Shown in pieces: positions 1 to 64,000 of a DNA stretch of 64,000 bases. The DNA comes from Armatimonadota bacterium. GTDB lineage: Bacteria; Armatimonadota; Fimbriimonadia; Fimbriimonadales; Fimbriimonadaceae. The stretch spans positions 372,001-436,000 of the forward strand of contig JAEURN010000008.1 in NCBI GenBank assembly GCA_016789105.1, in the 5' to 3' direction. The number at the start of each line of letters is the position of its first letter. The stretch's first letter is position 1. The notes under the pieces are model-generated. The model made no database searches. It was not told the origin of the DNA and worked only from the letters and a program-made list of their open reading frames with translations. The position numbers were made by a program, and so were the translations under genes.

Positions 1-812
1 GGGGCGCCCAGGGTCAAAAATGGTTTGTCCGTCCCGCGCCCCTCGCTGGCATACACCGACTCAAAAAGGCAGCTGCCGGGATAAACAAGTGCTGTTTCGA
101 AGTCCGGGATATTGGGTGAAGGTGCTACCCAACTGAGGCCCGTTCGCGAAAACAACTCGCCCCGGCGCCACCCGCTGGCCTTTTCAACCCGCAAATCCAA
201 CGCCTCCACACCGGGAACCCACTTTTCGCCTTGGATCATCTGAGCCAGTTCGCCGGCGGTCAAGCCGTATTGGATCGGTACGGGGTATTGCCCGACAAAC
301 GATTCGTACTTGTCCTCGCGGACATACCCGCTGACCTGTTGGCCTCCCAGGGGGTTGGGCCGGTCGAGGATCAGAAATGGGATGTGCGCTTTTGCCGCCG
401 ATTGCATGCAAAGCCCCAAAGTGGAGATATAGGTGTAAAACCGAGCCCCGATGTCTTGGATGTCGTAAACCAAAATGTCGCAGCCCTCCAACTGTTTTGG
501 CGTTGGTTGGCGGTTGCTCCCATAGAGGCTATACACCGGGACACCGGTGCGCGCATCGGTCGAATCGCCGACTTTCGCACCCGCATCCGCTTCGCCCCGC
601 AGTCCGTGTTCCGGGCCGAAAAGGGCCACCAGCTTGATTTTCGGGTTGTCGAAGAGCGCGTCGATGAGGTGCTGGTTGCCAACAACGGCGGTGTGGTTGG
701 TCACCAATCCAACCCGGTGGCCTTCCAGCGATGCAAAGCCGTTGCGCTCCATCACTTCGGCTCCGGTTTGGACACGGGCGACGGCGGCAAGGCAGCAAAG
801 AGGGGCCAACAT
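1..812 (-). CDS. NamZ-type exo-beta-N-acetylmuramidase (DUF1343), C-terminus beyond the window
   Basis: This is the first 270 codons of a minus-strand gene that leaves the window at position 1. Family signatures read in order: GLVTNHTAV near the N-terminus, FGPEHGLRGE, YDIQDIGARFYTYISTL, LDRPNPLGG, and finally ALVYPGSCLFES. These mark DUF1343/NamZ (GH171), which releases terminal N-acetylmuramic acid from peptidoglycan fragments in cell-wall recycling. The ATG at 812-810 is followed by a short hydrophobic stretch (MLAPLCCLAAVA) that could be a signal peptide, suiting an exported enzyme. It is divergent from the TetR gene at 899. Family assignment is strong; the exact substrate is known only from family members. 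Confidence 0.85.
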   Translation of the reverse strand, partial: MLAPLCCLAAVARVQTGAEVMERNGFASLEGHRVGLVTNHTAVVGNQHLIDALFDNPKIKLVALFGPEHGLRGEADAGAKVGDSTDARTGVPVYSLYGSNRQPTPKQLEGCDILVYDIQDIGARFYTYISTLGLCMQSAAKAHIPFLILDRPNPLGGQQVSGYVREDKYESFVGQYPVPIQYGLTAGELAQMIQGEKWVPGVEALDLRVEKASGWRRGELFSRTGLSWVAPSPNIPDFETALVYPGSCLFESVYASEGRGTDKPFLTLGA

Positions 813-898
813 ACGGACAAACCGTCCGTGAGTTTACGGGTTTTTGGGACAAAGCGACAGGCAAGGGTTCCGAACCGTCATAGTAACTACCGGAAAGA

Positions 899-1516
899 GT
901 GACCAAAACCGACGTTTGCGAAGTCGAAGCCGCAGCCTGTGACAAGCGACCTGGGCGGCCGAGATGCCAAGAAGCCCACAAGAAGATCCTCGAAGCGGCG
1001 CTGGCCGAAGTGGCAGAGCATGGCTACGAGGCGCTCAGCATGGAAGCGATCTCACAACGGGCCCACGTCAGCAAGGCCACGGTGTACCGCCGGTGGAACA
1101 GCAAAGCCGACCTGATGCTCGATGCGATGGAATTGGCCGGATGTGGCAAGTTCTGCACGGCAGGAACCGGGACATTGCGTGGGGATTTGGAAAAGCAGGT
1201 TTCGGCGCTCGTCGAATTCCTCAACGGGCCAGAAGCCAAAACGATCCGGGCCGTCATTGCCGCTGTCCAAAGCGATGCCGAACTCGCCGAGCGGTTCCGC
1301 CAAGGGTGGACAGACAAGCGCCACCGTGTTTTTGAGCACGCATTTTCCGAGGCCGTCGAACGCGGTGAATTGTCGCCGGAAACCGATTTCGAACTCTTGA
1401 TCGACCTCATCTGGGGGCCAGTCTATTATCGGTTCGTCAGCAGTTTCGACCCCATCGAAGGGTGCTTGTCCAGCCGGATCTTGGACAAGGTGTTACCCGC
1501 TTTCACCCAAAGGTGA
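899..1516 (+). CDS. TetR/AcrR-family transcriptional regulator
   Basis: A 205-residue protein with a classic TetR N-terminal helix-turn-helix. Residues about 24-70 include KILEAALAEVAEHGY and ISQRAHVSKATVYRRW, followed by a divergent helical ligand-binding domain. The GTG at 899 is the only upstream in-frame start giving the usual short tail before the HTH; GGAAAG lies immediately before it, closer than a normal Shine-Dalgarno. It sits between a divergent NamZ-type gene and a co-directional GH127 gene 33 bases downstream, so it may control either. The ligand is unknown. Confidence 0.85.
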   Translation: MTKTDVCEVEAAACDKRPGRPRCQEAHKKILEAALAEVAEHGYEALSMEAISQRAHVSKATVYRRWNSKADLMLDAMELAGCGKFCTAGTGTLRGDLEKQVSALVEFLNGPEAKTIRAVIAAVQSDAELAERFRQGWTDKRHRVFEHAFSEAVERGELSPETDFELLIDLIWGPVYYRFVSSFDPIEGCLSSRILDKVLPAFTQR

Positions 1517-1549
1517 GCGTTTCGCCGACAAAGACGGTAGCCTTTGCCG

Positions 1550-3580
1550 ATGCTCCCGCTTGTGGCGGCAACCCTCATGGCAAGCACGATAGAATCCGCC
1601 GGCTATTCGTTTGGCCCCGTCCCATCCCGGGAGAACGGGAACTACCTGGCCAACCGGGCACCGCTCACCGCGACCCCGTTCTTGGAACTTCCGGCCGGGG
1701 TGGTTAAGCCCCGGGGGTGGGTGGCCGAGGTTCTCAACCGGCAACGGCATGGGTTGAACGGGAACCTCGGAGAAATCAGCGCTTGGCTCCAAAAATCCGA
1801 CAACGCCTGGCTCAGCCCGGAGGGTAAAGGCGCCTGGGGTTGGGAAGAGGTTCCCTATTGGCTCAAGGGTTACGCCGAAATGGGATACATCTTGGGCGAC
1901 AAAACCGTCATTGCCGAAGCCCAAACTTGGATCGAAGCGGTTTTGGCCAGCCAAAAGCCAGATGGCAACTTCGGCCCCGTCACAACCGACGAGAACGGGG
2001 TGGAAGATTTCTGGCCCAAGATGATCATGCTGTATGTGCTGCAGTCTTATTACGCGCACAGCCACGACAAACGGGTTATCGACCTAATGGAGGAGTTTTT
2101 CCGGTACCAGTTGGCATACCCCGAAGACCGATTTCTCAAAATGTATTGGCAATCCCGGAGGACTGGGGACAACCTCCATTCTGTGCTTTGGCTCTATAAC
2201 CTCACGGGCGAGGAATGGCTGCTTGACCTGGCCCGGAAAATCCACCGGTGCGGGATCGATTGGACCCCCCGCGACACCCCGCCAGACCAGTGCATGGAAT
2301 CGATGCCGGATTGGCATAACGTCAACATTGCGCAGGGGTTCCGAGAGCCGGCAATTTACAGCCAGGTCAGTGGCAAGGAGAGCGACAAAGCCGCCAGCAC
2401 CGATGCGTTCCGCACCGTCCGCCGCTATTTTGGGCAGGTGCCGGGCGGAATGTTCGGAGCCGATGAAGATGCCCGTCCCGGCTATTCGGATCCCCGGCAG
2501 GCGGTCGAAACCTGCGGCATGGTGGAGCAGGTCAACTCTGACCTGGAAATGCTGCGCATCACCGGCGACCGGTTTTGGGGAGACCATGTCGAAGATGTCG
2601 TGTTCAACACCCTGCCCGCGGCCTACATGCCGGATATGAAGTCACTGAGGTACCTCACGGCCCCAAACATGGTGCTCAGCGACGACCAAAACCACAGCCC
2701 AGGCATCCAAAACCGTGGCCCGTTCTTGATGATGAACCCATTCAGTTCCCGGTGTTGCCAACACAACCACGGCATGGGCTGGCCCTATTTGATTAAGAAC
2801 CTGCTGATGGCATCCGCCGACCGGGGGGTTTTGGCCGCCGTCTATGCCCCGTTCGAGGCAAAAGTGAAGGTCGGCAACGGGCAGACGGTCGCCATCGCGC
2901 TTGAAACCCACTACCCGTTCGAGGAGACTTTGAGGTTTGCGGTGGATCCCGACGTGCCCACGGCTTTCCCCTTCTATTTTCGCATCCCGGCCTGGTGCCG
3001 TTCGCCGGAGGTCAAAATCAACGGCCGCGAGGTCCCGCTCCCTGGGTTGGTGGGGCCATTTTTGAAGATTGACCGGACATGGAGCCGGGGTGACCAGGTG
3101 GAAGTCAAATTCCCAATGGCGGTGAGCCTGCGCACTTGGACCGCCAACAAAGGCAGCGTCAGCGTCGATTACGGCCCGTTGACGTTCTCCCTGAGGATTG
3201 AGGAGATTTACGAGCGGGCCGATAGCATTTCCGGAGCGATCGGCGACAGCAAATGGCAACCCGGTGCCGACCCGGAAAAATGGCCCTCATTCCTGATCAA
3301 ACCGGGTTCGGCATGGAACTTTGGGCTTTTGCCCGGTAGGCAGTTCGATATCGAACGCAAACTGTGGCCGAAGGATGATTACCCCTGGACCCTGCAAGCC
3401 GCCCCGTTGGCGATCCACGCCCGCGGAAAGAAGATCCCTGGTTGGACTCTGGACGAACACGGCCTTTGTGGCACATTGCCCCCAAGCCCGATCCATGCCG
3501 ATGGTGCCGAGCAGCCTATCGAGCTCGTCCCGATGGGGGCGGCTCGGCTCCGGATCAGCGCATTCCCGGTTGTGGAATAG
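1550..3580 (+). CDS. GH127-type beta-L-arabinofuranosidase (DUF1680)
   Basis: A 676-residue protein of the DUF1680/GH127 clan, which removes beta-L-arabinofuranosyl units from plant glycans. The (alpha/alpha)6-barrel part carries QKPDGNFGP, the GGMFGADE segment, then ETCGMVEQ and RCCQHNHGMGWP. The Glu and Cys residues of these last motifs correspond to the Zn-bound nucleophile region of the family. A beta-rich C-terminal part follows, ending around residue 676. An ATG at 1550 is chosen; a TTG two codons upstream (1544) is possible. The first residues MLPLVAATLMAS are hydrophobic, so export is possible but the signal is short. It follows the TetR gene closely. Confidence 0.85.
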   Translation: MLPLVAATLMASTIESAGYSFGPVPSRENGNYLANRAPLTATPFLELPAGVVKPRGWVAEVLNRQRHGLNGNLGEISAWLQKSDNAWLSPEGKGAWGWEEVPYWLKGYAEMGYILGDKTVIAEAQTWIEAVLASQKPDGNFGPVTTDENGVEDFWPKMIMLYVLQSYYAHSHDKRVIDLMEEFFRYQLAYPEDRFLKMYWQSRRTGDNLHSVLWLYNLTGEEWLLDLARKIHRCGIDWTPRDTPPDQCMESMPDWHNVNIAQGFREPAIYSQVSGKESDKAASTDAFRTVRRYFGQVPGGMFGADEDARPGYSDPRQAVETCGMVEQVNSDLEMLRITGDRFWGDHVEDVVFNTLPAAYMPDMKSLRYLTAPNMVLSDDQNHSPGIQNRGPFLMMNPFSSRCCQHNHGMGWPYLIKNLLMASADRGVLAAVYAPFEAKVKVGNGQTVAIALETHYPFEETLRFAVDPDVPTAFPFYFRIPAWCRSPEVKINGREVPLPGLVGPFLKIDRTWSRGDQVEVKFPMAVSLRTWTANKGSVSVDYGPLTFSLRIEEIYERADSISGAIGDSKWQPGADPEKWPSFLIKPGSAWNFGLLPGRQFDIERKLWPKDDYPWTLQAAPLAIHARGKKIPGWTLDEHGLCGTLPPSPIHADGAEQPIELVPMGAARLRISAFPVVE

Positions 3581-3593
3581 GCTTTTTCGCGGC

Positions 3594-5114
3594 TTATTGC
3601 CGGATCCGGCTGCCTGGGTCTTTGACCGGGGAATGGGCTTGGAAGTAGGCGATCAGCGCTTCCAAATCCACAAACCCCGTGTCGATGCGTTGGCCCTTGG
3701 CCTCTTTCAAAACCGTGTGGCCGTCACCCCCGCCAGAAGTGAAGTTGCTGAACGTCACTTTATAGGACTTGGTGGGTTCGATGGCTTGCCCGTTAAAGGT
3801 GGCCGAAACAACCTTGCCCCCTTGCACTGTGTAAACAAATCCGTTGCTCGGCAACAGTTGGCCCCCCGTCCCGACCCCTTGTTGGAGGGCGGCCAGCAGT
3901 TCCGACCCTTTCAAATCCAAAACGACGAGCTGGTTGCCAAACGGGCAGACCTCGGCCAGTTGGCCATAGGTGACCTTGCCTTTTGACAGCTGGCTGCGGA
4001 CCCCGCCAGCATTCCAAAACCCGAATTGGGCACCTAAACCTTTGGTTTTCTCGACGGCAGCGTCGGCGATTACATAACCCATGGAGGGCTCGCTCAGTTG
4101 GCCGAAGTTCCGGTTCAGGTCAACATCCAGTTGGGCGATTTCCTTGGTCATCAAGGCTTGAACCGGTTTGGCAAACGCGGCATAAAGGGCTTTGACAAAC
4201 GGATTCTCCGGCCACGATTCGTCAACCAGGATCGGTGCACCCTTCCATGATTTCAAAACGCCCTTGTCGTTGAAAGTCACCTCGAGTTCGCCGACGACCT
4301 TCCCCCATTCCCAGGCTTGCACGATGAGCAGCGGGTTGCCGCCGGCATCTTTGGCGGCAATCGGGTAGTCGCCCCGCGATCCATCGAACCCTGGGATGTC
4401 CACTTTGCCGAGCAGCGTGTGGCTGTGCCCACCGACGATCACATCGATGTTTTTGAATTTTGGGGCCGTGGCGATGTCTTGTTCCAATCCGCCGTGGCTG
4501 AGCAAGATGATCTTATCGACGCCTTGCTTGGTGAGGTTGTCGACTTCTGCCTGGATGGATTTGGTGTAGTCCAAGACTTTCAAACCAGGTACCGGCAACA
4601 CAAGGTTGAGGAGGTCGTCGGGAACCGCCCCCACCAAACCGATCCGCTGGCCCCCAACTTCTAGGACGGCCGATTTTTTGACGACTTTGGCCAATTCGGG
4701 CAATCCCGAAACATCCAGGTTGGTCGAAACGATCGGGAACCGGGCCAGGCTCGCAAAGGTGACCAAGGCGGGGATGCCCCGGTCAAACTCGTGGTTGCCG
4801 AGGCACGCAGCTTGGTAGCCGATCATGTTCATGTAGCTGAGGTCGGCGAGCCCTTCGTATTCGTTGAAATAGAGGGTGCCTTGGAACGTGTCGCCGGCAT
4901 TCAGCAATACGGGGTTGACCACCTTGGACCGGCGGTCGATGATCACGCTGGCTTGACGGGCGTATCCGCCGATGCTTTTGCCCTTGACCACACTCGGGTC
5001 GGCGTGGGAGTGCATGTCGTTGGTGTGCAACACCGTCATGGTGAAGTCCGCTCCCTGGGCCCAACACCCGGCTGCCACCGCGGCCGCGATCAAGATTCCG
5101 GCAATCCGTTTCAC
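3594..5114 (-). CDS. Secreted 5'-nucleotidase / UDP-sugar hydrolase (UshA family)
   Basis: A 506-residue two-domain enzyme. The calcineurin-like metallophosphatase domain shows the full metal-binding series: LHTNDMHSH (about residues 29-37), NAGDTFQGT, LGNHEFDRG, LLSHGGLEQD and VGGHSHTLLG. The C-terminal substrate-specificity domain contains AEVCPFGNQLVVLDL and FTSGGGDGH. Such enzymes dephosphorylate extracellular nucleotides for uptake. I chose the GTG at 5114 because it begins a clean signal peptide (VKRIAGILIAAAVAAGCWAQ); AAGC could also be a lipobox. A longer in-frame ORF reaches 5285, but its extra N-terminus is low-quality sequence overlapping the divergent gene at 5215. Confidence 0.9.
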   Translation of the reverse strand: MKRIAGILIAAAVAAGCWAQGADFTMTVLHTNDMHSHADPSVVKGKSIGGYARQASVIIDRRSKVVNPVLLNAGDTFQGTLYFNEYEGLADLSYMNMIGYQAACLGNHEFDRGIPALVTFASLARFPIVSTNLDVSGLPELAKVVKKSAVLEVGGQRIGLVGAVPDDLLNLVLPVPGLKVLDYTKSIQAEVDNLTKQGVDKIILLSHGGLEQDIATAPKFKNIDVIVGGHSHTLLGKVDIPGFDGSRGDYPIAAKDAGGNPLLIVQAWEWGKVVGELEVTFNDKGVLKSWKGAPILVDESWPENPFVKALYAAFAKPVQALMTKEIAQLDVDLNRNFGQLSEPSMGYVIADAAVEKTKGLGAQFGFWNAGGVRSQLSKGKVTYGQLAEVCPFGNQLVVLDLKGSELLAALQQGVGTGGQLLPSNGFVYTVQGGKVVSATFNGQAIEPTKSYKVTFSNFTSGGGDGHTVLKEAKGQRIDTGFVDLEALIAYFQAHSPVKDPGSRIRQ

Positions 5115-5214
5115 AATGCCCGAGGGTATACCCCCGCAATTTTCTGGGATCGGGGCAGCACCCGAAAACAACCCTCCAGTTCCAGGTTTTAAGCCCGAAA
5201 ACCTGGAGTAAGGC

Positions 5215-7128
5215 ATGATTGTTGAACTCGGCGTCCGGATCTTGTTGGCGGTGGCAGTGGCTGCGGCCGGCATCACTTTGGGCAAACCCCCGGCCCAATC
5301 CGCAATGGAGATCGGTTTGGTCTACCTGCTTGCTTCGTGCGGCGTTTTTGTGCTCGACCGCGCCAAGGGCCGCAATTCGGGGATCGCCGGTTTTGTTGCC
5401 GTCATGGATGCCACGTTCATTGCCGTGGCCTTGGCCGCATGCGGCCAGCTTGACCGGTACGGGTTCCTTGTCCTCGCCCCCATGATGTGGGCGACCGGGC
5501 GATACAGTTCCGATGCCGCCGCCATGGCCCCGCTCTGCGCCGCCACCGTCATGGTCAGCAGCAACTTTTTCGGCGGGGAGGGGTTCACGCTCCCCGTGAT
5601 GTTCCACACCCTCGGCATCCTTGCCGTCGGGTTGCTGACCAACCAGGCCAAAGTCGTTGTGAAAGAACGCAACATCCCGGTCGAAGTGACCCGGAATGTC
5701 GAAGTGGAGTCTGAAGAGTCCATCCGCATGCGGGAGTCTTACGCGAGCCTCAAATCCCACATCTCCGAACTGGAAGAGAGCAACAAGCGGGAGCGGCTCG
5801 GCATGAAGCTTTGGATGGCTGCCAACCAAAGCGACGAATCGCCTATCCCGGCCATGGCCGCCAAACTCCGTGAGGATTCCGGACTGGAAGGCGTCGTGCT
5901 TTACACCCTGGACACCCGGGAAAGGCGGTTTGTCGTCGGGGCGGTCAGCGGGGAAGTCCCGACCAAAGCGCGGGATTCCGCCCTGGTCATCGGCAAAGGA
6001 TTGAGCGAAGCTCAAATGGCCGACCGGCTGACCCGCCAACTCACCGATTTGCGCGATCCAGACCGGGCTGTGAAAATCAAGGTCTTGATCATCAAAGACC
6101 AGGGCAAACCCAACGGGTGCGTCGCCCTGTTCGACCCCCAACACCTGACCGTGGAAGAAGCTTCTTCGGCCACCAAGCCCGTCATGGATTACCTCGGAGG
6201 GCTCATCTCGCAAGTGCGGAAGAAGGAAGATGAGTCGCGCCGCCTCCGGGAAGCTGAAGTGCTTTACGGGGTGGCCAGCGTTTCCATTGGTGCCGAAAGC
6301 CGGCAGAGCCTGATCTCGCGAGTGCTCCGGGAAATCGGGGAGACCATCTCCGCTGACCACCTGGCCGCCTACTTGGTGGATGGGCAGCAGGCCGCCCCAG
6401 TCTCAACCATCGGATCGGCAAACCGGCTCATGGATCACATTTCGTTCGCTTACGGCTCTGGAATGACCGGTTGGCTTGCCACCGGCACCCCCGAAGTCGT
6501 GGCCCCAGACGCCCTTGACGATGACCGGATCGACCGGGCCAGCGCCCTCAAATGCCGCGTCGGGAGCTTTGCCCTGATCCCCATCCTCTCCGGAGAAGAA
6601 ACCGTCGGGTTCGTCACCGCCGCAACCCACCGGGTCGGCGGGATCGACAACGCGAAACTCGAAAGCCTGCGCGCAATCGTTGCAGAAATGGGGCAGGCCC
6701 TATCCCGGGCTGGTCAAAGCGATGCCGCCCCCCTGGGTGCGATGACTCCCAAGGAATTCTACGATGCCGTCCGGAAAGGCGGCGAGGGGTGGTTTGTCTA
6801 TTTCGATGTCACCAACCGCGAGATCGTGGCCCGTGATTACGGCCGCCCTGCCCTCGATGCCGCGATGCGCAAACTCACCCACCGGCTCCGGACAAGGCTC
6901 CCGGCCAAAGGGGCCATGTGCCGGAGGGAAGAAGGGGACTTCGTTTCGTATTTGTCCGGAGGGTCGGGCGAATCAGCCCAAAAATGGGCGAACGAAGCGG
7001 CCGCTGCGCTCAACGGACTCTATTTGACAACCCCCGATGGGAGACACCGGATCAGCCTGCAAATCCGGGCAAAGGTCGCGGCGTTCTCCCCGCAAAAATC
7101 CCAGGTTTCCAGGCAATCCGCGGCCTAA
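5215..7128 (+). CDS. Membrane-anchored GAF-domain sensor with degenerate GGDEF-like C-terminus
   Basis: A 637-residue protein. The first about 150 residues hold four or five hydrophobic segments, then a charged coiled-coil stretch near 165-200. Two GAF-like domains follow (about 205-340 and 350-495; the second includes YGSGMTGWLATGTPEVV and FALIPILSGEETVGFVTA). Residues about 520-620 resemble a diguanylate cyclase fold (FVYFDVTNREIVARDYG, then RREEGDFVSYLSG), but the GGDEF signature reads EEGDF, so cyclase activity is unlikely. It probably senses a small molecule or redox state and signals through protein contacts or GTP/c-di-GMP binding. It is divergent from the nucleotidase gene. Family call is moderate; the role is unknown. 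Confidence 0.7.
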   Translation: MIVELGVRILLAVAVAAAGITLGKPPAQSAMEIGLVYLLASCGVFVLDRAKGRNSGIAGFVAVMDATFIAVALAACGQLDRYGFLVLAPMMWATGRYSSDAAAMAPLCAATVMVSSNFFGGEGFTLPVMFHTLGILAVGLLTNQAKVVVKERNIPVEVTRNVEVESEESIRMRESYASLKSHISELEESNKRERLGMKLWMAANQSDESPIPAMAAKLREDSGLEGVVLYTLDTRERRFVVGAVSGEVPTKARDSALVIGKGLSEAQMADRLTRQLTDLRDPDRAVKIKVLIIKDQGKPNGCVALFDPQHLTVEEASSATKPVMDYLGGLISQVRKKEDESRRLREAEVLYGVASVSIGAESRQSLISRVLREIGETISADHLAAYLVDGQQAAPVSTIGSANRLMDHISFAYGSGMTGWLATGTPEVVAPDALDDDRIDRASALKCRVGSFALIPILSGEETVGFVTAATHRVGGIDNAKLESLRAIVAEMGQALSRAGQSDAAPLGAMTPKEFYDAVRKGGEGWFVYFDVTNREIVARDYGRPALDAAMRKLTHRLRTRLPAKGAMCRREEGDFVSYLSGGSGESAQKWANEAAAALNGLYLTTPDGRHRISLQIRAKVAAFSPQKSQVSRQSAA

Positions 7129-7192
7129 AGGTGCGAAACGGCATGATTACGAGTTCTTCCCTGACCTTCCCTTCGGATAGAGTTGTTCCACG

Positions 7193-7723
7193 GTGGCCGA
7201 ACGCCTGCCCAAGGTGTGGTGGCCGGCAGTGAAGCCGCCGATTGCTTTTCAGGCAACCGCCAAGGCCCCAAACCGGGCGTTGGTTTGGGAGTCGGGGATT
7301 TTGGATTCGATGGTTCAATCATTTGATTGGCGGGGCGCAATGGAAATGTGCCGCGAGGTTTTGCAGGACGACCCAGACCATTTGGGCGCCCTTGAAACCC
7401 TGGTCAAAGCCCAGTGGCTGGCCGGGCAATACCAAGATGTGATCCACACAACCGGACGCCTCCTGCGGCTGAACCCTTATGAGCCCGGATACCGCTACAC
7501 GCGGGGCATGGCTTATATGTCCATCGGCCTGTTGCGCCGTTCGGCCGAAGATTTTGAGCTGGCGTATGCCCAGAGCCGCGACGCTGCGTTCCGCTCCCAA
7601 GTCGCCTCCGCCCTCCAGGCCGTGGAGTTGTGGCTCGGGGACGAACATCCGACCACGAATCCCCAAGTCACCCTGGCCGACCGGGCGGGGTATGGGTCTT
7701 TGACCAGCCTGCGGGTCCACTGA
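7193..7723 (+). CDS. TPR-repeat protein
   Basis: A 176-residue protein. Residues about 40-145 form three tetratricopeptide-like helical pairs (SFDWRGAMEMCREVLQDDP, GQYQDVIHTTGRLLRLNP, AYMSIGLLRRSAEDFELAY). There is no signal peptide or membrane segment. TPR arrays mediate protein contacts, so no reaction can be given. The start is uncertain: GTG at 7193 gives the longest form, but no Shine-Dalgarno is visible, and ATG at 7310 is an alternative that starts right at the TPR region. A strong hairpin (7732-7766) follows the stop. Confidence 0.65.
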   Translation: MAERLPKVWWPAVKPPIAFQATAKAPNRALVWESGILDSMVQSFDWRGAMEMCREVLQDDPDHLGALETLVKAQWLAGQYQDVIHTTGRLLRLNPYEPGYRYTRGMAYMSIGLLRRSAEDFELAYAQSRDAAFRSQVASALQAVELWLGDEHPTTNPQVTLADRAGYGSLTSLRVH

Positions 7724-7731
7724 CAAACAAC

Positions 7732-7766
7732 ACATGCCCCGGAGGGGAATCCCCACCGGGGCATGT
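7732..7766. terminator. Bidirectional intrinsic terminator between convergent genes
   Basis: A perfect 11-bp stem (ACATGCCCCGG pairing with CCGGGGCATGT) with a 13-base loop lies just after the TPR stop and before the stop of the convergent small secreted protein. It is followed by TTT on the plus strand. Position and symmetry suggest it serves both genes. Confidence 0.7.
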
Positions 7767-7782
7767 TTGCGGGTGGCTTGCT

Positions 7783-8028
7783 TTAAAGGGTTGCGGCAGT
7801 CGCCGGCTTGTCTTTACCTGCGCAGCAATCCGATTTGGATTCGACCGCGACCGGCTTGGCTTTGCTACAGCAATCCGATTTGGCATCCACGGCAGCGGCG
7901 GCCGGGGCAGAAACCACTGACTGGCCGGACTTGTGGCATTTGGCTTCCGGTGCGGTCATGGCACTCACTGCGATGGCGGCCCCGGTCAGGGCGACAATGG
8001 TGGCAATGGGCGCGATGAGTTTCTTCAT
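7783..8028 (-). CDS. Small secreted Cys-rich protein with repeated KSDCC motif
   Basis: An 81-residue protein not assigned to a family. It begins with a clear signal peptide (MKKLIAPIATIVALTGAAIA), followed by AKCHKSG and two near-identical blocks, AKSDCCSKAKP and SKSDCCAGKDK, in an Ala/Lys-rich background. The vicinal cysteines could bind a metal or form disulfides outside the cytoplasm; this is inference. AAGG precedes the ATG closely. It lies downstream of metK on the same strand but separated by 129 bases and a hairpin. Confidence 0.6.
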   Translation of the reverse strand: MKKLIAPIATIVALTGAAIAVSAMTAPEAKCHKSGQSVVSAPAAAAVDAKSDCCSKAKPVAVESKSDCCAGKDKPATAATL

Positions 8029-8125
8029 GGCCTTACTTTACACAATTCCCAAGCATTTTGGTGATTCCCTCCCGACTTCAGTTCGTGTCGTTTGAGTCAT
8101 TTAGGTGGAGCCAGTGGTCATCAAT

Positions 8126-8147
8126 CCCTCCCCAGGGCTGGGGAGGG
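8126..8147 (-). terminator. GC-rich hairpin after metK
   Basis: CCCTCCCCAG and CTGGGGAGGG form an almost perfect palindrome 10 bases beyond the metK stop. On the minus strand it is followed by ATTGATG rather than a T-run, so it may be a weak or factor-assisted terminator, or an mRNA 3'-end stabiliser. Confidence 0.4.
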
Positions 8148-8157
8148 AAGCCCATGC

Positions 8158-9309
8158 CTACTTTAGAGCCGCCGCTGGGGCCGTGTCTTCCCACGGGAAG
8201 GCCGGGTTGCCGAAGTGGCCGTTTTTGGCGGTCGGCAGGTAAATGGGCCGGCGCAGATCCAAATGTTGGTTGATGCCCCGGGGGGACATGTCGAAATTGG
8301 CCCTGATCCGTTTGGCGATTTCGGCCACATCCATGGTCTCTGTGCCGAAGGTCTCCACATTCACGCTGACCGGTTGCGCGACCCCGATGGCGTAGGCTAG
8401 GCCGATCACGGCCCGGTCGGCAAGGCCGGCGGCAACCACGCATTTTGCGATGTGCCGGGCCATATAGGCCGCCGAGCGATCCACTTTGGTGGGGTCTTTG
8501 CCGCTGAACGCCCCGCCCCCGTGCGGGCACATCCCCCCGTAGGTGTCCACAATGATCTTGCGGCCCGTCAAACCGGTGTCGCCAGCCGGGCCCCCCCGGA
8601 CGAACCGGCCAGTTGGGTTGTAATGGGTTGTGATTTCGCCCTGGATGAATTCCGAATAGCCCGCAAGCACAGGATCGACGATCTCAGTTTGGATGAGTCC
8701 CCGAACCGTGTCGCTGACCCGTTCTTCGTGTTGCTGGCTAAAAACGATGGTGTCCACGCACACCGGCTTGCCGTCTTCGTAACGGACCGACACCTGCGAC
8801 TTCGCATCCGGGCGGAACCCGAGGCCGGGGTTTGAGCGGCGCACTTCGGCCGCCCGCCGGGTTAGCGCGTGGGCGATCGAGATTGGGAGCGGCATCAGCT
8901 CCGGCGATTCGTTGCATGCCATGCCGAACATCATCCCCTGGTCACCCGCACCCCCGGTGTCGACGCCCATGGCGATATCTGAGGATTGGGGCTGGATGGC
9001 GACCAACACGCCGCAATTGTCCCCATCGAACCCGATGTCCGTGCTGGTGTATCCCACCTGCTTGATCGTTTCTCGGACGATGTTCTGGACGCTGACGTAA
9101 CCTTCGCTCGTCACTTCGCCGCTGACGATGGCGACGCCGTGCGCCAGCATTGTTTCAATGGCGACGCGGCACTTCTTGCCCTCGGGAACGCCGAGTTCGA
9201 GGTCTTGGCGCAGGAACTCGTCCAAAAGGGCGTCAGAAATTTGGTCGGCCAGCTTGTCGGGGTGGCCCTCGCTCACACTCTCAGATGTGTAGATGTTCCA
9301 GGTTGCCAT
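8158..9309 (-). CDS. metK: S-adenosylmethionine synthase
   Basis: A 383-residue protein of normal family length that makes S-adenosylmethionine from methionine and ATP. It carries the ATP-binding [18 protein letters not shown] block near the N-terminus, [15 protein letters not shown], and the phosphate-loop [19 protein letters not shown] near residue 260. All expected catalytic blocks are intact. The gene stands alone; only 79 bases separate it from the divergent gene at 9389, too short for a SAM riboswitch, and none is visible. Confidence 0.97.
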
Positions 9310-9376
9310 TGGGGTCGGGGGCTAGGATACCGAAGGGATTTCCGGCTACCGGGGTCCATTTAACTGGGGCCGACGA

Positions 9377-9382
9377 TATACT
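9377..9382 (+). promoter_or_regulatory. Putative -10 box of a leaderless gene
   Basis: TATACT (5 of 6 to consensus) ends six bases before the GTG start at 9389, so transcription should begin at or next to the start codon. There is no Shine-Dalgarno. No convincing -35 is visible 16-18 bases upstream. Confidence 0.4.
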
Positions 9383-9388
9383 CGGGGC

Positions 9389-9856
9389 GTGGCGGCAAAC
9401 AGTTTCCTGAAGAATTCTGTCGGACAGTGGACGGGAGAATCCTCGCTCCACCTATCCTGGTTGGAAGATGAATCCAAACGGGTTCAAACTGGGCCAAGCG
9501 GCATGCACATCGAGGTGGATGCGCACCAGGCTTTCGCCACCATCTCTTATTGGTGGACTTATGAAGGAAAGCGCCAAGAAGGGTTGATGGTCATAGCCGG
9601 TGGGGCCAAATCCAAGAAGGTCTCGATCGGGTGGGCCGACAGCTGGCATTCCAACACCGATGTCATGCACTTCACGGGCACTTATGAAGATGGCCGTGTC
9701 GAAGCCCTCGGGCAGTATTCCGTCGGGGACAGTCCGCCATGGGGTTGGCGCATCGTTTTGGAAAGCAAAGACGGCAACCTCACCATGGCAATGGACAACA
9801 TCCCCCCTGGCGAAGAGGGCATTTGGGCTGTCAAAGCCACCTATCACAAAGCCTGA
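9389..9856 (+). CDS. DUF1579-like cytoplasmic protein
   Basis: A 155-residue protein resembling the DUF1579 lipocalin-like fold: an opening FLKNSVGQWTGE, a central TYEDGRVEALGQYS, and repeated beta-strand patterns (GWRIVLESKDGNLTMAM). Members have no settled function. It lacks a signal peptide, unlike the two related secreted paralogues at 41465 and 42091. The GTG start follows a -10-like TATACT with no ribosome-binding site, so the message may be leaderless. It is upstream of the flagellar operon, but 74 bases and a separate promoter intervene, so it is probably unrelated to motility. Confidence 0.6.
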   Translation: MAANSFLKNSVGQWTGESSLHLSWLEDESKRVQTGPSGMHIEVDAHQAFATISYWWTYEGKRQEGLMVIAGGAKSKKVSIGWADSWHSNTDVMHFTGTYEDGRVEALGQYSVGDSPPWGWRIVLESKDGNLTMAMDNIPPGEEGIWAVKATYHKA

Positions 9857-9893
9857 ACGCCAAAACCTCAAGTCGATTGCGAAGTTCTGGCTC

Positions 9894-9920
9894 TTAGGTT
9901 CCCGGTAATTGTGCCGATGA
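9894..9920 (+). promoter_or_regulatory. Sigma-28 (FliA)-like promoter for the flagellar operon
   Basis: TTAGGTTC at 9894-9901, an 11-base spacer, then GCCGATGA at 9913-9920. The flagellar sigma-28 consensus is TAAAGTTT-N11-GCCGATAA, so matches are 5/8 and 7/8 with the exact spacing. It ends 10 bases before the flgF start, placing the transcription start only a few bases upstream of the ATG. Recognised by eye. Confidence 0.5.
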
Positions 9921-9930
9921 CCAGAACAGG

Positions 9931-10656
9931 ATGGAAAGGGGCCTTTACGCAGCGGCGACGGGGATGAACATCGCCGATCAGTGGATTTCCACGATCAGCA
10001 ACAACCTTGCCAACGCCTCCACCACCGCCTACAAGCGCGACGTGCTGGCATTCAACGAAGCCTACGAACGCCAATTGACGTCGGAAGACGGCAGCAAAGT
10101 CGGCAACCTGGGTGTCGGGCCAGAGGCCTACCGCGTCATCACCGTTTGGGAACACGGGGCGGTGACCCCCACCGGCAACCCCTTTGACATCTCCATCGGC
10201 AGCAACCGCGCCCTGTTCAAAGTCTCGACGCCGGAAGGGGAAGCATACAGTCGCAACGGCGCCCTCTCCGTCAGCCCCGACAACCAGCTCTGCACCTCGA
10301 CGGGCGGGTTGGTGCTTGGCACGGATGGCAATCCCATCCGCATCACGTCCGGCCAATTAGCGATCGACCGCAACGGGACGGTTTCCATCGACGGCAAAAC
10401 GGTCGGCCAAATCGGCTTCTACGCCGGCACCTTTTCCAAAATCGGGGACGGGAACTACGCCTCCACCGATGCGGCTCCGGTCGCGGCAACCGAAGCCGGC
10501 GTGCAACAAGGATTTATTGAAGGAAGCAACGTCAACGTGGTCGAAGAAATGATCGCGATGGTGAAGCTGAACCGCGCCTTTGAGCTGGCCCAAAAATCAG
10601 CCCAAAGCCAAGACGACTCGACACAACGATTGATCGGCATCCTCCAAGGACGTTAA
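9931..10656 (+). CDS. flgF: Flagellar basal-body rod protein FlgF
   Basis: A 241-residue rod protein. The N-terminal helix has the FlgF/FlgG rod motif (GLYAAATGMNIADQWISTISNNLANASTTAYKRD), split here by the usual ANNLAN-like turn. A central beta domain with GSNRALFKVSTPEGEAYSRNGALS follows, and the C-terminal helix (GSNVNVVEEMIAMVKLNRAFELAQK) packs against the N-terminal one. It is the first gene of an 11-gene flagellar operon, probably read from the sigma-28-like site just upstream. FlgF forms the proximal part of the distal rod and is exported by the flagellar type III apparatus, hence no Sec signal. FlgF versus FlgG is decided by order and by the better FlgG match of the next gene. Confidence 0.88.
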   Translation: MERGLYAAATGMNIADQWISTISNNLANASTTAYKRDVLAFNEAYERQLTSEDGSKVGNLGVGPEAYRVITVWEHGAVTPTGNPFDISIGSNRALFKVSTPEGEAYSRNGALSVSPDNQLCTSTGGLVLGTDGNPIRITSGQLAIDRNGTVSIDGKTVGQIGFYAGTFSKIGDGNYASTDAAPVAATEAGVQQGFIEGSNVNVVEEMIAMVKLNRAFELAQKSAQSQDDSTQRLIGILQGR

Positions 10657-10663
10657 TGCTGGA

Positions 10664-10684
10664 CAGAGGGCATGAAGCCCTCTG
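10664..10684 (+). other. Hairpin in the flgF-flgG intergenic leader
   Basis: CAGAGGGC and GCCCTCTG form a perfect 8-bp stem with an ATGAA loop in the 122-base gap before flgG. GGA triplets, the core of CsrA sites, lie on both flanks (10661 and 10684) and again at 10721, 10728, 10749 and 10762. The hairpin lacks a T-run, so it is not a typical terminator. It may be a CsrA target or processing site. Confidence 0.4.
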
Positions 10685-10778
10685 GAGCACCGCCAAAGGC
10701 CCGAACGGCCAGGCGGCAACGGACTAAGGAAGGCGCCGGTGAACCACGGGAAAACAATACAGGAACAACACCGCCCTT

Positions 10779-11567
10779 ATGATGAGAGCACTCAACACCG
10801 CGGGAACCGGAATGGTCTCCCAACAAATGAACTTGGACGTCATTGCCAACAACCTGGCTAACGTCAACACGACCGCATTCAAAGGCCAGCGGGCCGAGTT
10901 CCAAGACTTGATGTACCAAAACATCTCGGCTTCCGGGGCCGCCAACGGGGATAGCGCCAAGCTGCCCCAGTCGCTCCAAGTCGGTTTGGGGTCCCGGTTT
11001 GCGGCATCCACCACAAACCTGCAGACCGGGTCACCGCAAATCACCGGCAACCCGACCGACCTGGCCATCAACGGCAACGGCTACTTCCAAGTCCAAATGG
11101 GAGATGGCACCACGGCCTACACTCGCGACGGTGGATTCAAAACCGACTCGAACGGCCTCATGGTCACCAGTAACGGCAACCCGTTGATCCCCAATATCTC
11201 GATCCCCAACGGAGCCCGCGCATTGACGATTTCACCCGAAGGGTTCGTGAGCGCCATTTTGCCGGGCAACAACGACCCCACCGAACTCGGGCAGATCCAG
11301 CTCGCCTTGTTTAGCAACCCGGCCGGCCTCACCCGGGCTGGCGAGAACCTCTACCTGGCCGGCGGATCCAGCGGCGATGCCACCGTCGTCACGCCGGGTC
11401 AAGAAGGGAGCGGCACCCTGCTGCAATCCCACCTGGAAGGCTCCAATGTCCAGGTGGTGGAAGAGATGGTTAAGATGATCGCCGCCCAGCGCGCTTACGA
11501 AATCAACTCCAAAGCGATCCAAACCTCGGACGACATGCTGTCTGTCCTCAACAACCTCAAGCGGTAA
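10779..11567 (+). CDS. flgG: Flagellar distal rod protein FlgG
   Basis: A 262-residue protein of standard FlgG length. It has the full N-terminal rod motif (ALNTAGTGMVSQQMNLDVIANNLANVNTTAFK in two pieces), the central INGNGYFQV and YTRDGGFKTDSNG segments, GQIQLALFSNPAGL, and the C-terminal EGSNVQVVEEMVKMIAAQRAYEINSK helix. FlgG builds the distal rod that crosses the P and L rings encoded just downstream. The ATG at 10779 has AGGAA 13 bases upstream, a distant ribosome-binding site. Its middle domain is strikingly mirrored in the next gene. Confidence 0.95.
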   Translation: MMRALNTAGTGMVSQQMNLDVIANNLANVNTTAFKGQRAEFQDLMYQNISASGAANGDSAKLPQSLQVGLGSRFAASTTNLQTGSPQITGNPTDLAINGNGYFQVQMGDGTTAYTRDGGFKTDSNGLMVTSNGNPLIPNISIPNGARALTISPEGFVSAILPGNNDPTELGQIQLALFSNPAGLTRAGENLYLAGGSSGDATVVTPGQEGSGTLLQSHLEGSNVQVVEEMVKMIAAQRAYEINSKAIQTSDDMLSVLNNLKR

Positions 11568-11572
11568 TCCAA

Positions 11573-12811
11573 ATGGTCTCTTTGATCTGCACCCTCCTGC
11601 TCGGCTCGGTGGCCGGTGCCCCGATCCAGGTCGATGGCGACGGCTACCTGCGGTTCGCCAAAGATGGCGCGCTGGTTTATGCCAAGCATGCCGAACTGAC
11701 TTGGAAAAACGGCCTCGTGGTAAGCCAAGATGGCGACCCGGTCTGGCCCAAAATCCGTGTCGAACAAGAACCTGCGGCCATCCAGGTCGACCTGAAAGGG
11801 AGGGTGACCGCCATCTTCCCAGACCGCCAAATCGAAGCCGGGAGACTGGTGGTCGCCCTCTTCCCAGACGACATCCGGCCCGTTGTCAGCGGCAACTACC
11901 TGAAACTGTTTGGCGACGGTGAACCGGCGGAGCCGGGCCAAGGTCTCGCTGGGGTCATCCGCCCATGGCAGCCAAGTGGCCAGCCAGCCGGACAGGGCGA
12001 GCAGAGCTTTGTCAAAGTGCATTTCGACCAAAACGGCGAACCGGGAGGCGAGAGGACGGAAATCACCGTCTCCAATCTGGCGGCACACAAGACCGATTAC
12101 CAAGGCGACGATGCCTGGATCGCCCAAGGGGGCATTGAAATCGCCTTCCCCGCGCGGTGCCAGATCTCCGGCAATGCCATGGCTTTGGGGGACTTGGCCG
12201 ACATCTTTGCCAGCCCCGCCGACCGGGCAGTTTTGGAAAAACTCGACATGGGCAACCCGCCCGTGTTTGGGGCCCCGCGGACTTATGACCGCAATTGGGT
12301 GATCGCCCAACTCAAAGGCGCCGGGTACCAGGCCGCCAAAATCCGGATCATCGGCCCCGTCAGGCTGACCATCGAGCGGATCGGGCAAACCGTCACGCAA
12401 AAGATGTTCGAAGATGCCGCCACCGCCGGAATCGCCAGCCAATACCCGGACTTTGAACCGGAATCGGCCAAACCGGTGCCCGACCTGCAGGCGCCCGCCG
12501 GAAAGTTGGAGCTCATCGTCGAAAACGTGGCCAAATCGGGCAAGGCGCTCAGCGTGACAGTTGCCGCCTATATCGATGGCAAGCGGATCAATTCCCGCAC
12601 GCTCTCCTTCACCAATGCGGCGGCCCCGATCTCGGTTAAACCGGGTGACGAGGTGACCGTTTGCGTGCAAAGCGGCCCCGTGCAAATCGAATCGACCGGC
12701 AAGGTCAAGAAAGTCGACCCGGTCTCGGGTCAAGTCACGGTCGAATTGTCGACGGGCAAAACCCTTGTCGGCCGTTGGACCAAGTCCGGAAAAGTAGAGG
12801 TCAAGCTATGA
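11573..12811 (+). CDS. flgA: FlgA-like P-ring chaperone fused to a FlgG-like domain
   Basis: A 412-residue protein, much longer than a typical FlgA (about 220). After a signal peptide (MVSLICTLLLGSVAGA), residues about 18-115 follow the middle domain of FlgG step by step: VDGDGYLRF against INGNGYFQV, GLVVSQDGDPVWPKI against GLMVTSNGNPLIPNI, and GRLVVALFPDD against GQIQLALFSNP. The rod-forming terminal helices are missing. Residues about 140-280 are FlgA-like, and about 300-412 are the SAF-type C-terminal domain (VKPGDEVTVCVQSGPVQIESTGKV). FlgA chaperones P-ring assembly in the periplasm, and flgI lies two genes on. It overlaps flgH by four bases. The fusion is the odd feature. Confidence 0.75.
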   Translation: MVSLICTLLLGSVAGAPIQVDGDGYLRFAKDGALVYAKHAELTWKNGLVVSQDGDPVWPKIRVEQEPAAIQVDLKGRVTAIFPDRQIEAGRLVVALFPDDIRPVVSGNYLKLFGDGEPAEPGQGLAGVIRPWQPSGQPAGQGEQSFVKVHFDQNGEPGGERTEITVSNLAAHKTDYQGDDAWIAQGGIEIAFPARCQISGNAMALGDLADIFASPADRAVLEKLDMGNPPVFGAPRTYDRNWVIAQLKGAGYQAAKIRIIGPVRLTIERIGQTVTQKMFEDAATAGIASQYPDFEPESAKPVPDLQAPAGKLELIVENVAKSGKALSVTVAAYIDGKRINSRTLSFTNAAAPISVKPGDEVTVCVQSGPVQIESTGKVKKVDPVSGQVTVELSTGKTLVGRWTKSGKVEVKL

Positions 12812-13428
12812 AAACACGTCTGATTCTTATCGGGCTCTTCGCTTTGGGGACGATTTGTTGGTCCCATGCCGACCAAAGTTCCCAAAACCAAGGCGGCAAA
12901 GAAAATGCCGGATCGATTTATGGAGGTTCGGTCAAGAATCCTTTTATTGACGATGTTGCCCGCGGCAAGGGAGATGTGGTGATGATCCTTATCGACGAAC
13001 AGTCGGTCAGCACATTTGCCGCATCGACTACCGCCAACAAATCTGACTCCACATCGGTGCAGCCCAACATCCTAACCGGATTCCTGACCCAGCTTTTCGG
13101 GCCGCTCAGCAACGGGGCCACTAGCAGTACCTCCGGCGACGGCAACACCAGCCAGAACTCCAAGATGACGGCCAAGATGAGTGCGGTCGTCAAGGACGTG
13201 CTCCCCAACGGGACGCTTGTAATCGAAGGCCGCCGGTCGCTGGTCACCAACAAAGAAACTCAGACTTTTGTCCTCAGCGGCCTCATCCGCCAGCGGGACA
13301 TCAAACCCGACAACACGATTGCCAGCACAAAAATCGCCGAGGCGGAAATCAAGATGGAAGGCAAAGGCCAAATCAGCCAAAGGCAGCGCAAAGGCGTGCT
13401 CACGACCATCCTGGACTGGTTGTTCTAA
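12808..13428 (+). CDS. flgH: Flagellar L-ring protein FlgH
   Basis: A 206-residue protein forming the outer-membrane L ring. Family features: GSIYGG near residue 33, RGKGDVVMILIDEQS, a long Ser/Thr-rich insertion, then VLPNGTLVIEGRRSL, VLSGLIRQRDIKPDNTI and a C-terminal GVLTTILDWLF. The ATG at 12808 overlaps the flgA stop (ATGA). FlgH is normally a lipoprotein; here the signal region ends LGTICWSHAD, whose only Cys has Ile at -1, not Gly or Ala, so lipidation is doubtful. Presence of L and P rings argues for an outer membrane. Confidence 0.93.
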   Translation: MKTRLILIGLFALGTICWSHADQSSQNQGGKENAGSIYGGSVKNPFIDDVARGKGDVVMILIDEQSVSTFAASTTANKSDSTSVQPNILTGFLTQLFGPLSNGATSSTSGDGNTSQNSKMTAKMSAVVKDVLPNGTLVIEGRRSLVTNKETQTFVLSGLIRQRDIKPDNTIASTKIAEAEIKMEGKGQISQRQRKGVLTTILDWLF

Positions 13429-14660
13429 TGAAGAAATTGCTTTTCACCTTGCTTTTAGCGGCGGTTTGCGCGGCGGCCCTGGGCCAGAATGGCACCACCG
13501 GTCAAACCGGTGCCGCTGCCGCCAAGCCGGACACGAAATCCGAATCCCAGGCTCGCAAAGAGCAAGAGGATCTGGAAAAGCGGCGCAGTGCCGCCATCCG
13601 CAATGCAGAAACCAACGGCATCCCGGTTGAGATTTCGGCCATCGGCGGATTCCGGGGCTCGCGGTCAAACGTGATCTTGGGTTATGGGTTGGTGGTCGGG
13701 CTCAACGGCACCGGTGATTCCAAACAGATCGCGGCGACCAACACGTCCATGGCCAACGCCCTGTCCCGATGGGGGACGATGGTCGATCCCGCCAATTTCA
13801 CGGCCAAGAACATCGCCATTGTCAGCGTCACGGCGGAGCTGCCTGCTTTTGCCGCTCCGGGCCGCAAGGTCGATGTGACGGTTCAGAGCCTGGGTGACGC
13901 CAAGAGCCTGGAAGGGGGATTCTTGCTCCCGACTTCCCTAGGGGCTATGGCCGATAACACGGTGATTTACGCCATGGCAAGCGGCGGCCTGAGCATCGGT
14001 GGGTTCAATGCCGGCAATTCGGGCAGCTCGGTGCGCCAAAACCACCCGACGGTGGCCCGCATTCCAAACGGGGCAGATATCCAAAAGGGAGTGGACACCC
14101 AGTTTGTGTTTGGCGGCAACATCATCTATTTCGACCTGGATCAGCCTGATTTCACAACCGTCCAGCGCGTCCGGGACGCCATTGCCCGCAGTTTCCCCAG
14201 TCTGGGAGTTTCGGCGATTGACGGCGTCACCGTGGCGATCACCCTCGACGACCCGAATGATGCGGTCGATGTGATCAGCCAGGTTCAAAAATTGGAAGTG
14301 TTCGCCAATACCGAACCCACCGTCGTCATCAACGAACGGACCGGCACCATTGTGGTCGGCGGTAACGTCCGGCTCGGCCCAGCCCTAATCGCCCACGGAT
14401 CGCTGCGGGTGACGATCGACACCGAGTTCGTGACGAGCCAGCCGGGGCCGTTCAGCCAAGGCCAAACCACGGTGACCCCCGCGACGTTGACCAATGCCAA
14501 CGAACAGCCGCCCCAAGTGGTCGTGGTTGCCCCCAATGCCACATTAGACGACCTCGCCAAGATTTTCCAAGCCATGGATGTTTCCGCGCGGGACATCATT
14601 GCCATCATCCAGGCCCTTGCCCAGCAAGGGGCGCTCAAAGCAAGGGTGAAAATCCAATGA
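13428..14660 (+). CDS. flgI: Flagellar P-ring protein FlgI
   Basis: A 410-residue periplasmic protein forming the P ring around the rod. A signal peptide (MKKLLFTLLLAAVCAAALGQ) is followed by about 40 polar, charged residues rich in Gln, Glu and Lys before the family core begins at ISAIGGFRGSRSNVILGYGL. Canonical blocks include VVGLNGTGDS, LPAFAAPGRKVDVTV, LGDAKSLEGGFLL and the C-terminal VVVAPNATLDDLAKIFQAMD. Standard FlgI has almost no spacer between signal and core, so the N-terminal extension is unusual. Its start overlaps the flgH stop by one base. Confidence 0.95.
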   Translation: MKKLLFTLLLAAVCAAALGQNGTTGQTGAAAAKPDTKSESQARKEQEDLEKRRSAAIRNAETNGIPVEISAIGGFRGSRSNVILGYGLVVGLNGTGDSKQIAATNTSMANALSRWGTMVDPANFTAKNIAIVSVTAELPAFAAPGRKVDVTVQSLGDAKSLEGGFLLPTSLGAMADNTVIYAMASGGLSIGGFNAGNSGSSVRQNHPTVARIPNGADIQKGVDTQFVFGGNIIYFDLDQPDFTTVQRVRDAIARSFPSLGVSAIDGVTVAITLDDPNDAVDVISQVQKLEVFANTEPTVVINERTGTIVVGGNVRLGPALIAHGSLRVTIDTEFVTSQPGPFSQGQTTVTPATLTNANEQPPQVVVVAPNATLDDLAKIFQAMDVSARDIIAIIQALAQQGALKARVKIQ

Positions 14661-15127
14661 CGCCTGTCGCCAACAACCGGTACCGGCTGCGGGAAGACTT
14701 TGCCCAGGGGCTTGCCGACCAGTTGCAACCCAAGCTCGGCCAACCGGGATCGGAGACCCGAAAGATCATGGAAAAGGCGTTTTCGCCGATCCTGACCGAC
14801 GGCAAGATCGACATCGAAAAGCTGCCCGAAGCCGCCCAAAAGGAACTCCACAAACTCCAGGAAGCCAGCGAGCAGTTCGAATCGTTCTTTGTCAAAAAGC
14901 TGCTGTCGCAAATGCGCCAGACCAGCTTGTCCCAAAACAGCACGCCCATGATGGATTTTGCCAAAGACACCATGGATCAGGCTGTCGCCGACCAGGCCGC
15001 CAAGGGTCAATCCACCCTCGGCATCGCCAAAACCGTTTTCATGGCCCAAGCCGCCACGGTTGTCCAACAAGAAATGGGCAAGCGGGCTGCCGAAGTCGCC
15101 TCCACTCCATCAGGGAACAAATCATGA
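14657..15127 (+). CDS. flgJ: FlgJ-type rod-binding protein (no muramidase domain)
   Basis: A 156-residue protein whose residues about 65-140 match the rod-capping domain of FlgJ (EASEQFESFFVKKLLSQMRQ, then STPMMDFAKDTMDQAVADQAA). It ends there, without the C-terminal peptidoglycan hydrolase domain found in enterobacterial FlgJ. Single-domain FlgJ proteins are common outside gamma- and betaproteobacteria; another hydrolase must open the wall for the rod. It overlaps both neighbours by four bases (ATGA), showing tight translational coupling. Confidence 0.87.
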   Translation: MTPVANNRYRLREDFAQGLADQLQPKLGQPGSETRKIMEKAFSPILTDGKIDIEKLPEAAQKELHKLQEASEQFESFFVKKLLSQMRQTSLSQNSTPMMDFAKDTMDQAVADQAAKGQSTLGIAKTVFMAQAATVVQQEMGKRAAEVASTPSGNKS

Positions 15128-15600
15128 CCACCACAAAGCAATTGGAAAACTTCTGGGCCGATTGGCTCCGCAAATCCGACGACCTCCTCAACATCCTCCA
15201 CCAACAAACCGCCGCCCTCACCATGCGGCAAGTTGAAAGGATTGAGGAACTGCAACCGATTCTCGATGCCGAAATGGCAGCGATGGAATCGATCGATGCT
15301 AACGCCGCGGCATCCGCCAGAGAGCTGGCCGAACAGTTCGGATGTGAACCGAACCTTCGAAGCTTGGTGGGTGTGCTTGAAAAAGCCGATGCGCAACGCG
15401 TGCAAGCCATGGCCAACAAAGTCATCGTCGCGGGGCGAAACCTGCAACGCGTTATCGACAAGAACCGGGCCCTCATCGAAAACGAGCTCGAATATGTCAA
15501 CGGCTCGATCTCGGTGATCTGCACGGAATCCCAAAAATCCAGCGGCCCCTATGCTCCGCGGGTTTCCCAGGCAAATGTGCTGATGAATCAGGCTGCCTGA
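15124..15600 (+). CDS. flgN: FlgN-family flagellar export chaperone
   Basis: A 158-residue, almost wholly alpha-helical protein. Its helical heptad pattern (LLNILHQQTAALTMRQVERI near residues 18-38) and its position just upstream of flgK and flgL fit FlgN, the cytoplasmic chaperone that escorts FlgK and FlgL to the export gate. FlgN sequences diverge fast, so context carries much of the weight. It overlaps flgJ by four bases and ends 28 bases before flgK. Confidence 0.75.
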   Translation: MTTTKQLENFWADWLRKSDDLLNILHQQTAALTMRQVERIEELQPILDAEMAAMESIDANAAASARELAEQFGCEPNLRSLVGVLEKADAQRVQAMANKVIVAGRNLQRVIDKNRALIENELEYVNGSISVICTESQKSSGPYAPRVSQANVLMNQAA

Positions 15601-15601
15601 T

Positions 15602-15609
15602 GCCGACAA
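15602..15609 (+). promoter_or_regulatory. Possible sigma-28 -10 element before flgK
   Basis: GCCGACAA matches the sigma-28 -10 consensus GCCGATAA at seven of eight positions, 20 bases before the flgK ATG. The sequence 11 bases upstream (ATGAATCA) is a poor -35, so this is a weak candidate for separate late expression of flgK-flgL. Confidence 0.2.
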
Positions 15610-15628
15610 TATTACTGGGAGCATCAAT

Positions 15629-17011
15629 ATGGCTGGACCATTCCTTGGATTGAACATGTCGCGGCTTTCGCTGAGCAACTATCAGCGGGCCATCGACACG
15701 ATTGGCAACAACATCGCCAATCTCAACACCCGGGGGTATTCGCGCCAGACGGTGGATTTTGGCACTCTCCCCCAGTTGCCGTTCTACAACAACGGTATCA
15801 AGTCTATTGGGCAAGGGGCCATCATCACCTCGGTCAACCGGCTCCGAGACGTCTATCTCGACCGTAGCCATTCCGCCGCGCTGTCGTCCCAGAGCCGGTA
15901 TTCGACCCTGGGGGCCCATCTGCAACGGATCGACGGGATCTATGGCGAGCCATCGGACTCTGGTGTCAACCAGGCTCTCAACCGGTTCTTCAACGCGTTC
16001 TCCGGCCTCGGTTCTAACCCCAGCGACCAAGCCGCGCGCACCGAAGTCCGGCTGGCCGGTCAAGTCCTGGCTGACCGGGTGCGCAACAAGTACGCCGACC
16101 TCACAAACTTGCAAACCAGCCAAACCACACAAATCACCGACACGGTCACGCAAATCAACAATTTGGCCCAAACCATTGCCAAGCTCAATGCCCAGATCAC
16201 GACCGCTACCGCGGCCAATGGGAACGCCAACAGCCTGATGGACCAACGGGACGTCGCGGTGGAGGATCTGAGTAAGCTCGTCAACCTGCAACGGGAGACC
16301 TTCCCGGATGGATCCTATGCCATTTACGCGGCTGGATTCACCTTGGTGCAAGGAAGCAACGCCAGGACCTTCCCTAGCTCCTATGATCCGGCGGCGGCCA
16401 CGTTCACCGACGGGGCGATCACTTACAACATCCGGGGCGGGGCCCTGGCCGGCCACTTGGCTGGGTTGAATGAAACCCAAACCCAAATGTCCAACCTGGA
16501 CAACCTCGCAAACACCCTGCGGACCCAGGTCAATACCCTCCACGCCGGAGGGGTCAACGCCCTTGGCAACACCGGCGTCAATTTCTTCAATGATGTGGCG
16601 GCCCCGCCGCAAACCGGCGCGGTCGACTTTCAATTGAGTGCCGAGGTGATGGCGAGCGCGGACGCGATCGCTGCCGGGCTCACTGGCGATCCGGGCGACG
16701 GGTCGGTTGCCCAACAACTCGGCGAAATGCGAGACACCGCCCAAGCCGCCCTTGGGAACCGCACGTTTAACGGATTCTTCACCGACATCGTCGGCCGGTT
16801 GGCCAGCGACGGCAACTATGCGGCCGCCGCCGCCGAAACCGAATCGGCCGTTTTGGCGCAAGTGGAAAACCAAATCCAAGCCGTCAGCGGGGTCAGCATT
16901 GACGATGAAATGGCCAACCTGGTCAAGATGCAGCGCAGCTATCAAGCCGCTGCACGGGCCCTTTCAATTTTCAACGAAGTCAGCCAGGAGCTCGTCAACC
17001 TAGGCCGCTAG
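15629..17011 (+). CDS. flgK: Hook-filament junction protein FlgK
   Basis: A 460-residue hook-associated protein. The N-terminus has the rod/hook helix (LGLNMSRLSLSNYQRAIDTI) and NNIANLNTRGYSRQTV. A middle coiled region carries LMDQRDVAVEDLSKLVNL, and the C-terminus ends SYQAAARALSIFNEVSQELV, the usual FlgK closing helix. It joins hook to filament together with FlgL and is exported with help from FlgN, the preceding gene. GGGAG lies eight bases before the ATG. Confidence 0.94.
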   Translation: MAGPFLGLNMSRLSLSNYQRAIDTIGNNIANLNTRGYSRQTVDFGTLPQLPFYNNGIKSIGQGAIITSVNRLRDVYLDRSHSAALSSQSRYSTLGAHLQRIDGIYGEPSDSGVNQALNRFFNAFSGLGSNPSDQAARTEVRLAGQVLADRVRNKYADLTNLQTSQTTQITDTVTQINNLAQTIAKLNAQITTATAANGNANSLMDQRDVAVEDLSKLVNLQRETFPDGSYAIYAAGFTLVQGSNARTFPSSYDPAAATFTDGAITYNIRGGALAGHLAGLNETQTQMSNLDNLANTLRTQVNTLHAGGVNALGNTGVNFFNDVAAPPQTGAVDFQLSAEVMASADAIAAGLTGDPGDGSVAQQLGEMRDTAQAALGNRTFNGFFTDIVGRLASDGNYAAAAAETESAVLAQVENQIQAVSGVSIDDEMANLVKMQRSYQAAARALSIFNEVSQELVNLGR

Positions 17012-17025
17012 GCCGGAGATAAGCC

Positions 17026-17910
17026 ATGAGGGTGAGCACGCCGTACCAATTCGAAACATTTTCTAACAGCATCCGCACCGCTCAGGAGGCGTACTTCCGC
17101 GTTCAGCGGCAGATCTCCACGGGCAAAAAGTTCGAATCTGCTAGCGAAGACCCGCTTTCAACCCGCCTTTCGATCAATACCCGAACACTCAAATCGCGGT
17201 TCGAACAGTTCGACAAGAACTTGAGGGGTGCAAACGATTACCTCGGGTTCAGCGAAAATGCCTTGGCCGACGTCACCGATGTGGTCAACCAAGCCAACCA
17301 ACTGGCGATCCAAGGGGCCAGCAGCGCCATCGATGTTGGTGCCGCCCAAAGCCTGGCCGACCAAGTCGGCAAACTGCAAGAGCGCCTGGTGCGGCTGGCC
17401 AACACCCAAGGGGGCCAGGGACAATACATTTTTGCTGGACAAAAAAACGGGACGGCCCCCTATTCGGCTTCGGGTGGCGTGCTGACTTACAGCGGGGATG
17501 GAAACCCCATCCGCGCTGAAATCCGGTCGGGCGAATACATGGATATCAACCTGGCGGGAATCGACACCGACTTTGTGGACATGTACGCCAAGTTGGAACA
17601 GCTCAAAACAAACTTGTCCAACCAAGATGTCGTCGCCATTTCCACCCAGTCTCTTGCCGACATCAAAGGGATCCGGGACAAGGTCACCAACCTCCGTGCC
17701 GAAGTCGGATCGCGGCTGCAAACCGTGCAAAGCCTGAAGGATGAGAACACGCGGCGGATCGACGATTTCACCAAAGACATCTCCGACTACGAGGACGTCG
17801 ACCTCTCTGACGCCATCGTCCGTTACCAACAAACTCAATCCGCTTACCAGGCCGCCATGCAAGTGGCCAGCCAAGGCATGAACCTCTCCCTCATGGACTT
17901 CCTGAGATGA
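17026..17910 (+). CDS. flgL: Hook-filament junction protein FlgL
   Basis: A 294-residue flagellin-like protein. The N-terminal D0/D1 helix includes QRQISTGKKFESASEDPLST; the C-terminus has YQQTQSAYQAAMQVASQGMNLSLMDFL, split helices that pair with the N-terminus in the assembled tube. FlgL is the second junction protein between FlgK and the filament. It overlaps fliW by four bases. No flagellin gene is present in the window. Confidence 0.93.
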   Translation: MRVSTPYQFETFSNSIRTAQEAYFRVQRQISTGKKFESASEDPLSTRLSINTRTLKSRFEQFDKNLRGANDYLGFSENALADVTDVVNQANQLAIQGASSAIDVGAAQSLADQVGKLQERLVRLANTQGGQGQYIFAGQKNGTAPYSASGGVLTYSGDGNPIRAEIRSGEYMDINLAGIDTDFVDMYAKLEQLKTNLSNQDVVAISTQSLADIKGIRDKVTNLRAEVGSRLQTVQSLKDENTRRIDDFTKDISDYEDVDLSDAIVRYQQTQSAYQAAMQVASQGMNLSLMDFLR

Positions 17911-18371
17911 AAACGACCCAATTGATTGAAACGGCTCGGTTCGGCACCATCGAATTCTGCGACGCCGACCTGGTAACGCTCGCCGAAGGAATCCTGGGTT
18001 TCCCGGGTCAAACCCGCTACCTTGTAATCCAACACAAAGAAGGAAGCCCGTTTTGCTGGCTCCAAAGCGCAGACGACGGCGCACTGGCCTTTTTGGTTGT
18101 GGATCCGGCCTACTATGTGCCGGACTATGCCCCGGAATTGCCCGACGAAACTGCCCGCCAACTCGAATTGGGCGAAGAGACGCCCCGCCTCGTCTATACT
18201 ATCGTCACCATTCCGAAAGGGAAACCCGATGATATGACCCTGAACCTGGCTGGGCCGATCCTGATTAACCTGGAAAAGCGCCTCGCCAAACAGGTCGTCG
18301 TGGAAGACGTCCGTTACGCCATCCGCCACCGGGTCTTCCCCAAACAAGAGATGGGGCAAACCGCCGCCTGA
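17907..18371 (+). CDS. fliW: Flagellar assembly factor FliW
   Basis: A 154-residue cytoplasmic protein with FliW signatures: [17 protein letters not shown] near residue 25, [19 protein letters not shown] and [22 protein letters not shown]. In Bacillus and Campylobacter FliW binds either flagellin or CsrA and so relieves CsrA repression of flagellin translation once flagellin is used up by assembly. The adjacent csrA supports the same switch here. Confidence 0.95.
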
Positions 18372-18408
18372 ACGGACAGTTCACGCGGCCAGCGCCAAGG
18401 AGGGCAAC

Positions 18409-18615
18409 ATGCTGGTACTCACCCGGAAAGTCAACCAAAGCATCGTCATCGGCGAGGGCATCGAAGTCGTTGTCCTTGAGGTGAGGGGCGAACAGGTGCG
18501 CATCGGCATCAAAGCCCCCCGCGATGTCGCCGTCCACCGCAAAGAGATCTTTGAACAGATCCAGCAAGAGAACGTTTCGGCTTCGGGGACGGACATGAGC
18601 GACGTTCCGGAATGA
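18409..18615 (+). CDS. csrA: Carbon storage / flagellar translational regulator CsrA
   Basis: A 68-residue RNA-binding protein of normal length. It starts [20 protein letters not shown] and continues [23 protein letters not shown], with the RNA-contacting Arg residues in the first strand and in the VHR motif. It binds GGA motifs in mRNA leaders and blocks ribosomes. A strong AAGGAGGG six bases ahead of the ATG points to high translation. Last gene of the flagellar operon, 37 bases after fliW. Confidence 0.97.
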
Positions 18616-18638
18616 CCGGCGACCCGGTAGCCGCCTGA

Positions 18639-19502
18639 TTAGGGTGCCTTTTCGCCAGCCCAATTCCACAGCCGACCCACATTGACCTCGTGCATTGTGT
18701 CGGCATCGGGGGTTTCGACGACGATCGGCGTGCGCTTGAACCGCGCATCGTGAACCAGGCACCGGAAAGCCGCTTCCCCGATCAGCCCTTCGCCGAGGTG
18801 GTCGTGCCGGTCGACCCGTGAGCCCAAGTCTTTTTTGCTGTCATTGCAGTGGATGACTTTGATGCGTGAACATCCGACCAGCCGCTCGAACTCCGCGAAG
18901 GTCGCTTCGTAGGCATCGGGCGTGCGGATGTCGTACCCGGCGGCAAAGATGTGGCAGGTGTCGAGGCAGACCCCTAGGTTTGAAGGCGAACCGGTGAGGT
19001 CGAACAGTTCGGCCAAATGTTCAAACTTGTAGTTGAGCGATGAGCCTTGCCCGGCCGTGGTTTCCATGAGCAGCGTCACTCCAGCGGGGATTTCCGCCAG
19101 GATCGCTTTTGTTTGTTCGGCAATTTTTTGCAGGCCGGCCTCTTCGCCCTGCTTCATGTGTGCGCCCATGTGGCTGACGACATAGGGGATTCCAAGCGTG
19201 GCGCAGCGGGTGAGTTCGCGGGTCAGGGCCTCGCGAGACATCTGGGCTTTTTCGGGCTCCGGCGCGCACAGGTTGATCAGGTAGCTGTCGTGGCTGACCA
19301 GAGCTTGGGGGTCGAGCCCGGTTTCGGTGATCGCTTCTTGGAGCTTTTGGGGCGCGTCCTCGGCCAGAGGTTTGGATTGCCACTGCTGGGGGGAGCTGGT
19401 GAACACCTGCACCGCCGTACACGCGATCGCTTTGCCCCGCCGGACGGCATCGGGCAAGCCTTTTCCCGTGGGCATGTGGGCACCGATCAGCTGGGCAGGC
19501 AT
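18639..19502 (-). CDS. nfo: Deoxyribonuclease IV (AP endonuclease)
   Basis: A 287-residue TIM-barrel endonuclease IV that cleaves DNA 5' of abasic sites in base-excision repair. Metal-ligand motifs are in place: IGAHMPTGKGLPDAV, VSHDSYLINL, GIPYVVSHMGAH, LLMETTAGQGSS, LGVCLDTCHIFAAGYD, IKVIHCNDSKKDLGSRVDRHDHLGEG (in parts) and PIVVETPD. The ATG at 19502 is chosen; a 12-codon upstream extension would overlap the stop of the upstream hydrolase gene. The two genes are 10 bases apart and probably co-transcribed. Confidence 0.95.
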   Translation of the reverse strand: MPAQLIGAHMPTGKGLPDAVRRGKAIACTAVQVFTSSPQQWQSKPLAEDAPQKLQEAITETGLDPQALVSHDSYLINLCAPEPEKAQMSREALTRELTRCATLGIPYVVSHMGAHMKQGEEAGLQKIAEQTKAILAEIPAGVTLLMETTAGQGSSLNYKFEHLAELFDLTGSPSNLGVCLDTCHIFAAGYDIRTPDAYEATFAEFERLVGCSRIKVIHCNDSKKDLGSRVDRHDHLGEGLIGEAAFRCLVHDARFKRTPIVVETPDADTMHEVNVGRLWNWAGEKAP

Positions 19503-19512
19503 GGATCTGAGG

Positions 19513-20313
19513 TTACCAGCGGCAAAGCTGGGTGACAATCTCCAAAAAACGCTCCCTTGCGTGCCGCTCCAGCCACGGTTCGTGCCCGCATTGTTCCAGC
19601 TCGATAAACTCCAGTTGAGGGATGTGGGGCTTGAGATCGTCGAAAATCAGCCGGCCGGGATGGGGGTCGTCGGCCCCCTGGATCAGGGTAACCGGGCATT
19701 GGATGCTGGAAAAACGGGCGGGTTCGACCCCTTCTTCTTGCAGGCGCATCGCGTCCGCCCACGTCTGGGCGTGGCCATCGGGGTCATACTGAGGATCGGG
19801 GTCCGGGCAGGGGTCGGGGATCGGGTCGAAGGCTTGGACCGACGTCGCATAGTCGCCGTATGCCCGGAACGCCGCGGCCCGCTCAGCCGCGGTTGGGGCT
19901 TGTGCAACCAACTCTTTCAGGAGAGCGGCCCTTTCTGGGTCGAAGCGCAACAGGATGCGGCGGACGTATTCTTGCCGGGACGCTTCGGAATATGTCCCGC
20001 ATCCGACCAAGAGCAACCGACGGCACCGGTGGGGAAACTGGCTGGCAAAAGAGAGGGAGAGCATGGCCCCCCAGCTGTGGCCAAGGATGTTGGCGTCGGA
20101 TTGCACAACCGCCGCCATATCGTCCACGTGGGTTTGAACCGAAAGCCGCTGACCACCCGCATACCTCTGCAGAATCTCCCGGGCATTGAGATCCGCGGGC
20201 AAAGCGGCCCGCAACCCATGCAGAGAGCCCTGGGCCCCCGGTCCGCCGTGGATGAGGACCAGATCGGCAGGCCGAACCTCCATGCCGTCCTGAAGTTGTG
20301 GGCGGAGGGCCAT
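19513..20313 (-). CDS. Alpha/beta hydrolase (proline-iminopeptidase-like)
   Basis: A 266-residue alpha/beta hydrolase. The oxyanion segment is LVLIHGGPGAQGS, the nucleophile elbow ILGHSWGAMLSLSFA, the acid lies in LIQGADDPHPGR, and the His in LEQCGHEPWLERHARE. HGGPG and the cap-domain length resemble prolyl aminopeptidase-like S33 enzymes, but the substrate cannot be told. The start is uncertain: ATG at 20313 is preceded by TTGGGAA; ATGs at 20361 and 20388 would lengthen the N-terminus, the last overlapping the divergent gene at 20387. Confidence 0.75.
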   Translation of the reverse strand: MALRPQLQDGMEVRPADLVLIHGGPGAQGSLHGLRAALPADLNAREILQRYAGGQRLSVQTHVDDMAAVVQSDANILGHSWGAMLSLSFASQFPHRCRRLLLVGCGTYSEASRQEYVRRILLRFDPERAALLKELVAQAPTAAERAAAFRAYGDYATSVQAFDPIPDPCPDPDPQYDPDGHAQTWADAMRLQEEGVEPARFSSIQCPVTLIQGADDPHPGRLIFDDLKPHIPQLEFIELEQCGHEPWLERHARERFLEIVTQLCRW

Positions 20314-20386
20314 TTCCCAAGTGTACTGATACTTTGACTCATCCCGTCCAAACCGGGACATGGGCGGCGGGTAACCTGGGCCATCC

Positions 20387-21742
20387 ATGGGGCAATACCT
20401 CGCCTGTTTCAAAGCTTATGACGTGCGCGGCGTTGTGCCCGATGAGCTCAATCCAGATGTCGCCTACGCCATCGGCCGGGCCTATGCGCAATACACCAAA
20501 GCCAAAACGGTCTGCGTGGGTTACGACATCCGATTGAGCGGTCCGGAACTTGCCCAATCGCTGGCCGCAGGGCTCAACGAAGAAGGGTGCGACGTCATCG
20601 ATTTAGGCATGGTCGGCACTGAAATGGTGTACTTTGCCACAGCCTTTTATCACTATGACGGTGGCGTGATGATTACCGCCAGCCACAACCCACCCCAATA
20701 TAACGGCATGAAAATGATCCGGCAAGAAAGCCGGCCGATCAGCGGCGACACCGGACTGGATGAGATCGAACGGCTCAGCAAGCTCATCCTGGATGGCGGT
20801 GTTCGGGCCGGTGTTGGAGGTGGCACCATTCGCCTGAAGGATTGCTACCAAGATTTTGTCCAGCACCTCCTCAAGATCTGCCCGGGGAACGACTTGCGCG
20901 AGCATAAGGTTTTGGCGAGCCCCGGCAATGGGGCCGCCGGCATTGCGATGGACGCGCTGGCCCCGCACCTTCCGATCGAGGTGACGCGGATGATGTTCGA
21001 ACCCGACGGAACGTTTCCCAACGGCGTTCCTAACCCCATATTGGAGGAGTCGCGGGCACCGGTAGAAGCCGAAATGCGGGCAAGGCACTACGACTTGGGA
21101 ATCGCTTGGGACGGCGATTACGACCGCTGCTTTTTGCTTGATGAAAACGGCAACTTTATTGAGGGATATTATATTGTTGGACTGCTTGCCCAAGCGATTT
21201 TGCAAGACAACCCCGGCGCAACGATCATCTATGACCCCCGGCTGACGTGGAACACCCTGGAGATCGTCCGGGAATCTGGCGGGCGGGCCGTGATGTGCAA
21301 GAGCGGGCACGCCTTCATCAAAGAGCGGATGCGGGCCGAGAATGCGGTCTATGGAGGCGAAATGAGCGCCCATCATTACTTCCGCGACCACTGGTATTGC
21401 GACAGCGGGATGATCCCGATGCTGCTGGTGCTCAAGCTGATGGCCAAAACGGGCAAAAGCCTAGGTCAACTGGTGGGGGCGATGATCGAGAAATACCCCT
21501 GTTCGGGCGAGGTCAACAGTACGGTCGCCGATGTGCGGGCCACCCTGGCAAAAGTAGAATCGGAATTTGGGGATGGCGAGATTGACCGCACGGACGGGCT
21601 CAGCATCGAATTCCCCAACTGGCGTTTCAACCTCCGGGGAAGCAACACGGAGCCGGTGATCCGCCTCAATGTGGAAACGCGGGGCGACCGGGCTCTGTTG
21701 GAAGAAAAAACGGCGGCGTTGCTTGCCTTAATCCGAAGCTAA
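20387..21742 (+). CDS. Phosphomannomutase / phosphoglucomutase
   Basis: A 451-residue alpha-D-phosphohexomutase with all four active-site loops: FKAYDVRG at the N-terminus, the phosphoserine loop MITASHNPPQYNGMK (about residues 101-115), the Mg-binding AWDGDYDRCFLLD, the sugar-binding GGEMSAHHYFRD and the phosphate-binding RGSNTEPVIRLNVE near the C-terminus. The FKAYDVRG start and GEMSAHHYF loop fit the ManB/AlgC type, not GlmM. It supplies mannose-1-P or glucose-1-P for glycan synthesis. Divergent from the hydrolase gene. Confidence 0.92.
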   Translation: MGQYLACFKAYDVRGVVPDELNPDVAYAIGRAYAQYTKAKTVCVGYDIRLSGPELAQSLAAGLNEEGCDVIDLGMVGTEMVYFATAFYHYDGGVMITASHNPPQYNGMKMIRQESRPISGDTGLDEIERLSKLILDGGVRAGVGGGTIRLKDCYQDFVQHLLKICPGNDLREHKVLASPGNGAAGIAMDALAPHLPIEVTRMMFEPDGTFPNGVPNPILEESRAPVEAEMRARHYDLGIAWDGDYDRCFLLDENGNFIEGYYIVGLLAQAILQDNPGATIIYDPRLTWNTLEIVRESGGRAVMCKSGHAFIKERMRAENAVYGGEMSAHHYFRDHWYCDSGMIPMLLVLKLMAKTGKSLGQLVGAMIEKYPCSGEVNSTVADVRATLAKVESEFGDGEIDRTDGLSIEFPNWRFNLRGSNTEPVIRLNVETRGDRALLEEKTAALLALIRS

Positions 21743-22028
21743 TAGAGAACAGGCAATCCAGATTCAATTTGAACCTGACGGCCGGGACCATTAGCCCAGT
21801 ATTAATATTTGGGGCCTGCCCTTGCGCTCTGGCAGGTCATAATCGTACTTGGTAGGGCGTGTCTCTGCCAAACAGGAATGACGCAACTAGGACGCGTCGC
21901 CAAGTCAGGGCTAGGGCTTGGAACTCACAGGGAACTTAAGGAAAGTTGTGAGGGAAGACTCCCCGCCCAGGGTTGAGCGGTTTGTTCGAAATTGCCGATT
22001 TCCGGTGAATGGAGAATAAACAAAAACC
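21743..22028 (+). promoter_or_regulatory. 286-base leader region of the SLH porin gene
   Basis: The longest non-coding gap in the window, between the phosphohexomutase and the porin. It holds an interrupted hairpin (GCCTGCC near 21814-21820 pairing with GGCAGG at 21831-21836) and a GGAG 15 bases before the porin ATG, an unusually distant ribosome-binding site. I see no confident -35/-10 pair and no recognised riboswitch. A long 5' leader is plausible for an abundant envelope protein. Confidence 0.4.
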
Positions 22029-23939
22029 ATGAACAAAACCCTTAAGCTCGCTCTGAGCGCCGTCTTGGGTGTCGCGCTGGTTGCACCGGCCTTCGCACAA
22101 GACAACTTCCCGGACGTTCCGGAAAACCACTGGGCCTACCAAGCCCTTGAAAACCTCAAGGACAAGGTGCTGTTCGGCTACCCGGACGGCTTCTACCGCG
22201 GCCCCCGCATGACCTCGCGCTACGAATTCGCCGTGGCGCTCGACAAGATCTGGAAGCTGATGATGGCCCAGTTCGACGGTCTCAACGGTAAGGTCACCTC
22301 GCTCGAAAACATGATCAAAAACATGCCGAGCGGTGGCAACCAAGACCTGGCCAAGCAACTGGCCGACCTGAAAGCTGACGTCAACTCGATGAAGAGCTGG
22401 AAGAGCTCCATCGACACCATGCAAAAGATGGTCAAGGAATTCGAACCGCAGCTCGAAAAGCTCGGTGTCGACGTCAACAGCATGAAAGACCAAATGTCCG
22501 AAATGGACAAGCGCGTCACCGCTCTTGAAAACCGCACCCAAGCGATCAAGATCGGCGCTGAAGTTGATGTCCTCATCCTTGGTGGCCACAGCAGCGACGG
22601 CAACTTCGGCATCACGCCGGACGGCCGCGTGCTCGGCGAAGGTTCTGGTTCCTATACCGGCGTCCCCGTCGGCATGGACAAAGACCTGAACATCTTCCAC
22701 GAAGCCTACATCACCCTGCAAGGTGGTAAAGAAGGCGAACCGCAATTCAACGGCGTCCTGTACGTCGGGAATGCGTTTGCCGGTCTCGGCGGCCTGGACA
22801 ACATGGCCTTCGGCACCAACTTCGACGACACCGCTGACACCGCTGTCGGTTTTGGCAAGCTCAACGTCTCCTTTGGTACGGCCTTGGCCGGTCAAGGCAT
22901 GCACGTCCAACTCGGGCGCGTCGGCTACAAAGTCGGTCCTTACCTGTTCCAACGCCAAAGCTTCACCAGCGGCTACTACCAAAATGACTGGCGCGACAAC
23001 GGCGAATTCATCTTCGATGGTGGAATCGTCGACTTCATGTTCGGCAAAGTCGCCCTGACCGTGTTCGGTGGCCGCAACAGCGACCGCACCCTGAACACCG
23101 GTGCAGGCGGAGTTGACATCAACCCGATCGGCTTTGGCGGCGGAACTGTCGACCGCACCCTCGGTGTGGCCCTCAACTTCCCGTTGAACGACATGGGCAA
23201 CGTCAAGCTGGCCTACCTGTTCCACGACAGCGACACCTTGATCCCCGACGTCAACCCCGGCCTTGCGGGCAACCAACCGGCCAACCGGTTGAACGTCTTC
23301 GGTGCCGAAGCCAACCTGAAGTTCAACAATGTCCACTTCTACGGTGCGTACAGCCAATCCAACTTCAGCGAAAACACCCACAATGCCCTCGATGACGACA
23401 ACACCGCGTGGAGCGCGGCGCTGGGTTATCACGGCAGCAACTGGGGCGTCAAAGCGGGCTACCGCACCGTTGAAAACAACTTCGCCGCTGCGGGCGACTG
23501 GGGCCGGATCGGTACCTGGTACAACCCGACCAACGTGCGCGGTTGGAACGTTGGGGTGCACTTCAACCCGAGCCAAGACTTCACCATCTGGGGTAAAGGC
23601 GAGCAACTTGAAGGCGACCAAAACATCGCCGGTGCCGTCCTCGGCAAGGATGACGATGTCACGAGCATCAAAATCGGTCTCGATTACAAGCTCAACAACT
23701 ACGTCAACCTCGGCCTGAGCTACGAAAACGTGGACTGGAACTTCAGCGGCGTCGCCAACGATCCGTTCCAACGCTGGTACACGCTCAACGTCGGCTACAA
23801 CGTCAGCACCAACACCTCGCTCATGTTCACCTACATGTTCAGCGATGCTGATGGCAAAGCGATCTTCCTCCCGGGTATGCCCGGCGCAGGCAAGTTCCGC
23901 GGTGGCCTGTTCGGCACCCAACTCAAGATTAAGTTCTAA
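22029..23939 (+). CDS. SLH-domain outer-membrane porin (OmpM/SlpA-like)
   Basis: A 636-residue envelope protein. A signal peptide (MNKTLKLALSAVLGVALVAP, cut near AFAQ) precedes one SLH domain at about 23-75 (FPDVPENHWAYQALENLKD, GYPDGFYRGPRMTSRYEFA). A coiled-coil follows at about 100-180, with SMKSWKSSIDTMQKMVKEFE and MKDQMSEMDKRVTALENRT. From about 185 to the end come alternating aromatic beta-strands closing with GTQLKIKF, whose terminal Phe is a typical outer-membrane insertion signal. Such proteins tie the outer membrane to peptidoglycan-bound secondary polymers through SLH, and form pores, in diderms such as Negativicutes and Thermus. A strong terminator follows. Confidence 0.88.
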   Translation: MNKTLKLALSAVLGVALVAPAFAQDNFPDVPENHWAYQALENLKDKVLFGYPDGFYRGPRMTSRYEFAVALDKIWKLMMAQFDGLNGKVTSLENMIKNMPSGGNQDLAKQLADLKADVNSMKSWKSSIDTMQKMVKEFEPQLEKLGVDVNSMKDQMSEMDKRVTALENRTQAIKIGAEVDVLILGGHSSDGNFGITPDGRVLGEGSGSYTGVPVGMDKDLNIFHEAYITLQGGKEGEPQFNGVLYVGNAFAGLGGLDNMAFGTNFDDTADTAVGFGKLNVSFGTALAGQGMHVQLGRVGYKVGPYLFQRQSFTSGYYQNDWRDNGEFIFDGGIVDFMFGKVALTVFGGRNSDRTLNTGAGGVDINPIGFGGGTVDRTLGVALNFPLNDMGNVKLAYLFHDSDTLIPDVNPGLAGNQPANRLNVFGAEANLKFNNVHFYGAYSQSNFSENTHNALDDDNTAWSAALGYHGSNWGVKAGYRTVENNFAAAGDWGRIGTWYNPTNVRGWNVGVHFNPSQDFTIWGKGEQLEGDQNIAGAVLGKDDDVTSIKIGLDYKLNNYVNLGLSYENVDWNFSGVANDPFQRWYTLNVGYNVSTNTSLMFTYMFSDADGKAIFLPGMPGAGKFRGGLFGTQLKIKF

Positions 23940-23961
23940 CCAGAACCCGATCTTGAAAACA

Positions 23962-23987
23962 AAGCCCCTGCCAACTGGCAGGGGCTT
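23962..23987 (+). terminator. Rho-independent terminator of the porin gene
   Basis: AAGCCCCTGCCA and TGGCAGGGGCTT form a 12-bp GC-rich stem beginning 23 bases after the porin stop, followed by TCATCATTTTTT. A textbook terminator. Confidence 0.9.
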
Positions 23988-24043
23988 CATCATTTTTTGG
24001 CACGGCGAAAGGGGCTTGGACGTCTGAAAAACAGGATAAAGCC

Positions 24044-24511
24044 ATGCAGAAACCCGCCTCTCGCAGATCCCGCACGTTCCGGATGACCCTGGCCCTCAGC
24101 GCAGCCCTTGCTATTTGCAGCACCGGCTTTGCATTCGGCGGCGGCCAGGTCAAAGAAATCATCAAGATTCTAGGGGTCGGTGCGGCCGTCAAACAGTTCG
24201 GGCCCGATATCAATAAGGCGATCAATAACCTCACGGACCACAAAGACACCAACGCCTCTTACACCAAAGTGGTGCCCATCATCAAAATCGGGCTCAACAC
24301 CCGCGGTGCTATCGGAGCCGCCCAGGTAATGGGTTCCAAAGTCAACGTCGATAAGGTCAAATCCGTCGCCGCGCCCGAGGCGGGGCTTTTCGGGGATGAA
24401 ATCCGGATCCAGGCGCTCATCCCGGTTGCAACAGACAACCCCACCGACGCCAAGGGACTCAAGGCCGTCGATGGGGTTGGGGTCAGCGGAATCGTCGACC
24501 TCAAGCTCTAA
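24044..24511 (+). CDS. Secreted protein of unknown function
   Basis: A 155-residue protein I do not recognise. The N-terminus is basic then hydrophobic (RTFRMTLALSAALAICSTGFAFG), a signal peptide. The mature part alternates Gly/Ala/Val-rich strands (EIIKILGVGAAVKQFGPDI, VVPIIKIGLNTRGAIGAAQVMG) and ends DGVGVSGIVDLKL, suggesting a compact beta-containing fold. AGGATAAAGCC before the ATG at 24044 is a good ribosome-binding site. It stands alone between the porin terminator and a convergent YceI gene; co-function with the porin is possible but unproven. Confidence 0.5.
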   Translation: MQKPASRRSRTFRMTLALSAALAICSTGFAFGGGQVKEIIKILGVGAAVKQFGPDINKAINNLTDHKDTNASYTKVVPIIKIGLNTRGAIGAAQVMGSKVNVDKVKSVAAPEAGLFGDEIRIQALIPVATDNPTDAKGLKAVDGVGVSGIVDLKL

Positions 24512-24521
24512 CGGAGAAACA

Positions 24522-25124
24522 TCACGGATGCAGGGCTGTGCCGACAATGGCGACACGGACTTTGACCATGTTGCTTACCAACTGTTCGCTCAGCCCCTTC
24601 CCAATCCCGAAATCCAAGCGGTTGAACTCGAAATCGCAACGGACGACCAACAAATCACCCGGTTTGTCGCCGAACCTCTCCTTAGCTTTGCCGGCCAGGA
24701 ACGTCGTCGAAGCCGTCGTGGTCAACGGTTTGGTCACGCCGTGCAGCGTTAGCCGGCCCGTCACCGTGCCGTCGTAACGGTTGCCATTTTTTTTCACATC
24801 GGAGATTTTGTCGATGGAGAACACGATGTCGGGATACTTTTCCGCATCCAGGCACCATTCGGCTTTCATGCTCTCTTCCAGTTCGGGGAGCGGCAACTTG
24901 ATGCTCTGGGTTTTGACGATGATGTCCCCGGTCGTCGCTTCCGGATTGGCCGGATCGAACCTCAATTTGCCACTAACTCCGGAGGCCATGCCGAAAAATG
25001 GCTCCATGGCTCCATCGGTTGCGATGCTCACAGCATTCACACCTTTGGGATCCTTGAAATCGGCGACGATCGGGCCCTGCTGAGGCAGGGGAGAAAGCAA
25101 GGCCAGGGCAACGAGCGGGCTCAT
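24522..25124 (-). CDS. YceI-family lipid-binding protein
   Basis: A 200-residue YceI-like protein, an extended lipocalin-type barrel that binds polyisoprenoid-like lipids in the periplasm. Core family blocks: FFGMASGVSGKLRFDPANPE, MKAEWCLDAEKYPDIVFSID, YDGTVTGRLTLHGVTKPLTT and CDFEFNRLDFGIGKG. The ATG at 25124 opens a short hydrophobic signal (MSPLVALALLSPLPQQGP). A TAGTAT box ends five bases before it, so the message may be leaderless. Function beyond lipid binding is unsettled. Confidence 0.82.
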   Translation of the reverse strand: MSPLVALALLSPLPQQGPIVADFKDPKGVNAVSIATDGAMEPFFGMASGVSGKLRFDPANPEATTGDIIVKTQSIKLPLPELEESMKAEWCLDAEKYPDIVFSIDKISDVKKNGNRYDGTVTGRLTLHGVTKPLTTTASTTFLAGKAKERFGDKPGDLLVVRCDFEFNRLDFGIGKGLSEQLVSNMVKVRVAIVGTALHP

Positions 25125-25232
25125 GCCTGATACTACGCCACGATGATTAGTTCGGTCTCGCAGGAAGGAGATAATTCCGGCTACAACGCAAGTTGTGAAA
25201 CTTGCGACACGCAAGGGAGAGTCAGAGAGGAC

Positions 25233-25892
25233 ATGGCACAACCAAAATTCCGGTTGACGGCGGCGGCTGTCGGCGTCGCCCTCCTCATGGCCGGCTTGGC
25301 CGCATTTGCCCAAACGTCCACCCAACAAAACACCCAAACAAACACCCAGACCCAGTCTTCGGGCGGGAGTTCACGGGCTTCGGCGTCTGCTTCAGCTAGC
25401 GCCCAAGCTTCGGCCCAAGGTTCGGCAAGGGGCGGGGGTCTCCAATCGGGGTCGGCCGGTGGCGGTGGCATGGCCGGCGGCGCAGCGGTCAAAGGCACGT
25501 TGTTCCTGGTGCAATGGACACCCAACATCAAGGCGTCCAACGCGGCGCAAGTTGTTGACGCCCACCGCGAATTCATCCGCGCCCATGGCAAAGAATTCGG
25601 CATCCTGACCGAGGGAGTATTGGCTGGCCAATATGGCGGCCGGTTGGCCATTGTCCAGGGGACGCCGGATCTTGCCGTCCGGCTGGCACAAAGTTCGCCA
25701 CTGGTCCAAAGCCAAGCCGCAACCTATGAAATCACGCCCTACCAAGTCGAGTTCTCGCGGATCGGCCTCATGGAGGCCGACCTCCCCATGGCCGCGGGCC
25801 AAACGTCCGGTGCCGGGGGATCTTCTTCAGGTGGCGGGAGTGCCGGCGGCCGTAGCAGCGGTGGCGGCCAAGGCGGGTCTTCGGGCGGCTAA
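25233..25892 (+). CDS. Secreted YciI-like domain flanked by low-complexity Ser/Ala/Gly tails
   Basis: A 219-residue protein. A signal peptide (LTAAAVGVALLMAGLAAFAQ) leads into a Gln/Thr/Ser/Ala/Gly-rich linker (QNTQTNTQTQSSGGSSRA, then SASASASAQASAQGSARGGG). Residues about 85-175 resemble the YciI fold (TLFLVQWTPN, AHREFIRAHGKEFGILTEG, GGRLAIVQGTPDLAVRLA, YEITPYQVEF). The last 35 residues are almost only Gly and Ser. The ATG at 25233 has GAGAGG just upstream; a 30-codon longer ORF starts at 25143. YciI proteins are normally cytoplasmic and small, so export with disordered tails is unusual. The stop overlaps the convergent GNAT gene by four bases. Confidence 0.6.
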   Translation: MAQPKFRLTAAAVGVALLMAGLAAFAQTSTQQNTQTNTQTQSSGGSSRASASASASAQASAQGSARGGGLQSGSAGGGGMAGGAAVKGTLFLVQWTPNIKASNAAQVVDAHREFIRAHGKEFGILTEGVLAGQYGGRLAIVQGTPDLAVRLAQSSPLVQSQAATYEITPYQVEFSRIGLMEADLPMAAGQTSGAGGSSSGGGSAGGRSSGGGQGGSSGG

Positions 25893-26662
25893 AACTGATC
25901 CGACATGAACATTTGGGGGGTGGCTGGAAACCCCCTGGCCATCACCAGAAGTTCCACCCCTTGGGTTTTCATCGGGATTCCCAGTAGGTCGGTCATCGAC
26001 CGGAGGCCATACCACTCGGCTTCTGGCAGTATCGGCCAAGTTGTCGGCAGTTGGTTGAACAGGGCCTCCCGGCAAAGATTCGTCTCGCTTGCCACATAAC
26101 CCCCAGGTGCGGCATAACACTCCCGGTAGACGTAGCGCCAATAGTGCCACCGGCGGGCGTCGCGGCGCAGGCGCATTGGGTTTCCCATCGCCCAAGTCGC
26201 GTAGATTTCTTCCACTTGACCTTCGGGCAGCATTCCGGCATAAGGTAGCTGGCAATGGGCATCCAGAGGGCCCTTGACCACCTCGTCCACCAGTTGGAAG
26301 CCGCAACGGGTGTAGAGCACCTCTTGGTGGGCAAACAACATCGCGGCGGCTTCGCCCTCACGCTCGCCGGTTTCCAGGACGAATTCTAAAAGGCGTTGGC
26401 CATAACCTCGCCCCCGGAACCCATTTCTGGTTCCCACGCCGGCAATCCCCAGCGCGCGGCCAAACCCAAAGTCCAATGGAGTCGTTGTGAGGATGCTCTG
26501 CATCTGCCCTTCGGCAAACAGGGCCCATTTCCGCTTCAAATCGAAAAACGGTTCACTGTAAAAGACCGTCGCCGCCCGGCCGGGGTCGAGTTCGAATATC
26601 TGGCACAACAAGTCTAGGAATGCCGACGCTTCGCCTTCTTCGATCGCCCGGATTTCGATCAT
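25889..26662 (-). CDS. GNAT-family N-acetyltransferase (Eis-like)
   Basis: A 257-residue protein with an N-terminal GNAT domain: motif A reads GIAGVGTRNGFRGRGYGQRLLEFVL, with the acetyl-CoA pyrophosphate loop RGRGYG near residue 85. YTRCGFQLVDEV follows, typical of motif B. The remaining about 130 residues (WHYWRYVYRECYAAPGGYVA, LGIPMKTQGVELLVMARGFP) resemble the second half of Eis-type acetyltransferases, which modify amines. Substrate unknown. It lies 10 bases downstream of cdaR on the same strand and could be the third gene of that operon. Confidence 0.78.
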   Translation of the reverse strand: MIEIRAIEEGEASAFLDLLCQIFELDPGRAATVFYSEPFFDLKRKWALFAEGQMQSILTTTPLDFGFGRALGIAGVGTRNGFRGRGYGQRLLEFVLETGEREGEAAAMLFAHQEVLYTRCGFQLVDEVVKGPLDAHCQLPYAGMLPEGQVEEIYATWAMGNPMRLRRDARRWHYWRYVYRECYAAPGGYVASETNLCREALFNQLPTTWPILPEAEWYGLRSMTDLLGIPMKTQGVELLVMARGFPATPQMFMSDQF

Positions 26663-26672
26663 CGATCTGGCA

Positions 26673-27584
26673 TTATCGCCGTTTTACTTTCACGTTTACC
26701 AATACTTCCGTCGTTTTCAGGGTGACGCCCGGGGGGGCGATCAACTTGAGGGTGAAGGTTTTATCCCCGCTCAACCCATCGACGTTAAGGGGGATGGTGT
26801 CCACCGTGTTGATGGCCGACACGTCTTCTGACTTGCCGCTGATCTCCACTTTATCGGGGATGACCGTGATCTCCTGGATCAAAACCTTGGCCGCTACTTT
26901 GCCCGTCCAATCCACGATGACCGGCACTTCTCGGGTGGCACGGGATGCCGTGAACGATGCGGCCACCGTCACGTTGGCCGGGTTGGTGTAGGTTGATGGA
27001 ACCGGATCCCCCTTGTCATCCAATAAAGCAACGGGGACGGAGGCCGATTGCCCGGGTTTCAGGCGGCTCAAATCCACAGTGGCCTTGAGCGACTTGACTT
27101 GCTTCACGTAGCTTGCCGGCCCGTAAAGCTCGACCGTTTTGGGGTTGGCGGCGGTGCTTGCCAGGTCGTACCCGGCCGGGGGCGTTCCGGTCGTCACGAC
27201 CTCGATGTCGCGCTGAATCCGCAAGATTTGCTCGCAGGAGACCTTGACCGTGCGGGTTTTGGGCCGGAATTCAAGATTCGAATCCCCCGGGATCCGGACT
27301 TGGACGACTTGGTTGCTCTCCCCAGGTTTGATGGTCGAAAGATCCAGATATGCGATCACTTTCCCGGCATCCAGCTTGTCCAGGTCGGTCAATGTCCCGC
27401 TGGCGATGAGGGTCACGCTGTCGGCGGCGGGGAACACAGCCAAACCGTCCGGTTTTCCTTCAATCTTGAGCGGCACGATGTATTCGCGTTCACGACCGGG
27501 CTCGTAAAGAGGCTGAACCTGGAACCAAAGGGCGATGGCAATGACGAGGCTAGCGATGAGCAAGGGGATGTCTTCGCGCTTCAT
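26673..27584 (-). CDS. cdaR: YbbR-repeat protein, putative CdaA regulator (CdaR)
   Basis: A 303-residue protein: one N-terminal membrane helix (IPLLIASLVIAIALWFQV) and then extracytoplasmic YbbR-type beta repeats (YDLASTAANPKTVELYGPASYV; VTVAASFTASRATREVPVIVDW). In Firmicutes CdaR sits next to CdaA and modulates c-di-AMP synthesis. Here its ATG overlaps the cdaA stop by four bases, the conserved order. The third usual partner, glmM, is not adjacent. Confidence 0.83.
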   Translation of the reverse strand: MKREDIPLLIASLVIAIALWFQVQPLYEPGREREYIVPLKIEGKPDGLAVFPAADSVTLIASGTLTDLDKLDAGKVIAYLDLSTIKPGESNQVVQVRIPGDSNLEFRPKTRTVKVSCEQILRIQRDIEVVTTGTPPAGYDLASTAANPKTVELYGPASYVKQVKSLKATVDLSRLKPGQSASVPVALLDDKGDPVPSTYTNPANVTVAASFTASRATREVPVIVDWTGKVAAKVLIQEITVIPDKVEISGKSEDVSAINTVDTIPLNVDGLSGDKTFTLKLIAPPGVTLKTTEVLVNVKVKRR

Positions 27585-28456
27585 AAGGTGGCCTCTTCAC
27601 CGGGAACACTCTTCTTTCGGGACCGGATGCTTCGCTTTGGTTTTTCGGAAATGAGTTCCTGTCGCAAGCGGGTGGCCAACTCTTCCTTGTTTTGGATTTG
27701 GATCAGTCCGCCATCAATGGCAAGCTGCATGGAACCCCGTTCTTCGCTGACAATCAAGACGACGCAATCCGCTTGCTCACTGACGCCGATTCCAGCCCGG
27801 TGGCGCATATGGTATTTGTCGCCGATTGAACTGGATTCGCTGACCGGCAACCGGCAGGCGGCGGCCAAAACCTCCCGATCCCGCACGATGACGGCTCCAT
27901 CGTGGAGCGGGTTGCCTTCGTAGAAAATGGCCCCCAACAGCGCGGCAGTCACGTCGGCATGGACCGGAACGCCGTTGGCGGCGATGTCGTCCAAGTGGTT
28001 GTTCCGCTCGATGACGATGAGGGCCCCGGTGCGCTCGTCGGACATTTCGCCCGCGGCTTGCACAATCTGCTCGATTACATTTTCTTCAACCGAGATCTCA
28101 CCCCCGATGAACCGACCAGACCAAAGGCCGAGCCGCGCGAACCCATCGATGGCCTGCCGGAGTTCGGGCAAGAACAAAATGACGAGGGCAACCGGGGCCA
28201 AAAGGGTTGCCTTGTCTAAGATCCAGTGGAGGGTCTGCAAACCCAGGTAATCGCTGAGCGCCAAGGCTGCGACGAACACGCCGATCCCCAGCACCACCCG
28301 CCAGGCGCGGGTGCCACGGACCAGCTTGAGCAGGCGGAACGTCAGATAGGTGACAAGGAGGATGTCAACGACGTGCACCAACCCGCGCCAAGAGGGTTCA
28401 AAAAGTACCCCCAAGCGGTTGAGTATCGCTTCCACAACGTCGCCTGAGTTTAACAC
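27581..28456 (-). CDS. cdaA: Membrane diadenylate cyclase CdaA
   Basis: A 291-residue enzyme that makes c-di-AMP from two ATP. Three hydrophobic segments occupy residues about 25-95, then the DAC domain: GALIVIERNN, the catalytic DGA at 186-188 (GNPLHDGAVIV), and RHR at 218-220. The usual RHRAAxG loop reads RHRAGIG, one substitution. SEQADCVVLIVSEERG follows, with the conserved SE motif. The C-terminus is basic. C-di-AMP controls potassium, turgor and wall homeostasis. Confidence 0.93.
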   Translation of the reverse strand: MLNSGDVVEAILNRLGVLFEPSWRGLVHVVDILLVTYLTFRLLKLVRGTRAWRVVLGIGVFVAALALSDYLGLQTLHWILDKATLLAPVALVILFLPELRQAIDGFARLGLWSGRFIGGEISVEENVIEQIVQAAGEMSDERTGALIVIERNNHLDDIAANGVPVHADVTAALLGAIFYEGNPLHDGAVIVRDREVLAAACRLPVSESSSIGDKYHMRHRAGIGVSEQADCVVLIVSEERGSMQLAIDGGLIQIQNKEELATRLRQELISEKPKRSIRSRKKSVPGEEATL

Positions 28457-28486
28457 TCCCTGGGCTTGAACTGGACCCGGATTAGG

Positions 28487-29560
28487 CTATCCGCCAGCGA
28501 GGATCTGCCGGTAAGCCCGGGAAGTCGCCTCGGCCGCACGGCGCCAGGTGTACCGGGAGAGGACTTGTTCCTTCAAATCTTCTGACTTTGGGCGGGCCAG
28601 AGCCGCCGAGGTCGCCCGGATCATGGAAACCGGGTCGTGGGGGTCACAGTAATCGGCGAGGGGGCCAAAGTAATCCCGTGCCGAACCCACGTCGGTGGAA
28701 ACGATAGGCGTGCCGACCGATGCCGCTTCCAGGGTCGCCAGGCCGGGAGTTTCCCGAAAGCTTGGCAGAGCATGCACCTTGGCAAGGCGGTAAAGCCCGT
28801 GGAGGACGGGGGGTTCAACCCGGCCCAAAAGCGTCGCTCCCAGGCTACGGCAGATCTCCCCTTGCGGCTCGCGGATGGCACCGGCGCAAACGACCCTCAA
28901 CCCAAGTGGTGCCACCGCCTGGATATAAGAAACTTGGTTCTTCACCGCTTCCACCCTCCCCGCAATCAGGATGAACCCGCCGGGCTCCAAGCCGTGGCGG
29001 GCCAGGATTTCTGAAGCCTTCTCCATATCGGAAGGCATCTCGGCCGCGATCCCATTGGGCACAACGCAGACTGGGGTTTGGAACGGCCCGAGTGCCCTGA
29101 GGTGGCGGCTCTCCGACTCCGAATTGGGGAGGAGAATATCAGCCCGCGCAATGATCTCCCGGTGGGGCTGGCGTTCCGCATGGACCATTGGCTCGATCCG
29201 ACGCTGGATCATCGTGCGGGCGGCGGATGTCCCGATGAGTCGCCGGGCAAGCCGCCATTTGGGCGAGTTGTGCAAGACTTCGTCGGCGATGAAATCCCAC
29301 CAGATCGTGCTGACCGCGGTGGGCTTGCCAGCGGATTTAGCCGCCAAAAGCATGGAATGGGTGAACTTGGGCGTTTGGAGGTTGAACAGGTGGACTACGT
29401 CGGCCCCAGCCATTTTGTCGACGGCCTCTTCACCCAAGGCGATCTCCGCCTCAACTCCGAACTCGGCCAGGCAGGCCGCCGTCTGCTCCATTTGCACGAC
29501 GTCGCCGCCAAAATTCTGGTAGGCGTCCGCCCGGTTCACCAATAGCGCCCGCACCGCCAA
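28487..29560 (-). CDS. GT4-type glycosyltransferase
   Basis: A 357-residue GT-B fold glycosyltransferase. The N-terminal half shows the GG loop (DAYQNFGGDVVQMEQTA) and ADILLPNSESESRHL; the C-terminal half the donor-binding GGFILIAGRVEAVKNQ and the E-x7-E pattern FRETPGLATLEAASVGTPIVS. Retaining GT4 enzymes transfer sugars from nucleotide donors to glycans or lipids. No other glycan genes are adjacent, so acceptor and pathway are unknown. It ends 30 bases upstream of cdaA on the same strand. Confidence 0.85.
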   Translation of the reverse strand: MAVRALLVNRADAYQNFGGDVVQMEQTAACLAEFGVEAEIALGEEAVDKMAGADVVHLFNLQTPKFTHSMLLAAKSAGKPTAVSTIWWDFIADEVLHNSPKWRLARRLIGTSAARTMIQRRIEPMVHAERQPHREIIARADILLPNSESESRHLRALGPFQTPVCVVPNGIAAEMPSDMEKASEILARHGLEPGGFILIAGRVEAVKNQVSYIQAVAPLGLRVVCAGAIREPQGEICRSLGATLLGRVEPPVLHGLYRLAKVHALPSFRETPGLATLEAASVGTPIVSTDVGSARDYFGPLADYCDPHDPVSMIRATSAALARPKSEDLKEQVLSRYTWRRAAEATSRAYRQILAGG

Positions 29561-29609
29561 AGGTTACCGGGCCTGAACCGGTTTGCTGCCAGCAGGCACA
29601 ATAGCCCTT

Positions 29610-30716
29610 GTGGAAAGCAGGGACAAGGATGGACGGACACTTGCCGATGTCCGCATCGAAATCGACACGGTCGATGCCGAACTGATCCGCCTGCTCGAAC
29701 GCAGGATCGACCTCACCAGGGAAGTTGGCACCATCAAGGGCCGGGACAATTCACCGTTTTTCACCCCGGAACGCGAACGGCAAATGTATGAACGGTTGCG
29801 CAACTCCAAGTACCGCAACCTGACCGGCGACCAATTGGTTGCGATTTTCAGGGAAGTCATTTCTGCCGGTAGGGCGGCCGAAAAACCGCTGCACGTCGCC
29901 TACTGGGGCCCCGAAGGGACTTACACCCACCAGGCGGCGGCCGCGGCATTTGGCCACAGCGTCTCGCTTGTCCCGGTTTATAACATCCGAGAAGTGTTTC
30001 AATCCGTCGAGCGCAGCCAAGCCGATTATGGTGTCGTGCCCATTGAAAACTCCGTAGCGGGCGTCGTGCCGGAAACGCTGGACATGTTCCCCAAATCGAA
30101 CGTCAAAATCGTCAGCGAAACGTTCCTAGACATCCACCACCACCTGGGATCGGTGGCGGGATCATTGGAGGAGGTCAAACGGGTTTATGCCGGGCCGCAA
30201 CCCGCTGCCCAGTGCCGCGAATGGCTCCGAGACCACCTGCCGCACGCCGATATCGTCGACATCGTGCCCACCGCCGAAGCCGCAAAGAGGGCGCTCGCCG
30301 ACCCCCAAGGGGCGGCAATCGTCAACGAAGTCTCGCTCTCTCTCTACGGTTTGACGGCACTCGCCGAACATATCCAAGACCATGCCAGCAACCGGACACG
30401 GTTTGTCGTTTTGGGATACAACGAGCCAGCCGCCAGCGGGCACGACAAGACCTCGTTGATGTTTAAGCTCAAAAACCGGCGGGGGGAACTGTACCGGGTG
30501 CTCGGTTGCTTTGTTGAAAACGAGGTCAACCTGACCATGATCGAATCGCGGCCCGACCCTAGGGACACGTTCCAATACATGTTCTACATGGATATGGATG
30601 GGCACCGGACGGATCAAAACGTGATGCGGGCGGTCAACGATTTGCGGAGCGTGGCAATCGAAACCGTCATCCTGGGCAGCTACCCCAGTTACGACCCTGG
30701 GGTTCAAACCCTCTGA
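29610..30716 (+). CDS. pheA: Bifunctional chorismate mutase / prephenate dehydratase
   Basis: A 368-residue P-protein that converts chorismate to prephenate and then phenylpyruvate for phenylalanine. An AroQ chorismate mutase domain fills residues about 10-90 (VRIEIDTVDAELIRLLERRI), the dehydratase about 95-280 (YWGPEGTYTHQAA, VVPIENSVAGVV, and the key TRF in SNRTRFVVLG), and an ACT regulatory domain follows (KTSLMFKLKNRRGELYRVL and ESRPDP), implying Phe feedback. GTG at 29610 is chosen; TTG at 29583 would add nine residues. No ribosome-binding site is clear. Confidence 0.95.
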   Translation: MESRDKDGRTLADVRIEIDTVDAELIRLLERRIDLTREVGTIKGRDNSPFFTPERERQMYERLRNSKYRNLTGDQLVAIFREVISAGRAAEKPLHVAYWGPEGTYTHQAAAAAFGHSVSLVPVYNIREVFQSVERSQADYGVVPIENSVAGVVPETLDMFPKSNVKIVSETFLDIHHHLGSVAGSLEEVKRVYAGPQPAAQCREWLRDHLPHADIVDIVPTAEAAKRALADPQGAAIVNEVSLSLYGLTALAEHIQDHASNRTRFVVLGYNEPAASGHDKTSLMFKLKNRRGELYRVLGCFVENEVNLTMIESRPDPRDTFQYMFYMDMDGHRTDQNVMRAVNDLRSVAIETVILGSYPSYDPGVQTL

Positions 30717-30725
30717 CGGGGCAAC

Positions 30726-31277
30726 TCAGCGCCTGTTTCCTGGCCCAACCGATTCCAACCAATCCTGCGTTTGGCGAGGGTGGTGGAACCGCAGGTAGGT
30801 TTTGTTTGGTTCTGGTGATGAAAAGATCGCTTCCATCTGCTTTTTTTGCCGGCGGCGGACCCGGAAAATCCACCAAACAATAGCGTCTTTGCCAAAGAAG
30901 GCATTCCAAAGCGATTCTTGGCAATGACCCCACAACAATTCCTTTCGCCGACTCCGGGTCACGCATCGGTTCAAGAGCCGCCCCAAGATCAGCGGGAACG
31001 GGTAATCCAGCCATATGGTGGTGTCGGCCCGCTGGTCAAGCATTTCGCGGCAACGGGAATAGTTGCCACAAACGATCCATTCAGGCTGGGAAGCTAACTG
31101 TTCCACCTTGGGCCGGAACTCTTCGTCAGTGGAAGGTGTCCACCCCGGTTGCCAATAGAGTTCGTCGAGTTCGGTGTGCGGGATCGCCAACTTTTGCGAA
31201 AGATCGCGCGCAAGCGTTGTCTTGCCGCTTCCGCTGAGGCCGCGGACCGTGATCCGCCGTCCGGGCCGTTGATCCAC
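30726..31277 (-). CDS. P-loop nucleotide kinase-like protein (topology-modulation/FlaR type)
   Basis: A 183-residue small P-loop NTPase. The Walker A is GLSGSGKTTLARDLS (about residues 13-27), with HTELDELYWQPGW and WIVCGNYSRCREML typical of the adenylate kinase-related proteins called topology modulators. A lid-like Arg/Lys-rich segment (RVRRRQKKQ) is near residue 145. Substrate unknown. It lies just downstream of the 31287 gene on the same strand, nine bases apart, suggesting co-transcription. Confidence 0.75.
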   Translation of the reverse strand: MDQRPGRRITVRGLSGSGKTTLARDLSQKLAIPHTELDELYWQPGWTPSTDEEFRPKVEQLASQPEWIVCGNYSRCREMLDQRADTTIWLDYPFPLILGRLLNRCVTRSRRKELLWGHCQESLWNAFFGKDAIVWWIFRVRRRQKKQMEAIFSSPEPNKTYLRFHHPRQTQDWLESVGPGNRR

Positions 31278-31286
31278 GGCTTTAGT

Positions 31287-32597
31287 CTACTGCCCCTCGA
31301 ACGAGGCCGTCCCACCGGCGATCGAGAGGCTCACATCGGCAGGATCGCCCGATCCGGATCCCATCCGCCGGTCTGATCCGGCGCACCAGATCGCGCAGCC
31401 CTCGGCGGTTTTGGAGTAGGCCAGGGCTTCACCGGTATAAGGGTCGAGCTCCCGAATGGTGCCAAGCGATTCTGGGAGCGAAGCAGTGCCGTGGGATCCT
31501 TCCAGAGCTCCGGCAAGGGCCGATGCGAGCAGATACCGGGCTTCCAAGGATGCCGCCAGCCCAACCCGGGCTAAGTTCCAGTCGGCAATGGCAAGCGGAA
31601 CAATCCGGCTTGGGCTTTTGAGGCGCGCAAAATCGCGGACGGCTGACCGGTACGAATCTGCGGAGGCAAAGGGGTCGTTCCCGTCTTCTTGAGATGATTC
31701 CAAGGCCGATGACCAGAATTCAGCCATCCGAACGGCGGCGGCCCTTTGGAACATGGGGTTGTTGATCGATAGCCGGCTCCCGCTGAACATCCGGTCGTTG
31801 AACGAATCGGGCCGGCTGAGGACGTGGATGGTTCGCATGGCCTCGCCTTGCATGTTCCGGAACAAATCAGGGCGTGTGCCCCGCTCGGCAAGGAAGGCCC
31901 GGTACCGGTCGATCGTCCCGGGCCGGTCACCATAGTTGAAGGCGATCTCAACCGCGGCGGCAAGCGCCTGGGTTTCCAGGTTGACGTGGGTCACCAGGCC
32001 GTCGAGCCCCGAATCGCGAGAGATGTGCCACCCGATCCGCCGCAACTGGCCAAGGCGGTTGAATGCTTGGTCGAATCGGCCATCCCGCGCATCGGCAAGC
32101 GCGAATGCCGTCATCAGCCGCCCAAATTGGATGGTCGTGTGGTAATGGGGTTCGAGAAGTTCCGTGTCGCCAGACCATTGCCTTTGGAACCGGCTATCTG
32201 ACAACGAGGCTGCCTGCCCAAGGCTTTGCACAAAGGGGCGGCACTTGGCAAACGATTCTCCAAACCGGCCGTCCGGCTTGTCCCCGGGCAGTGCATAAAG
32301 CCGAGATTCGGCCACAAGGCGTGTGCGCTCTTCTTCTGGGAATTGCTCCCATTCAGCCGCCGCCCTTTTAAACAAGACAGCTGCGTCTTGCCCGGGTTCG
32401 GGAGGATCGGAGCGCTCGAAGGCTTGAGGTTCGGTCGGCACCAGATCCGACGAGCCGTTTTCGACCGCTTGCCCAAACCGCTCTCCCGTCGCATAGAGGT
32501 CGGAATAAAGCCATACCGATCCCCCTACGACGGCAACAAGGGGCACGATGGCGACTGCGTACACCATGACCAGGACGCTTTTTTTGGGAGTGATCAT
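31287..32597 (-). CDS. Membrane-anchored helical protein of unknown function
   Basis: A 436-residue protein I cannot place. One N-terminal membrane helix (VLVMVYAVAIVPLVAVVGGSVWLY) is followed by a largely helical exterior domain with GQDAAVLFKRAAAEWEQFPE, ETQALAAAVEIAFNYGDRPG and WNLARVGLAASLEARYLLAS, a pattern seen in uncharacterised planctomycete-type proteins. The C-terminus has ELDPYTGEALAYSKTAEG. ATG at 32597 is chosen because GGGAGG stands nine bases upstream; a longer ORF to 32729 is unsupported. Neighbour at 32660 is also a small anchored protein; the two may work together. Confidence 0.5.
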   Translation of the reverse strand: MITPKKSVLVMVYAVAIVPLVAVVGGSVWLYSDLYATGERFGQAVENGSSDLVPTEPQAFERSDPPEPGQDAAVLFKRAAAEWEQFPEEERTRLVAESRLYALPGDKPDGRFGESFAKCRPFVQSLGQAASLSDSRFQRQWSGDTELLEPHYHTTIQFGRLMTAFALADARDGRFDQAFNRLGQLRRIGWHISRDSGLDGLVTHVNLETQALAAAVEIAFNYGDRPGTIDRYRAFLAERGTRPDLFRNMQGEAMRTIHVLSRPDSFNDRMFSGSRLSINNPMFQRAAAVRMAEFWSSALESSQEDGNDPFASADSYRSAVRDFARLKSPSRIVPLAIADWNLARVGLAASLEARYLLASALAGALEGSHGTASLPESLGTIRELDPYTGEALAYSKTAEGCAIWCAGSDRRMGSGSGDPADVSLSIAGGTASFEGQ

Positions 32598-32659
32598 GAC
32601 GGGCCGCCTCCCTAACATTTTCGGCTGGTCTGGCCCCAGATCTCCAGCCCTGGGCCGAT

Positions 32660-33118
32660 TCAATAGTCCGGGAGTTGTTCGGCCGTTACCCCGGTGATTC
32701 GCCACCGCGGTTCGGGCACGATCCCCCATTTGAACGACGACTCCTTTTTGAGCGTGATCGAAACGTTGGGGATTGTCTTGTTGATCGCAAAGCCCATGTA
32801 GTCCAGTTGGACGTCCACGGGCGTCACAACCTCGGCATCTTCACCGTGAATGCTGGCGCGGGTTTCCAAAATGGCGATCTTGGGCCTGGCTTGGTGGATC
32901 ACCTTGGAAATGTCGAACGTGTTGGCCGCTTCGCCCCCATAGGTGAACGACCGGCTCAAGTACTTGAGCACGTCGCTAGGTTCCCCCTTCGCGGCGGCAT
33001 CCGTCGATTCCTTGAGGGCCTTGTCGATCATCTGCTGGTCGGAGGGGGCAAACAGGTATCCGCTGGCAAGGAATGCCACGAGCCCGACAGCGGGAAAGGC
33101 CAGCCAAAGCTTGTTCAT
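32660..33118 (-). CDS. Small membrane-anchored protein, NTF2-like in outline
   Basis: A 152-residue protein with an N-terminal hydrophobic anchor or signal (LWLAFPAVGLVAFLASGYLF) and a mature region of helices then strands: MIDKALKESTDAAAKGEPSDVLKYLSRSF (in two parts), a Gly-rich turn, and VVTPVDVQLDYMGF. The pattern recalls NTF2/SnoaL-like folds, but I cannot assign a family. It ends 62 bases upstream of the 31287 gene. Confidence 0.5.
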   Translation of the reverse strand: MNKLWLAFPAVGLVAFLASGYLFAPSDQQMIDKALKESTDAAAKGEPSDVLKYLSRSFTYGGEAANTFDISKVIHQARPKIAILETRASIHGEDAEVVTPVDVQLDYMGFAINKTIPNVSITLKKESSFKWGIVPEPRWRITGVTAEQLPDY

Positions 33119-33139
33119 GGTTAAGTTATGGACACCCGA

Positions 33140-34072
33140 TCACAGGTCGGCCGTTGCACCGGCTAGGACTTGGCGGGCCAACTCCACATCCATCCCCATC
33201 TGCACGCAGAGGTCTTCGATGGAATCGAACCGCATCTCCTCCCGCAGTTTTTGGTGGAATTCTAGGCTGATGACCCGTCCATAAAGACTCTCGCCCGGGT
33301 AATCCAACAAAAAGGCTTCGACCGAAGGGACGCCCGAATCGTCCACTGTTGGCCGAATGCCGATGCTGACGGCGGCCTTGAACCGCCCAAAAGGAGTGTC
33401 GGCCACGGCTGCGTAAATTCCGAACGGGAGCCCGGCTACCCGGCCTGGGCGGGCCAAATTGGCCGTCGGGTAGCCCAGAGTGCGCCCTAAGCGCTTACCA
33501 CGGACGACAACGCCTTCAAGGGAAAACGGGCGCCCTAAAAGTGATGATGCAAGTTGGCAATCGCCGGATGCAACGGCCTCGCGGATCCGGGAAGAACTCA
33601 CGCGGATTCCCGCGGATTCGACAGGGGGCAAGACCGCGGTTTCCACCCGTTCCGCAAGCCATTCGGGAGTGCCTTGCCGCCCTCGTCCGAAGGCAAAATC
33701 ATGCCCGACCGCCACGGCTTCGGCCCGCAAGGTATTGCGCAAAACCGTTTGATAGAACTGTTCCGCCGGGCACCGCGCCAAATGTTTGTCGAACGGCAAC
33801 ACAACTGTCGCGGAAACGCCGAGTTTGGCGATTTGCGCCAAGTTCTGCCCGAGATTCTGCAATGGGGCTGGCGCATGGGCCGGCGCGAGGGTTTCTGCCG
33901 GATGCCGGTCGAACGTGAGGACGATCGCCGGCAGGTCGCGCTCTCGTGCCATTCCAACCGCCCTGCCGATCAGCGCTTGGTGACCCAGGTGGACGCCATC
34001 GAACGTGCCGATGCAAACAACCGAACCCGGCCATTCGGGATCCATCCGGTCGGCGCCGAACTGCACGAGCAT
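33140..34072 (-). CDS. ribF: Bifunctional riboflavin kinase / FAD synthetase
   Basis: A 310-residue enzyme that phosphorylates riboflavin to FMN and adenylates it to FAD. The adenylyltransferase domain has CIGTFDGVHLGHQALI (with the HxGH motif), VGHDFAFGRGRQG and VSSSRIREAVASGD; the kinase domain has GKRLGRTLGYPTANL and ends with EMRFDSIEDLCVQMGMDVELAR. ATG at 34072 is chosen; an 85-residue upstream extension is Pro/Arg-rich nonsense. Head-to-head with the DUF4349 lipoprotein gene. Confidence 0.95.
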   Translation of the reverse strand: MLVQFGADRMDPEWPGSVVCIGTFDGVHLGHQALIGRAVGMARERDLPAIVLTFDRHPAETLAPAHAPAPLQNLGQNLAQIAKLGVSATVVLPFDKHLARCPAEQFYQTVLRNTLRAEAVAVGHDFAFGRGRQGTPEWLAERVETAVLPPVESAGIRVSSSRIREAVASGDCQLASSLLGRPFSLEGVVVRGKRLGRTLGYPTANLARPGRVAGLPFGIYAAVADTPFGRFKAAVSIGIRPTVDDSGVPSVEAFLLDYPGESLYGRVISLEFHQKLREEMRFDSIEDLCVQMGMDVELARQVLAGATADL

Positions 34073-34164
34073 CGCCGGCAGTTTACATGGCGGGGAACCC
34101 GGTGTCGGCCAGATGGGTTGCAAAGGGGGAGGATCCGGGGTTCGCGGCCAAGTGAGACAAAGAT

Positions 34165-34998
34165 ATGAAGACTCCTTGGTTGTTGGTCGTCGTTTTGGCA
34201 CTCGCTGTTGGCGGGTGTACCGATGAAGTGCCTGAGGCAGGCGTAAGCGCGAAAAATGCAGATCATGAGAGCAGCCGGGTGGCAACAAGCCCGGCAAGCA
34301 CGCCTCCCCAGACACCGGTGGAAACACCTCTCAGGAACGTCATCCGCAACGGCTCGATGACTGTGCGGGTGCCGGATGTCGAAAAAACCGAAAAGCAACT
34401 CACCCGCGACCTTGCTTCAGTTGGTGGTTACGTTGCCGGTTCCCATAGCGCGGGCTATGGAACGGGATCGCCCACAGTCGAACTCAATTTGAAGATTCCA
34501 GCCGCCCGGCTCGACGGTGTCATCGAGACAATTTCGGCCTACGGAGTGGTTCTGGACAAGCAACTTTCCAGCGAGGATGTGACCGATCAATTGATTGATG
34601 CGGAGGCACGGCTCAAAACCCTAACGTCACAAGAATCCCGATACCGCGATTTGCTAAACAAGGCGAACAACATCAATCAGATCGCAGAGATTGAGTCAAA
34701 ACTTGGCGAGGTGAGGACTCAAATTGAGCGGATCTCGGCCACCCGCAAATCAATGGCCGATCGGGCGGCCATGAGCGAGCTGAAAATCACCCTTACCCAA
34801 GATGCCGCCACCTTGCCAGCGACCCAAGGCCAAGCCGGATGGCTCAACGAATCCTGGGGTCAAGCGACTGGGGCCTTTTTGGGCGTACTGCAAATGGGTG
34901 GGACAGTGGCTGTTTGGCTCTTGGTTTTTTCACCACTTTGGGGTGCCATTGCGGGCGGAACTTGGCTGGTTGCCCGTCATGCCAAAGCGAAACGTTGA
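34165..34998 (+). CDS. DUF4349 lipoprotein
   Basis: A 277-residue protein. A lipoprotein signal ends at LALAVGGC (Cys at residue 18). The mature part starts with a Ser/Pro linker, then the DUF4349 domain (RNGSMTVRVPDVEKTEKQL, GGYVAGSHSAGYG, LKIPAARLDGVIETISAYG), a coiled coil at about 145-205 and a C-terminal membrane helix (VLQMGGTVAVWLLVFSPLWG). DUF4349 proteins are envelope proteins of unknown role. Its stop overlaps the convergent gene by 22 bases. Confidence 0.82.
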   Translation: MKTPWLLVVVLALAVGGCTDEVPEAGVSAKNADHESSRVATSPASTPPQTPVETPLRNVIRNGSMTVRVPDVEKTEKQLTRDLASVGGYVAGSHSAGYGTGSPTVELNLKIPAARLDGVIETISAYGVVLDKQLSSEDVTDQLIDAEARLKTLTSQESRYRDLLNKANNINQIAEIESKLGEVRTQIERISATRKSMADRAAMSELKITLTQDAATLPATQGQAGWLNESWGQATGAFLGVLQMGGTVAVWLLVFSPLWGAIAGGTWLVARHAKAKR

Positions 34999-35798
34999 CC
35001 CACAGACCCGACTTGGAAACCGGCTTCCCGGACAATCTTGGATGCTGAGGAACCTGGGTCAAGGATCGGGTTAGAGTGGTTCATGTGGATAAAGGTGACC
35101 TTTTCGGCATACGGGCCCAAGTGGTCGATCGCATCGGTGATAAACGGGTGCGGGATTTGCTTCAAATCCCGACCCGGGAGTTCATCGGGGCTGAAAAACG
35201 TGGCGTCCAGCAAGAGGTGCTCGTTCAAATGCAACAGCGTATGCAGACTGGGGTTGTCGATCGGCCAAAAGTCGATATCCGGGCAATAGAACAGTGATTG
35301 CTTTGGCCCAATCACGCAATAAGCGAAGGTATCGGTGAATTCCCCCCGGTGGGGCACCGCGACGGGTGCGATCTGCAGGCCCGGTGCTATCCGATAGGTT
35401 TCGAGCGTTGCAATTTCTTGGACTGCAATGTGCGTTCCAGAAATGAGGCTTGCCCACGGTTCGTTTGATTCCAAAAGTCGTCGCATTTGGCGACTGCACC
35501 AAACCGGCAACTCCCGGGTTGCCATAGCCTCCTTGCCCAAAAACATCAAGCCGGTGTAGTGGCCGACGTGTCCATGGGTGAGGAAAATTCCGGCGAGTTC
35601 CAAGCCCGCCAGCGGTTGGATCGCTTCGCCGAATTGGGGCGGGGTATCGATTATCCAATAGCGCTGGTTGGATTCGTCAACGATGGCGAGGCAAGCCGCC
35701 GGGCTCCGAAAGATCCCCAAATTCCGGCAGTTCGAGCAGCGGCAACCCGGCTGAGGGAAACCCCCGTCTTGGGCGACGCCTAGCAGCCTTGCCTCCAT
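34977..35798 (-). CDS. PqqB-like metallo-beta-lactamase-fold hydrolase
   Basis: A 273-residue protein with the PqqB hallmarks GVAQDGGFPQPGCRCSNC at the N-terminus and the LTHGHVGHYTGLMFLG metal motif (the first His-x-His-x-x-His, here HGHVGH). Family PqqB hydroxylates the glutamate-tyrosine precursor in pyrroloquinoline quinone synthesis. No pqqA, C, D or E is nearby, so a stand-alone hydrolase role is more likely. It overlaps the convergent DUF4349 gene by 22 bases. Confidence 0.78.
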   Translation of the reverse strand: MEARLLGVAQDGGFPQPGCRCSNCRNLGIFRSPAACLAIVDESNQRYWIIDTPPQFGEAIQPLAGLELAGIFLTHGHVGHYTGLMFLGKEAMATRELPVWCSRQMRRLLESNEPWASLISGTHIAVQEIATLETYRIAPGLQIAPVAVPHRGEFTDTFAYCVIGPKQSLFYCPDIDFWPIDNPSLHTLLHLNEHLLLDATFFSPDELPGRDLKQIPHPFITDAIDHLGPYAEKVTFIHMNHSNPILDPGSSASKIVREAGFQVGSVGQRFALA

Positions 35799-35895
35799 AT
35801 CCCCGGGATTCTACTGGCCCCAGACCCTTGAACCCCTGGACAGCCGGTGCGTCTGTTCCGGCAAGCCCCCGCCAAGGGGCAATCAGGAAACCCCC

Positions 35896-36012
35896 ATGTG
35901 GATCGTGATATTTGCCGTTGCCGTTGTTGCCGCCCTTGCCGGCTTTGGATTCCGCGGGAGGCGGTTCCGCCGCCGCCTCCGCCGCCGGGCAGTCCGCCGG
36001 ATGTTCTTGTGA
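35896..36012 (+). CDS. Possible 38-residue membrane peptide with Arg-rich tail
   Basis: A short ORF beginning at ATG 35896 with AGGAAA five bases upstream. Residues 1-18 are hydrophobic (MWIVIFAVAVVAALAGFG), long enough to cross the membrane; the last 20 include 12 Arg (RGRRFRRRLRRRAVRRMFL). It stops 15 bases before the downstream esterase ATG. The single-span, positive-inside design is typical of small membrane proteins, but GC-rich DNA gives Arg runs by chance. Confidence 0.35.
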   Translation: MWIVIFAVAVVAALAGFGFRGRRFRRRLRRRAVRRMFL

Positions 36013-36026
36013 GGGGGTTGTTGATC

Positions 36027-36953
36027 ATGGCTGCCTTCCTCGCCCCCCTTGTTTTTGTCACCGCGTGTTCGCCTACCCGGGAACTCCGGCATGCTGGTAA
36101 CTTTGGATCTTCAACCAGTGAGGAAACCCGCACGGTCGAGGCCGAGGGACGAACCTGGGAATACATTTTCGCCAGGCCGCAGGGCCAGGCCAAAGGCTTG
36201 ATCATCGCCTTCCACGGGGCCGGGGGGAGCGGCAAGCAGTTCGCTGTCGACTCCCGCTGGGTCGAGACCGCCACCTCGGCCGGATTGGCCATTGCCCTGC
36301 CGACCGGGGTTCCCATCCTCCCCAACCGCGAACCGGGCTTTCAATCCAATCCAAACGTGTGGAACTCGGGCGAATTTGGCGAGAGGGGGCCGCGCCAAAA
36401 AATCGACGACACCAAGGCCTTGGCGCTCATCCTTGCCGCCTGTGACCAGGAGCTTGGCAAACTGCCGGTCTTCCTCGCCGGGCACTCCAATGGTGCCGGA
36501 ATGACCTACATGATGGCGTCAAGGTGGAAAGACCGGGTCGGCGGGATTGGGATGATGGCGGGCGACCTCAAGTGCGATTTGGGGGAAAAACCGTCAAAAC
36601 CGATTCCCAGCCTGATCTATGCCGGGGAGAACGACCCGCTCCTGCTCTGGGAAGGCGGGGTCGAGATCATGCCTTGGGGCAACCTCAAGCGGCACACGGA
36701 ACCGGTGTTGACGATCGTCGGCAATTGGGCGGCTTGGAACGGGTTGGCCCAAACAGCCGCCCCCCAAGAAGGGGATGGGGTTGTGACTTACGATTACGGC
36801 CGCAATGTCAAGCTCATCATGATCAAAGGCCAGGGCCACGTCTGGCCGGGCGGCCGGTCTGGCACGTTGTTTGGGCGGAACTCCGGCAAAGATTCCGGCA
36901 AGGTCGATGCGACCAAGGAGATCGTCAAGTTCTTTGGGAGCCAACTGAAATGA
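36027..36953 (+). CDS. Lipoprotein esterase of the PHB-depolymerase/feruloyl-esterase family
   Basis: A 308-residue protein. A lipobox ends LVFVTAC (Cys 14). The hydrolase domain shows IIAFHGAGGSGKQFA (oxyanion site), the nucleophile elbow FLAGHSNGAGMTYMM, an acid near IYAGENDPLL and the His of GQGHVWPGG. This is the LpqC/CE1-type fold acting on esters of polymers or short acyl groups. GAGGGGG nine bases upstream supports the ATG at 36027. The next gene is a paralogue overlapping by four bases (ATGA). Confidence 0.8.
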   Translation: MAAFLAPLVFVTACSPTRELRHAGNFGSSTSEETRTVEAEGRTWEYIFARPQGQAKGLIIAFHGAGGSGKQFAVDSRWVETATSAGLAIALPTGVPILPNREPGFQSNPNVWNSGEFGERGPRQKIDDTKALALILAACDQELGKLPVFLAGHSNGAGMTYMMASRWKDRVGGIGMMAGDLKCDLGEKPSKPIPSLIYAGENDPLLLWEGGVEIMPWGNLKRHTEPVLTIVGNWAAWNGLAQTAAPQEGDGVVTYDYGRNVKLIMIKGQGHVWPGGRSGTLFGRNSGKDSGKVDATKEIVKFFGSQLK

Positions 36954-37828
36954 ATGTCTTCTTCCTGGCGCTCGCCATGGCCATGCCTTCTGTCGAAACC
37001 AAATCGGTTGAAAGCGGCGGATTCACCTGGGAATACGTGTTCGCCAAGCCCGCCGGCCAACCAAAGGGATTGATCCTGGCGATGCATGGCGCCGGCGGGA
37101 GCGGACCCCAATTTGCCGAATCAGCGCAGTGGCCCCAAAAGGCTACCGCCGCCGGGTTTGCCGTGATCTGTCCAAGCGGACTCCCCTCGCGGCCGAACGC
37201 CGAACCCAGCTTCGCCACCAATCCCCGTGTCTGGAACTCCGGTCAACTCAACCCCCGTTCCCAACGGGTCAAGGTCGATGACCTTGCGGCCTTGGACAAT
37301 ATGATCCAAGCCGCTACCAAAGAAATCGGTAAGGCCCCGCTGTTCGTCACCGGGCACTCCAACGGCGCGGGGATGACGTTCCGGGTTGCCTACGAATGGG
37401 CGGGCCGGGTTCAAGCCGTCGGGATGATGAGCGGCATCCGGCTCTTCCCGCTAACAAAAAAGCCGCTGCACCCCATCCCAACCCTTTGGATCGTCGGCGA
37501 AAAAGACCCCCTCTCCCCGTTCGAAGGCGGAACGACGAAAATGCCCCTCTGGGGAACGGAAAAGGACAATCCCCCCGTCGTCGAATCGGCTGAGGATTGG
37601 GCCGCTTGGATGGATGGGAAGGGAAGCCTGGCCTCCAAAGCCGAAAGCGGCGGCGTGGTCCGCATGCAATTTGGCAAGTCCGTCCACGTGTGGGAATGCC
37701 TGGGTCACGGCCACGGCTGGCCCGGCGGCAAAAAAGGAGAACTCCCGGCCTCGATCATCGGCCCCGAAGTGGCGAAGATCGATGCGACAGAGGAACTAAT
37801 TAGGTTCTTTACCGCCCATTTGAACTGA
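36950..37828 (+). CDS. Secreted esterase, paralogue of the preceding gene
   Basis: A 292-residue protein very like its neighbour: LILAMHGAGGSGPQFAES, VTGHSNGAGMTFRVAYEW, LWIVGEKDPLSPFEGG and GHGHGWPGGKKG supply oxyanion, Ser, acid and His. It has a short hydrophobic N-terminus (MNVFFLALAMAM) and no lipobox, so it may be secreted freely while its twin is lipid-anchored. The ATGA overlap implies translational coupling. A tandem duplication is the simplest origin. An upstream ORF extension to 36524 is a shadow of the first esterase. Confidence 0.78.
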   Translation: MNVFFLALAMAMPSVETKSVESGGFTWEYVFAKPAGQPKGLILAMHGAGGSGPQFAESAQWPQKATAAGFAVICPSGLPSRPNAEPSFATNPRVWNSGQLNPRSQRVKVDDLAALDNMIQAATKEIGKAPLFVTGHSNGAGMTFRVAYEWAGRVQAVGMMSGIRLFPLTKKPLHPIPTLWIVGEKDPLSPFEGGTTKMPLWGTEKDNPPVVESAEDWAAWMDGKGSLASKAESGGVVRMQFGKSVHVWECLGHGHGWPGGKKGELPASIIGPEVAKIDATEELIRFFTAHLN

Positions 37829-37863
37829 GCCCGGGCCGCGCGGGTCCCCAACCTGGCGTCAGA

Positions 37864-37869
37864 TACAAT
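37864..37869 (+). promoter_or_regulatory. Putative -10 box of lipA (leaderless)
   Basis: TACAAT (5 of 6 to consensus) ends six bases before the lipA ATG at 37876, and no ribosome-binding site intervenes. No good -35 is visible. Confidence 0.35.
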
Positions 37870-37875
37870 CGAACT

Positions 37876-38805
37876 ATGGCCCAGCGCCTGCCCGAGTGGC
37901 TGACGATCCGACTCCCCCGACCAGACACGATCAACGAGGTCCAGGAGATGATGCGGGGCAAGAACCTGCACACGGTGTGCGAAAGTGCCCGATGCCCCAA
38001 CCTGCCGGAATGCTGGAGCAAAAAAACCGCCACCTTCATGATCTTGGGCGACACGTGCACCCGCAGCTGCGGGTTCTGTGCGATCAAGGTTGGCAAAGGG
38101 CTTGAACTCGACCCCTTCGAACCGCTCAATGTGGCTAAAGCCACCAAAGAGCTCGGGCTTAAGCACGTGGTCGTCACCAGCGTGGCCCGGGATGACCTGA
38201 AAGACCAGGGCGCAACACAATTCGCCAAAACCATCACCGCCCTACACAAGGAACTCCCCGATGTCATCGTGGAGATCCTCACCCCAGACTTCCGGGGCGA
38301 CGAAACCTGCATCCGCCTGGTTTGCGATGCGAAACCCGAAATCTACAACCACAACATCGAAACTGTGGAGCGGTTGCACACCATCGTCCGCCCCCAAGCC
38401 AAATACGCACGCACAATGCGGGTACTCGAAATGGTCAAGGAGATCGACCCGGCGATCTACACCAAGTCTGGCCTCATGCTCGGACTTGGGGAAACCAAAC
38501 AAGAGGTCGTTAAAACGCTCGAAGACCTGCGCAAAATCGGCGTAGATGCGGTGACGATCGGCCAATACTTGCGCCCCACAATGAAACACCTGCCGGTCGT
38601 TGAATACATCCACCCGGACGTGTTCAAAGAATACGAAGAGATCGGCGAGGGCATGGGCTTTGCGTTTGTCGCAAGCGGCCCGTTTATCAGGAGTTCTTAC
38701 AATGCCATCGCATTCAGCGAAAAGGTGATGGCCGAGCGGTTGGAACGCGCCGGCTACAAAGCGCCTTCAAAGGGAGGCAATATGCTGAGGGTTCTCCCAA
38801 GTTAG
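37876..38805 (+). CDS. lipA: Lipoyl synthase
   Basis: A 309-residue radical-SAM enzyme that inserts two sulfurs into protein-bound octanoyl groups. Both iron-sulfur cluster motifs are present: the auxiliary cluster Cys at 35, 40 and 46 (TVCESARCPNLPECW) and the radical-SAM CTRSCGFC (Cys 61, 65, 68). The C-terminal RSSYNA with its Ser ligand is also present. Apart from a -10-like box its start is bare. No lipB or lipoate ligase is adjacent. Confidence 0.97.
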   Translation: MAQRLPEWLTIRLPRPDTINEVQEMMRGKNLHTVCESARCPNLPECWSKKTATFMILGDTCTRSCGFCAIKVGKGLELDPFEPLNVAKATKELGLKHVVVTSVARDDLKDQGATQFAKTITALHKELPDVIVEILTPDFRGDETCIRLVCDAKPEIYNHNIETVERLHTIVRPQAKYARTMRVLEMVKEIDPAIYTKSGLMLGLGETKQEVVKTLEDLRKIGVDAVTIGQYLRPTMKHLPVVEYIHPDVFKEYEEIGEGMGFAFVASGPFIRSSYNAIAFSEKVMAERLERAGYKAPSKGGNMLRVLPS

Positions 38806-40136
38806 GCCGCCAGCGGCACCGATTCCAAGGATTGCCACAACGCCTCGAGGCATTCGGGGTCGAACGCCGTGCCCGCGTCGGCATCCATGATGGCCCGGCA
38901 TTTTTCATAGGGCAGGGCCTCGCGGTAAGGACGCTTGGCACTGAGCGCATCGTAGACGTCTGCCACTGTCATGATCCGGGTCTCGAGGGGCAAGTGGTCG
39001 GCCCCCAAACCCTGCCAATACCCTTTGCCATCCAGCCGTTCGTGGTGGCCAGAGGCGATTTCGGCGATCGAATCGAAGCCCGCAATCCGCTGCAGAATCA
39101 CAAAACTGTGCATCGGGTGAGACTGAACCGCCGCAAACTCTGCTTCATCCAGTTTGCCGGGCTTTTCCAAAATGGCGGTTGAAACGGCCAGTTTCCCGAT
39201 GTCGTGCAAGAGCCCGGCCCGCGTGAGCAAACTCATGCGGTCGTTGCCGAGCCCCATTTGGCTCCCGATCCCCGCCGCATATCCGGCGACCCGCGCCGAA
39301 TGCTCGGCTGTAAACGATGATTTGGCGTCCACAATCATCGCAAAGGCCTCGCAGATGGCGTCGATATCGGCTTCTGCGGCGGCATCCCGGAGCCCCGGTG
39401 GGACAATCCCCCGGTAATGCGCGGCTCCAAACGCGTTCCAAAACGCCGTGTCCTCCTCCAAGCTGAGGAAAGCGCGGGCCAGCTCTGGGTCGAACCATCG
39501 CCCAGACCTTTCCCGCACCATTTCCATTGCGGCGGGGATCCCATAAGTGACGGCGAAAACCTCCGCCGTTTGGGCAAGACAGATCAATTGGCCGACCGGG
39601 TTGAGGTCGCGGCCTTTGATGCCATGCGGCGACCCTTTGCCGTCCCAGTGCTCGTCCAGCTGGTGGACAGCTTCCGCGACCGTCTCGCCAAAACCCAATT
39701 TCCGCGCGATCATGGCTCCGCGTGTGCATCGGGCCAACGTCACTTGGTTCATCACGGCATTCGGAGGGCCGATGTTGGCCGCCATGCGACGGAGCTTGGC
39801 CCCCCAGCCGTTCCCCCGCTCCGTGTATTCAAACGCAAACCGGATGCTGGCGAGCGGGGATGTCCAGTCGACGGTTTTGACGGCCCGCTTTGAAATGAAT
39901 TCGTCTCCGCCAAAGATCTTTTGGATCCTCACCGAGTTGTTCGAACATCCGGAATCTTTGAGGATGGCCGCGTAATAGACATCTTGCCGCTCAAACTCGT
40001 TGAATCCGATGAGGTCGGCCAGTTTCAAAGCGATGGCGCACGTGCGGACGGCGTGGCCCTCGGGCTGCCCTTCCACAAGGTCGAGGGCAAGCGACAGCGC
40101 GGCCAGGATCTCTGCCTTGGAAGGATGGCCATCCAT
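38802..40136 (-). CDS. Double HD-GYP-type protein
   Basis: A 444-residue cytoplasmic protein. The C-terminal half is a good HD-GYP domain: AEHSARVAGYAAGI, LLHDIGKLAVST, SGHHERLDGKGYWQGLGADH and VADVYDALSAKRPYREALP. The GYP signature reads GYW. HD-GYP domains hydrolyse cyclic-di-GMP. The N-terminal half (EGHAVRTCAIALKLADLIG, ILKDSGCSNN, LDEHWDGKGSPHGIKG) looks like a second copy whose HD pair has become KDSG, so it is probably regulatory. ATG at 40136 is chosen. Its stop overlaps lipA by four bases. Confidence 0.83.
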   Translation of the reverse strand: MDGHPSKAEILAALSLALDLVEGQPEGHAVRTCAIALKLADLIGFNEFERQDVYYAAILKDSGCSNNSVRIQKIFGGDEFISKRAVKTVDWTSPLASIRFAFEYTERGNGWGAKLRRMAANIGPPNAVMNQVTLARCTRGAMIARKLGFGETVAEAVHQLDEHWDGKGSPHGIKGRDLNPVGQLICLAQTAEVFAVTYGIPAAMEMVRERSGRWFDPELARAFLSLEEDTAFWNAFGAAHYRGIVPPGLRDAAAEADIDAICEAFAMIVDAKSSFTAEHSARVAGYAAGIGSQMGLGNDRMSLLTRAGLLHDIGKLAVSTAILEKPGKLDEAEFAAVQSHPMHSFVILQRIAGFDSIAEIASGHHERLDGKGYWQGLGADHLPLETRIMTVADVYDALSAKRPYREALPYEKCRAIMDADAGTAFDPECLEALWQSLESVPLAA

Positions 40137-40198
40137 ATTCCGATTGTCGGAAAAACAATGCCCCCGGCAAGGCTGCGTCGCTGAAAAGCCTAAGACGG

Positions 40199-40624
40199 CT
40201 AGCTGATTTTTCCGCCGGGGCCGGTGCCGCCGGCGTCGATGATTTGTTTGCACCGGCGGAGGAGTTTTTCAAGCTCGGGGAGGTTCAGCTTGTCCACCGA
40301 TTTGAACCGGATACAACTCTTGCCGATGTCCGAAGTGCCGAGTTTGCCCTTGCCTTGTTCGGGTAGGGTGAGGTCAGAGTCGGATGGCGTGATGTAAACG
40401 CTCATCCCTGCTTTGCCCAAGCCAAGGCCGACATAAAACCAGTCGCCCGAACACTTTTTTGATGAGCCGTAATAGCTATAGCGGCCAAAAGCCATGATCC
40501 CTTTGGTCACCCATTGCTCCCACTCGGGCACGATGCCGGAGATCAGGTCGTGGAGCTGCTGGATCTCCTCCCGACGCGGGCTTTCAAGCTGGGAAATGAT
40601 GTCGTGGTGCGTCGTTTCTGCCAT
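40199..40624 (-). CDS. DUF1801 domain protein
   Basis: A 141-residue protein resembling DUF1801 (YdhG-like): RREEIQQLHDLISGIVPEWE, VTKGIMAFGRYSYYG, FYVGLGLGKAGMSVYI and KSCIRFKSVDKLNLPELEKLL. Members are small alpha+beta proteins of unknown, possibly iron-related, function. ATG at 40624 is chosen because a 39-residue upstream extension lacks family similarity. It is upstream of the HD-GYP gene, same strand. Confidence 0.75.
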   Translation of the reverse strand: MAETTHHDIISQLESPRREEIQQLHDLISGIVPEWEQWVTKGIMAFGRYSYYGSSKKCSGDWFYVGLGLGKAGMSVYITPSDSDLTLPEQGKGKLGTSDIGKSCIRFKSVDKLNLPELEKLLRRCKQIIDAGGTGPGGKIS

Positions 40625-40737
40625 GGGGTCAATCAGACGTAGTCGTTGGAAAGGGCGGGGAAGAAGGCTGTCGGCGGCTACGGCACACTGCCTTGATGCA
40701 ACGGATTCTACTTTCCCACAAAGTATCGGTGGCGGTT

Positions 40738-41409
40738 TCAATTTGTCCGGACATCGCGCAGAAATTTGACGTGGGTATCGAGGAATAGCCGGTTCCGGCC
40801 GCCGAAATGAACCGCCCGCCCCCGTTTGGCGGACAGGATTGATGGAACGGTTGAAGGAAAGTAGGGGTCGACGGCGAGTTCAACATCCGCCACCCCATCG
40901 GGGATGCCGATGAAAGGGTTGGCAGCCGACGCCAAATCTTGCACAAGCTGCTCGGGCGACTTGCCCCAGCCGTTGTCCAGTGGGACGGGGTCGGCAATTT
41001 GGTCGAACCGCCAAAGCCAGTAGTTCACGCCGTCTTGCGTCACTTGGGGGTCGGATTTCCAAATTCCCTCGGTGCTGGGGCAGGCGAGTGTGGCCTTGAC
41101 TTTGTACGGGGCCAGGGGTGCCAGCAACCACCCGCCGCGGGGGTCTGAGGGTGGCCAGTTCGACCAAGGCCGGAAGCCTCCTTGGGCCGTTTGCTTCAGG
41201 TCGCGGCGGTCAGGCATCCGGTCGTCGTAGTCCGCCAGATACAACTCCCAAGAGGAACCCAGTTGCTTGAGATTGCTGGTGCAGGTGGCCTTCTTGGCGG
41301 CTTCCTTGGACCGAGCAAACACGGGGAACAGCACCGCCGCCAAAAACGCGACGATGGCGATCACAACCAGGAGTTCGATCAGGGTGAATGCGCGGCGCAC
41401 TGCCCCCAT
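40738..41409 (-). CDS. Type II/IV pseudopilin
   Basis: A 223-residue protein with a class III prepilin signal: [20 protein letters not shown], cleaved before FTLIE by prepilin peptidase, then a hydrophobic helix to about residue 30. The exterior part carries [26 protein letters not shown] and, near the C-terminus, [21 protein letters not shown], features of the DUF1559/H-X9-DG-type pseudopilins common in planctomycetes and Armatimonadota. No secretion apparatus genes are adjacent. Confidence 0.87.
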
Positions 41410-41464
41410 TCTACGTGAGGAACACCGGGGGAGGTTTTGCCATCCCCCGGATCAGGATCGGGCC

Positions 41465-41986
41465 CTATCGCCTCATGTAGTCCATATCCATGGCGGTCAT
41501 CCAATCTCCGCCTTCGGGGCGGGATTTCACCGAAAGTTTGTAATGGTTTGCCGATTCCTTGGCGTAGACGATTTTCATGTCCATCGCCATCTCACCCATC
41601 ATCACATGGGGGGAATTGGCAACAAAGTATTTCCCTTCCGTATAGCCGGTGAACGCCATGGGCGATTCGCTCATGCTGTCGTACCAAGTCCCCTCATACA
41701 TTTTTTTTGTGGCGTTGTAGGTGAAGATCAGCCGCCCTTCCATCTTGCCCATCGAACCGAGGTCGTATGTGTAGGTGATGTTCATCCAACGGCCCATTTC
41801 CAAATTGCCCAGGGATGTGCTGGTGATCTTAATTGTCTTGCCTTGCATGTCCACGCCCTGGCCCTTGCCAGAAAAACGGCCCTTGAGGAAGGAGACCGTT
41901 TCGAGTTCCGATTTTGGAACCGGCGGCATCATGGGGTCTTGGGCTCGGTTGAGCAGCATCGATGTCAGGGTGAGTGTTGCAATCAT
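41465..41986 (-). CDS. Secreted DUF1579-like protein (copy 1)
   Basis: A 173-residue protein. A hydrophobic N-terminus (MIATLTLTSMLLNRAQDP) opens it, then DUF1579-type strands: VSFLKGRFSGKGQGV, RLIFTYNATKKMYEGTWYDS and FTGYTEGKYFVANS. AGGAGA stands five bases upstream of the chosen ATG. It is similar in length and motif order to the gene at 42091 and both face the same way, so they are a tandem duplication. Function unknown. Confidence 0.65.
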   Translation of the reverse strand: MIATLTLTSMLLNRAQDPMMPPVPKSELETVSFLKGRFSGKGQGVDMQGKTIKITSTSLGNLEMGRWMNITYTYDLGSMGKMEGRLIFTYNATKKMYEGTWYDSMSESPMAFTGYTEGKYFVANSPHVMMGEMAMDMKIVYAKESANHYKLSVKSRPEGGDWMTAMDMDYMRR

Positions 41987-42090
41987 CGTTTTCTCCTGTA
42001 CCAATTTGATCGACGGAAGTGCCCGCTGAATGCCGACAAACGACTTCCGGCCAAAAATCGCAAATGGCCACGCCGGGTCAGCGGCCCGGA

Positions 42091-42612
42091 CTATTTTTTG
42101 TCATAGGAAAAGGTGACCACCGTCATATAGTTGCCACCCGCCGCCAACTTCACCGTTAACCCAATCTTCTTCGGGGATTCGTTCACATAGGTGATCTTGA
42201 ACTTCATCGAGCCGCCATTGCCATCGGGGATGTCTTGGCTCATGAAAACAAGGTACTTCCCTTCAGTGTAGCCGGTGAGGTGCAGGGCGTAGGGAGTGAG
42301 GTTGTCAAACCATTCGCCCTCGAATTTCCCCGTGTAGTTGTTGTAGGTCGCCATCATCCGGCCGGACATCTTGCCTTGGCCCGGCATGATGTAATCGCCA
42401 TCCCAACTCACCCAGCGGTCCATCGTCATCTTGCATGTCCCGCCGCCGGTGACCGGGATCGATTTGAGGTCTGAACCAGTCATCGTCCCTTTGCCCTTCC
42501 ATGTGCCGAGCATGAACTTGATGCGGTCAAGCTCTTTGGGGACCGGAGGCACGGCCATGGGATCCTGGGCGGGGCTGAGCAAGGCACTGGCGAGGGCAAG
42601 GGTGGCAATCAT
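42091..42612 (-). CDS. Secreted DUF1579-like protein (copy 2)
   Basis: A 173-residue paralogue of the gene at 41465, starting MIATLALASALLSPAQDP. Matching blocks are FMLGTWKGKGTM, ATYNNYTGKFEGEWFDN and LTGYTEGKYLVFMSQD. Both mature proteins have about 155 residues and predicted lipocalin-like strands. The pair are 104 bases apart and may be co-transcribed. Function unknown; envelope or extracellular ligand binding is a guess. Confidence 0.65.
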   Translation of the reverse strand: MIATLALASALLSPAQDPMAVPPVPKELDRIKFMLGTWKGKGTMTGSDLKSIPVTGGGTCKMTMDRWVSWDGDYIMPGQGKMSGRMMATYNNYTGKFEGEWFDNLTPYALHLTGYTEGKYLVFMSQDIPDGNGGSMKFKITYVNESPKKIGLTVKLAAGGNYMTVVTFSYDKK

Positions 42613-42679
42613 CAGTCAATATCCGTTACCGGCATTTTAGCGGCGGTTCCGATAGGATTGCCTGGGTTTGCCGTTTCCC

Positions 42680-43753
42680 TTAGAAAATGCGGGGAGTGAA
42701 ATCTGTGTCGGCTTTCACGCCAAGGCAGTAGGCGGCCATTAGCCGGGCGCAATTTTCGGCATCGGCCAGATCCAATAGTTCGCAGGGCGTGTGCATGTAG
42801 CGCAAGGGGATCCCCACAAGGCCGGTAGCCATGCCGGCCCCGGCCACCTGCATCGCATTGGCGTCGGTGCCGGTGCCCCCCGGTTCGGCTGCGATTTGGA
42901 AAGGGATCCCCTCCTTTTCCGCGGCATCCTTGAGCATTCGGAACACGACCGGGTTGATATTCGCTCCCCGGGTGATGCTCGGGCCTTTGCCGATGTCGCA
43001 GGCCCCATATTTGGTCTGGCTCAGCCCCGGGTGGTCGATGGCGAAATCGACATCGACAGCGATCCCAGATTGGGCGCCAAGGCCCTGCGCCGCCGTCCTG
43101 GCCCCCCGGAGGCCAATCTCTTCTTGCACCGTTGCCACGGCATAGATGCCAACGCCCGGGTCGAGGCTGCCCGATTCTTTGGCATGGCGGAGCGCTTCGG
43201 CAACAGCGAATGTGCCGACCCGGTTGTCGAATCCCCGGGCCACCGCTCGCCCGTTGCGCAGCTCGGCAAACCCATATTGGTAGGTCACACAGTCGCCGAT
43301 CGAGACCACGCTTTCCGCATCCTCCCTGCTTGTCGCCCCAATATCAATGACCATGTCGGCCAGGTCGGGGCGCTTGTCCTTTTCCCCGTTTTCCAAAAGG
43401 TGGATCGGCTTGCGCCCAATCACGCCCGGCACCGCCTCAGAACCGTGGACGAGCACCCGGTTCCCCACCGGAACCATGGTGTCGTGCCCGCCAATTCCCC
43501 GGAAAAAGAGGAAACCTTTGTCATCGATGTAATGGACTTGGAAGCCGATTTCGTCCATGTGCCCAGCCAGCATGATTTTTTGCGAAGCCTGCGGGTTCAA
43601 AACAGCCATCACATTGCCATGCCGGTCCGTGCGGATTTCGTCCGCGAATTGGCCCGTGTAGTCGCGATAGACCTGGGCGGCCCGCTCTTCATATCCACTG
43701 GGGGACGGGGTGTTGCAAAGCGTTCGGAGGAAATCGAGGGATTCGGCGCGCAT
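42680..43753 (-). CDS. M42-family metallopeptidase
   Basis: A 357-residue dinuclear-zinc aminopeptidase of the FrvX/glutamyl-aminopeptidase type. Metal ligands appear in IMLAGHMDEIGFQVHYID, the bridging Asp region RGFDNRVGTFAVAEALRHA, the catalytic Glu pair in TVQEEIGLRGA, VDVDFAIDHPG, and the His of RYMHTPCELLDLAD. These enzymes form large tetrahedral cytosolic complexes that trim peptides. ATG at 43753 is chosen over a TTG ten codons upstream. An inverted repeat flanks the start. Confidence 0.92.
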   Translation of the reverse strand: MRAESLDFLRTLCNTPSPSGYEERAAQVYRDYTGQFADEIRTDRHGNVMAVLNPQASQKIMLAGHMDEIGFQVHYIDDKGFLFFRGIGGHDTMVPVGNRVLVHGSEAVPGVIGRKPIHLLENGEKDKRPDLADMVIDIGATSREDAESVVSIGDCVTYQYGFAELRNGRAVARGFDNRVGTFAVAEALRHAKESGSLDPGVGIYAVATVQEEIGLRGARTAAQGLGAQSGIAVDVDFAIDHPGLSQTKYGACDIGKGPSITRGANINPVVFRMLKDAAEKEGIPFQIAAEPGGTGTDANAMQVAGAGMATGLVGIPLRYMHTPCELLDLADAENCARLMAAYCLGVKADTDFTPRIF

Positions 43754-43810
43754 AGCTTTTGTTCTTTTACCTTGGCTTAACAAGACGGGCTCTCGCGCCG
43801 AATCGGCGCG
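43741..43810 (-). repeat. Clustered inverted repeats at the M42 peptidase start
   Basis: ATTCGGCGCG (43741-43750) recurs inverted as CGCGCCGAAT (43794-43803), and again as AATCGGCGCG (43801-43810), so the last two form a near-perfect palindrome. The first copy lies within codons 2-5 of the peptidase gene. It could fold the 5' leader over the start codon or act as an operator. Confidence 0.45.
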
Positions 43811-43856
43811 GGAACCCGGGTGGACCTGGGAATTGCAATCCGCAGGTTGGGTTCTT

Positions 43857-44540
43857 TCAACGGCTTTGCTTTTGGCCGGCCCGGGTCGTCAGCACCAACG
43901 CGGCACCCGTCACCACTGCCGCAAGAGCAAAGAACAGGGCCGACCAAATAGGGGCAGGAATCCAATAATGCTCGGCCAAGATGGTGGCATCGGTCGGGAT
44001 TGAGCCAGAGAGGCTGATGTTCCAAAGATTCAGGAGCGATTGAAAAGCGTTCAGCCCCACCACAATGCCCACGAACTGGGAAGCGAACCGGATTTGGCCG
44101 TCATCCAGCTTCCAGGCGGCACACGCCAACACGGGTATCCAAAACAGGGCACTCAGCACTCCGGCCAAGTCGCCCCGAACGAGGAGTAATAGGGAGAGGC
44201 CCAGGGCCGTCGCAACTCCGGCAAAGGCCCGACGGGCTCCTCGTTCCGTCTTTCCGGAGAGGATTAGGAGGCTTCCGGCAAACGCTGCCCCGGGATAACC
44301 GGCTGCCGCTACCAGCAAAACATTGCCACCGCTTACCGGAGTGACCCCGCTGCCATCCATGAAGACATGGATTGATTCGGGCTGTCCCCCGGTCGCCAGA
44401 GCCATGACGGCATGGCAGAGCTCATGAATATGAGTTCCCAAATAAATGAAAGGCAACATCAAGATCCTGAGACCCGGCACCGCCCAAAGGGCAACCCCGG
44501 CCAATGCAGCGAGGAGGAGGATCTTTTGGGATTTGTTCAA
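43857..44540 (-). CDS. M50B-like membrane metallopeptidase
   Basis: A 227-residue membrane protein with about six hydrophobic segments. The zinc motif HELCHAVMALATGG is at about residues 39-52, in the first third, as in M50B-like (PF13398) proteins. A second GxxxPG-like segment (AAGYPGAAFAGSLLIL) fits the same family. Such proteins are intramembrane proteases or non-proteolytic relatives. A conserved NxxPxPPLDG motif is not visible, so activity is uncertain. It is between the M42 gene and pdxS, same strand. Confidence 0.75.
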   Translation of the reverse strand: MNKSQKILLLAALAGVALWAVPGLRILMLPFIYLGTHIHELCHAVMALATGGQPESIHVFMDGSGVTPVSGGNVLLVAAAGYPGAAFAGSLLILSGKTERGARRAFAGVATALGLSLLLLVRGDLAGVLSALFWIPVLACAAWKLDDGQIRFASQFVGIVVGLNAFQSLLNLWNISLSGSIPTDATILAEHYWIPAPIWSALFFALAAVVTGAALVLTTRAGQKQSR

Positions 44541-44578
44541 CTGCGCTACTTACGGATTGGTGACCTCAAAGGTTTGGT

Positions 44579-45487
44579 TCACCAGCCTCGCACGGCGAGT
44601 TGCTCTTGTTCCGGAAGCGTTGAACAGTTGATCCCAACCATCGCCTCGCCGAGGTTTCTGCTAATTTCGGCCAACTTTTTCGGCTCTTTGTAGAACAAGA
44701 CCGCCTCCACGATGGCCCGAGCCCGTTTGACCGGGTCGCCGGATTTGAAGATGCCGCTGCCGACAAAAACAGTCTCCGCGCCAAGCTGCATCATCAGGGC
44801 CGCATCGGCGGGTGTGGCAATGCCGCCCGCGCTAAAATTGGGGACGGGCAACTTGCCCAGTTTCTTGACTTCACGGATTAAGTCCAGCGGCGCTTGGTGT
44901 TCTTTGGCCAGCACATAAAGTTCATCTTCGCGGGCGTTTTGCACGGTGCGGATTTCGGACATGATGGTCCGCATATGGCGCACCGCTTCCACGACGTCGC
45001 CGGTTCCGGCCTCGCCCTTGGTGCGGATCATCGCCGCCCCTTCGGCGCATCTGCGTAGGGCTTCGCCAAGGTTCCGGGCCCCGCAAACAAAAGGAACGGT
45101 GAAGGCATGCTTGTCCACGTGGTTGGCATGGTCGGCCGGAGTCAGGACTTCGCTTTCATCGATGAAGTCGATCTCCAATGCTTCCAAAATCTGGGCTTCT
45201 ACGAAGTGGCCGATCCGGCATTTGGCCATGACCGGGATCGAAACGGTTTCTTTGATCCCCAAGATCATTTCAGGGTCCGACATGCGGGCCACACCGCCGT
45301 CTTTGCGGATGTCGGCCGGGACACGTTCCAATGCCATGACGGCGACCGCGCCGGCATCTTCGGCAATCCGGGCCTGTTCCGGGGTGACCACGTCCATGAT
45401 CACACCGCCTTTGAGCATTTCTGCCAAGCCGACCTTTTCGCGCCAAGTCTTTGATGACTGGCCAACATTCCCGTTCAAAGTTTCCAT
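44579..45487 (-). CDS. pdxS: Pyridoxal 5'-phosphate synthase, lyase subunit
   Basis: A 302-residue PdxS that builds PLP from ribose-5-P, glyceraldehyde-3-P and ammonia. Conserved blocks: [87 protein letters not shown] and [16 protein letters not shown]. The glutaminase subunit gene pdxT, often adjacent, is not here. ATG at 45487 is chosen; the longer ORF to 45973 is a shadow of the divergent methyltransferase gene. Confidence 0.97.
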
Positions 45488-45610
45488 AGTTGCAGGTTTG
45501 GATCCATCAGGCGCTTTGGGGTTGGGTGGGGTCGCGCCGTCCAAACAAAAGTGTACATCTGACCCCGGGTTCCGGGCAGGGACTGGGCGGCAAACGGGAT
45601 AATCTGCCAA

Positions 45611-46714
45611 GTGAACGAAGAACAGGCCGCCGCCTTGGCTGAAGCCGAGGACATGAAGCCGAACGCCAAAAACATCAAGAGGCTGGGCGACAAGTATTCG
45701 CCGGAAATCGGCAGATGGGCGATCTCGCAGTGGCAGTTGCGGCGCAAGGCGACGGAAAAGTTCGCCCGCGCCAACAAAATGCTGTTCACGCGGGCCGGCC
45801 TGGAAATGGCAACGCATGGCGCCATTGCCGCTTACCACGCCTCCCTTTTTCCGCCCGGGGCCGAGGTGCTCGATGCGACATGCGGGATCGGTTCTGACCT
45901 CGTGGCCCTCGGGGCCAGGGGGCCGGTCATTGGCATCGATACGGATAGCGAGCACGTTTTTTGCGCCCGACACAACCTGGCCCTCTTCGGATTCGAAGGG
46001 AAAGTCGGCCGGGGTGATGCGTTAGAAGTCTTGAAAAAAGGTTGGGACTACGTCTTCTGTGACCCAGGCCGCCGGGACGATGGCCGGCGGCATATCAACC
46101 CCGACGATTTCAACCCCCCTCCCGACGAGCTGGCCTTCTACTTTGATAAGTGCAAGCGGGCGGTCATGAAGCTTTCACCCATGATGCGGGATGAATACTT
46201 GCACAAACTCGGGGGAGACATCCAGTTCGTTAGTTTTGGACGCGAATGCCGGGAGGCGCTGACCGTCTTCCCCGGTTCTGGACAGGTTTCCGCTGTCCAC
46301 ATCGAAAGCGGCAAGATCGCCCCCGCGACGCCGTTGCCCGGCACCGTCGCCGAGCCTGATGCATTCCTCCACGAAGCCGACCCCGCGATGATCCGAGCCC
46401 ACGCCATGGGCGCTCTGGGATTGCCGGGGGTCGGGGATTCCAACGGCTACCTTTCTTCCCGCAAACCAATGGATTCCCCCTGGCTGCGGTCTTACGAGGT
46501 GCTTTGGCGAGGGCCCTGGCGAGTTCGATCCGTCAAAGACGTCCTCATCCAACGGGAGATGCACGTGGCGGCGGTCAAAAAGCGTGGAGTTCCGGCCGAA
46601 CCAGCCTCAGTCATCCGGCAGCTCGACGTCCCCGAAGGCAACCCGGTCATCCTCGCGCTGTACAAAGAGGGCCCCAAAGTGGCCGCCGTCTTAATGAAGC
46701 CCTACCATCCGTAG
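45611..46714 (+). CDS. Class I methyltransferase with THUMP-like C-terminal domain
   Basis: A 367-residue protein. The SAM-binding motif I is [19 protein letters not shown] (about residues 84-102), motif [21 protein letters not shown], and a catalytic-type [16 protein letters not shown] follows. The C-terminal part ([20 protein letters not shown] and [20 protein letters not shown]) matches the THUMP-like domain. The family is thought to act on RNA; no target can be named. GTG start at 45611. Confidence 0.82.
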
Positions 46715-46804
46715 ATGGCGGCTTTGCGACAGCTACCAGAAAGGACTGGCTTCAGGGCCAATCCGCTCAACGGAATAGTGCCAAGGCACAACCCCTGGCC
46801 GGAC

Positions 46805-46813
46805 TGGTATAAG
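46805..46813 (+). promoter_or_regulatory. Extended -10 promoter element
   Basis: TGGTATAAG is an extended -10 (TGn plus TATAAG, 5 of 6), ending eight bases before the ATG at 46822. Transcription would start one or two bases from the start codon. No -35 is needed for extended -10 promoters. Confidence 0.35.
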
Positions 46814-46821
46814 CGGTAACC

Positions 46822-47394
46822 ATGGGTCAAGGATCTGATGCGAATATTGGCGGCAAAAGCGCTGCCCAAGATCTTGGCGGAACGCCAGGAAGGCTCGTTG
46901 ATGAGGCGGAATCGCAATCCCTGATTTCAAAGGCTTGCCAGGAACTCGATTCATCGGTGGCCAGGCTCATCGCCGCCGCAGAACGGGTCCCCCAATCGCA
47001 CCACCTCTGGTCGCCCAGCCCCAGCGCCCGGAATGCCGTTGAACAGGTCGCCCACGCTGCTTGGGCATTGGAACAAATGCGCCGCATGATCCTTGGGACC
47101 CCCTTTGCGGCGCCGACGACGGCAGAAGGAGACCGGATCATGCGGGAATTCGATGCCGGGTTCAAATCCTTGGAGGAAGCTACGGAGCTGCTGCACACCA
47201 ACGCCTCTCGATGGAAAGAGACGGTCGCGGCCCTCTCGGCTAGTCAGATTGATGACCCTGTCACATTGCCTTACGGCTTGGGTGAGGCGCCGCGTCGAAC
47301 CATGCTGGAAGCCGGCGCGGCCCACACCCTGTGGCACTTGGCGCAGCTGGAGTACCTGCAGACCGTGATGGGTGACCGCGATTGGGGTTTCTAG
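46822..47394 (+). CDS. DinB-superfamily protein
   Basis: A 190-residue four-helix-bundle protein of the DinB/YfiT type. Helix patterns include SLISKACQELDSSVARLIAA, SARNAVEQVAHAAWALEQM (with the first metal His) and AAHTLWHLAQLEYLQTVMGD (the C-terminal His motif). The superfamily includes thiol S-transferases and metal-dependent enzymes. A related protein lies at 51733, across the quinone-detoxification genes. Its stop overlaps the convergent hydrolase by four bases. Confidence 0.72.
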   Translation: MGQGSDANIGGKSAAQDLGGTPGRLVDEAESQSLISKACQELDSSVARLIAAAERVPQSHHLWSPSPSARNAVEQVAHAAWALEQMRRMILGTPFAAPTTAEGDRIMREFDAGFKSLEEATELLHTNASRWKETVAALSASQIDDPVTLPYGLGEAPRRTMLEAGAAHTLWHLAQLEYLQTVMGDRDWGF

Positions 47395-47990
47395 CTGAAA
47401 AAGGATTGCAGGGCCACGATATCCGCCCGGATCAGATTGTGGCCCGACGGAACGACCTGGAGTTCGACGGTGGCTCCCTGCCTTTCTAAGGCTCGCGCCA
47501 ATTCACCTGCTTGGCTGGGAGGACAGATTTCATCGTGAGCTCCGGCCAAGATCAAAACCCTGGTTCCCGCGAGATCCAAATCCCGGGCCTCAGATGGCAA
47601 AGCCATCGGTCTTAACAGAACGGCACGTGCGATCGGGAACGCTCCGGTCAACATCAGGTTGGCGGCCATATTGGCCCCGTTGCTGTAACCGAGGGCAAAT
47701 ACTTCGCCATCCGCCAACTCTGACCTTTTGGTTAAAAATTCTCCCAATTGTTGTGTGCGGAAAGCCAGGTCTTCATAATCCAAAACACCTTCGGCAAATC
47801 GGGCAAAGTATCGGTTTGCACCATTTTCTTTAACTTGACCACGAATACCGAACACGCCAAAGCCAGGCAAGACATCCTGGAGCAAACCAGTGAAGGAATG
47901 CTCGTCCCCCCCAGTGCCGTGGAGGGCCAGGACGACCGGCTTTCCAGGCGCAGAGGGGGTGAAGACCGTAGCGAAATCTGGCCCGATCAC
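47391..47990 (-). CDS. Alpha/beta hydrolase, MhqD-like
   Basis: A 199-residue carboxylesterase/phospholipase-type hydrolase: VVLALHGTGGDEHSF, the nucleophile elbow ALGYSNGANMAANLM, acid in LILAGAHDEICPPSQ and His in VVPSGHNLIRAD. It starts inside the stop of a ring-cleaving dioxygenase gene (ATGA overlap). Bacillus subtilis mhqE-mhqD pair the same two activities against quinones. The role is inferred from this pairing. Confidence 0.83.
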   Translation of the reverse strand: MIGPDFATVFTPSAPGKPVVLALHGTGGDEHSFTGLLQDVLPGFGVFGIRGQVKENGANRYFARFAEGVLDYEDLAFRTQQLGEFLTKRSELADGEVFALGYSNGANMAANLMLTGAFPIARAVLLRPMALPSEARDLDLAGTRVLILAGAHDEICPPSQAGELARALERQGATVELQVVPSGHNLIRADIVALQSFFS

Positions 47991-48934
47991 GGGAAGACCG
48001 CCCCTTCACGGCTCGTGAATCCAGGCAGCCCGCTGGCGATCTCTGGCCGGTGCGGCTCCAACCAAGGCGGCAGTACCAAGGTTGTCCCCAGGGTTTCGAA
48101 CGGCTCGTTGTAAGTCATGCCCGGGGGATCCGTGGCGATTTCATAAAGGATCGAGCCGGGTTCGCGGAAATAGATGCTGTGGAAATAGTTCCGGTCGATG
48201 AAATCGGTCGGCCGCATGCCAGCGGCAACGAACCTCGCTCGCCACTCGGCATGGTCGGCATCGTCCTTGGCCCGGAATGCCACATGGTGGACGGTGCCCA
48301 CACCGCCCCGCCCGAGTTGTGTGTTATTAGTGTTCAACTGCAAAAAATTACCGATATCCGCCGGACTTTGGAGCAGTTGGATACCGTCTTCTTCTCCTGC
48401 CAACTCGTATCCCATCGTGCCGGTCAACAGGTCTACCGAACGATCCGGGTGGAGGCTCGCCAGTCGGACGCCGTGGAACCCGTGGATCGCCTGATCTGCG
48501 GAGATCCCGCCCCACGCCACAGCCGGATTGGGGGAGGCCACGCTGTCTACAAGCTCCAGCGCAAAATCATCGTGGTCGGAAAACGAGAGGAATGATTGAT
48601 TGAACATCTCCTTTTCAGTGAAAACCACCCCAGCACTTCGCAGCCTCTCCGCCCAAAAGCTCAGCGAACCGCGAGGGACGGCAAACTGCATGGCTTCGGC
48701 CTGGCTTGCCCCAACTGTGCCGCGGTGGCTTTCGGGCCAGGGAAAGAACGTGAGCAAGGTGCCGGGGGATCCCGCCGGATCTCCGTAATACAGGTGGTAG
48801 GTGCTTGGGTCGTCGTAATTCACGGTGACTTTGACAAGGCGCAGCCCCAAAATCCCCGAGTAAAAATCAACATTGCGTTGCGGGTTCCCGCTCATCGCGG
48901 TGACGTGATGGATTCCTTCGATCCGGTTGGTCAT
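47987..48934 (-). CDS. Ring-cleaving dioxygenase, MhqE/MhqO-like
   Basis: A 315-residue vicinal-oxygen-chelate protein with tandem glyoxalase-type units. The first contains IEGIHHVTAMSGNPQRNVDFY, the second GTVHHVAFRAKDDADH, followed by FHSIYFREPGSILYEIATD, which supply the His/His/Glu metal ligands. DPAGSPGTLLTFFPWP is a hallmark of the MhqO/MhqE group that opens aromatic rings of quinones and hydroquinones. It heads a two-gene operon with the MhqD-like hydrolase. A small palindrome lies just upstream. Confidence 0.88.
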   Translation of the reverse strand: MTNRIEGIHHVTAMSGNPQRNVDFYSGILGLRLVKVTVNYDDPSTYHLYYGDPAGSPGTLLTFFPWPESHRGTVGASQAEAMQFAVPRGSLSFWAERLRSAGVVFTEKEMFNQSFLSFSDHDDFALELVDSVASPNPAVAWGGISADQAIHGFHGVRLASLHPDRSVDLLTGTMGYELAGEEDGIQLLQSPADIGNFLQLNTNNTQLGRGGVGTVHHVAFRAKDDADHAEWRARFVAAGMRPTDFIDRNYFHSIYFREPGSILYEIATDPPGMTYNEPFETLGTTLVLPPWLEPHRPEIASGLPGFTSREGAVFP

Positions 48935-48948
48935 GGTGTTAATAACGA

Positions 48949-48959
48949 AACGAGTCGTT
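48949..48959. promoter_or_regulatory. Candidate operator before the mhqED-like operon
   Basis: AACGAGTCGTT is a perfect 5+1+5 palindrome 15 bases upstream of the dioxygenase start. In Bacillus the mhq genes are repressed by a MarR-type regulator binding a palindrome, but no MarR gene is in this window. Confidence 0.35.
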
Positions 48960-48987
48960 CACTAATTCCCCGGGGCCTAGTCCAAGA

Positions 48988-50490
48988 CTAGGCGTCGAAG
49001 CTGATCCCTTGGGCGAGCGCGGGCTTTTCCAAGCCGAAATAGGTGGTGCTGGTTTGCCGTCGCATATAGGCTTTCCAAGAATCCGAACCCGATTCCCGGC
49101 CCCCTCCCGTTTCCTTTTCGCCGCCGAATGCCCCGCCGATTTCGGCCCCCGAGGTGCCGGTGTTCACGTTGGCGATCCCGCAATCCGAGTGCCGCTTGAA
49201 GAACTCCGCTTCCCGCACGTCCGTCGTCATGATGGCGCTGCTGAGGCCCTGCGGAACGGAGTTGTGCATCGCCATCGCGCCTGCCAGATCGGAATAGGGG
49301 ATCAGGTAAGTCAAGGGGGCAAAAGTTTCGGTATGGATCACATCCGGGTGGTTCTTGAGGCGGACGAGACAAGGGTGGGCATAGTAACCGCCAGATTCTT
49401 CGCGCAGGCGGTGTCCACCCACGATCTCGGCCGCATGGGGCCGGGCGGCGTCGATGGCCGACTGCATGCAGTCAAAGGCCGCGCCGTCGATCAATGGCCC
49501 GACAAGGGTTGTTGCTTCAAGGGGATCGCCAACTTTTCCGGCCCCAATCTGGAGGTAAGCGGCCTTCAGGGTATCAAAAACCTTGTCGATGATGGATTCG
49601 TGCACAAAAACCCGCCGGGTGGTGGTGCACCTTTGGCCGGCAGTGCCGACGCTGCCAAACAAGATGCTGGGCACCGCGACCCCCAAATCGGCGCTCGGCG
49701 TGACAATGACCGCATTGTTGCCACCCAGTTCTAACAGTGAACGGCCAAACCGGGCCGCAACTTTGGGTCCGACGGCTGCGCCCATCCGGGTTGAACCCGT
49801 GGCCGAGATCAAAGGGATCCGGCGGTCTTCCACCATTTGGTTGCCTTCTGCCACCGCACCGAGTATGACTTGGCTCAGATTCTTAGGGGCATCGGGGAAC
49901 CCGGCGAGGACTTCGTTCAGCAGGTGCTGGACGGCCAGGGCCGTCAAGGGGGTTTTTTCGCTCGGCTTCCACACCGTGGAATCCCCGCAGACAAAAGCTA
50001 GGGCGGCATTCCAACTCCAAACGGCAACAGGGAAGTTGAAAGCGCTGATGATTCCCACGGGGCCGAGGGGAAGCCAATTCTCTTGCATGGAGTGGTTGGG
50101 TCGCTCGCTTTGGATTGTCAAGCCATAGAGTTGCCGGCTGAGTCCGACGGCAAAGTCGCAGATGTCAATCATCTCCTGGACTTCGCCACGGCCCTCTTCG
50201 AGGATCTTTCCGCACTCGATGGTGACCAGTTGAGCCAGGCCCTCCTTGTGTTCGCGGAGTTTGTTGCCCAGTTGGCGGACAAGTTCCCCGCGCCGGGGGG
50301 CGGGGACTTCCCGCCACGCATGGAAGGCCTCCACCGATCGGGCGAGGATGGCATCGATTTCGGCAGGCGAGTGTTTGCGGAGCGTGGCCAGCGGTGAACC
50401 ATCGATGGGCGATGCCACGGCCAGATCGTTGCCCCGATACTGGTCAAGGTCTGGGATCAGGCGGGCTAAGACGTCATCGAATCGGCTCAT
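48988..50490 (-). CDS. ALDH7-type aldehyde dehydrogenase
   Basis: A 500-residue NAD(P)-dependent aldehyde dehydrogenase. The oxyanion Asn is in ISAFNFPVAVWSWNAALAF, the general base Glu in RSLLELGGNNAVIVTPSADL and the catalytic Cys in GTAGQRCTTTRRVFVHE. GGAFGGEKETGGGRESGSDSWK is typical of family 7 (antiquitin, aminoadipate-semialdehyde dehydrogenase), suggesting lysine degradation or aldehyde detoxification. It follows the quinone-detoxification genes' promoter region on the same strand, 53 bases away. Confidence 0.93.
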   Translation of the reverse strand: MSRFDDVLARLIPDLDQYRGNDLAVASPIDGSPLATLRKHSPAEIDAILARSVEAFHAWREVPAPRRGELVRQLGNKLREHKEGLAQLVTIECGKILEEGRGEVQEMIDICDFAVGLSRQLYGLTIQSERPNHSMQENWLPLGPVGIISAFNFPVAVWSWNAALAFVCGDSTVWKPSEKTPLTALAVQHLLNEVLAGFPDAPKNLSQVILGAVAEGNQMVEDRRIPLISATGSTRMGAAVGPKVAARFGRSLLELGGNNAVIVTPSADLGVAVPSILFGSVGTAGQRCTTTRRVFVHESIIDKVFDTLKAAYLQIGAGKVGDPLEATTLVGPLIDGAAFDCMQSAIDAARPHAAEIVGGHRLREESGGYYAHPCLVRLKNHPDVIHTETFAPLTYLIPYSDLAGAMAMHNSVPQGLSSAIMTTDVREAEFFKRHSDCGIANVNTGTSGAEIGGAFGGEKETGGGRESGSDSWKAYMRRQTSTTYFGLEKPALAQGISFDA

Positions 50491-50542
50491 GGTTCCAGTT
50501 TGACAGAGCGAACGGAGGCGTGCCCGGGTTCATTGGGCAAGC

Positions 50543-50577
50543 AAAAGGCCCCTGGTTGCAATGACCAGGGGCCTTTT
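50543..50577 (-). terminator. Strong intrinsic terminator of the PEP-CTERM gene
   Basis: AAAAGGCCCCTGGT and ACCAGGGGCCTTTT form a 14-bp stem with a 7-base loop 19 bases beyond the stop of the minus-strand PEP-CTERM gene and upstream of the ALDH start. T-runs border both ends, so it works in either direction. Confidence 0.85.
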
Positions 50578-50595
50578 TGATTCCAATTGTTGGGG

Positions 50596-51549
50596 TTATT
50601 TCTTCCGGCGTCGGAGGGCGGCCGCAGCGGCCAACCCGAGGACGGCGAGGGTCGCCGGTTCGGGAACTGCTTCAACTTGAACGTTGTCGATCAAGCCAAA
50701 CGAGGACAGGTTCGAGAACGGATCCGTCGAAGACGTCGCGTTGATGTCGCTGTGGGCAAAGAACAGTTGGTTGCCGCTGAAGGTTGCGTTTGTCAACGTG
50801 GCGATGAGCAAGCCATCGACCGACCACGTGACCGTGGAACCGACCTTGGCGACTTCCCACCGGTGCCAGGCCATGCCGAGTGCCCCAACTTGCGTAGAGC
50901 CGGTTTGGTTCAAAAACCCTTGGCCGTTTGCCCATGCGGTTTGCGCTGCCGGAACGGTGCCTTGGAAGCCGGCATAGTAAGCGTTGCTGTTGTTTTGGGA
51001 TCCAGCCGCATAGGTTCCCACGATGGCGCCGGCCGTTTGGTTGTACATCCGGTAGTCCGATGCGCTGCCCCCGTCACCGGTGGCATAGACGCTGACCCCG
51101 CTCATCGGGGAGCCGATCCATTGCGAGACATTGCTACCCCCGATTCCAGCTCCGGTGATTTGGGTCGAACCGCTCCCACCGGCCGGAAGGGGGCCGATGA
51201 TGTTTTGCCAAGCGTCGAACCGCAAAGTGTAATCGCCCGTGAAGGACTGAGTTTGCAAAACGACGGACATGCCGCTGAACACGCCGGTTCCCACCACGTT
51301 AGCCTGCATTTTGAGGCCATGGGTGTCCGTCCCGTTCGGGGCGACGGGGATCCCGACCGTCGAATAGTCGAAGAAGAAGTCGGCAGTCCCGCCGAGGTCG
51401 CCGATCGAGGCGGTATCGCCGGTGATCGATCCGTAATAGTTCCAGTTCGCCGTGACGTCGGTCGAGAAATTCTCGGTGTAGATAACCTGGGCATGGGCAC
51501 CGGCGGCCACGGCCGCAAATGCTGCCAGGGTAAGCGTTCTTTTCATCAT
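50596..51549 (-). CDS. PEP-CTERM surface protein
   Basis: A 317-residue protein. A signal peptide (MMKRTLTLAAFAAVAAGAHAQ) is followed by a beta-rich, Gly/Ser/Thr/Asn-rich domain of concanavalin-like character (YTLRFDAWQNIIGP, WHRWEVAKVGSTVTWSVDG) and a C-terminal VPEPATLAVLGLAAAAALRRRKK: the PEP motif, a membrane helix and a basic tail recognised by exosortase. GGAGAAGG precedes the first ATG of a double ATG. No exosortase gene is in the window. The role is unknown, probably in the extracellular matrix. Confidence 0.9.
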   Translation of the reverse strand: MMKRTLTLAAFAAVAAGAHAQVIYTENFSTDVTANWNYYGSITGDTASIGDLGGTADFFFDYSTVGIPVAPNGTDTHGLKMQANVVGTGVFSGMSVVLQTQSFTGDYTLRFDAWQNIIGPLPAGGSGSTQITGAGIGGSNVSQWIGSPMSGVSVYATGDGGSASDYRMYNQTAGAIVGTYAAGSQNNSNAYYAGFQGTVPAAQTAWANGQGFLNQTGSTQVGALGMAWHRWEVAKVGSTVTWSVDGLLIATLTNATFSGNQLFFAHSDINATSSTDPFSNLSSFGLIDNVQVEAVPEPATLAVLGLAAAAALRRRKK

Positions 51550-51696
51550 GTCAACCTTCTCCGAAAAAGGAAAGTGAGGGAATCCCCTCGGGTCAAAGTA
51601 TCCCAGAATTCCTCTCAAGTGGGGCCAAATCCCAAGAAAGCCCGCAAAAATGCCTAAAGTCGCAGACGGCGAGGCGAAAAGCTTCAGAAAAGAGGC

Positions 51697-51725
51697 TTGA
51701 CAAGGGAAGTAGACATAACTATACT
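51697..51725 (+). promoter_or_regulatory. Consensus sigma-70 promoter, leaderless downstream gene
   Basis: TTGACA (51697-51702), a 17-base spacer, TATACT (51720-51725): perfect -35, 5/6 -10, ideal spacing. The GTG start at 51733 lies seven bases past the -10, where transcription itself should begin. There is no ribosome-binding site. Confidence 0.75.
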
Positions 51726-51732
51726 ATAAAAC

Positions 51733-52200
51733 GTGACGGTACAAGAATTCATCGCCAACGAAACCTCCCGCGCTGCTGAAGCCCTCATCCATCAGGCCAC
51801 CAGGATGCCAGACGGCAAACCGAGTTGGAACCCGATGGAAGAGGGCCGATCCGCCCTCGACCAAGTCGCGGAATGTGCGCTCATCGGCGAATCTCTCCCC
51901 GGGATCATCGCCAACCGCAAAATGCCGGATTTCACCGCCGAGATGATGGAACAGTTCGACCGTGACAAGAGGTCGATGGATCTGCAAACCGCGACGTCCC
52001 GGCTGAGAGAGGCGACCGCCAAGTTGTGCGAGGCGATCCGGGCGACCCCCGATGCCGATCTCTTGGAATCCATGCCGTTTTGGGGGCCAGAACCCTGGAC
52101 CGTGGCCGCCGTGCTCAACTTCCACAACTGGAACATGGTCTATCACGTCGGGCAAGTCAATTACATCCAAACCCTGTACGGCGACAAAGACATGGGATAA
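51733..52200 (+). CDS. DinB-superfamily protein, probably leaderless
   Basis: A 155-residue four-helix-bundle protein. Motifs: QEFIANETSRAAEALIHQ, GRSALDQVAECALIGESLPG and, near the C-terminus, FHNWNMVYHVGQVNYIQTLYG, whose His-x3-His-like positions resemble the DinB metal site. Its GTG sits seven bases after a strong -10, so the mRNA is probably leaderless. Its relative at 46822 has a similar C-terminus (HLAQLEYLQTVMGD). Function unknown; DinB proteins include thiol transferases and hydrolases. Confidence 0.72.
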   Translation: MTVQEFIANETSRAAEALIHQATRMPDGKPSWNPMEEGRSALDQVAECALIGESLPGIIANRKMPDFTAEMMEQFDRDKRSMDLQTATSRLREATAKLCEAIRATPDADLLESMPFWGPEPWTVAAVLNFHNWNMVYHVGQVNYIQTLYGDKDMG

Positions 52201-52209
52201 CCTTGAGAG

Positions 52210-53142
52210 ATGCCCCACCCCGAGCGGTCGACCGCCGTCCAACAGGCCAAGCGGTCAGTTTTGGCGGGGATGGCGGTCAACAGCGTTTTGGTGCTGGTTA
52301 AGGGTGTGGCCGGGGTGGCCGGGCACTCGCAGGCACTTGTCGCCGACGCCATCGAATCGGCTAGTGATGTCGTGGGATCGGCGGTCGTCTATGCGGGGCT
52401 TAGGGTTGCCGGCGGGCCACCCACCGAATCCCACCCTTATGGCAAGGGCCGCGCCGAGCCCTTGGCAGCCGCGCTGATCGGGCTCCTCATGCTGGCCGCT
52501 TCGGCAGGCATCGTCATCTCTGGAATCCAGCACATCGTCGAACCGCACCAAAAGCCGGAGCCATTCACTCTGGTCACATTGGTCGTTGTCATCGCCGTCA
52601 AAGAAGGCATGTTCCGCTTTGCCCAACGGCAAGGCCGCGAAACCGGCAGCATCGCGGTGGAGGCCGACGCCTGGCACCACCGGTCGGACGCGTTCACATC
52701 GCTGGCCGCGTTCGCCGGCATACTGATGTCTCTGACTTTGGGCCCCGCCTTTGCATCGGCCGATGCCTGGGCGGCGCTGATCGCCGCCGTTGTCATCGCG
52801 GTCAACGCGGTGCAAATCATGAGGCCGGCGGTCGGGGAACTCACGGACGCGAACCCGGGGCAAGACTTGGTTCTCGAAGTCGCTCGGATCGCGCGCACCG
52901 TGCCTAACGTGAAAGGCACCCACCATTGCTGGGTCCGTAAACATGGCCTGGATTACTTTGTCGACCTCGACGTCCTTGTCGATGGCGACATCAGCGTCCG
53001 CGCTGGCCACGATATCGCGCACGAAGTCCACAACGCCGTCACCAACCAACTCCCTTTCGTCCGCCGGGTCTACGTCCACGTCGAACCGGAAGACGACCAC
53101 GGGCGGTTCCCCTTGGAGTGGGAAGGGCGCGAAGACTCCTAA
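52210..53142 (+). CDS. Cation diffusion facilitator (CDF) metal transporter
   Basis: A 310-residue CDF-type exporter with about six membrane spans. Metal-site residues: ALVADAIESASDVVGS in helix 2, SHPYGKGRAEPLAA following it, and DAWHHRSDAFTSLAAF in helix 5, the latter with HxxxD. The C-terminal cytoplasmic domain (HHCWVRKHGLDYFVDLDVLVDG, in parts) is His-containing. It exports Zn, Fe, Mn or Co; specificity cannot be read. It follows the DinB gene by nine bases; co-transcription is plausible. Confidence 0.92.
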   Translation: MPHPERSTAVQQAKRSVLAGMAVNSVLVLVKGVAGVAGHSQALVADAIESASDVVGSAVVYAGLRVAGGPPTESHPYGKGRAEPLAAALIGLLMLAASAGIVISGIQHIVEPHQKPEPFTLVTLVVVIAVKEGMFRFAQRQGRETGSIAVEADAWHHRSDAFTSLAAFAGILMSLTLGPAFASADAWAALIAAVVIAVNAVQIMRPAVGELTDANPGQDLVLEVARIARTVPNVKGTHHCWVRKHGLDYFVDLDVLVDGDISVRAGHDIAHEVHNAVTNQLPFVRRVYVHVEPEDDHGRFPLEWEGREDS

Positions 53143-54104
53143 TCCCGGCCCACAAATCCCAGTTTCCGGAACCAGTAGTAGATCCCAAACCCGGAGAGGA
53201 CCATTAGGCCGACCGCAAAGGGGTAGCCGAGTTTCCAGTCGAGTTCCGGAATAAATTTGAAGTTCATGCCGTAGATCCCGGCGATTAGCGCCGAGGTCAT
53301 CAAGATCGTGCTGATGATCGTCAGGGTCCGCATGATCTCGTTGAGGCGGTTGCCTGTGATGCTCAACTGGACATCCATCAAACCGCTGACCATGTCTCGG
53401 CCCAGGTCGATGTTCTCGGCCAGACGCAGGCTGTGGTTGTACAGATCCTGGTATTCGGGCAGGTCTCCGGGCTGCACAGAAGGCTGGCCGATGCGGATTA
53501 GCGAGTTGATGTTTTCCCGGAGCGGGGAGACATTTTTCCGGACCGTCAGCAGCATTTTCTTGATCCGGATCGCTTCGCCGGAGTGATTGCCGTTTTCGGC
53601 AAAGATCCTGTCTTCCAAATCGTCGATTCGGTCGTGGAGTTCGTCCACAACCGGGAAAAACGAATCGACGCACAGATCGAGGACGGAATAGAGGAGCCGC
53701 GATGAGGTGGATCCGTGCTCTTGCGGTTCGCACGACCACGCGTCGAACAGTTCATCGAACGCCGGGATCGGGGACTTGCACACAGTCAGCAGACTGCTTT
53801 GGGTCACGTATACGGCAATAGGGATGTATTCGGGTTCTGGACTGCACCGGCTGAAGGTGCACAACAGGGCGATTCCGGCGGGGCGGCTCTCGATTCCGAT
53901 CCGGAAAAAGCCGTCGGCAAAGTCCCCGGCCGTCAGCGGGAACTGGGCGGCCAATGCGGCCAACGGATCCGGCGGATCGGGCAGCGGGTGCCCTGCTAAT
54001 AGCCACGTCAAACCGTTTGCGGGGAACGGCTCTCCGGGGTGGAGCGTGACCACTCGCCCCGTTGGATCCAGGCATGCGGCACGGTATTCGGGGGCTAGCG
54101 ACAT
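53139..54104 (-). CDS. corA: CorA-family magnesium/cobalt transporter
   Basis: A 321-residue protein with the CorA architecture: a cytoplasmic N-terminal alpha/beta domain, a long central helix with LHDRIDDLEDRIFAENG, and two C-terminal membrane helices. The first ends with the YGMNF pore signature (IAGIYGMNFKFIPE). CorA pentamers conduct Mg2+. ATG at 54104 is chosen; a longer ORF would run into the tRNA. Its stop overlaps the CDF gene by four bases. Confidence 0.93.
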   Translation of the reverse strand: MSLAPEYRAACLDPTGRVVTLHPGEPFPANGLTWLLAGHPLPDPPDPLAALAAQFPLTAGDFADGFFRIGIESRPAGIALLCTFSRCSPEPEYIPIAVYVTQSSLLTVCKSPIPAFDELFDAWSCEPQEHGSTSSRLLYSVLDLCVDSFFPVVDELHDRIDDLEDRIFAENGNHSGEAIRIKKMLLTVRKNVSPLRENINSLIRIGQPSVQPGDLPEYQDLYNHSLRLAENIDLGRDMVSGLMDVQLSITGNRLNEIMRTLTIISTILMTSALIAGIYGMNFKFIPELDWKLGYPFAVGLMVLSGFGIYYWFRKLGFVGRD

Positions 54105-54144
54105 CGGAGTCTCTTTGGAAGAGACGAAGAATCGATCGACAATT

Positions 54145-54239
54145 TGGCGGGAACGTGTGGGAATCGAACCCACCCGGCGCCCAAAAGCGCCACACGCGGT
54201 TTTGAAGACCGGGAGGCACACCAGCACCCATCCGCTCCC
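54145..54239 (-). tRNA. selC: tRNA-Sec (anticodon TCA)
   Basis: On the minus strand this is a 95-base tRNA with a TCA anticodon (54205-54203, loop CTTCAAA) that reads UGA. It has a long acceptor (5' GGGAGCG paired with CGTTCCC), a large D arm, a long variable arm with GGCGC/GCGCC, a T arm GTGGG-TTCGATT-CCCAC and an encoded CCA after discriminator G. These are the features of bacterial tRNA-Sec. It lies between corA and the GH16 gene. selA, selB and selD are not in the window. Confidence 0.93.
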
Positions 54240-54278
54240 CTGTGCCTCAACGATTATGGGACAACGAGTGCTGCGGCT

Positions 54279-55064
54279 TCAGGGCACATAAACCCGGACA
54301 TAGTCCACTTCGAGCGTGGCTGGGAATTCCGTATGGGCCGGATCGCCCCCGGTGGAGCCGATCGCCAAGTTGAGCAACAGCCAGTGCGGTTGGTGGAACG
54401 GGTTGAACCCGTCGGGGTTTTCCGCCTTGGAAACATCCGTCTGGTTGAGCAACTCACCATCGACCGAAAGCCGGATCGTTTCGGCGGTCCAATCCATTAC
54501 CCAAGTGTGGAAATGCCGCCCCCAATCGGGGTCGCGACCAAAAAAGTGAGAGATCGGGGTCTTGACCGTGTCCCAAACCTGGTGGTCCGCCGATCCATAG
54601 GCCGTGTTGGCCAACAACTGCTGTTGGTAAAACTCCATGACATCGACCTCACCGCACTGGGGCCACGGACGGTCGGCCCCTTTCGTCCAGATGGCGGGCC
54701 AGAGCCCGTTTTCGGGTCGGAACCGCGCCCTCACCTCCAAGCGGCCATACCGCCAAGAGAATTTCCCCCTCGTCACCACCGAGGCCGAGGTGTAATCCGC
54801 AGAAGCGCGGTTGGTTTTCCAATCGGCAGAGCCTTTGACATAGCCCGGATTCGAAAACTCTTCCCGACGGCCTTCGATGACCAGGAACCCGCCTTCGACC
54901 CGGGCGTTCTCCGGCCGGTAATATTGCAACTCCTTGTTGCGGACGAACCCGACTTCGAAATCCCATTTGGCTGGATCGGGCCGGCCCACATAGTCAAACT
55001 CGTCGGAAAAAGCCAGTTGCCCGGGCTCTCTGATTTGGGCCAGGGCCAGCAATGCCGGAAACAT
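54279..55064 (-). CDS. GH16 endo-beta-glucanase-like glycoside hydrolase
   Basis: A 261-residue GH16 enzyme of the laminarinase group. The retaining catalytic motif ExDxxE is present as GEVDVMEF (Glu 139, Asp 141, Glu 144). FSDEFDYVGRPDPAKWDFEVG and RYGRLEVRARFRPENGLWPAIW are typical of the beta-jelly-roll. It hydrolyses beta-1,3- or mixed-linked glucans or related galactans. The short hydrophobic start (MFPALLALAQ) is a weak export signal. Confidence 0.92.
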   Translation of the reverse strand: MFPALLALAQIREPGQLAFSDEFDYVGRPDPAKWDFEVGFVRNKELQYYRPENARVEGGFLVIEGRREEFSNPGYVKGSADWKTNRASADYTSASVVTRGKFSWRYGRLEVRARFRPENGLWPAIWTKGADRPWPQCGEVDVMEFYQQQLLANTAYGSADHQVWDTVKTPISHFFGRDPDWGRHFHTWVMDWTAETIRLSVDGELLNQTDVSKAENPDGFNPFHQPHWLLLNLAIGSTGGDPAHTEFPATLEVDYVRVYVP

Positions 55065-55124
55065 GGCTGTGGTTTACCCGGGCGTGGGCCTTGGGAATCA
55101 TTGCCCACAGCCGCGACTTCATAG

Positions 55125-55544
55125 TTGACGATGATGAAAGTCGAATGGAAAGGCGGGATGGCGTTTGAGGCAACGGGTGCCAATGGCGAGTCGTTTGTGA
55201 TGGATGCCCATCCAGACCATGGCGGGGAAGATGGCGGAGTCTCTCCGGTTGAAGCATTGCTCGCGGCAGCGGCTGCTTGCTCAGGGATGGATGTGGTCAG
55301 CATCCTCCGAAAAAAGCAGCAAAAGCTGACCAGCTACCGGATCGAAGTCTCGATCGAACGCGACCCACCGGGCGAATGGCCACGCCCGATCAAGAAAATG
55401 AGCGTTCGGCACATCGTGCAAGGCGATGGACTTGACGAAGCGGCCGTTGCCCGGAGCATCCAGCTTTCGGATGAAAAATACTGCACCGTTTTGGCCACTC
55501 TCCGCCTGTCCCCGCAAATCGAATCCACCTACACCGTCGAGTGA
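55125..55544 (+). CDS. OsmC/Ohr-family peroxide-handling protein
   Basis: A 139-residue OsmC-like protein. The two catalytic cysteines appear in VEALLAAAAACSGMDVVSIL (Cys 50) and DEKYCTVLATL (Cys 115). In this family the two Cys reduce organic peroxides or exchange thiols. A double ATG start; 55125 is the outer choice. A strong terminator follows the stop. Confidence 0.88.
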   Translation: MTMMKVEWKGGMAFEATGANGESFVMDAHPDHGGEDGGVSPVEALLAAAAACSGMDVVSILRKKQQKLTSYRIEVSIERDPPGEWPRPIKKMSVRHIVQGDGLDEAAVARSIQLSDEKYCTVLATLRLSPQIESTYTVE

Positions 55545-55549
55545 CCAAA

Positions 55550-55579
55550 ATGGCCCCCAGGCAACCGCCTGGGGGCCAT
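55550..55579. terminator. Bidirectional terminator between osmC-like and Wza-like genes
   Basis: ATGGCCCCCAGGC and GCCTGGGGGCCAT form a perfect 13-bp stem with an AACC loop, just after the OsmC stop and 23 bases before the stop of the convergent export gene. Confidence 0.8.
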
Positions 55580-55602
55580 ATCATTCCAGTTTGCCTTGCG
55601 GG

Positions 55603-56562
55603 TTAGTTGCCGCCGCCGAGCCTGAACGGCCGGAACCCTAGCCGGTCGAAGATGAAGAACAGGTTGGCAACCGAGTTGATGATGTCGAAATCGACGTTGC
55701 CACTATCCGGCACGTAAACAAGGTCACCCGGCTTCATGGTGATGTTTTGCGCGGGATCCTTACCGGCTTCAAAGTCCACCAAGTTGGCTTCGATGACCAA
55801 AAAGTCCTTCGGTCTTCCCGGGATGGGCCGGAACACCTGGACTTTGGAAAGCCGCGACCGGCGCTCAATTTTGCCGGCGGTCGCGATCACTTCGGACAGC
55901 TTCATCTGGTCGCGGTAACCAACTGGCCCTTCGGTGCGAACCCGTCCCGCTACGATGATCCGGCTATCCGTCTCTTCGGGAACTTGGAGCAGGTCGCCAT
56001 CTTCAATCGGGTAGTTCTGGCTGGAGTCGCCACTGAGGAGGGCCCTTAGGTCGATGGGGATGCGTTCGCCGCTCGACTTTTTCACCAAATAGGCTTTGCT
56101 GAGGTCGGCCCGGCCGTCGGTGCTGGTTCCCCCCGCGGCGCTGAGCAAATCGAGGAGCCGGTCATTGGGCCGGATATCGTAAACCCCTGGCCGGCCGACA
56201 AATCCGTTGACCGAAGCCCGCATCCGCCGGAACTCGCGAATGGTGACCGAAACGATCGGGTCTTTCAATTGGAGGCGGTCGGCATAAGCGGCCGTCAAGT
56301 CAGCCTCCAGCTCCTTGATCGTTTTTCCGGCCGCCTTCACGGTGCCGATGAACGGGGCAGAAATATTGCCGTCGGGGCCGATGGGGAGCACCGCGGCCAC
56401 TTCCGGAACGCGGTAAATCTGGATCGAAAGGACATCTTCGGGTTTAAGCCGATAGGTCTCGCCCGCCGTCTGCGCAAATGCCGAGCCCGAGAAAAGGGCC
56501 AGCAGGCACAGGGCGGCACGGCCCCACCGTTTCCAAGTTGCGCAATCCACCGACATCTCCAA
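55603..56562 (-). CDS. Polysaccharide export protein (Wza/SLBB type)
   Basis: A 319-residue exported protein. Signal sequence (LCLLALFSGSAFAQ) precedes the Poly_export domain (YRLKPEDVLSIQIYRVPEV; APFIGTVKAAGKTIKELE) and two SLBB units (VNGFVGRPGVYDIRPNDRL; IIVAGRVRTEGPVGYRDQMKL, in parts). It probably lines the outer-membrane or periplasmic exit route for an exopolysaccharide. No lipobox Cys is seen where Wza has one. ATG codons at 56562 and 56556 are alternatives. Confidence 0.88.
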   Translation of the reverse strand: MEMSVDCATWKRWGRAALCLLALFSGSAFAQTAGETYRLKPEDVLSIQIYRVPEVAAVLPIGPDGNISAPFIGTVKAAGKTIKELEADLTAAYADRLQLKDPIVSVTIREFRRMRASVNGFVGRPGVYDIRPNDRLLDLLSAAGGTSTDGRADLSKAYLVKKSSGERIPIDLRALLSGDSSQNYPIEDGDLLQVPEETDSRIIVAGRVRTEGPVGYRDQMKLSEVIATAGKIERRSRLSKVQVFRPIPGRPKDFLVIEANLVDFEAGKDPAQNITMKPGDLVYVPDSGNVDFDIINSVANLFFIFDRLGFRPFRLGGGN

Positions 56563-56584
56563 AATCCTGGTCAGTATAGCTCAA

Positions 56585-57277
56585 TTATCCGTCGCTGGCC
56601 AGCTTTCTGCACCCCTCTATGACCAAAGTGAACTCGCCCTTTGCCGGAACGTCGCTTTCTGCCGGGAGGGCCGGCAAGGTGTTGCGGTAAACCTGCTCGT
56701 TCAATTTCGATAGTTCGCGGGCCACAACATAACGCCTTGAGCCCAAAACGCTGCCCGCCAAGGCTAAAGTTTTTTCAAACCGGTGGGGGCTCTCGAACAA
56801 AACCAGGGTCAGGGCGGAATCGGCGAACGGCTCCAAAATTTTTGCTGCGGGTCCCGGTTTGCGCGGCAGGAACCCCAAGAAGGCAAACCTTTGAGCAAAA
56901 AAACCGCTGACGCTGAGGGCGGTGGCCACCGCACTCGGGCCGGGGATCGGCGTGACCGTCAGGCCCAATTCCAAGCAAAGATCCACCAATTGGGTTCCGG
57001 GGTCGCTGATCGTCGGAGTCCCGGCATCGCTCAATAATGCGATGCTGGCCCCTTCTGCCACTTGTCGGCAAAATCCCTCGATTTTTGCCGGGGACGTGTG
57101 TTCGTTCAGCGTCCCCATCGGGCATTTGAACCCAAAATGGGCGAGCAGTTTGCCGGTTACCCGGGTGTCTTCGGCCAAGACCAAATCCACCGATGACAGG
57201 GTTTCCTTGGCCCTTGGGCTCAAGTCGGCCAAATTGCCGATCGGCCCGGCCACGACAAAGAGGCGGCCGGGCCCCAT
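56585..57277 (-). CDS. rsmI: 16S rRNA 2'-O-methyltransferase RsmI
   Basis: A 230-residue tetrapyrrole-methylase-fold enzyme that methylates C1402 of 16S rRNA. Blocks: LFVVAGPIGNLADLSPRA, LVLAEDTRVTGKLLAHFG, ALLSDAGTPTISDPGTQLV and PGPSAVATALSVSGF, then LTLVLFESPHRFEKTL. Length is slightly short of the E. coli protein (286), lacking its C-terminal extension. It starts four bases beyond the stop of the upstream chaperone gene, so the two share a transcript. Confidence 0.95.
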   Translation of the reverse strand: MGPGRLFVVAGPIGNLADLSPRAKETLSSVDLVLAEDTRVTGKLLAHFGFKCPMGTLNEHTSPAKIEGFCRQVAEGASIALLSDAGTPTISDPGTQLVDLCLELGLTVTPIPGPSAVATALSVSGFFAQRFAFLGFLPRKPGPAAKILEPFADSALTLVLFESPHRFEKTLALAGSVLGSRRYVVARELSKLNEQVYRNTLPALPAESDVPAKGEFTLVIEGCRKLASDG

Positions 57278-57280
57278 CGG

Positions 57281-59017
57281 TCAGTTCCCGGATTTCGCCT
57301 TGCCGGCGCCGTCTTTCGGGGCAGGGGTCTCGCCGTTTGCCTTTGGAGCCTGCTCAGGCACCAGATCTTTGTCGAGGTCGGTAGTGGCCTTTTTCTGCTC
57401 CTCTTCGTTCTTCTTCTGATCGTCGAGATCCCGTTGGTGTTCTGTTTGCCACCGTTCGAGCTCAGATCGCAGTTGCTTGATCTGGTCGTCGGTCCAAGCT
57501 TTTGTCTGGGCCGCCGACAAGGTCATTTGCGAAAGCTTTTGGTAGACCATCTCGCCGGTTTGGCTGTAGTCGCCGTTGTTTTGCGCCGCCGCCAAAGCCA
57601 TGGCAAAGGCGTCGTCGTTCCTTTTGGCCTTTAAGAGTTCGTCGGCAAAATCCAGCCGGAAAGAACTGTCTTCAAAAAATTCCAACATGCGGTTGGCGGC
57701 TTCAATCCGCTCGTCGAGCATGCCGGGCTTTTCGAGTTCGGAGGCCGATTGGTAAAGCTGTTCCACAACCAAAAATTCTGTGGCGGCAATCAGATTGGGA
57801 TAGGAGACGCTGGAAGTCTCGGGATCCCTGAGCCGAGCTTTGATCCCTTCCAAGAACGCTTTGCGCTTCTCGGGCGAAAGAGTGTTTTCCGGGTCGCTCA
57901 TGCCGGAACCGAAGTCGTAGGCGATTTCCAGCCCCTTATCCGCAAACTTGGGCTTGAACTCATCAAGCTTGGCTTTGTAATCTTTGGCAAAGGCCTCGGC
58001 GCCGCTTTGCCGGCGGGCGTTTTCAAGCAGTTCCGCCTTTTTGGATTCAAAATCCTTGGGGAGGTTGGCGTTGACCGAGACGAGCTTGAAGATCACTGGG
58101 GATCCCCCGGACATGACCACGCCGCTGACCTCGCCCGGCTTCAAGTCCATCAGAGGCTTGAGTTCCGGCGTGTTTTCCATGATCGCACGGGTGAGTTTCA
58201 CCTGTCGTTCTTCGGCTTTTGCGGCCGGGGCAGCTTCCTTTTGCAGGCTGGCAAAATCCCCTCCGCCGGCCGCCTTGGCTTGAATGGCCTTGGCTTGGGC
58301 TTCGCGATCGGCAAGCGGTTTCTTCAAGTCGTCGAAGCGGATCGTGGCCAACGTGAATTCCTCAAAACCCTTCTTGAGATCTTCCTCGGACACCACAGCC
58401 GATTTCGTGTAGGCGTCTTTGACAAGTTCTTGCTGGACTGCCGTCGTGACCTGAGCCTTGGTCTTGGCATCGGCATACCGTTGCATGATGCCGTCCACCT
58501 GGGCTTTCTCAAACTCCGCGGGGGTTTTCTTCATCAGCTCGGTAAAGCGTTTGTCAAACGCATCCGGCGCATCGCCGGCCTTGATCATCCCCATCTGCGT
58601 CAGCTGCTCACGGTACTGCTGGATCTGATCCTTGGCCACCCGCTCGGCAACCGACCGAACCCCTTCTTCGGTGACTTGGACGCCTTTTTGCTGGGCCAAG
58701 GCCCCGATAGCGGCCGACTGGGCGTAGCTGCTGGCGGCGGCAACCGCGGTGGAAAGCTCGCCGATCGCCGTTCCCTGGCTGCCTTGCATCTGTTGCTGCT
58801 GGGAATACTCGGCCAGGCGTTCTGAAAATTCCTTGGCCGTCACCTTCCTCCCGGCTACGGTGAACAGGACAGTTTCTTCTGACATTTGGCCCGGAGTCTG
58901 GTTGTGGGACATCCAACTCCCGGCAACCATGCCAATGACCATGAGGGTTCCGATGACGACCAACAGGGCTTGACACCCTTTGGTTTCCATGGCTTTGCGG
59001 ATTGATACGATGGACAA
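57281..59017 (-). CDS. SurA/PpiD-type membrane chaperone (SurA_N domain)
   Basis: A 578-residue protein with one N-terminal membrane helix (ALLVVIGTLMVIGMVAGSW) and a SurA_N-like helical domain (VLFTVAGRKVTAKEFSERL; IGALAQQKGVQVTEEGVRSV). The centre has parvulin-like segments (LKPGEVSGVVMSGGSPVIFKLV) that are degenerate, so chaperone function is likelier than isomerase activity. The C-terminus is Lys/Glu/Ala-rich. A TTG at 59017 follows GGGAG by eight bases; ATG at 58990 is the alternative. Divergent from lexA. Confidence 0.72.
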   Translation of the reverse strand: MSIVSIRKAMETKGCQALLVVIGTLMVIGMVAGSWMSHNQTPGQMSEETVLFTVAGRKVTAKEFSERLAEYSQQQQMQGSQGTAIGELSTAVAAASSYAQSAAIGALAQQKGVQVTEEGVRSVAERVAKDQIQQYREQLTQMGMIKAGDAPDAFDKRFTELMKKTPAEFEKAQVDGIMQRYADAKTKAQVTTAVQQELVKDAYTKSAVVSEEDLKKGFEEFTLATIRFDDLKKPLADREAQAKAIQAKAAGGGDFASLQKEAAPAAKAEERQVKLTRAIMENTPELKPLMDLKPGEVSGVVMSGGSPVIFKLVSVNANLPKDFESKKAELLENARRQSGAEAFAKDYKAKLDEFKPKFADKGLEIAYDFGSGMSDPENTLSPEKRKAFLEGIKARLRDPETSSVSYPNLIAATEFLVVEQLYQSASELEKPGMLDERIEAANRMLEFFEDSSFRLDFADELLKAKRNDDAFAMALAAAQNNGDYSQTGEMVYQKLSQMTLSAAQTKAWTDDQIKQLRSELERWQTEHQRDLDDQKKNEEEQKKATTDLDKDLVPEQAPKANGETPAPKDGAGKAKSGN

Positions 59018-59089
59018 GTCGATTGCTCCCTGACTGCTGAAAGGCAACACATTTTGGCACCACACCATTCCCACGGCCCGGCCCAGACC

Positions 59090-59151
59090 TTGACATGTAG
59101 ACAAAATATGTGAATAATCAAGACGTCTGGCAGACACAAGTCAGGGTCTGC
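59090..59151 (+). promoter_or_regulatory. lexA promoter with palindromic operator candidates
   Basis: TTGACA (59090-59095), 17 bases, AATAAT (59113-59118) make a near-consensus promoter. The perfect palindrome AGACGTCT (59121-59128) covers the expected start site, and GCAGAC (59130-59135) and GTCTGC (59146-59151) form an inverted repeat 10 bases apart. LexA usually represses itself, so these are the natural operator candidates. Confidence 0.55.
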
Positions 59152-59162
59152 AGGGAAAACCG

Positions 59163-59795
59163 ATGGCAAAAGGATTGACCGCACGTCAGGAAGAAATCTT
59201 GCGATTCGTCGCCGACTACCAGGCGGAACATGGTTACCCGCCGTCGATCCGCGAAATTGGGGCCCGGTTCAAAATCGGTTCGCTCCGGGGCGTCACCGTC
59301 CACCTCGACGCATTGGAGAAAAAAGGGTACATCGAACGGGCCAACACCCCCCGCTCCATCAAAGTCGTCCACCCGGCTTTCCAGAATTCTGTGAACGTGA
59401 GCATGTTGCCGCTCCTGGGATCCATTGCCGCGGGCGCACCGATCCTGGCCGAAGACTATGTTGAAGACATGATCCCCGTGCCGAGCGAAATGGTTCGGAA
59501 TATCGCCAATGCCTTCGTCCTCCGCGTCAAAGGCGATTCCATGACGGGGGACGGGATCAACCCGCGCGACCTTGTGGTCATCAAACCCCAAGCCACTGCC
59601 ACCCACGGCGAACTCGTCGCCGTTTTGGTGGACAACGAGGCGACGGTCAAACGGATGCACATGCGCGATGGGGAAATCAAATTGATGCCCAGCAACCCCG
59701 CCTACGAGCCCATCCCGGTGGACGACCCTCAAAACACCCGGGTCATCGGCCGGGTCATCGGCCTGATGCGGGACTACCAGGGAATGGCCTTTTAA
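59163..59795 (+). CDS. lexA: SOS repressor LexA
   Basis: A 210-residue LexA. The winged helix covers residues 1-67 (ARQEEILRFVADYQAEHGYP, REIGARFKIGSLRGVTVHL). The autocleavage bond is Ala90-Gly91 (SIAAGAPI), and the catalytic dyad is Ser126 (KGDSMTGDGI) with Lys163 (EATVKRM). RecA filaments trigger self-cleavage and derepression. AGGGA six bases before the ATG is a good ribosome-binding site. The recognition helix differs from that of E. coli (SLRGVTVHL), so the operator should too. Confidence 0.97.
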   Translation: MAKGLTARQEEILRFVADYQAEHGYPPSIREIGARFKIGSLRGVTVHLDALEKKGYIERANTPRSIKVVHPAFQNSVNVSMLPLLGSIAAGAPILAEDYVEDMIPVPSEMVRNIANAFVLRVKGDSMTGDGINPRDLVVIKPQATATHGELVAVLVDNEATVKRMHMRDGEIKLMPSNPAYEPIPVDDPQNTRVIGRVIGLMRDYQGMAF

Positions 59796-60351
59796 GGCCC
59801 GCTGACGTAGCGCATCCGGGAAACGAGCTGGCCGCCGACCCGGTGCTCCTGCAAGTGGATCCCTTTGCCAAGCCGGAACCACGTGTCGATCTCATGGATC
59901 ACCCCGACCGCTGTCAGCTCCACTTGGCCCGTCGGCAAAACCGTCTTCTTGCCGTCCACCGATTCCTCGCTCGACGAAACTTTGAGTGTCGCCGTTGCCG
60001 GAACCGTATGGCCCGCCGTCCGCACCCGGCCCGCCCATTTGCTGACCGTCCCCGGTTTCTGGTCGGAGAAAATCGGGAGCGGCGGGAAGAATTCCGAATT
60101 GCCGAGTTGCCCGGCAATCAAGCGGCCATCCTGCCAAGCCAGGGTCGTGGTGCCCATTTCTGAAACCAAAGCCCAGCCGCTGGTTTGGCCAACGGGGGCG
60201 GGGCGGGAAACACGGACGGTGGCCACCCGGTTCACCAACCCAGCCGTGCAATCGTATGTCCAGGTGTTGCCGGATTCTAAAGGCATGAGCTGGGAACCCC
60301 GATTGCAACCGGCGAGCAAAAGCAGCGCCAAAATGGGAGCGACAAATGCTT

Positions 60352-60355
<4 letters not shown>
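59792..60355 (-). CDS. Lipoprotein of unknown function
   Basis: A 187-residue protein with a lipobox ending LALLLLAGC (Cys 17). The mature part is strand-rich (GNTWTYDCTAGLVNRVATVRV, MGTTTLAWQDGRLIAGQLG, KKTVLPTGQVELTAVGVIHEID). It resembles small outer-membrane lipoproteins but I cannot name a family. It overlaps the lexA stop tail-to-tail by four bases and its ATG overlaps the upstream pcrA stop by four bases, so it is probably co-transcribed with pcrA. Confidence 0.6.
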
Positions 60356-62565
<2,210 letters not shown>

Positions 62566-62737
62566 GGGTCGCGTATAATTGTGGCTCAAAAACGTGGCGG
62601 CCCGGGTAGAATTTTCCCCGTGCGACCCGGGTTTTTCCTCACGGGGCCTGTAACGTGCGGCGACTCCCTTGGCGTCAGAATATCCAGTTGAGCCGTGCGT
62701 GCGCAGGTGTTGCACTAGCACCGGAGAATTGAAAGAC
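62566..62737 (+). promoter_or_regulatory. Divergent promoter region of pcrA and the 62738 gene
   Basis: A 172-base intergenic stretch between head-to-head genes. TATAAT lies on the plus strand at 62574-62579, giving the downstream gene a leader of about 150 bases, but I see no matching -35. CGGAG lies about ten bases before the downstream ATG. Nothing else is recognised. Confidence 0.35.
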
Positions 62738-64000
62738 ATGAACCGTTTGATCACAGTGGCTTTGGCGACCCTTGCCGTGGGGAGCGCGTTTGCCCAAGGG
62801 ACGTTTACGATCCGGCGCCCCGCCGACGGCTCCAAAGTCCGCGAAGTCGTCAAAGTCCGCATCCCCAAGAACAGCATCCAAGAAGGGGAGTACATCGGCA
62901 TCCTCGTCAATGGCAAATTCCTTGAGGCCGTGGTGCCCGACCTTGAAGGCAACGATTACGTTTACAGCCTGGACACCAAGGCCCACAAACTGCCCGACGG
63001 CAAACTCACTATCGAAGCAGTTCTCTACTTTTACACCCAAGGGGCGCCCCAGGTTCGCAACCGGTCTAGCGTCACGGTGGTTCTCGACAACTCCGCCGGG
63101 ATCCAGGGCCAGAACCCCAACGGCTTTTTGATGCGCTACAAGTTCTATCCGGGCAAGGAGTATTCCTACCGCCGCACGGATGAATCGTCCGTCTCTGTTG
63201 TCAGCCAAGCGCAGGCGCAACTCGGTTCGCGCGCCGCAGAAATCGTGCTTGGCCAACGATCTGTGCGCTACCTGGTCGCCCACCAGAACAACTATGGCAA
63301 CGAAGGTCTGATCCGCCTGCAAGCCCTTCCGGAAAAGGGCAAAGATTACGCCTACCTCGTGACTGTCGGTAACCCGACCCCCACGAAGTTCATGGACTAT
63401 GAGATGCACCCCATCTTTATGCGGATCACCAACACCGGCCGCGAAGTCTTCACCTCGCTCCCCATCTACTTCCCGTGGGACGGCGATTCCACCGACGCCC
63501 GCACCGACTTGTTCGCGCTGTTCCCGCCGCCAGTCCTTCCGGCTGGCCGCAAGGAAGTCGGCGACAGCTGGGAAGCCGCCATCCCGTTCGGCAATATCGA
63601 CCTTGAAAACCGCGACAAAGTCGAACATATGGTCGAAAACTTGACCGGCCGGGCCACCCTCGAAGCCGTCGAGTGGGAGCAAGGGTATCCCTGCGCAAAA
63701 ATCCGGTCTGAACTTTCGCTCGGCGCCAACGACCTCAAAAACATCAAGAATATCGAAGGCGTGCAAGGCAGCGCCCAGTCGCTCAAAATTGAATCGGTGC
63801 AATGGTTCGCCCTCGACCGCGGCATCATGATCCGTGAAGAAACCCGGTTCACCTCGGAAGTCCTGGTGGAAGTCGGGGCAGGCGGCGGCGGTGCCGGAGC
63901 CCCTGGCGCGGCTGGCGGAGGCCGGCGCGGACCCCTCGGCGCCGGTGAATCCGGTGGTGGCGGCGGCAACCCGGGCGGGATCGCACCTCCGGGCGGAGAC
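62738..64000 (+). CDS. Secreted protein of unknown function, C-terminus beyond the window
   Basis: The first 421 codons of a gene that leaves the window on the right. A signal peptide (MNRLITVALATLAVGSAFAQ) opens a strand-rich exterior region beginning GTFTIRRPADGSKVREVVKV, similar in outline to an Ig-like domain, then FYPGKEYSYRRTDESSVSVV and TSLPIYFPWDGDSTDART. From about residue 375 the sequence becomes Gly/Pro/Ala-rich low complexity (GAGGGGAGAPGAAGGGRRG) to the window edge. CGGAG precedes the ATG. No family is recognised. Confidence 0.6.
   Translation, partial: MNRLITVALATLAVGSAFAQGTFTIRRPADGSKVREVVKVRIPKNSIQEGEYIGILVNGKFLEAVVPDLEGNDYVYSLDTKAHKLPDGKLTIEAVLYFYTQGAPQVRNRSSVTVVLDNSAGIQGQNPNGFLMRYKFYPGKEYSYRRTDESSVSVVSQAQAQLGSRAAEIVLGQRSVRYLVAHQNNYGNEGLIRLQALPEKGKDYAYLVTVGNPTPTKFMDYEMHPIFMRITNTGREVFTSLPIYFPWDGDSTDARTDLFALFPPPVLPAGRKEVGDSWEAAIPFGNIDLENRDKVEHMVENLTGRATLEAVEWEQGYPCAKIRSELSLGANDLKNIKNIEGVQGSAQSLKIESVQWFALDRGIMIREETRFTSEVLVEVGAGGGGAGAPGAAGGGRRGPLGAGESGGGGGNPGGIAPPGGD

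Follow-up and report, generated by a model that had tools for sequence, protein, structure and literature searches.

The FlgA protein encoded in the window (the whole 64,000-nucleotide stretch of Armatimonadota DNA that we analysed) carries the outer (D1) domain of FlgG, the distal rod protein, joined through a flexible linker to the chaperone core. This fusion is a lineage-restricted variant of FlgA that has a single origin and is under selection. The flgA reading frame occupies positions 11573-12811 of the plus strand and encodes 412 amino acids, as initially annotated, with no alternative in-frame ATG, GTG or TTG upstream of the start in the same open frame. Five bases separate the flgG stop from the flgA start, and the flgA stop and the flgH start share the bases ATGA, within the gene order flgF-flgG-flgA-flgH-flgI (Table 1). 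The other neighbours encode a FlgJ-like rod-binding protein, flgN, flgK and a flagellin-family protein whose gene is probably flgL. The genome contains a single ChapFlgA match.

Table 1. Positions of FlgA segments and adjacent flagellar genes in the window
Feature	Position	Strand	Evidence and remarks
flgF	9931..10656	+	TIGR02490 best match, E=4.3e-45, yet under its cut-off
flgG (family from which the fused domain stems)	10779..11567	+	TIGR02488, 336.7 bits; BLASTP; D1 core at about 11055-11426
Hydrophobic leader of FlgA, residues 1-16 (MVSLICTLLLGSVAGA)	11573..11620	+	Sequence; AlphaFold confidence low
FlgG-type D1 domain of FlgA, residues 17-131	11621..11965	+	BLASTP, Pfam, PDB profile search, AlphaFold, Foldseek
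FlgA linker, residues 132-185	11966..12127	+	Disordered at 137-168, pLDDT below 50
FlgA core without SAF domain, residues 186-412	12128..12808	+	PF13144; Foldseek 3vjp, 3tee
D3-like C-terminal part of the FlgA core, residues ~349-412	12617-12808	+	PF13144
flgH (L-ring)	12808..13428	+	PF02107; start overlaps flgA stop (ATGA)
flgI (P-ring), FlgA client	13428..14660	+	PF02119 from residue 69; N-terminal extension before the conserved domain

Sequence comparison and structure prediction both identified residues 17-131 of FlgA as a FlgG D1 domain. BLASTP aligned FlgA residues 13-129 with residues 88-214 of the adjacent FlgG at 29% identity (E=7e-12); the match to FlgF was much weaker (E=0.005). The Pfam family for the D1 domain of FlgE, FlgF and FlgG (PF22692) scored 27.4 bits over residues 20-80 (cut-off 27), and the FlgG family TIGR02488 matched at E=1.1e-6. 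A single-sequence search of the PDB with FlgA retrieved FlgG alone (8z5u, 1e-5), and a profile built from 55 fused relatives retrieved FlgG chains at 1.6e-13 and Salmonella FlgA at 1e-6. In the AlphaFold2 model, built with a 55-row alignment of fused relatives, pLDDT was about 96 over residues 21-130. Foldseek placed FlgG at the top of its PDB matches (8z5u, E=3.1e-7 over 131 columns), with a TM score of 0.71, normalised to the target, for the FlgG core fragment 6jf2. The initial annotation had noted a resemblance to the central FlgG domain over residues of about 18-115; that resemblance was confirmed, the predicted structure being a FlgG D1 fold, and it extends to about residue 131, taking in the PGxxGxG turn of FlgG.

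The captured stretch coincides with the D1 core of FlgG (residues 92-216 of the Salmonella protein; PMC6681337) and takes in neither the D0 helices nor the L-stretch or beta-stretch. Neither PF00460 nor PF06429, which represent the rod helices, matched FlgA, in keeping with the earlier statement that both helices are missing. As it has no rod helices and only a 16-residue leader ahead of D1, the protein is not a FlgG. Compared with FlgG D1 (6JF2, 7CBM, 8Z5U; PF22692, TIGR02488), the FlgA domain shares the predicted fold over about 115 residues, together with the core glycines and prolines and the PGxxGxG end. It differs in that D0 helices and L-stretch are absent from the protein and several FlgG-conserved motifs have been lost, in that the domain is neutral rather than negative and has new arginines, and in its placement within a presumed Sec-exported protein.

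The rest of the protein is an FlgA with some unusual properties. PF13144 (ChapFlgA) matched residues 349-410 with 27.2 bits (cut-off 23.8), the core matched Salmonella FlgA in Foldseek (3vjp, E=1.5e-4), and the stricter cut-off of NCBIfam TIGR03170 was missed (24.5 versus 54.65). The model had pLDDT values mostly above 90 from residue 180 onward, and its pTM of 0.56 fits two rigid parts whose relative orientation is free. Like known FlgA chaperones (Salmonella 3TEE, 3VJP and 3VKI; Thermotoga maritima 3FRN; PF13144), the window protein has the C-terminal Pfam match and the core fold detected by Foldseek, is encoded between flgG and flgH-flgI, and begins with what is presumed to be an N-terminal export leader. 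Unlike them, it has a FlgG D1 and a disordered linker ahead of the core, is without a SAF (beta-clip) domain, starts with an unusually short, uncharged leader and scores under the TIGR03170 cut-off.

The leader had been described as a Sec signal replacing the rod helices. A hydrophobic leader is indeed present, but it is atypical, comprising 16-17 residues with no positive charge; we presume that it is a short Sec signal of this uncharged kind and infer that it is cleaved. Fused FlgA proteins have a median of 17 residues before D1, with ordinary signal peptides in a minority. Lysine or arginine was absent from the first eight residues in 66 of 75 fused FlgA proteins and in 8 of 44 unfused ones.

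None of the 90 FlgA proteins of the window's class matched SAF. All 30 of the other FlgA proteins sampled have the domain (Pfam included), a sample that favours SAF-type proteins because its members were chosen by PF13144 score. Short FlgA proteins also occur elsewhere in the phylum, in genomes G062 and G265, where they are probably SAF-less, judged by length. We treated the SAF domain as common in FlgA but not defining. The extra D0 domain of Thermotoga FlgA was considered as a counterpart of the fused domain but found no support: the fused-family profile gave no match to 3FRN at E values up to 10, whereas an unfused FlgA of the phylum did match 3FRN.

To map the distribution of the fusion, we searched the FlgA proteins from the 90 genomes of the window's class with a D1 profile built from FlgG only. 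The domain was present in 75 of the 90, with marked differences between families: 69 of 71 in f1, 5 of 6 in f2, the single member of f4, 0 of 11 in f3 and 0 of 1 in f5. One protein, L081, was weak in the D1 profile (E=0.037), yet over residues 5-141 it shares 43% identity with the window protein. Three genomes within f1 and f2 (L076, L080 and L100) cleanly lack D1, their core being preceded immediately by an ordinary signal peptide. Because these genomes lost D1 cleanly, the domain is not essential everywhere. Neither SAF nor D1 is present in f3 and f5, which indicates that SAF loss and D1 gain were separate events. In most f3 genomes (L105, L111, L113-L115, L117-L119, L121 and L122), flgA, without D1, lies away from flgG, in the sense that no flgG was found within the fetched flanks.

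Outside the class, D1 was found in none of 30 FlgA proteins sampled elsewhere in the phylum. Additional genomes checked from other families encode FlgG D1 and FlgA in separate frames, and the long frames in G010, G037, G054, G265 and G062 likewise resolved into separate genes or frames for the two. A pattern scan of genome contigs yielded one locus, from a Synergistaceae genome, in which the FlgG-like and FlgA frames are separate. In a 151-genome sample of the phylum to which that genome belongs, there was no D1-FlgA fusion; D1 matches fell mostly in FlgG-sized frames, apart from FlgA or separated from it by a stop. The idea that D1 is a normal part of FlgA in distant phyla thus found no example in the distant genomes sampled, namely this one other phylum. 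No fusion was found in the plasmids scanned. Within the collection of papers searched, none describes such a fusion, which is not proof of absence.

The fused domain derives from FlgG. The FlgG profile outscored the FlgF and FlgE profiles for all 75 fused domains (median bits 35.3 for FlgG, 9.0 for FlgF and 7.1 for FlgE), although the comparison with FlgE is less even, the D1 domain of FlgE being interrupted by another domain; flgF and flgE were rejected as sources. In a tree of 95 D1 domains, which rests on 95 columns and leaves the inner order unresolved, FlgA-D1 formed one group (SH-aLRT 99). This group sits with FlgG, is separated from FlgF (93) and has a stem of 0.99 changes per column. 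A recent local duplication of the window's flgG was also rejected, since the window D1 groups with the other FlgA-D1 domains (99) and its own FlgG is not the nearest.

In fused relatives, and in most unfused ones other than those of f3, only a few bases separate flgA from the flgG gene ahead of it, and this position directly upstream makes duplication of flgG and fusion into flgA the simplest route. The route proposed in the initial annotation, a flgG duplication followed by fusion to flgA, therefore stands as to source and simplicity, but the event did not copy this particular flgG, being old and single. The capture happened once, long ago, near the base of one bacterial order, and was followed by a few clean losses. 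On the FlgA core tree, in which the positions of f4 and f5 are unresolved, the trait requires at least five changes, so losses of D1 are likely.

Purifying selection and conserved columns indicated that D1 is functional rather than debris. In close pairs, dN/dS of D1 was 0.03-0.13, similar to that of the core, and that of the linker was mostly higher. Only three columns were invariant among 55 fused proteins (G22, P59 and G76), all of them in D1. That the fusion is a relic without function is very improbable: three clean losses and a large sequence divergence would fit a relic, but this reading is largely refuted by the purifying selection, by retention of the domain in 75 genomes of three families, by a fold predicted with high confidence and by new near-invariant positions.

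We then compared FlgA-D1 with FlgG column by column, in Salmonella numbering. Kept positions were G99, G101, Y114, G126, G133, P138, G155, G171, P206, G207 and G212, with K/R retained at 116 and G188 retained in half of the proteins. Positions conserved in FlgG and lost in FlgA-D1 were T115, D117, G118, N180, G183, L184, N190, S198 and G199. New strong positions were R104 (93%; R27 of the window FlgA), R172 (77%; R91 of the window FlgA) and R/K200 (80%), and position 203 has become aliphatic. In Salmonella FlgG the ring-facing acids, directed toward FlgI and FlgH, are D109, D154 and E203 (PMC8298488); an acidic residue occupies these three positions in about 60%, 71% and 0% of FlgA-D1 domains and in about 76%, 45% and 37% of the FlgG proteins here. 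The median net charge shifts from -5 in FlgG to 0 in FlgA-D1. FlgA-D1 therefore does not reproduce the rod surface faithfully, and it is very probably not a subunit that polymerises; its pattern resembles that of a domain shifted to a new but conserved contact. D1 is probably no longer able to take part in the rod lattice, given that D0 helices and L-stretch are missing, as are several FlgG motifs.

The way in which FlgA delivers FlgI to the rod and lets go of it has yet to be explained (PMC4895218). In Salmonella, FlgA binds FlgI via its C-terminal domain, the reported dissociation constants being micromolar, and P-ring assembly is blocked when FlgA is locked in a closed form (PMC4895218). 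FlgI uses K63 and K95 to dock on the rod (PMC8298488). By eye, the window FlgI has lysines at both places, and simple motif searches found them in 27 of 47 (K63) and 36 of 47 (K95) relatives.

With this background, we tentatively favour, at somewhat less than even confidence, a reading in which FlgA is a two-handed FlgI chaperone, holding its client with D3 and with a rod-mimicking D1 that the rod later replaces. FlgA would be exported to the periplasm, where its C-terminal domain would hold FlgI as in Salmonella, and the tethered D1 would present a rod-like surface to the inner, rod-facing side of FlgI. D1 could thereby serve as a placeholder that stops FlgI from closing its ring off the rod, to be displaced by real FlgG once that is present. 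A more specific version, in which a tethered dummy of the rod surface occupies the inner face of the bushing during assembly so that ring closure awaits, or is templated by, the true rod, is conceivable but rather doubtful. The timing proposed in the initial annotation, with a mimic templating ring assembly ahead of the rod's arrival, found no support in these data. The retention of two of the three ring-facing acids in most FlgA-D1 domains, alongside the loss of several other FlgG-conserved residues, would count for a rod mimic, as would the FlgG identity and D1-core boundaries of the domain, its single origin, its low dN/dS and the lysines of the window FlgI. The shift in charge from -5 to 0, the aliphatic residue in place of E203 and the conserved new arginines would count against one, as would the three genomes without D1 and D1 distances that follow FlgG more closely than FlgI.

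Those arginines also bear on the strongest competitor of the mimic reading, which ranks only a little below it. Here D1 would bind the growing rod (FlgG) itself, rather than imitate it towards FlgI, and so bring FlgA-bound FlgI into place: R104, R172 and R/K200 would suit the negative rod surface (PMC8298488), and a role for FlgA in piloting FlgI to the rod has been suggested in Salmonella (PMC4895218). The best co-variation of D1 distances was also with FlgG (partial correlation 0.43 versus 0.15 with FlgI), but such co-variation of protein distances is weak; shared ancestry confounds it, and so does the slow evolution of FlgG, the slowest of the proteins. Moreover, FlgG D1-conserved residues that are candidate sites of subunit packing have been lost, which makes ordinary rod-lattice contacts unlikely.

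The much altered D1 surface could also point to another partner or to a structural role, with D1 contacting FlgH, the rod cap, peptidoglycan or another FlgA, or stabilising a SAF-less FlgA. The absence of SAF across the class makes such compensation thinkable. However, f3 and f5 still have flagellar genes although they lack both SAF and D1, and the disordered linker implies that D1 is not stably packed on the core in the model; we consider this explanation unlikely.

Returning to the two-handed chaperone, we think that D1 probably helps to fit the ring to the rod, since selection has kept it. A natural fusion of the chaperone with a ring-facing rod domain hints, from an independent side, at an involvement of the rod surface in what FlgA does. 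FlgA-D1 represents a structural piece of the rod reused within a chaperone, and it offers a compact, testable module for P-ring formation.

Several other features of the region were recorded. FlgI has a charge-rich N-terminal extension of about 40 residues between its signal peptide and conserved domain; we considered it as a partner of D1 and rejected it because its presence is out of step with D1, and it seems to be typical of family f1 and unconnected with the fused domain. The short FlgJ-like protein encoded at 14657-15127 has the rod-binding match alone (23.8 bits, cut-off 25.1), without a muramidase domain. On the minus strand, an 81-amino-acid open frame at 7783-8028 has a signal-peptide-like start, two SDCC motifs and no Pfam match. 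A 412-amino-acid open frame antisense to flgA, at 11495-12733 of the minus strand, is probably a by-product of base composition.

Follow-up and report, generated by a model that had tools for sequence, protein, structure and literature searches.

The only tRNA gene in the 64 kb stretch of DNA analysed here (contig 8:372001-436000, hereafter the window) encodes a selenocysteine tRNA (tRNA-Sec). Judged from sequence, it is almost certainly a functional selC that serves selenocysteine (Sec) decoding in this genome, because the remaining Sec machinery and at least four likely selenoproteins are encoded there as well. Sec is the 21st amino acid, and the Sec-decoding trait is ordinary in bacteria. 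The family Fimbriimonadaceae would gain a complete form of the trait together with a predicted, small, redoxin-type selenoproteome; a literature search, judged by titles and the starts of abstracts, found no paper on selenocysteine or selenoproteins in this family.

The tRNA-Sec gene

The initial annotation had read the gene with confidence as tRNA-Sec from its TCA anticodon, long variable arm and encoded CCA, and ARAGORN called tRNA-SeC(tca) over the same coordinates (Table 1). RF01852 (tRNA-Sec) was the only Rfam family to reach its threshold in the window (gathering score 47); the match, over model positions 1-91 of 91, scored 72.7 bits (E = 5.7e-13). In common with the bacterial tRNA-Sec of RF01852, the gene has a TCA anticodon, a long variable arm, eight acceptor and five T positions (8+5) and the tail GCCA, in which the G73 discriminator and the encoded CCA are both present; it belongs to a known kind and is ordinary within it. 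The acceptor comprises eight bases on each strand that form seven standard pairs and, at the eighth place, a G.A mispair. The T stem adds five pairs, and the 13-step acceptor/T helix is kept with 12 standard pairs and this one mispair.

Look-alikes of selC exist (PMC7609411), and a tRNA of this appearance could in principle serve another amino acid, as an allo-tRNA or a selC* tRNA-Cys through which UGA is translated as Ser or Cys. Such a role is very improbable here. In the excerpts available of the same source, the acceptor branch of allo-tRNAs is 8/4 or 9/3, and tRNA-Cys identity elements are present in selC* tRNAs (PMC7609411), whereas the tRNA in the window has 8+5 positions and G73, and its genome has selA, selB and selD.

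Table 1. Coordinates of the tRNA-Sec gene, its parts and neighbours (window numbering), and of the redoxin pairs (genome:contig:positions)
Feature	Position	Strand	Remarks
tRNA-Sec gene (selC)	54145..54239	-	ARAGORN tRNA-SeC, anticodon tca; Rfam RF01852; encoded GCCA end
Anticodon TCA	54203..54205	-	tRNA position 35
Acceptor stem, 5' side, GGGAGCGG	54232..54239	-	mispaired G at its last base, 54232
Acceptor stem, 3' side, ACGTTCCC	54149..54156	-	A facing that G at its first base, 54156
CorA-like Mg2+ transporter gene	53139..54104	-	PF01544, 186.5 bits; start read by eye
Glycosyl hydrolase family 16 gene	54279..55064	-	PF00722, 56.9 bits; upstream same-strand neighbour
Tandem Sec/non-Sec redoxin pair, own genome	G000:C2:55111-56102		
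Tandem Sec/non-Sec redoxin pair, same genus	G151:C1:219540-220509		
Tandem Sec/non-Sec redoxin pair, same genus	G152:C10:28438-29404		

The eighth pair of the acceptor/T helix

The E. coli pairs C7-G66, G49.U65 and C50-G64, which we take to be pairs eight to ten of the acceptor/T helix, do not occur in the tRNA of the window, where G.A, G-C and U-A stand at these places. In E. coli tRNA-Sec, which differs in having C-G, G.U and C-G there, they act as SelB identity elements and repel EF-Tu (PMC9976931, excerpt). These pairs were not treated as defining for all bacteria, because they were established for E. coli and most of the sampled Bacillota also lack them.

Of the 47 tRNA-Sec from the window's family, 45 have a non-standard eighth pair, as do 97/113 from the phylum, against 3/18 from genomes of other named groups. 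A tRNA structure specific to the lineage was considered on these counts, but the eighth pair is equally non-standard in 28 of 30 Bacillota; the claim was therefore dropped and the mispair is regarded as a widespread sub-type. The sets from Bacillota (the 30 best-scoring loci from 81 genomes) and from the phylum (118 of the listed rows) are both biased to high scores, and their rows are related by descent. Of the 118 phylum loci tried, 116 were parsed and 113 used; the rows left out were G103 (T-loop pattern not matched), G037 (no ARAGORN call) and the mis-anchored G255, G256 and G267, of which G103, G255 and G256 are mispaired by eye and G267 is paired. For the other named groups, 18 of 20 loci were clean (L248 and L252 were dropped). 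The sub-type is frequent beyond the phylum and the rows share descent, so the mispair is no novelty of this genome.

Across the pooled samples the ninth pair is G-C in 123 of 128 mispaired tRNAs and G.U in 18 of 33 paired ones. Within the family, the 3'-side A of the eighth position faces G in 17, A in 15, C in 11 and U in none of 43 cases, which suggests a mispair that has been kept. The Bacillota resemble the tRNA of the window in their mispaired eighth position, accompanied by a G-C ninth pair in 26 of the 28 cases, but differ in that the 5' base is G in 28/28, whereas G, A or C stands opposite A in the window's family.

The G.A pair maintains the 13-step helix as part of this sub-type, and may help SelB to choose the tRNA and EF-Tu to refuse it. 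A broader proposal, which we consider rather doubtful, is that bacterial tRNA-Sec comes in two designs of the SelB/EF-Tu discrimination box: one with a paired eighth position, often followed by a G.U ninth pair (E. coli), and one with a mispaired eighth position, mostly opposite A, followed by a G-C ninth pair (Armatimonadota and Bacillota). In the second design the signal would lie in the mispair as such, and pairing would seemingly be avoided. Unusual bacterial tRNA-Sec of 7/5 and bulged forms have been described (PMC5330540; in Epsilonproteobacteria, PMC4607533). As far as excerpts of these two sources go, such forms share the limit of only seven standard acceptor pairs, but drop or bulge one nucleotide, whereas the tRNA of the window keeps both eighth-position bases facing each other. 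A symmetric mispair at the eighth pair is not among the unusual forms in the available portions of PMC5330540, PMC7609411 and PMC4607533.

Sec machinery and proposed mechanism

The genome (2,746,268 bases in 11 contigs, 99.96% complete) encodes the complete Sec machinery, namely tRNA-Sec with selA, selB and selD. The three protein genes all exceed their curated cut-offs: selA with 432.3 bits on contig 3, selB with 293.5 bits (332 with a neighbouring piece) on contig 5, and selD with 350.6 bits at contig 8:168775-169692. SelA is also supported by Pfam (384.5 bits). For SelB, the winged-helix domain PF09107 was matched with 68.9 bits, and the Pfam beta-barrel model gave 26.1 bits, just below its cut-off of 27. 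None of the three genes occurs in the 64 kb window; they are scattered elsewhere in the genome, and the tRNA gene (contig 8:426149-426239) indeed stands apart from them, as the initial annotation had noted. The absence of any of them from the genome, on which that annotation had made its reading depend, was not observed.

By the known bacterial pathway, SerRS would charge the selC transcript with serine, and SelA would turn the seryl form into Sec-tRNA with selenophosphate supplied by SelD. SelB would then carry the Sec-tRNA to UGA codons lying directly 5' of an mRNA hairpin (SECIS). UGA would be read as Sec at least in selD, a TlpA-like redoxin, a deiodinase-like protein and one further redoxin.

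Candidate selenoproteins

It had been proposed that no gene of the window contains an in-frame TGA and that the selenoproteins are encoded elsewhere, and both parts agree with the results. When the window was scanned for in-frame TGA flanked on both sides by coding-like sequence, 4 strict and 22 loose candidates emerged, none of them credible or in a redox-like context; the loose candidates were judged by eye, and two of the strict candidates resemble, by eye, the end of one gene beside the start of the next. In the genome as a whole, in-frame TGA was sought in the SelD, PF00578, PF02627, Fdh (TIGR01591) and GrdA families, and the number of likely selenoproteins predicted from sequence is thus at least four: SelD and three proteins of the redoxin fold. 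In selD, the TGA is codon 12, at the catalytic position (MRLTHLVSCSGUAGKL; motif CSGUAGK). The AhpC/TSA family (PF00578) has 23 matches in the genome, at least three of which contain one internal TGA, in keeping with the earlier suggestion that peroxiredoxin homologues be searched. The redoxin-fold candidates are a lipoprotein-like TlpA-like redoxin (209 aa; FWAFWUSSC), a deiodinase-like protein (188 aa; SYTUPPF; PF00837, 116 bits, E = 2.2e-33) and a redoxin of 169 aa (EGUGAC). Bacterial families of Prx-like UxxC and of deiodinase-like selenoproteins are already known (PMC9312934, PMC13188914; excerpts). Gene callers unaware of Sec would cut selD and the three redoxin-fold genes at the TGA.

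All four genes combine an in-frame TGA at a Sec/Cys position with a SECIS-like hairpin 20-35 bases past the TGA; the stems have 7-8 pairs and the three-base loops begin with G (GTT, GGT, GGT and GTC). The hairpin rule (stem of at least 6, loop of 3-6 with G in the first two bases) was fixed only once the first folds were known, and it is also satisfied at 258 of the 3103 control codons taken from window genes. Two of the four genes, selD and the deiodinase-like one, have a further hairpin closer to the TGA with a 3-base loop that does not start with G.

A relic, in which tRNA-Sec persists after Sec has gone out of use, would fit a selC gene that stands alone in a genome where the searches for fdh and grd selenoproteins found none. 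GrdA was matched in 0/8 genus genomes, and the same search matched none of the control genomes either. Against disuse stand the complete set of sel genes in this genome and its four or more redox genes that contain a TGA, together with a strong tRNA-Sec match in 8/8 genus genomes searched, and we judge it highly unlikely. Formate dehydrogenase, which the initial annotation had listed as a possible selenoprotein, was rejected as a candidate: TIGR01591 was matched in all eight genus genomes, none over the cut-off and none with a TGA. One such match is a 730-aa formate-dehydrogenase-like oxidoreductase of the genome studied here (G000:C11:12967-15012; 581.5 bits, below the Fdh-alpha cut-off, no TGA), and oxidoreductases of comparable strength occur in 6 of the 8 genus genomes. 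The AhpD-like family PF02627 gave 11 matches in 7/8 genus genomes, none with an internal stop.

The TlpA-like redoxin with FWAFWUSSC keeps its TGA in the same-genus genomes G151, G152 and G156. In the genome studied here and in G151 and G152, it adjoins a second gene of the AhpC/TSA family that has no TGA, forming a tandem Sec/non-Sec pair (Table 1). A thioredoxin-like gene with LWAHWUGPC in G156:C34 (L138:1167-1928) is a further likely selenoprotein; among the matches listed, it has a TGA only in G156. SelD without an in-frame TGA was seen in three genomes that have tRNA-Sec (G157:C33:8056-8979, G109:C4:459051-459938 and G128:C96:10641-11546). Because the SelD of the same-genus G157 is one of these, the presence of selD does not by itself require Sec in every case.

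Gene neighbourhood and distribution of the trait

The tRNA-Sec gene sits in a short gap between the family 16 glycosyl hydrolase gene and the CorA-like gene, its downstream same-strand neighbour 40 bases past it. The nearest named relatives of the CorA protein are from two metagenome-assembled genomes (MAGs) of Fimbriimonadaceae (53 and 58% identity), a family within the Armatimonadota, in line with the host presumed at the outset. The tRNA-Sec genes of these two MAGs are letter-identical to those of the same-genus genomes G157 and G153. Among the seven other same-genus genomes, with some counts limited by contig ends, CorA directly follows tRNA-Sec in four and a family 16 glycosyl hydrolase gene adjoins it in one. 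Homologues of window 52210-53142 (cation-efflux-type) and 55125-55544 (OsmC-like), names judged from reading the sequences, lie near tRNA-Sec in five and six of the seven, respectively.

ARAGORN called tRNA-SeC in 7/7 other same-genus genomes. In 85 genomes of the family, a strong tRNA-Sec match was found in 48 and SelD over its cut-off in 49, with both in 47. The exceptions are G076 (74% complete), which has tRNA-Sec but no SelD above its cut-off, and two genomes with SelD but lacking tRNA-Sec, G091 and G105. SelA exceeds its cut-off in 50 of the 85, including 47 of the 48 genomes with tRNA-Sec; the remainder are G105, G116 and G125 (88, 70 and 77% complete). The Rfam search exceeded its cut-off in 196 of 291 genomes, a figure not used as a count of tRNA-Sec genomes because 5 of the 14 control genomes exceed it too; other long-armed tRNAs probably account for some of the rows near 47-57 bits. 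A tRNA-Sec in G256:C520 (L212) ends in TCCA and, by eye, apparently lacks G73.
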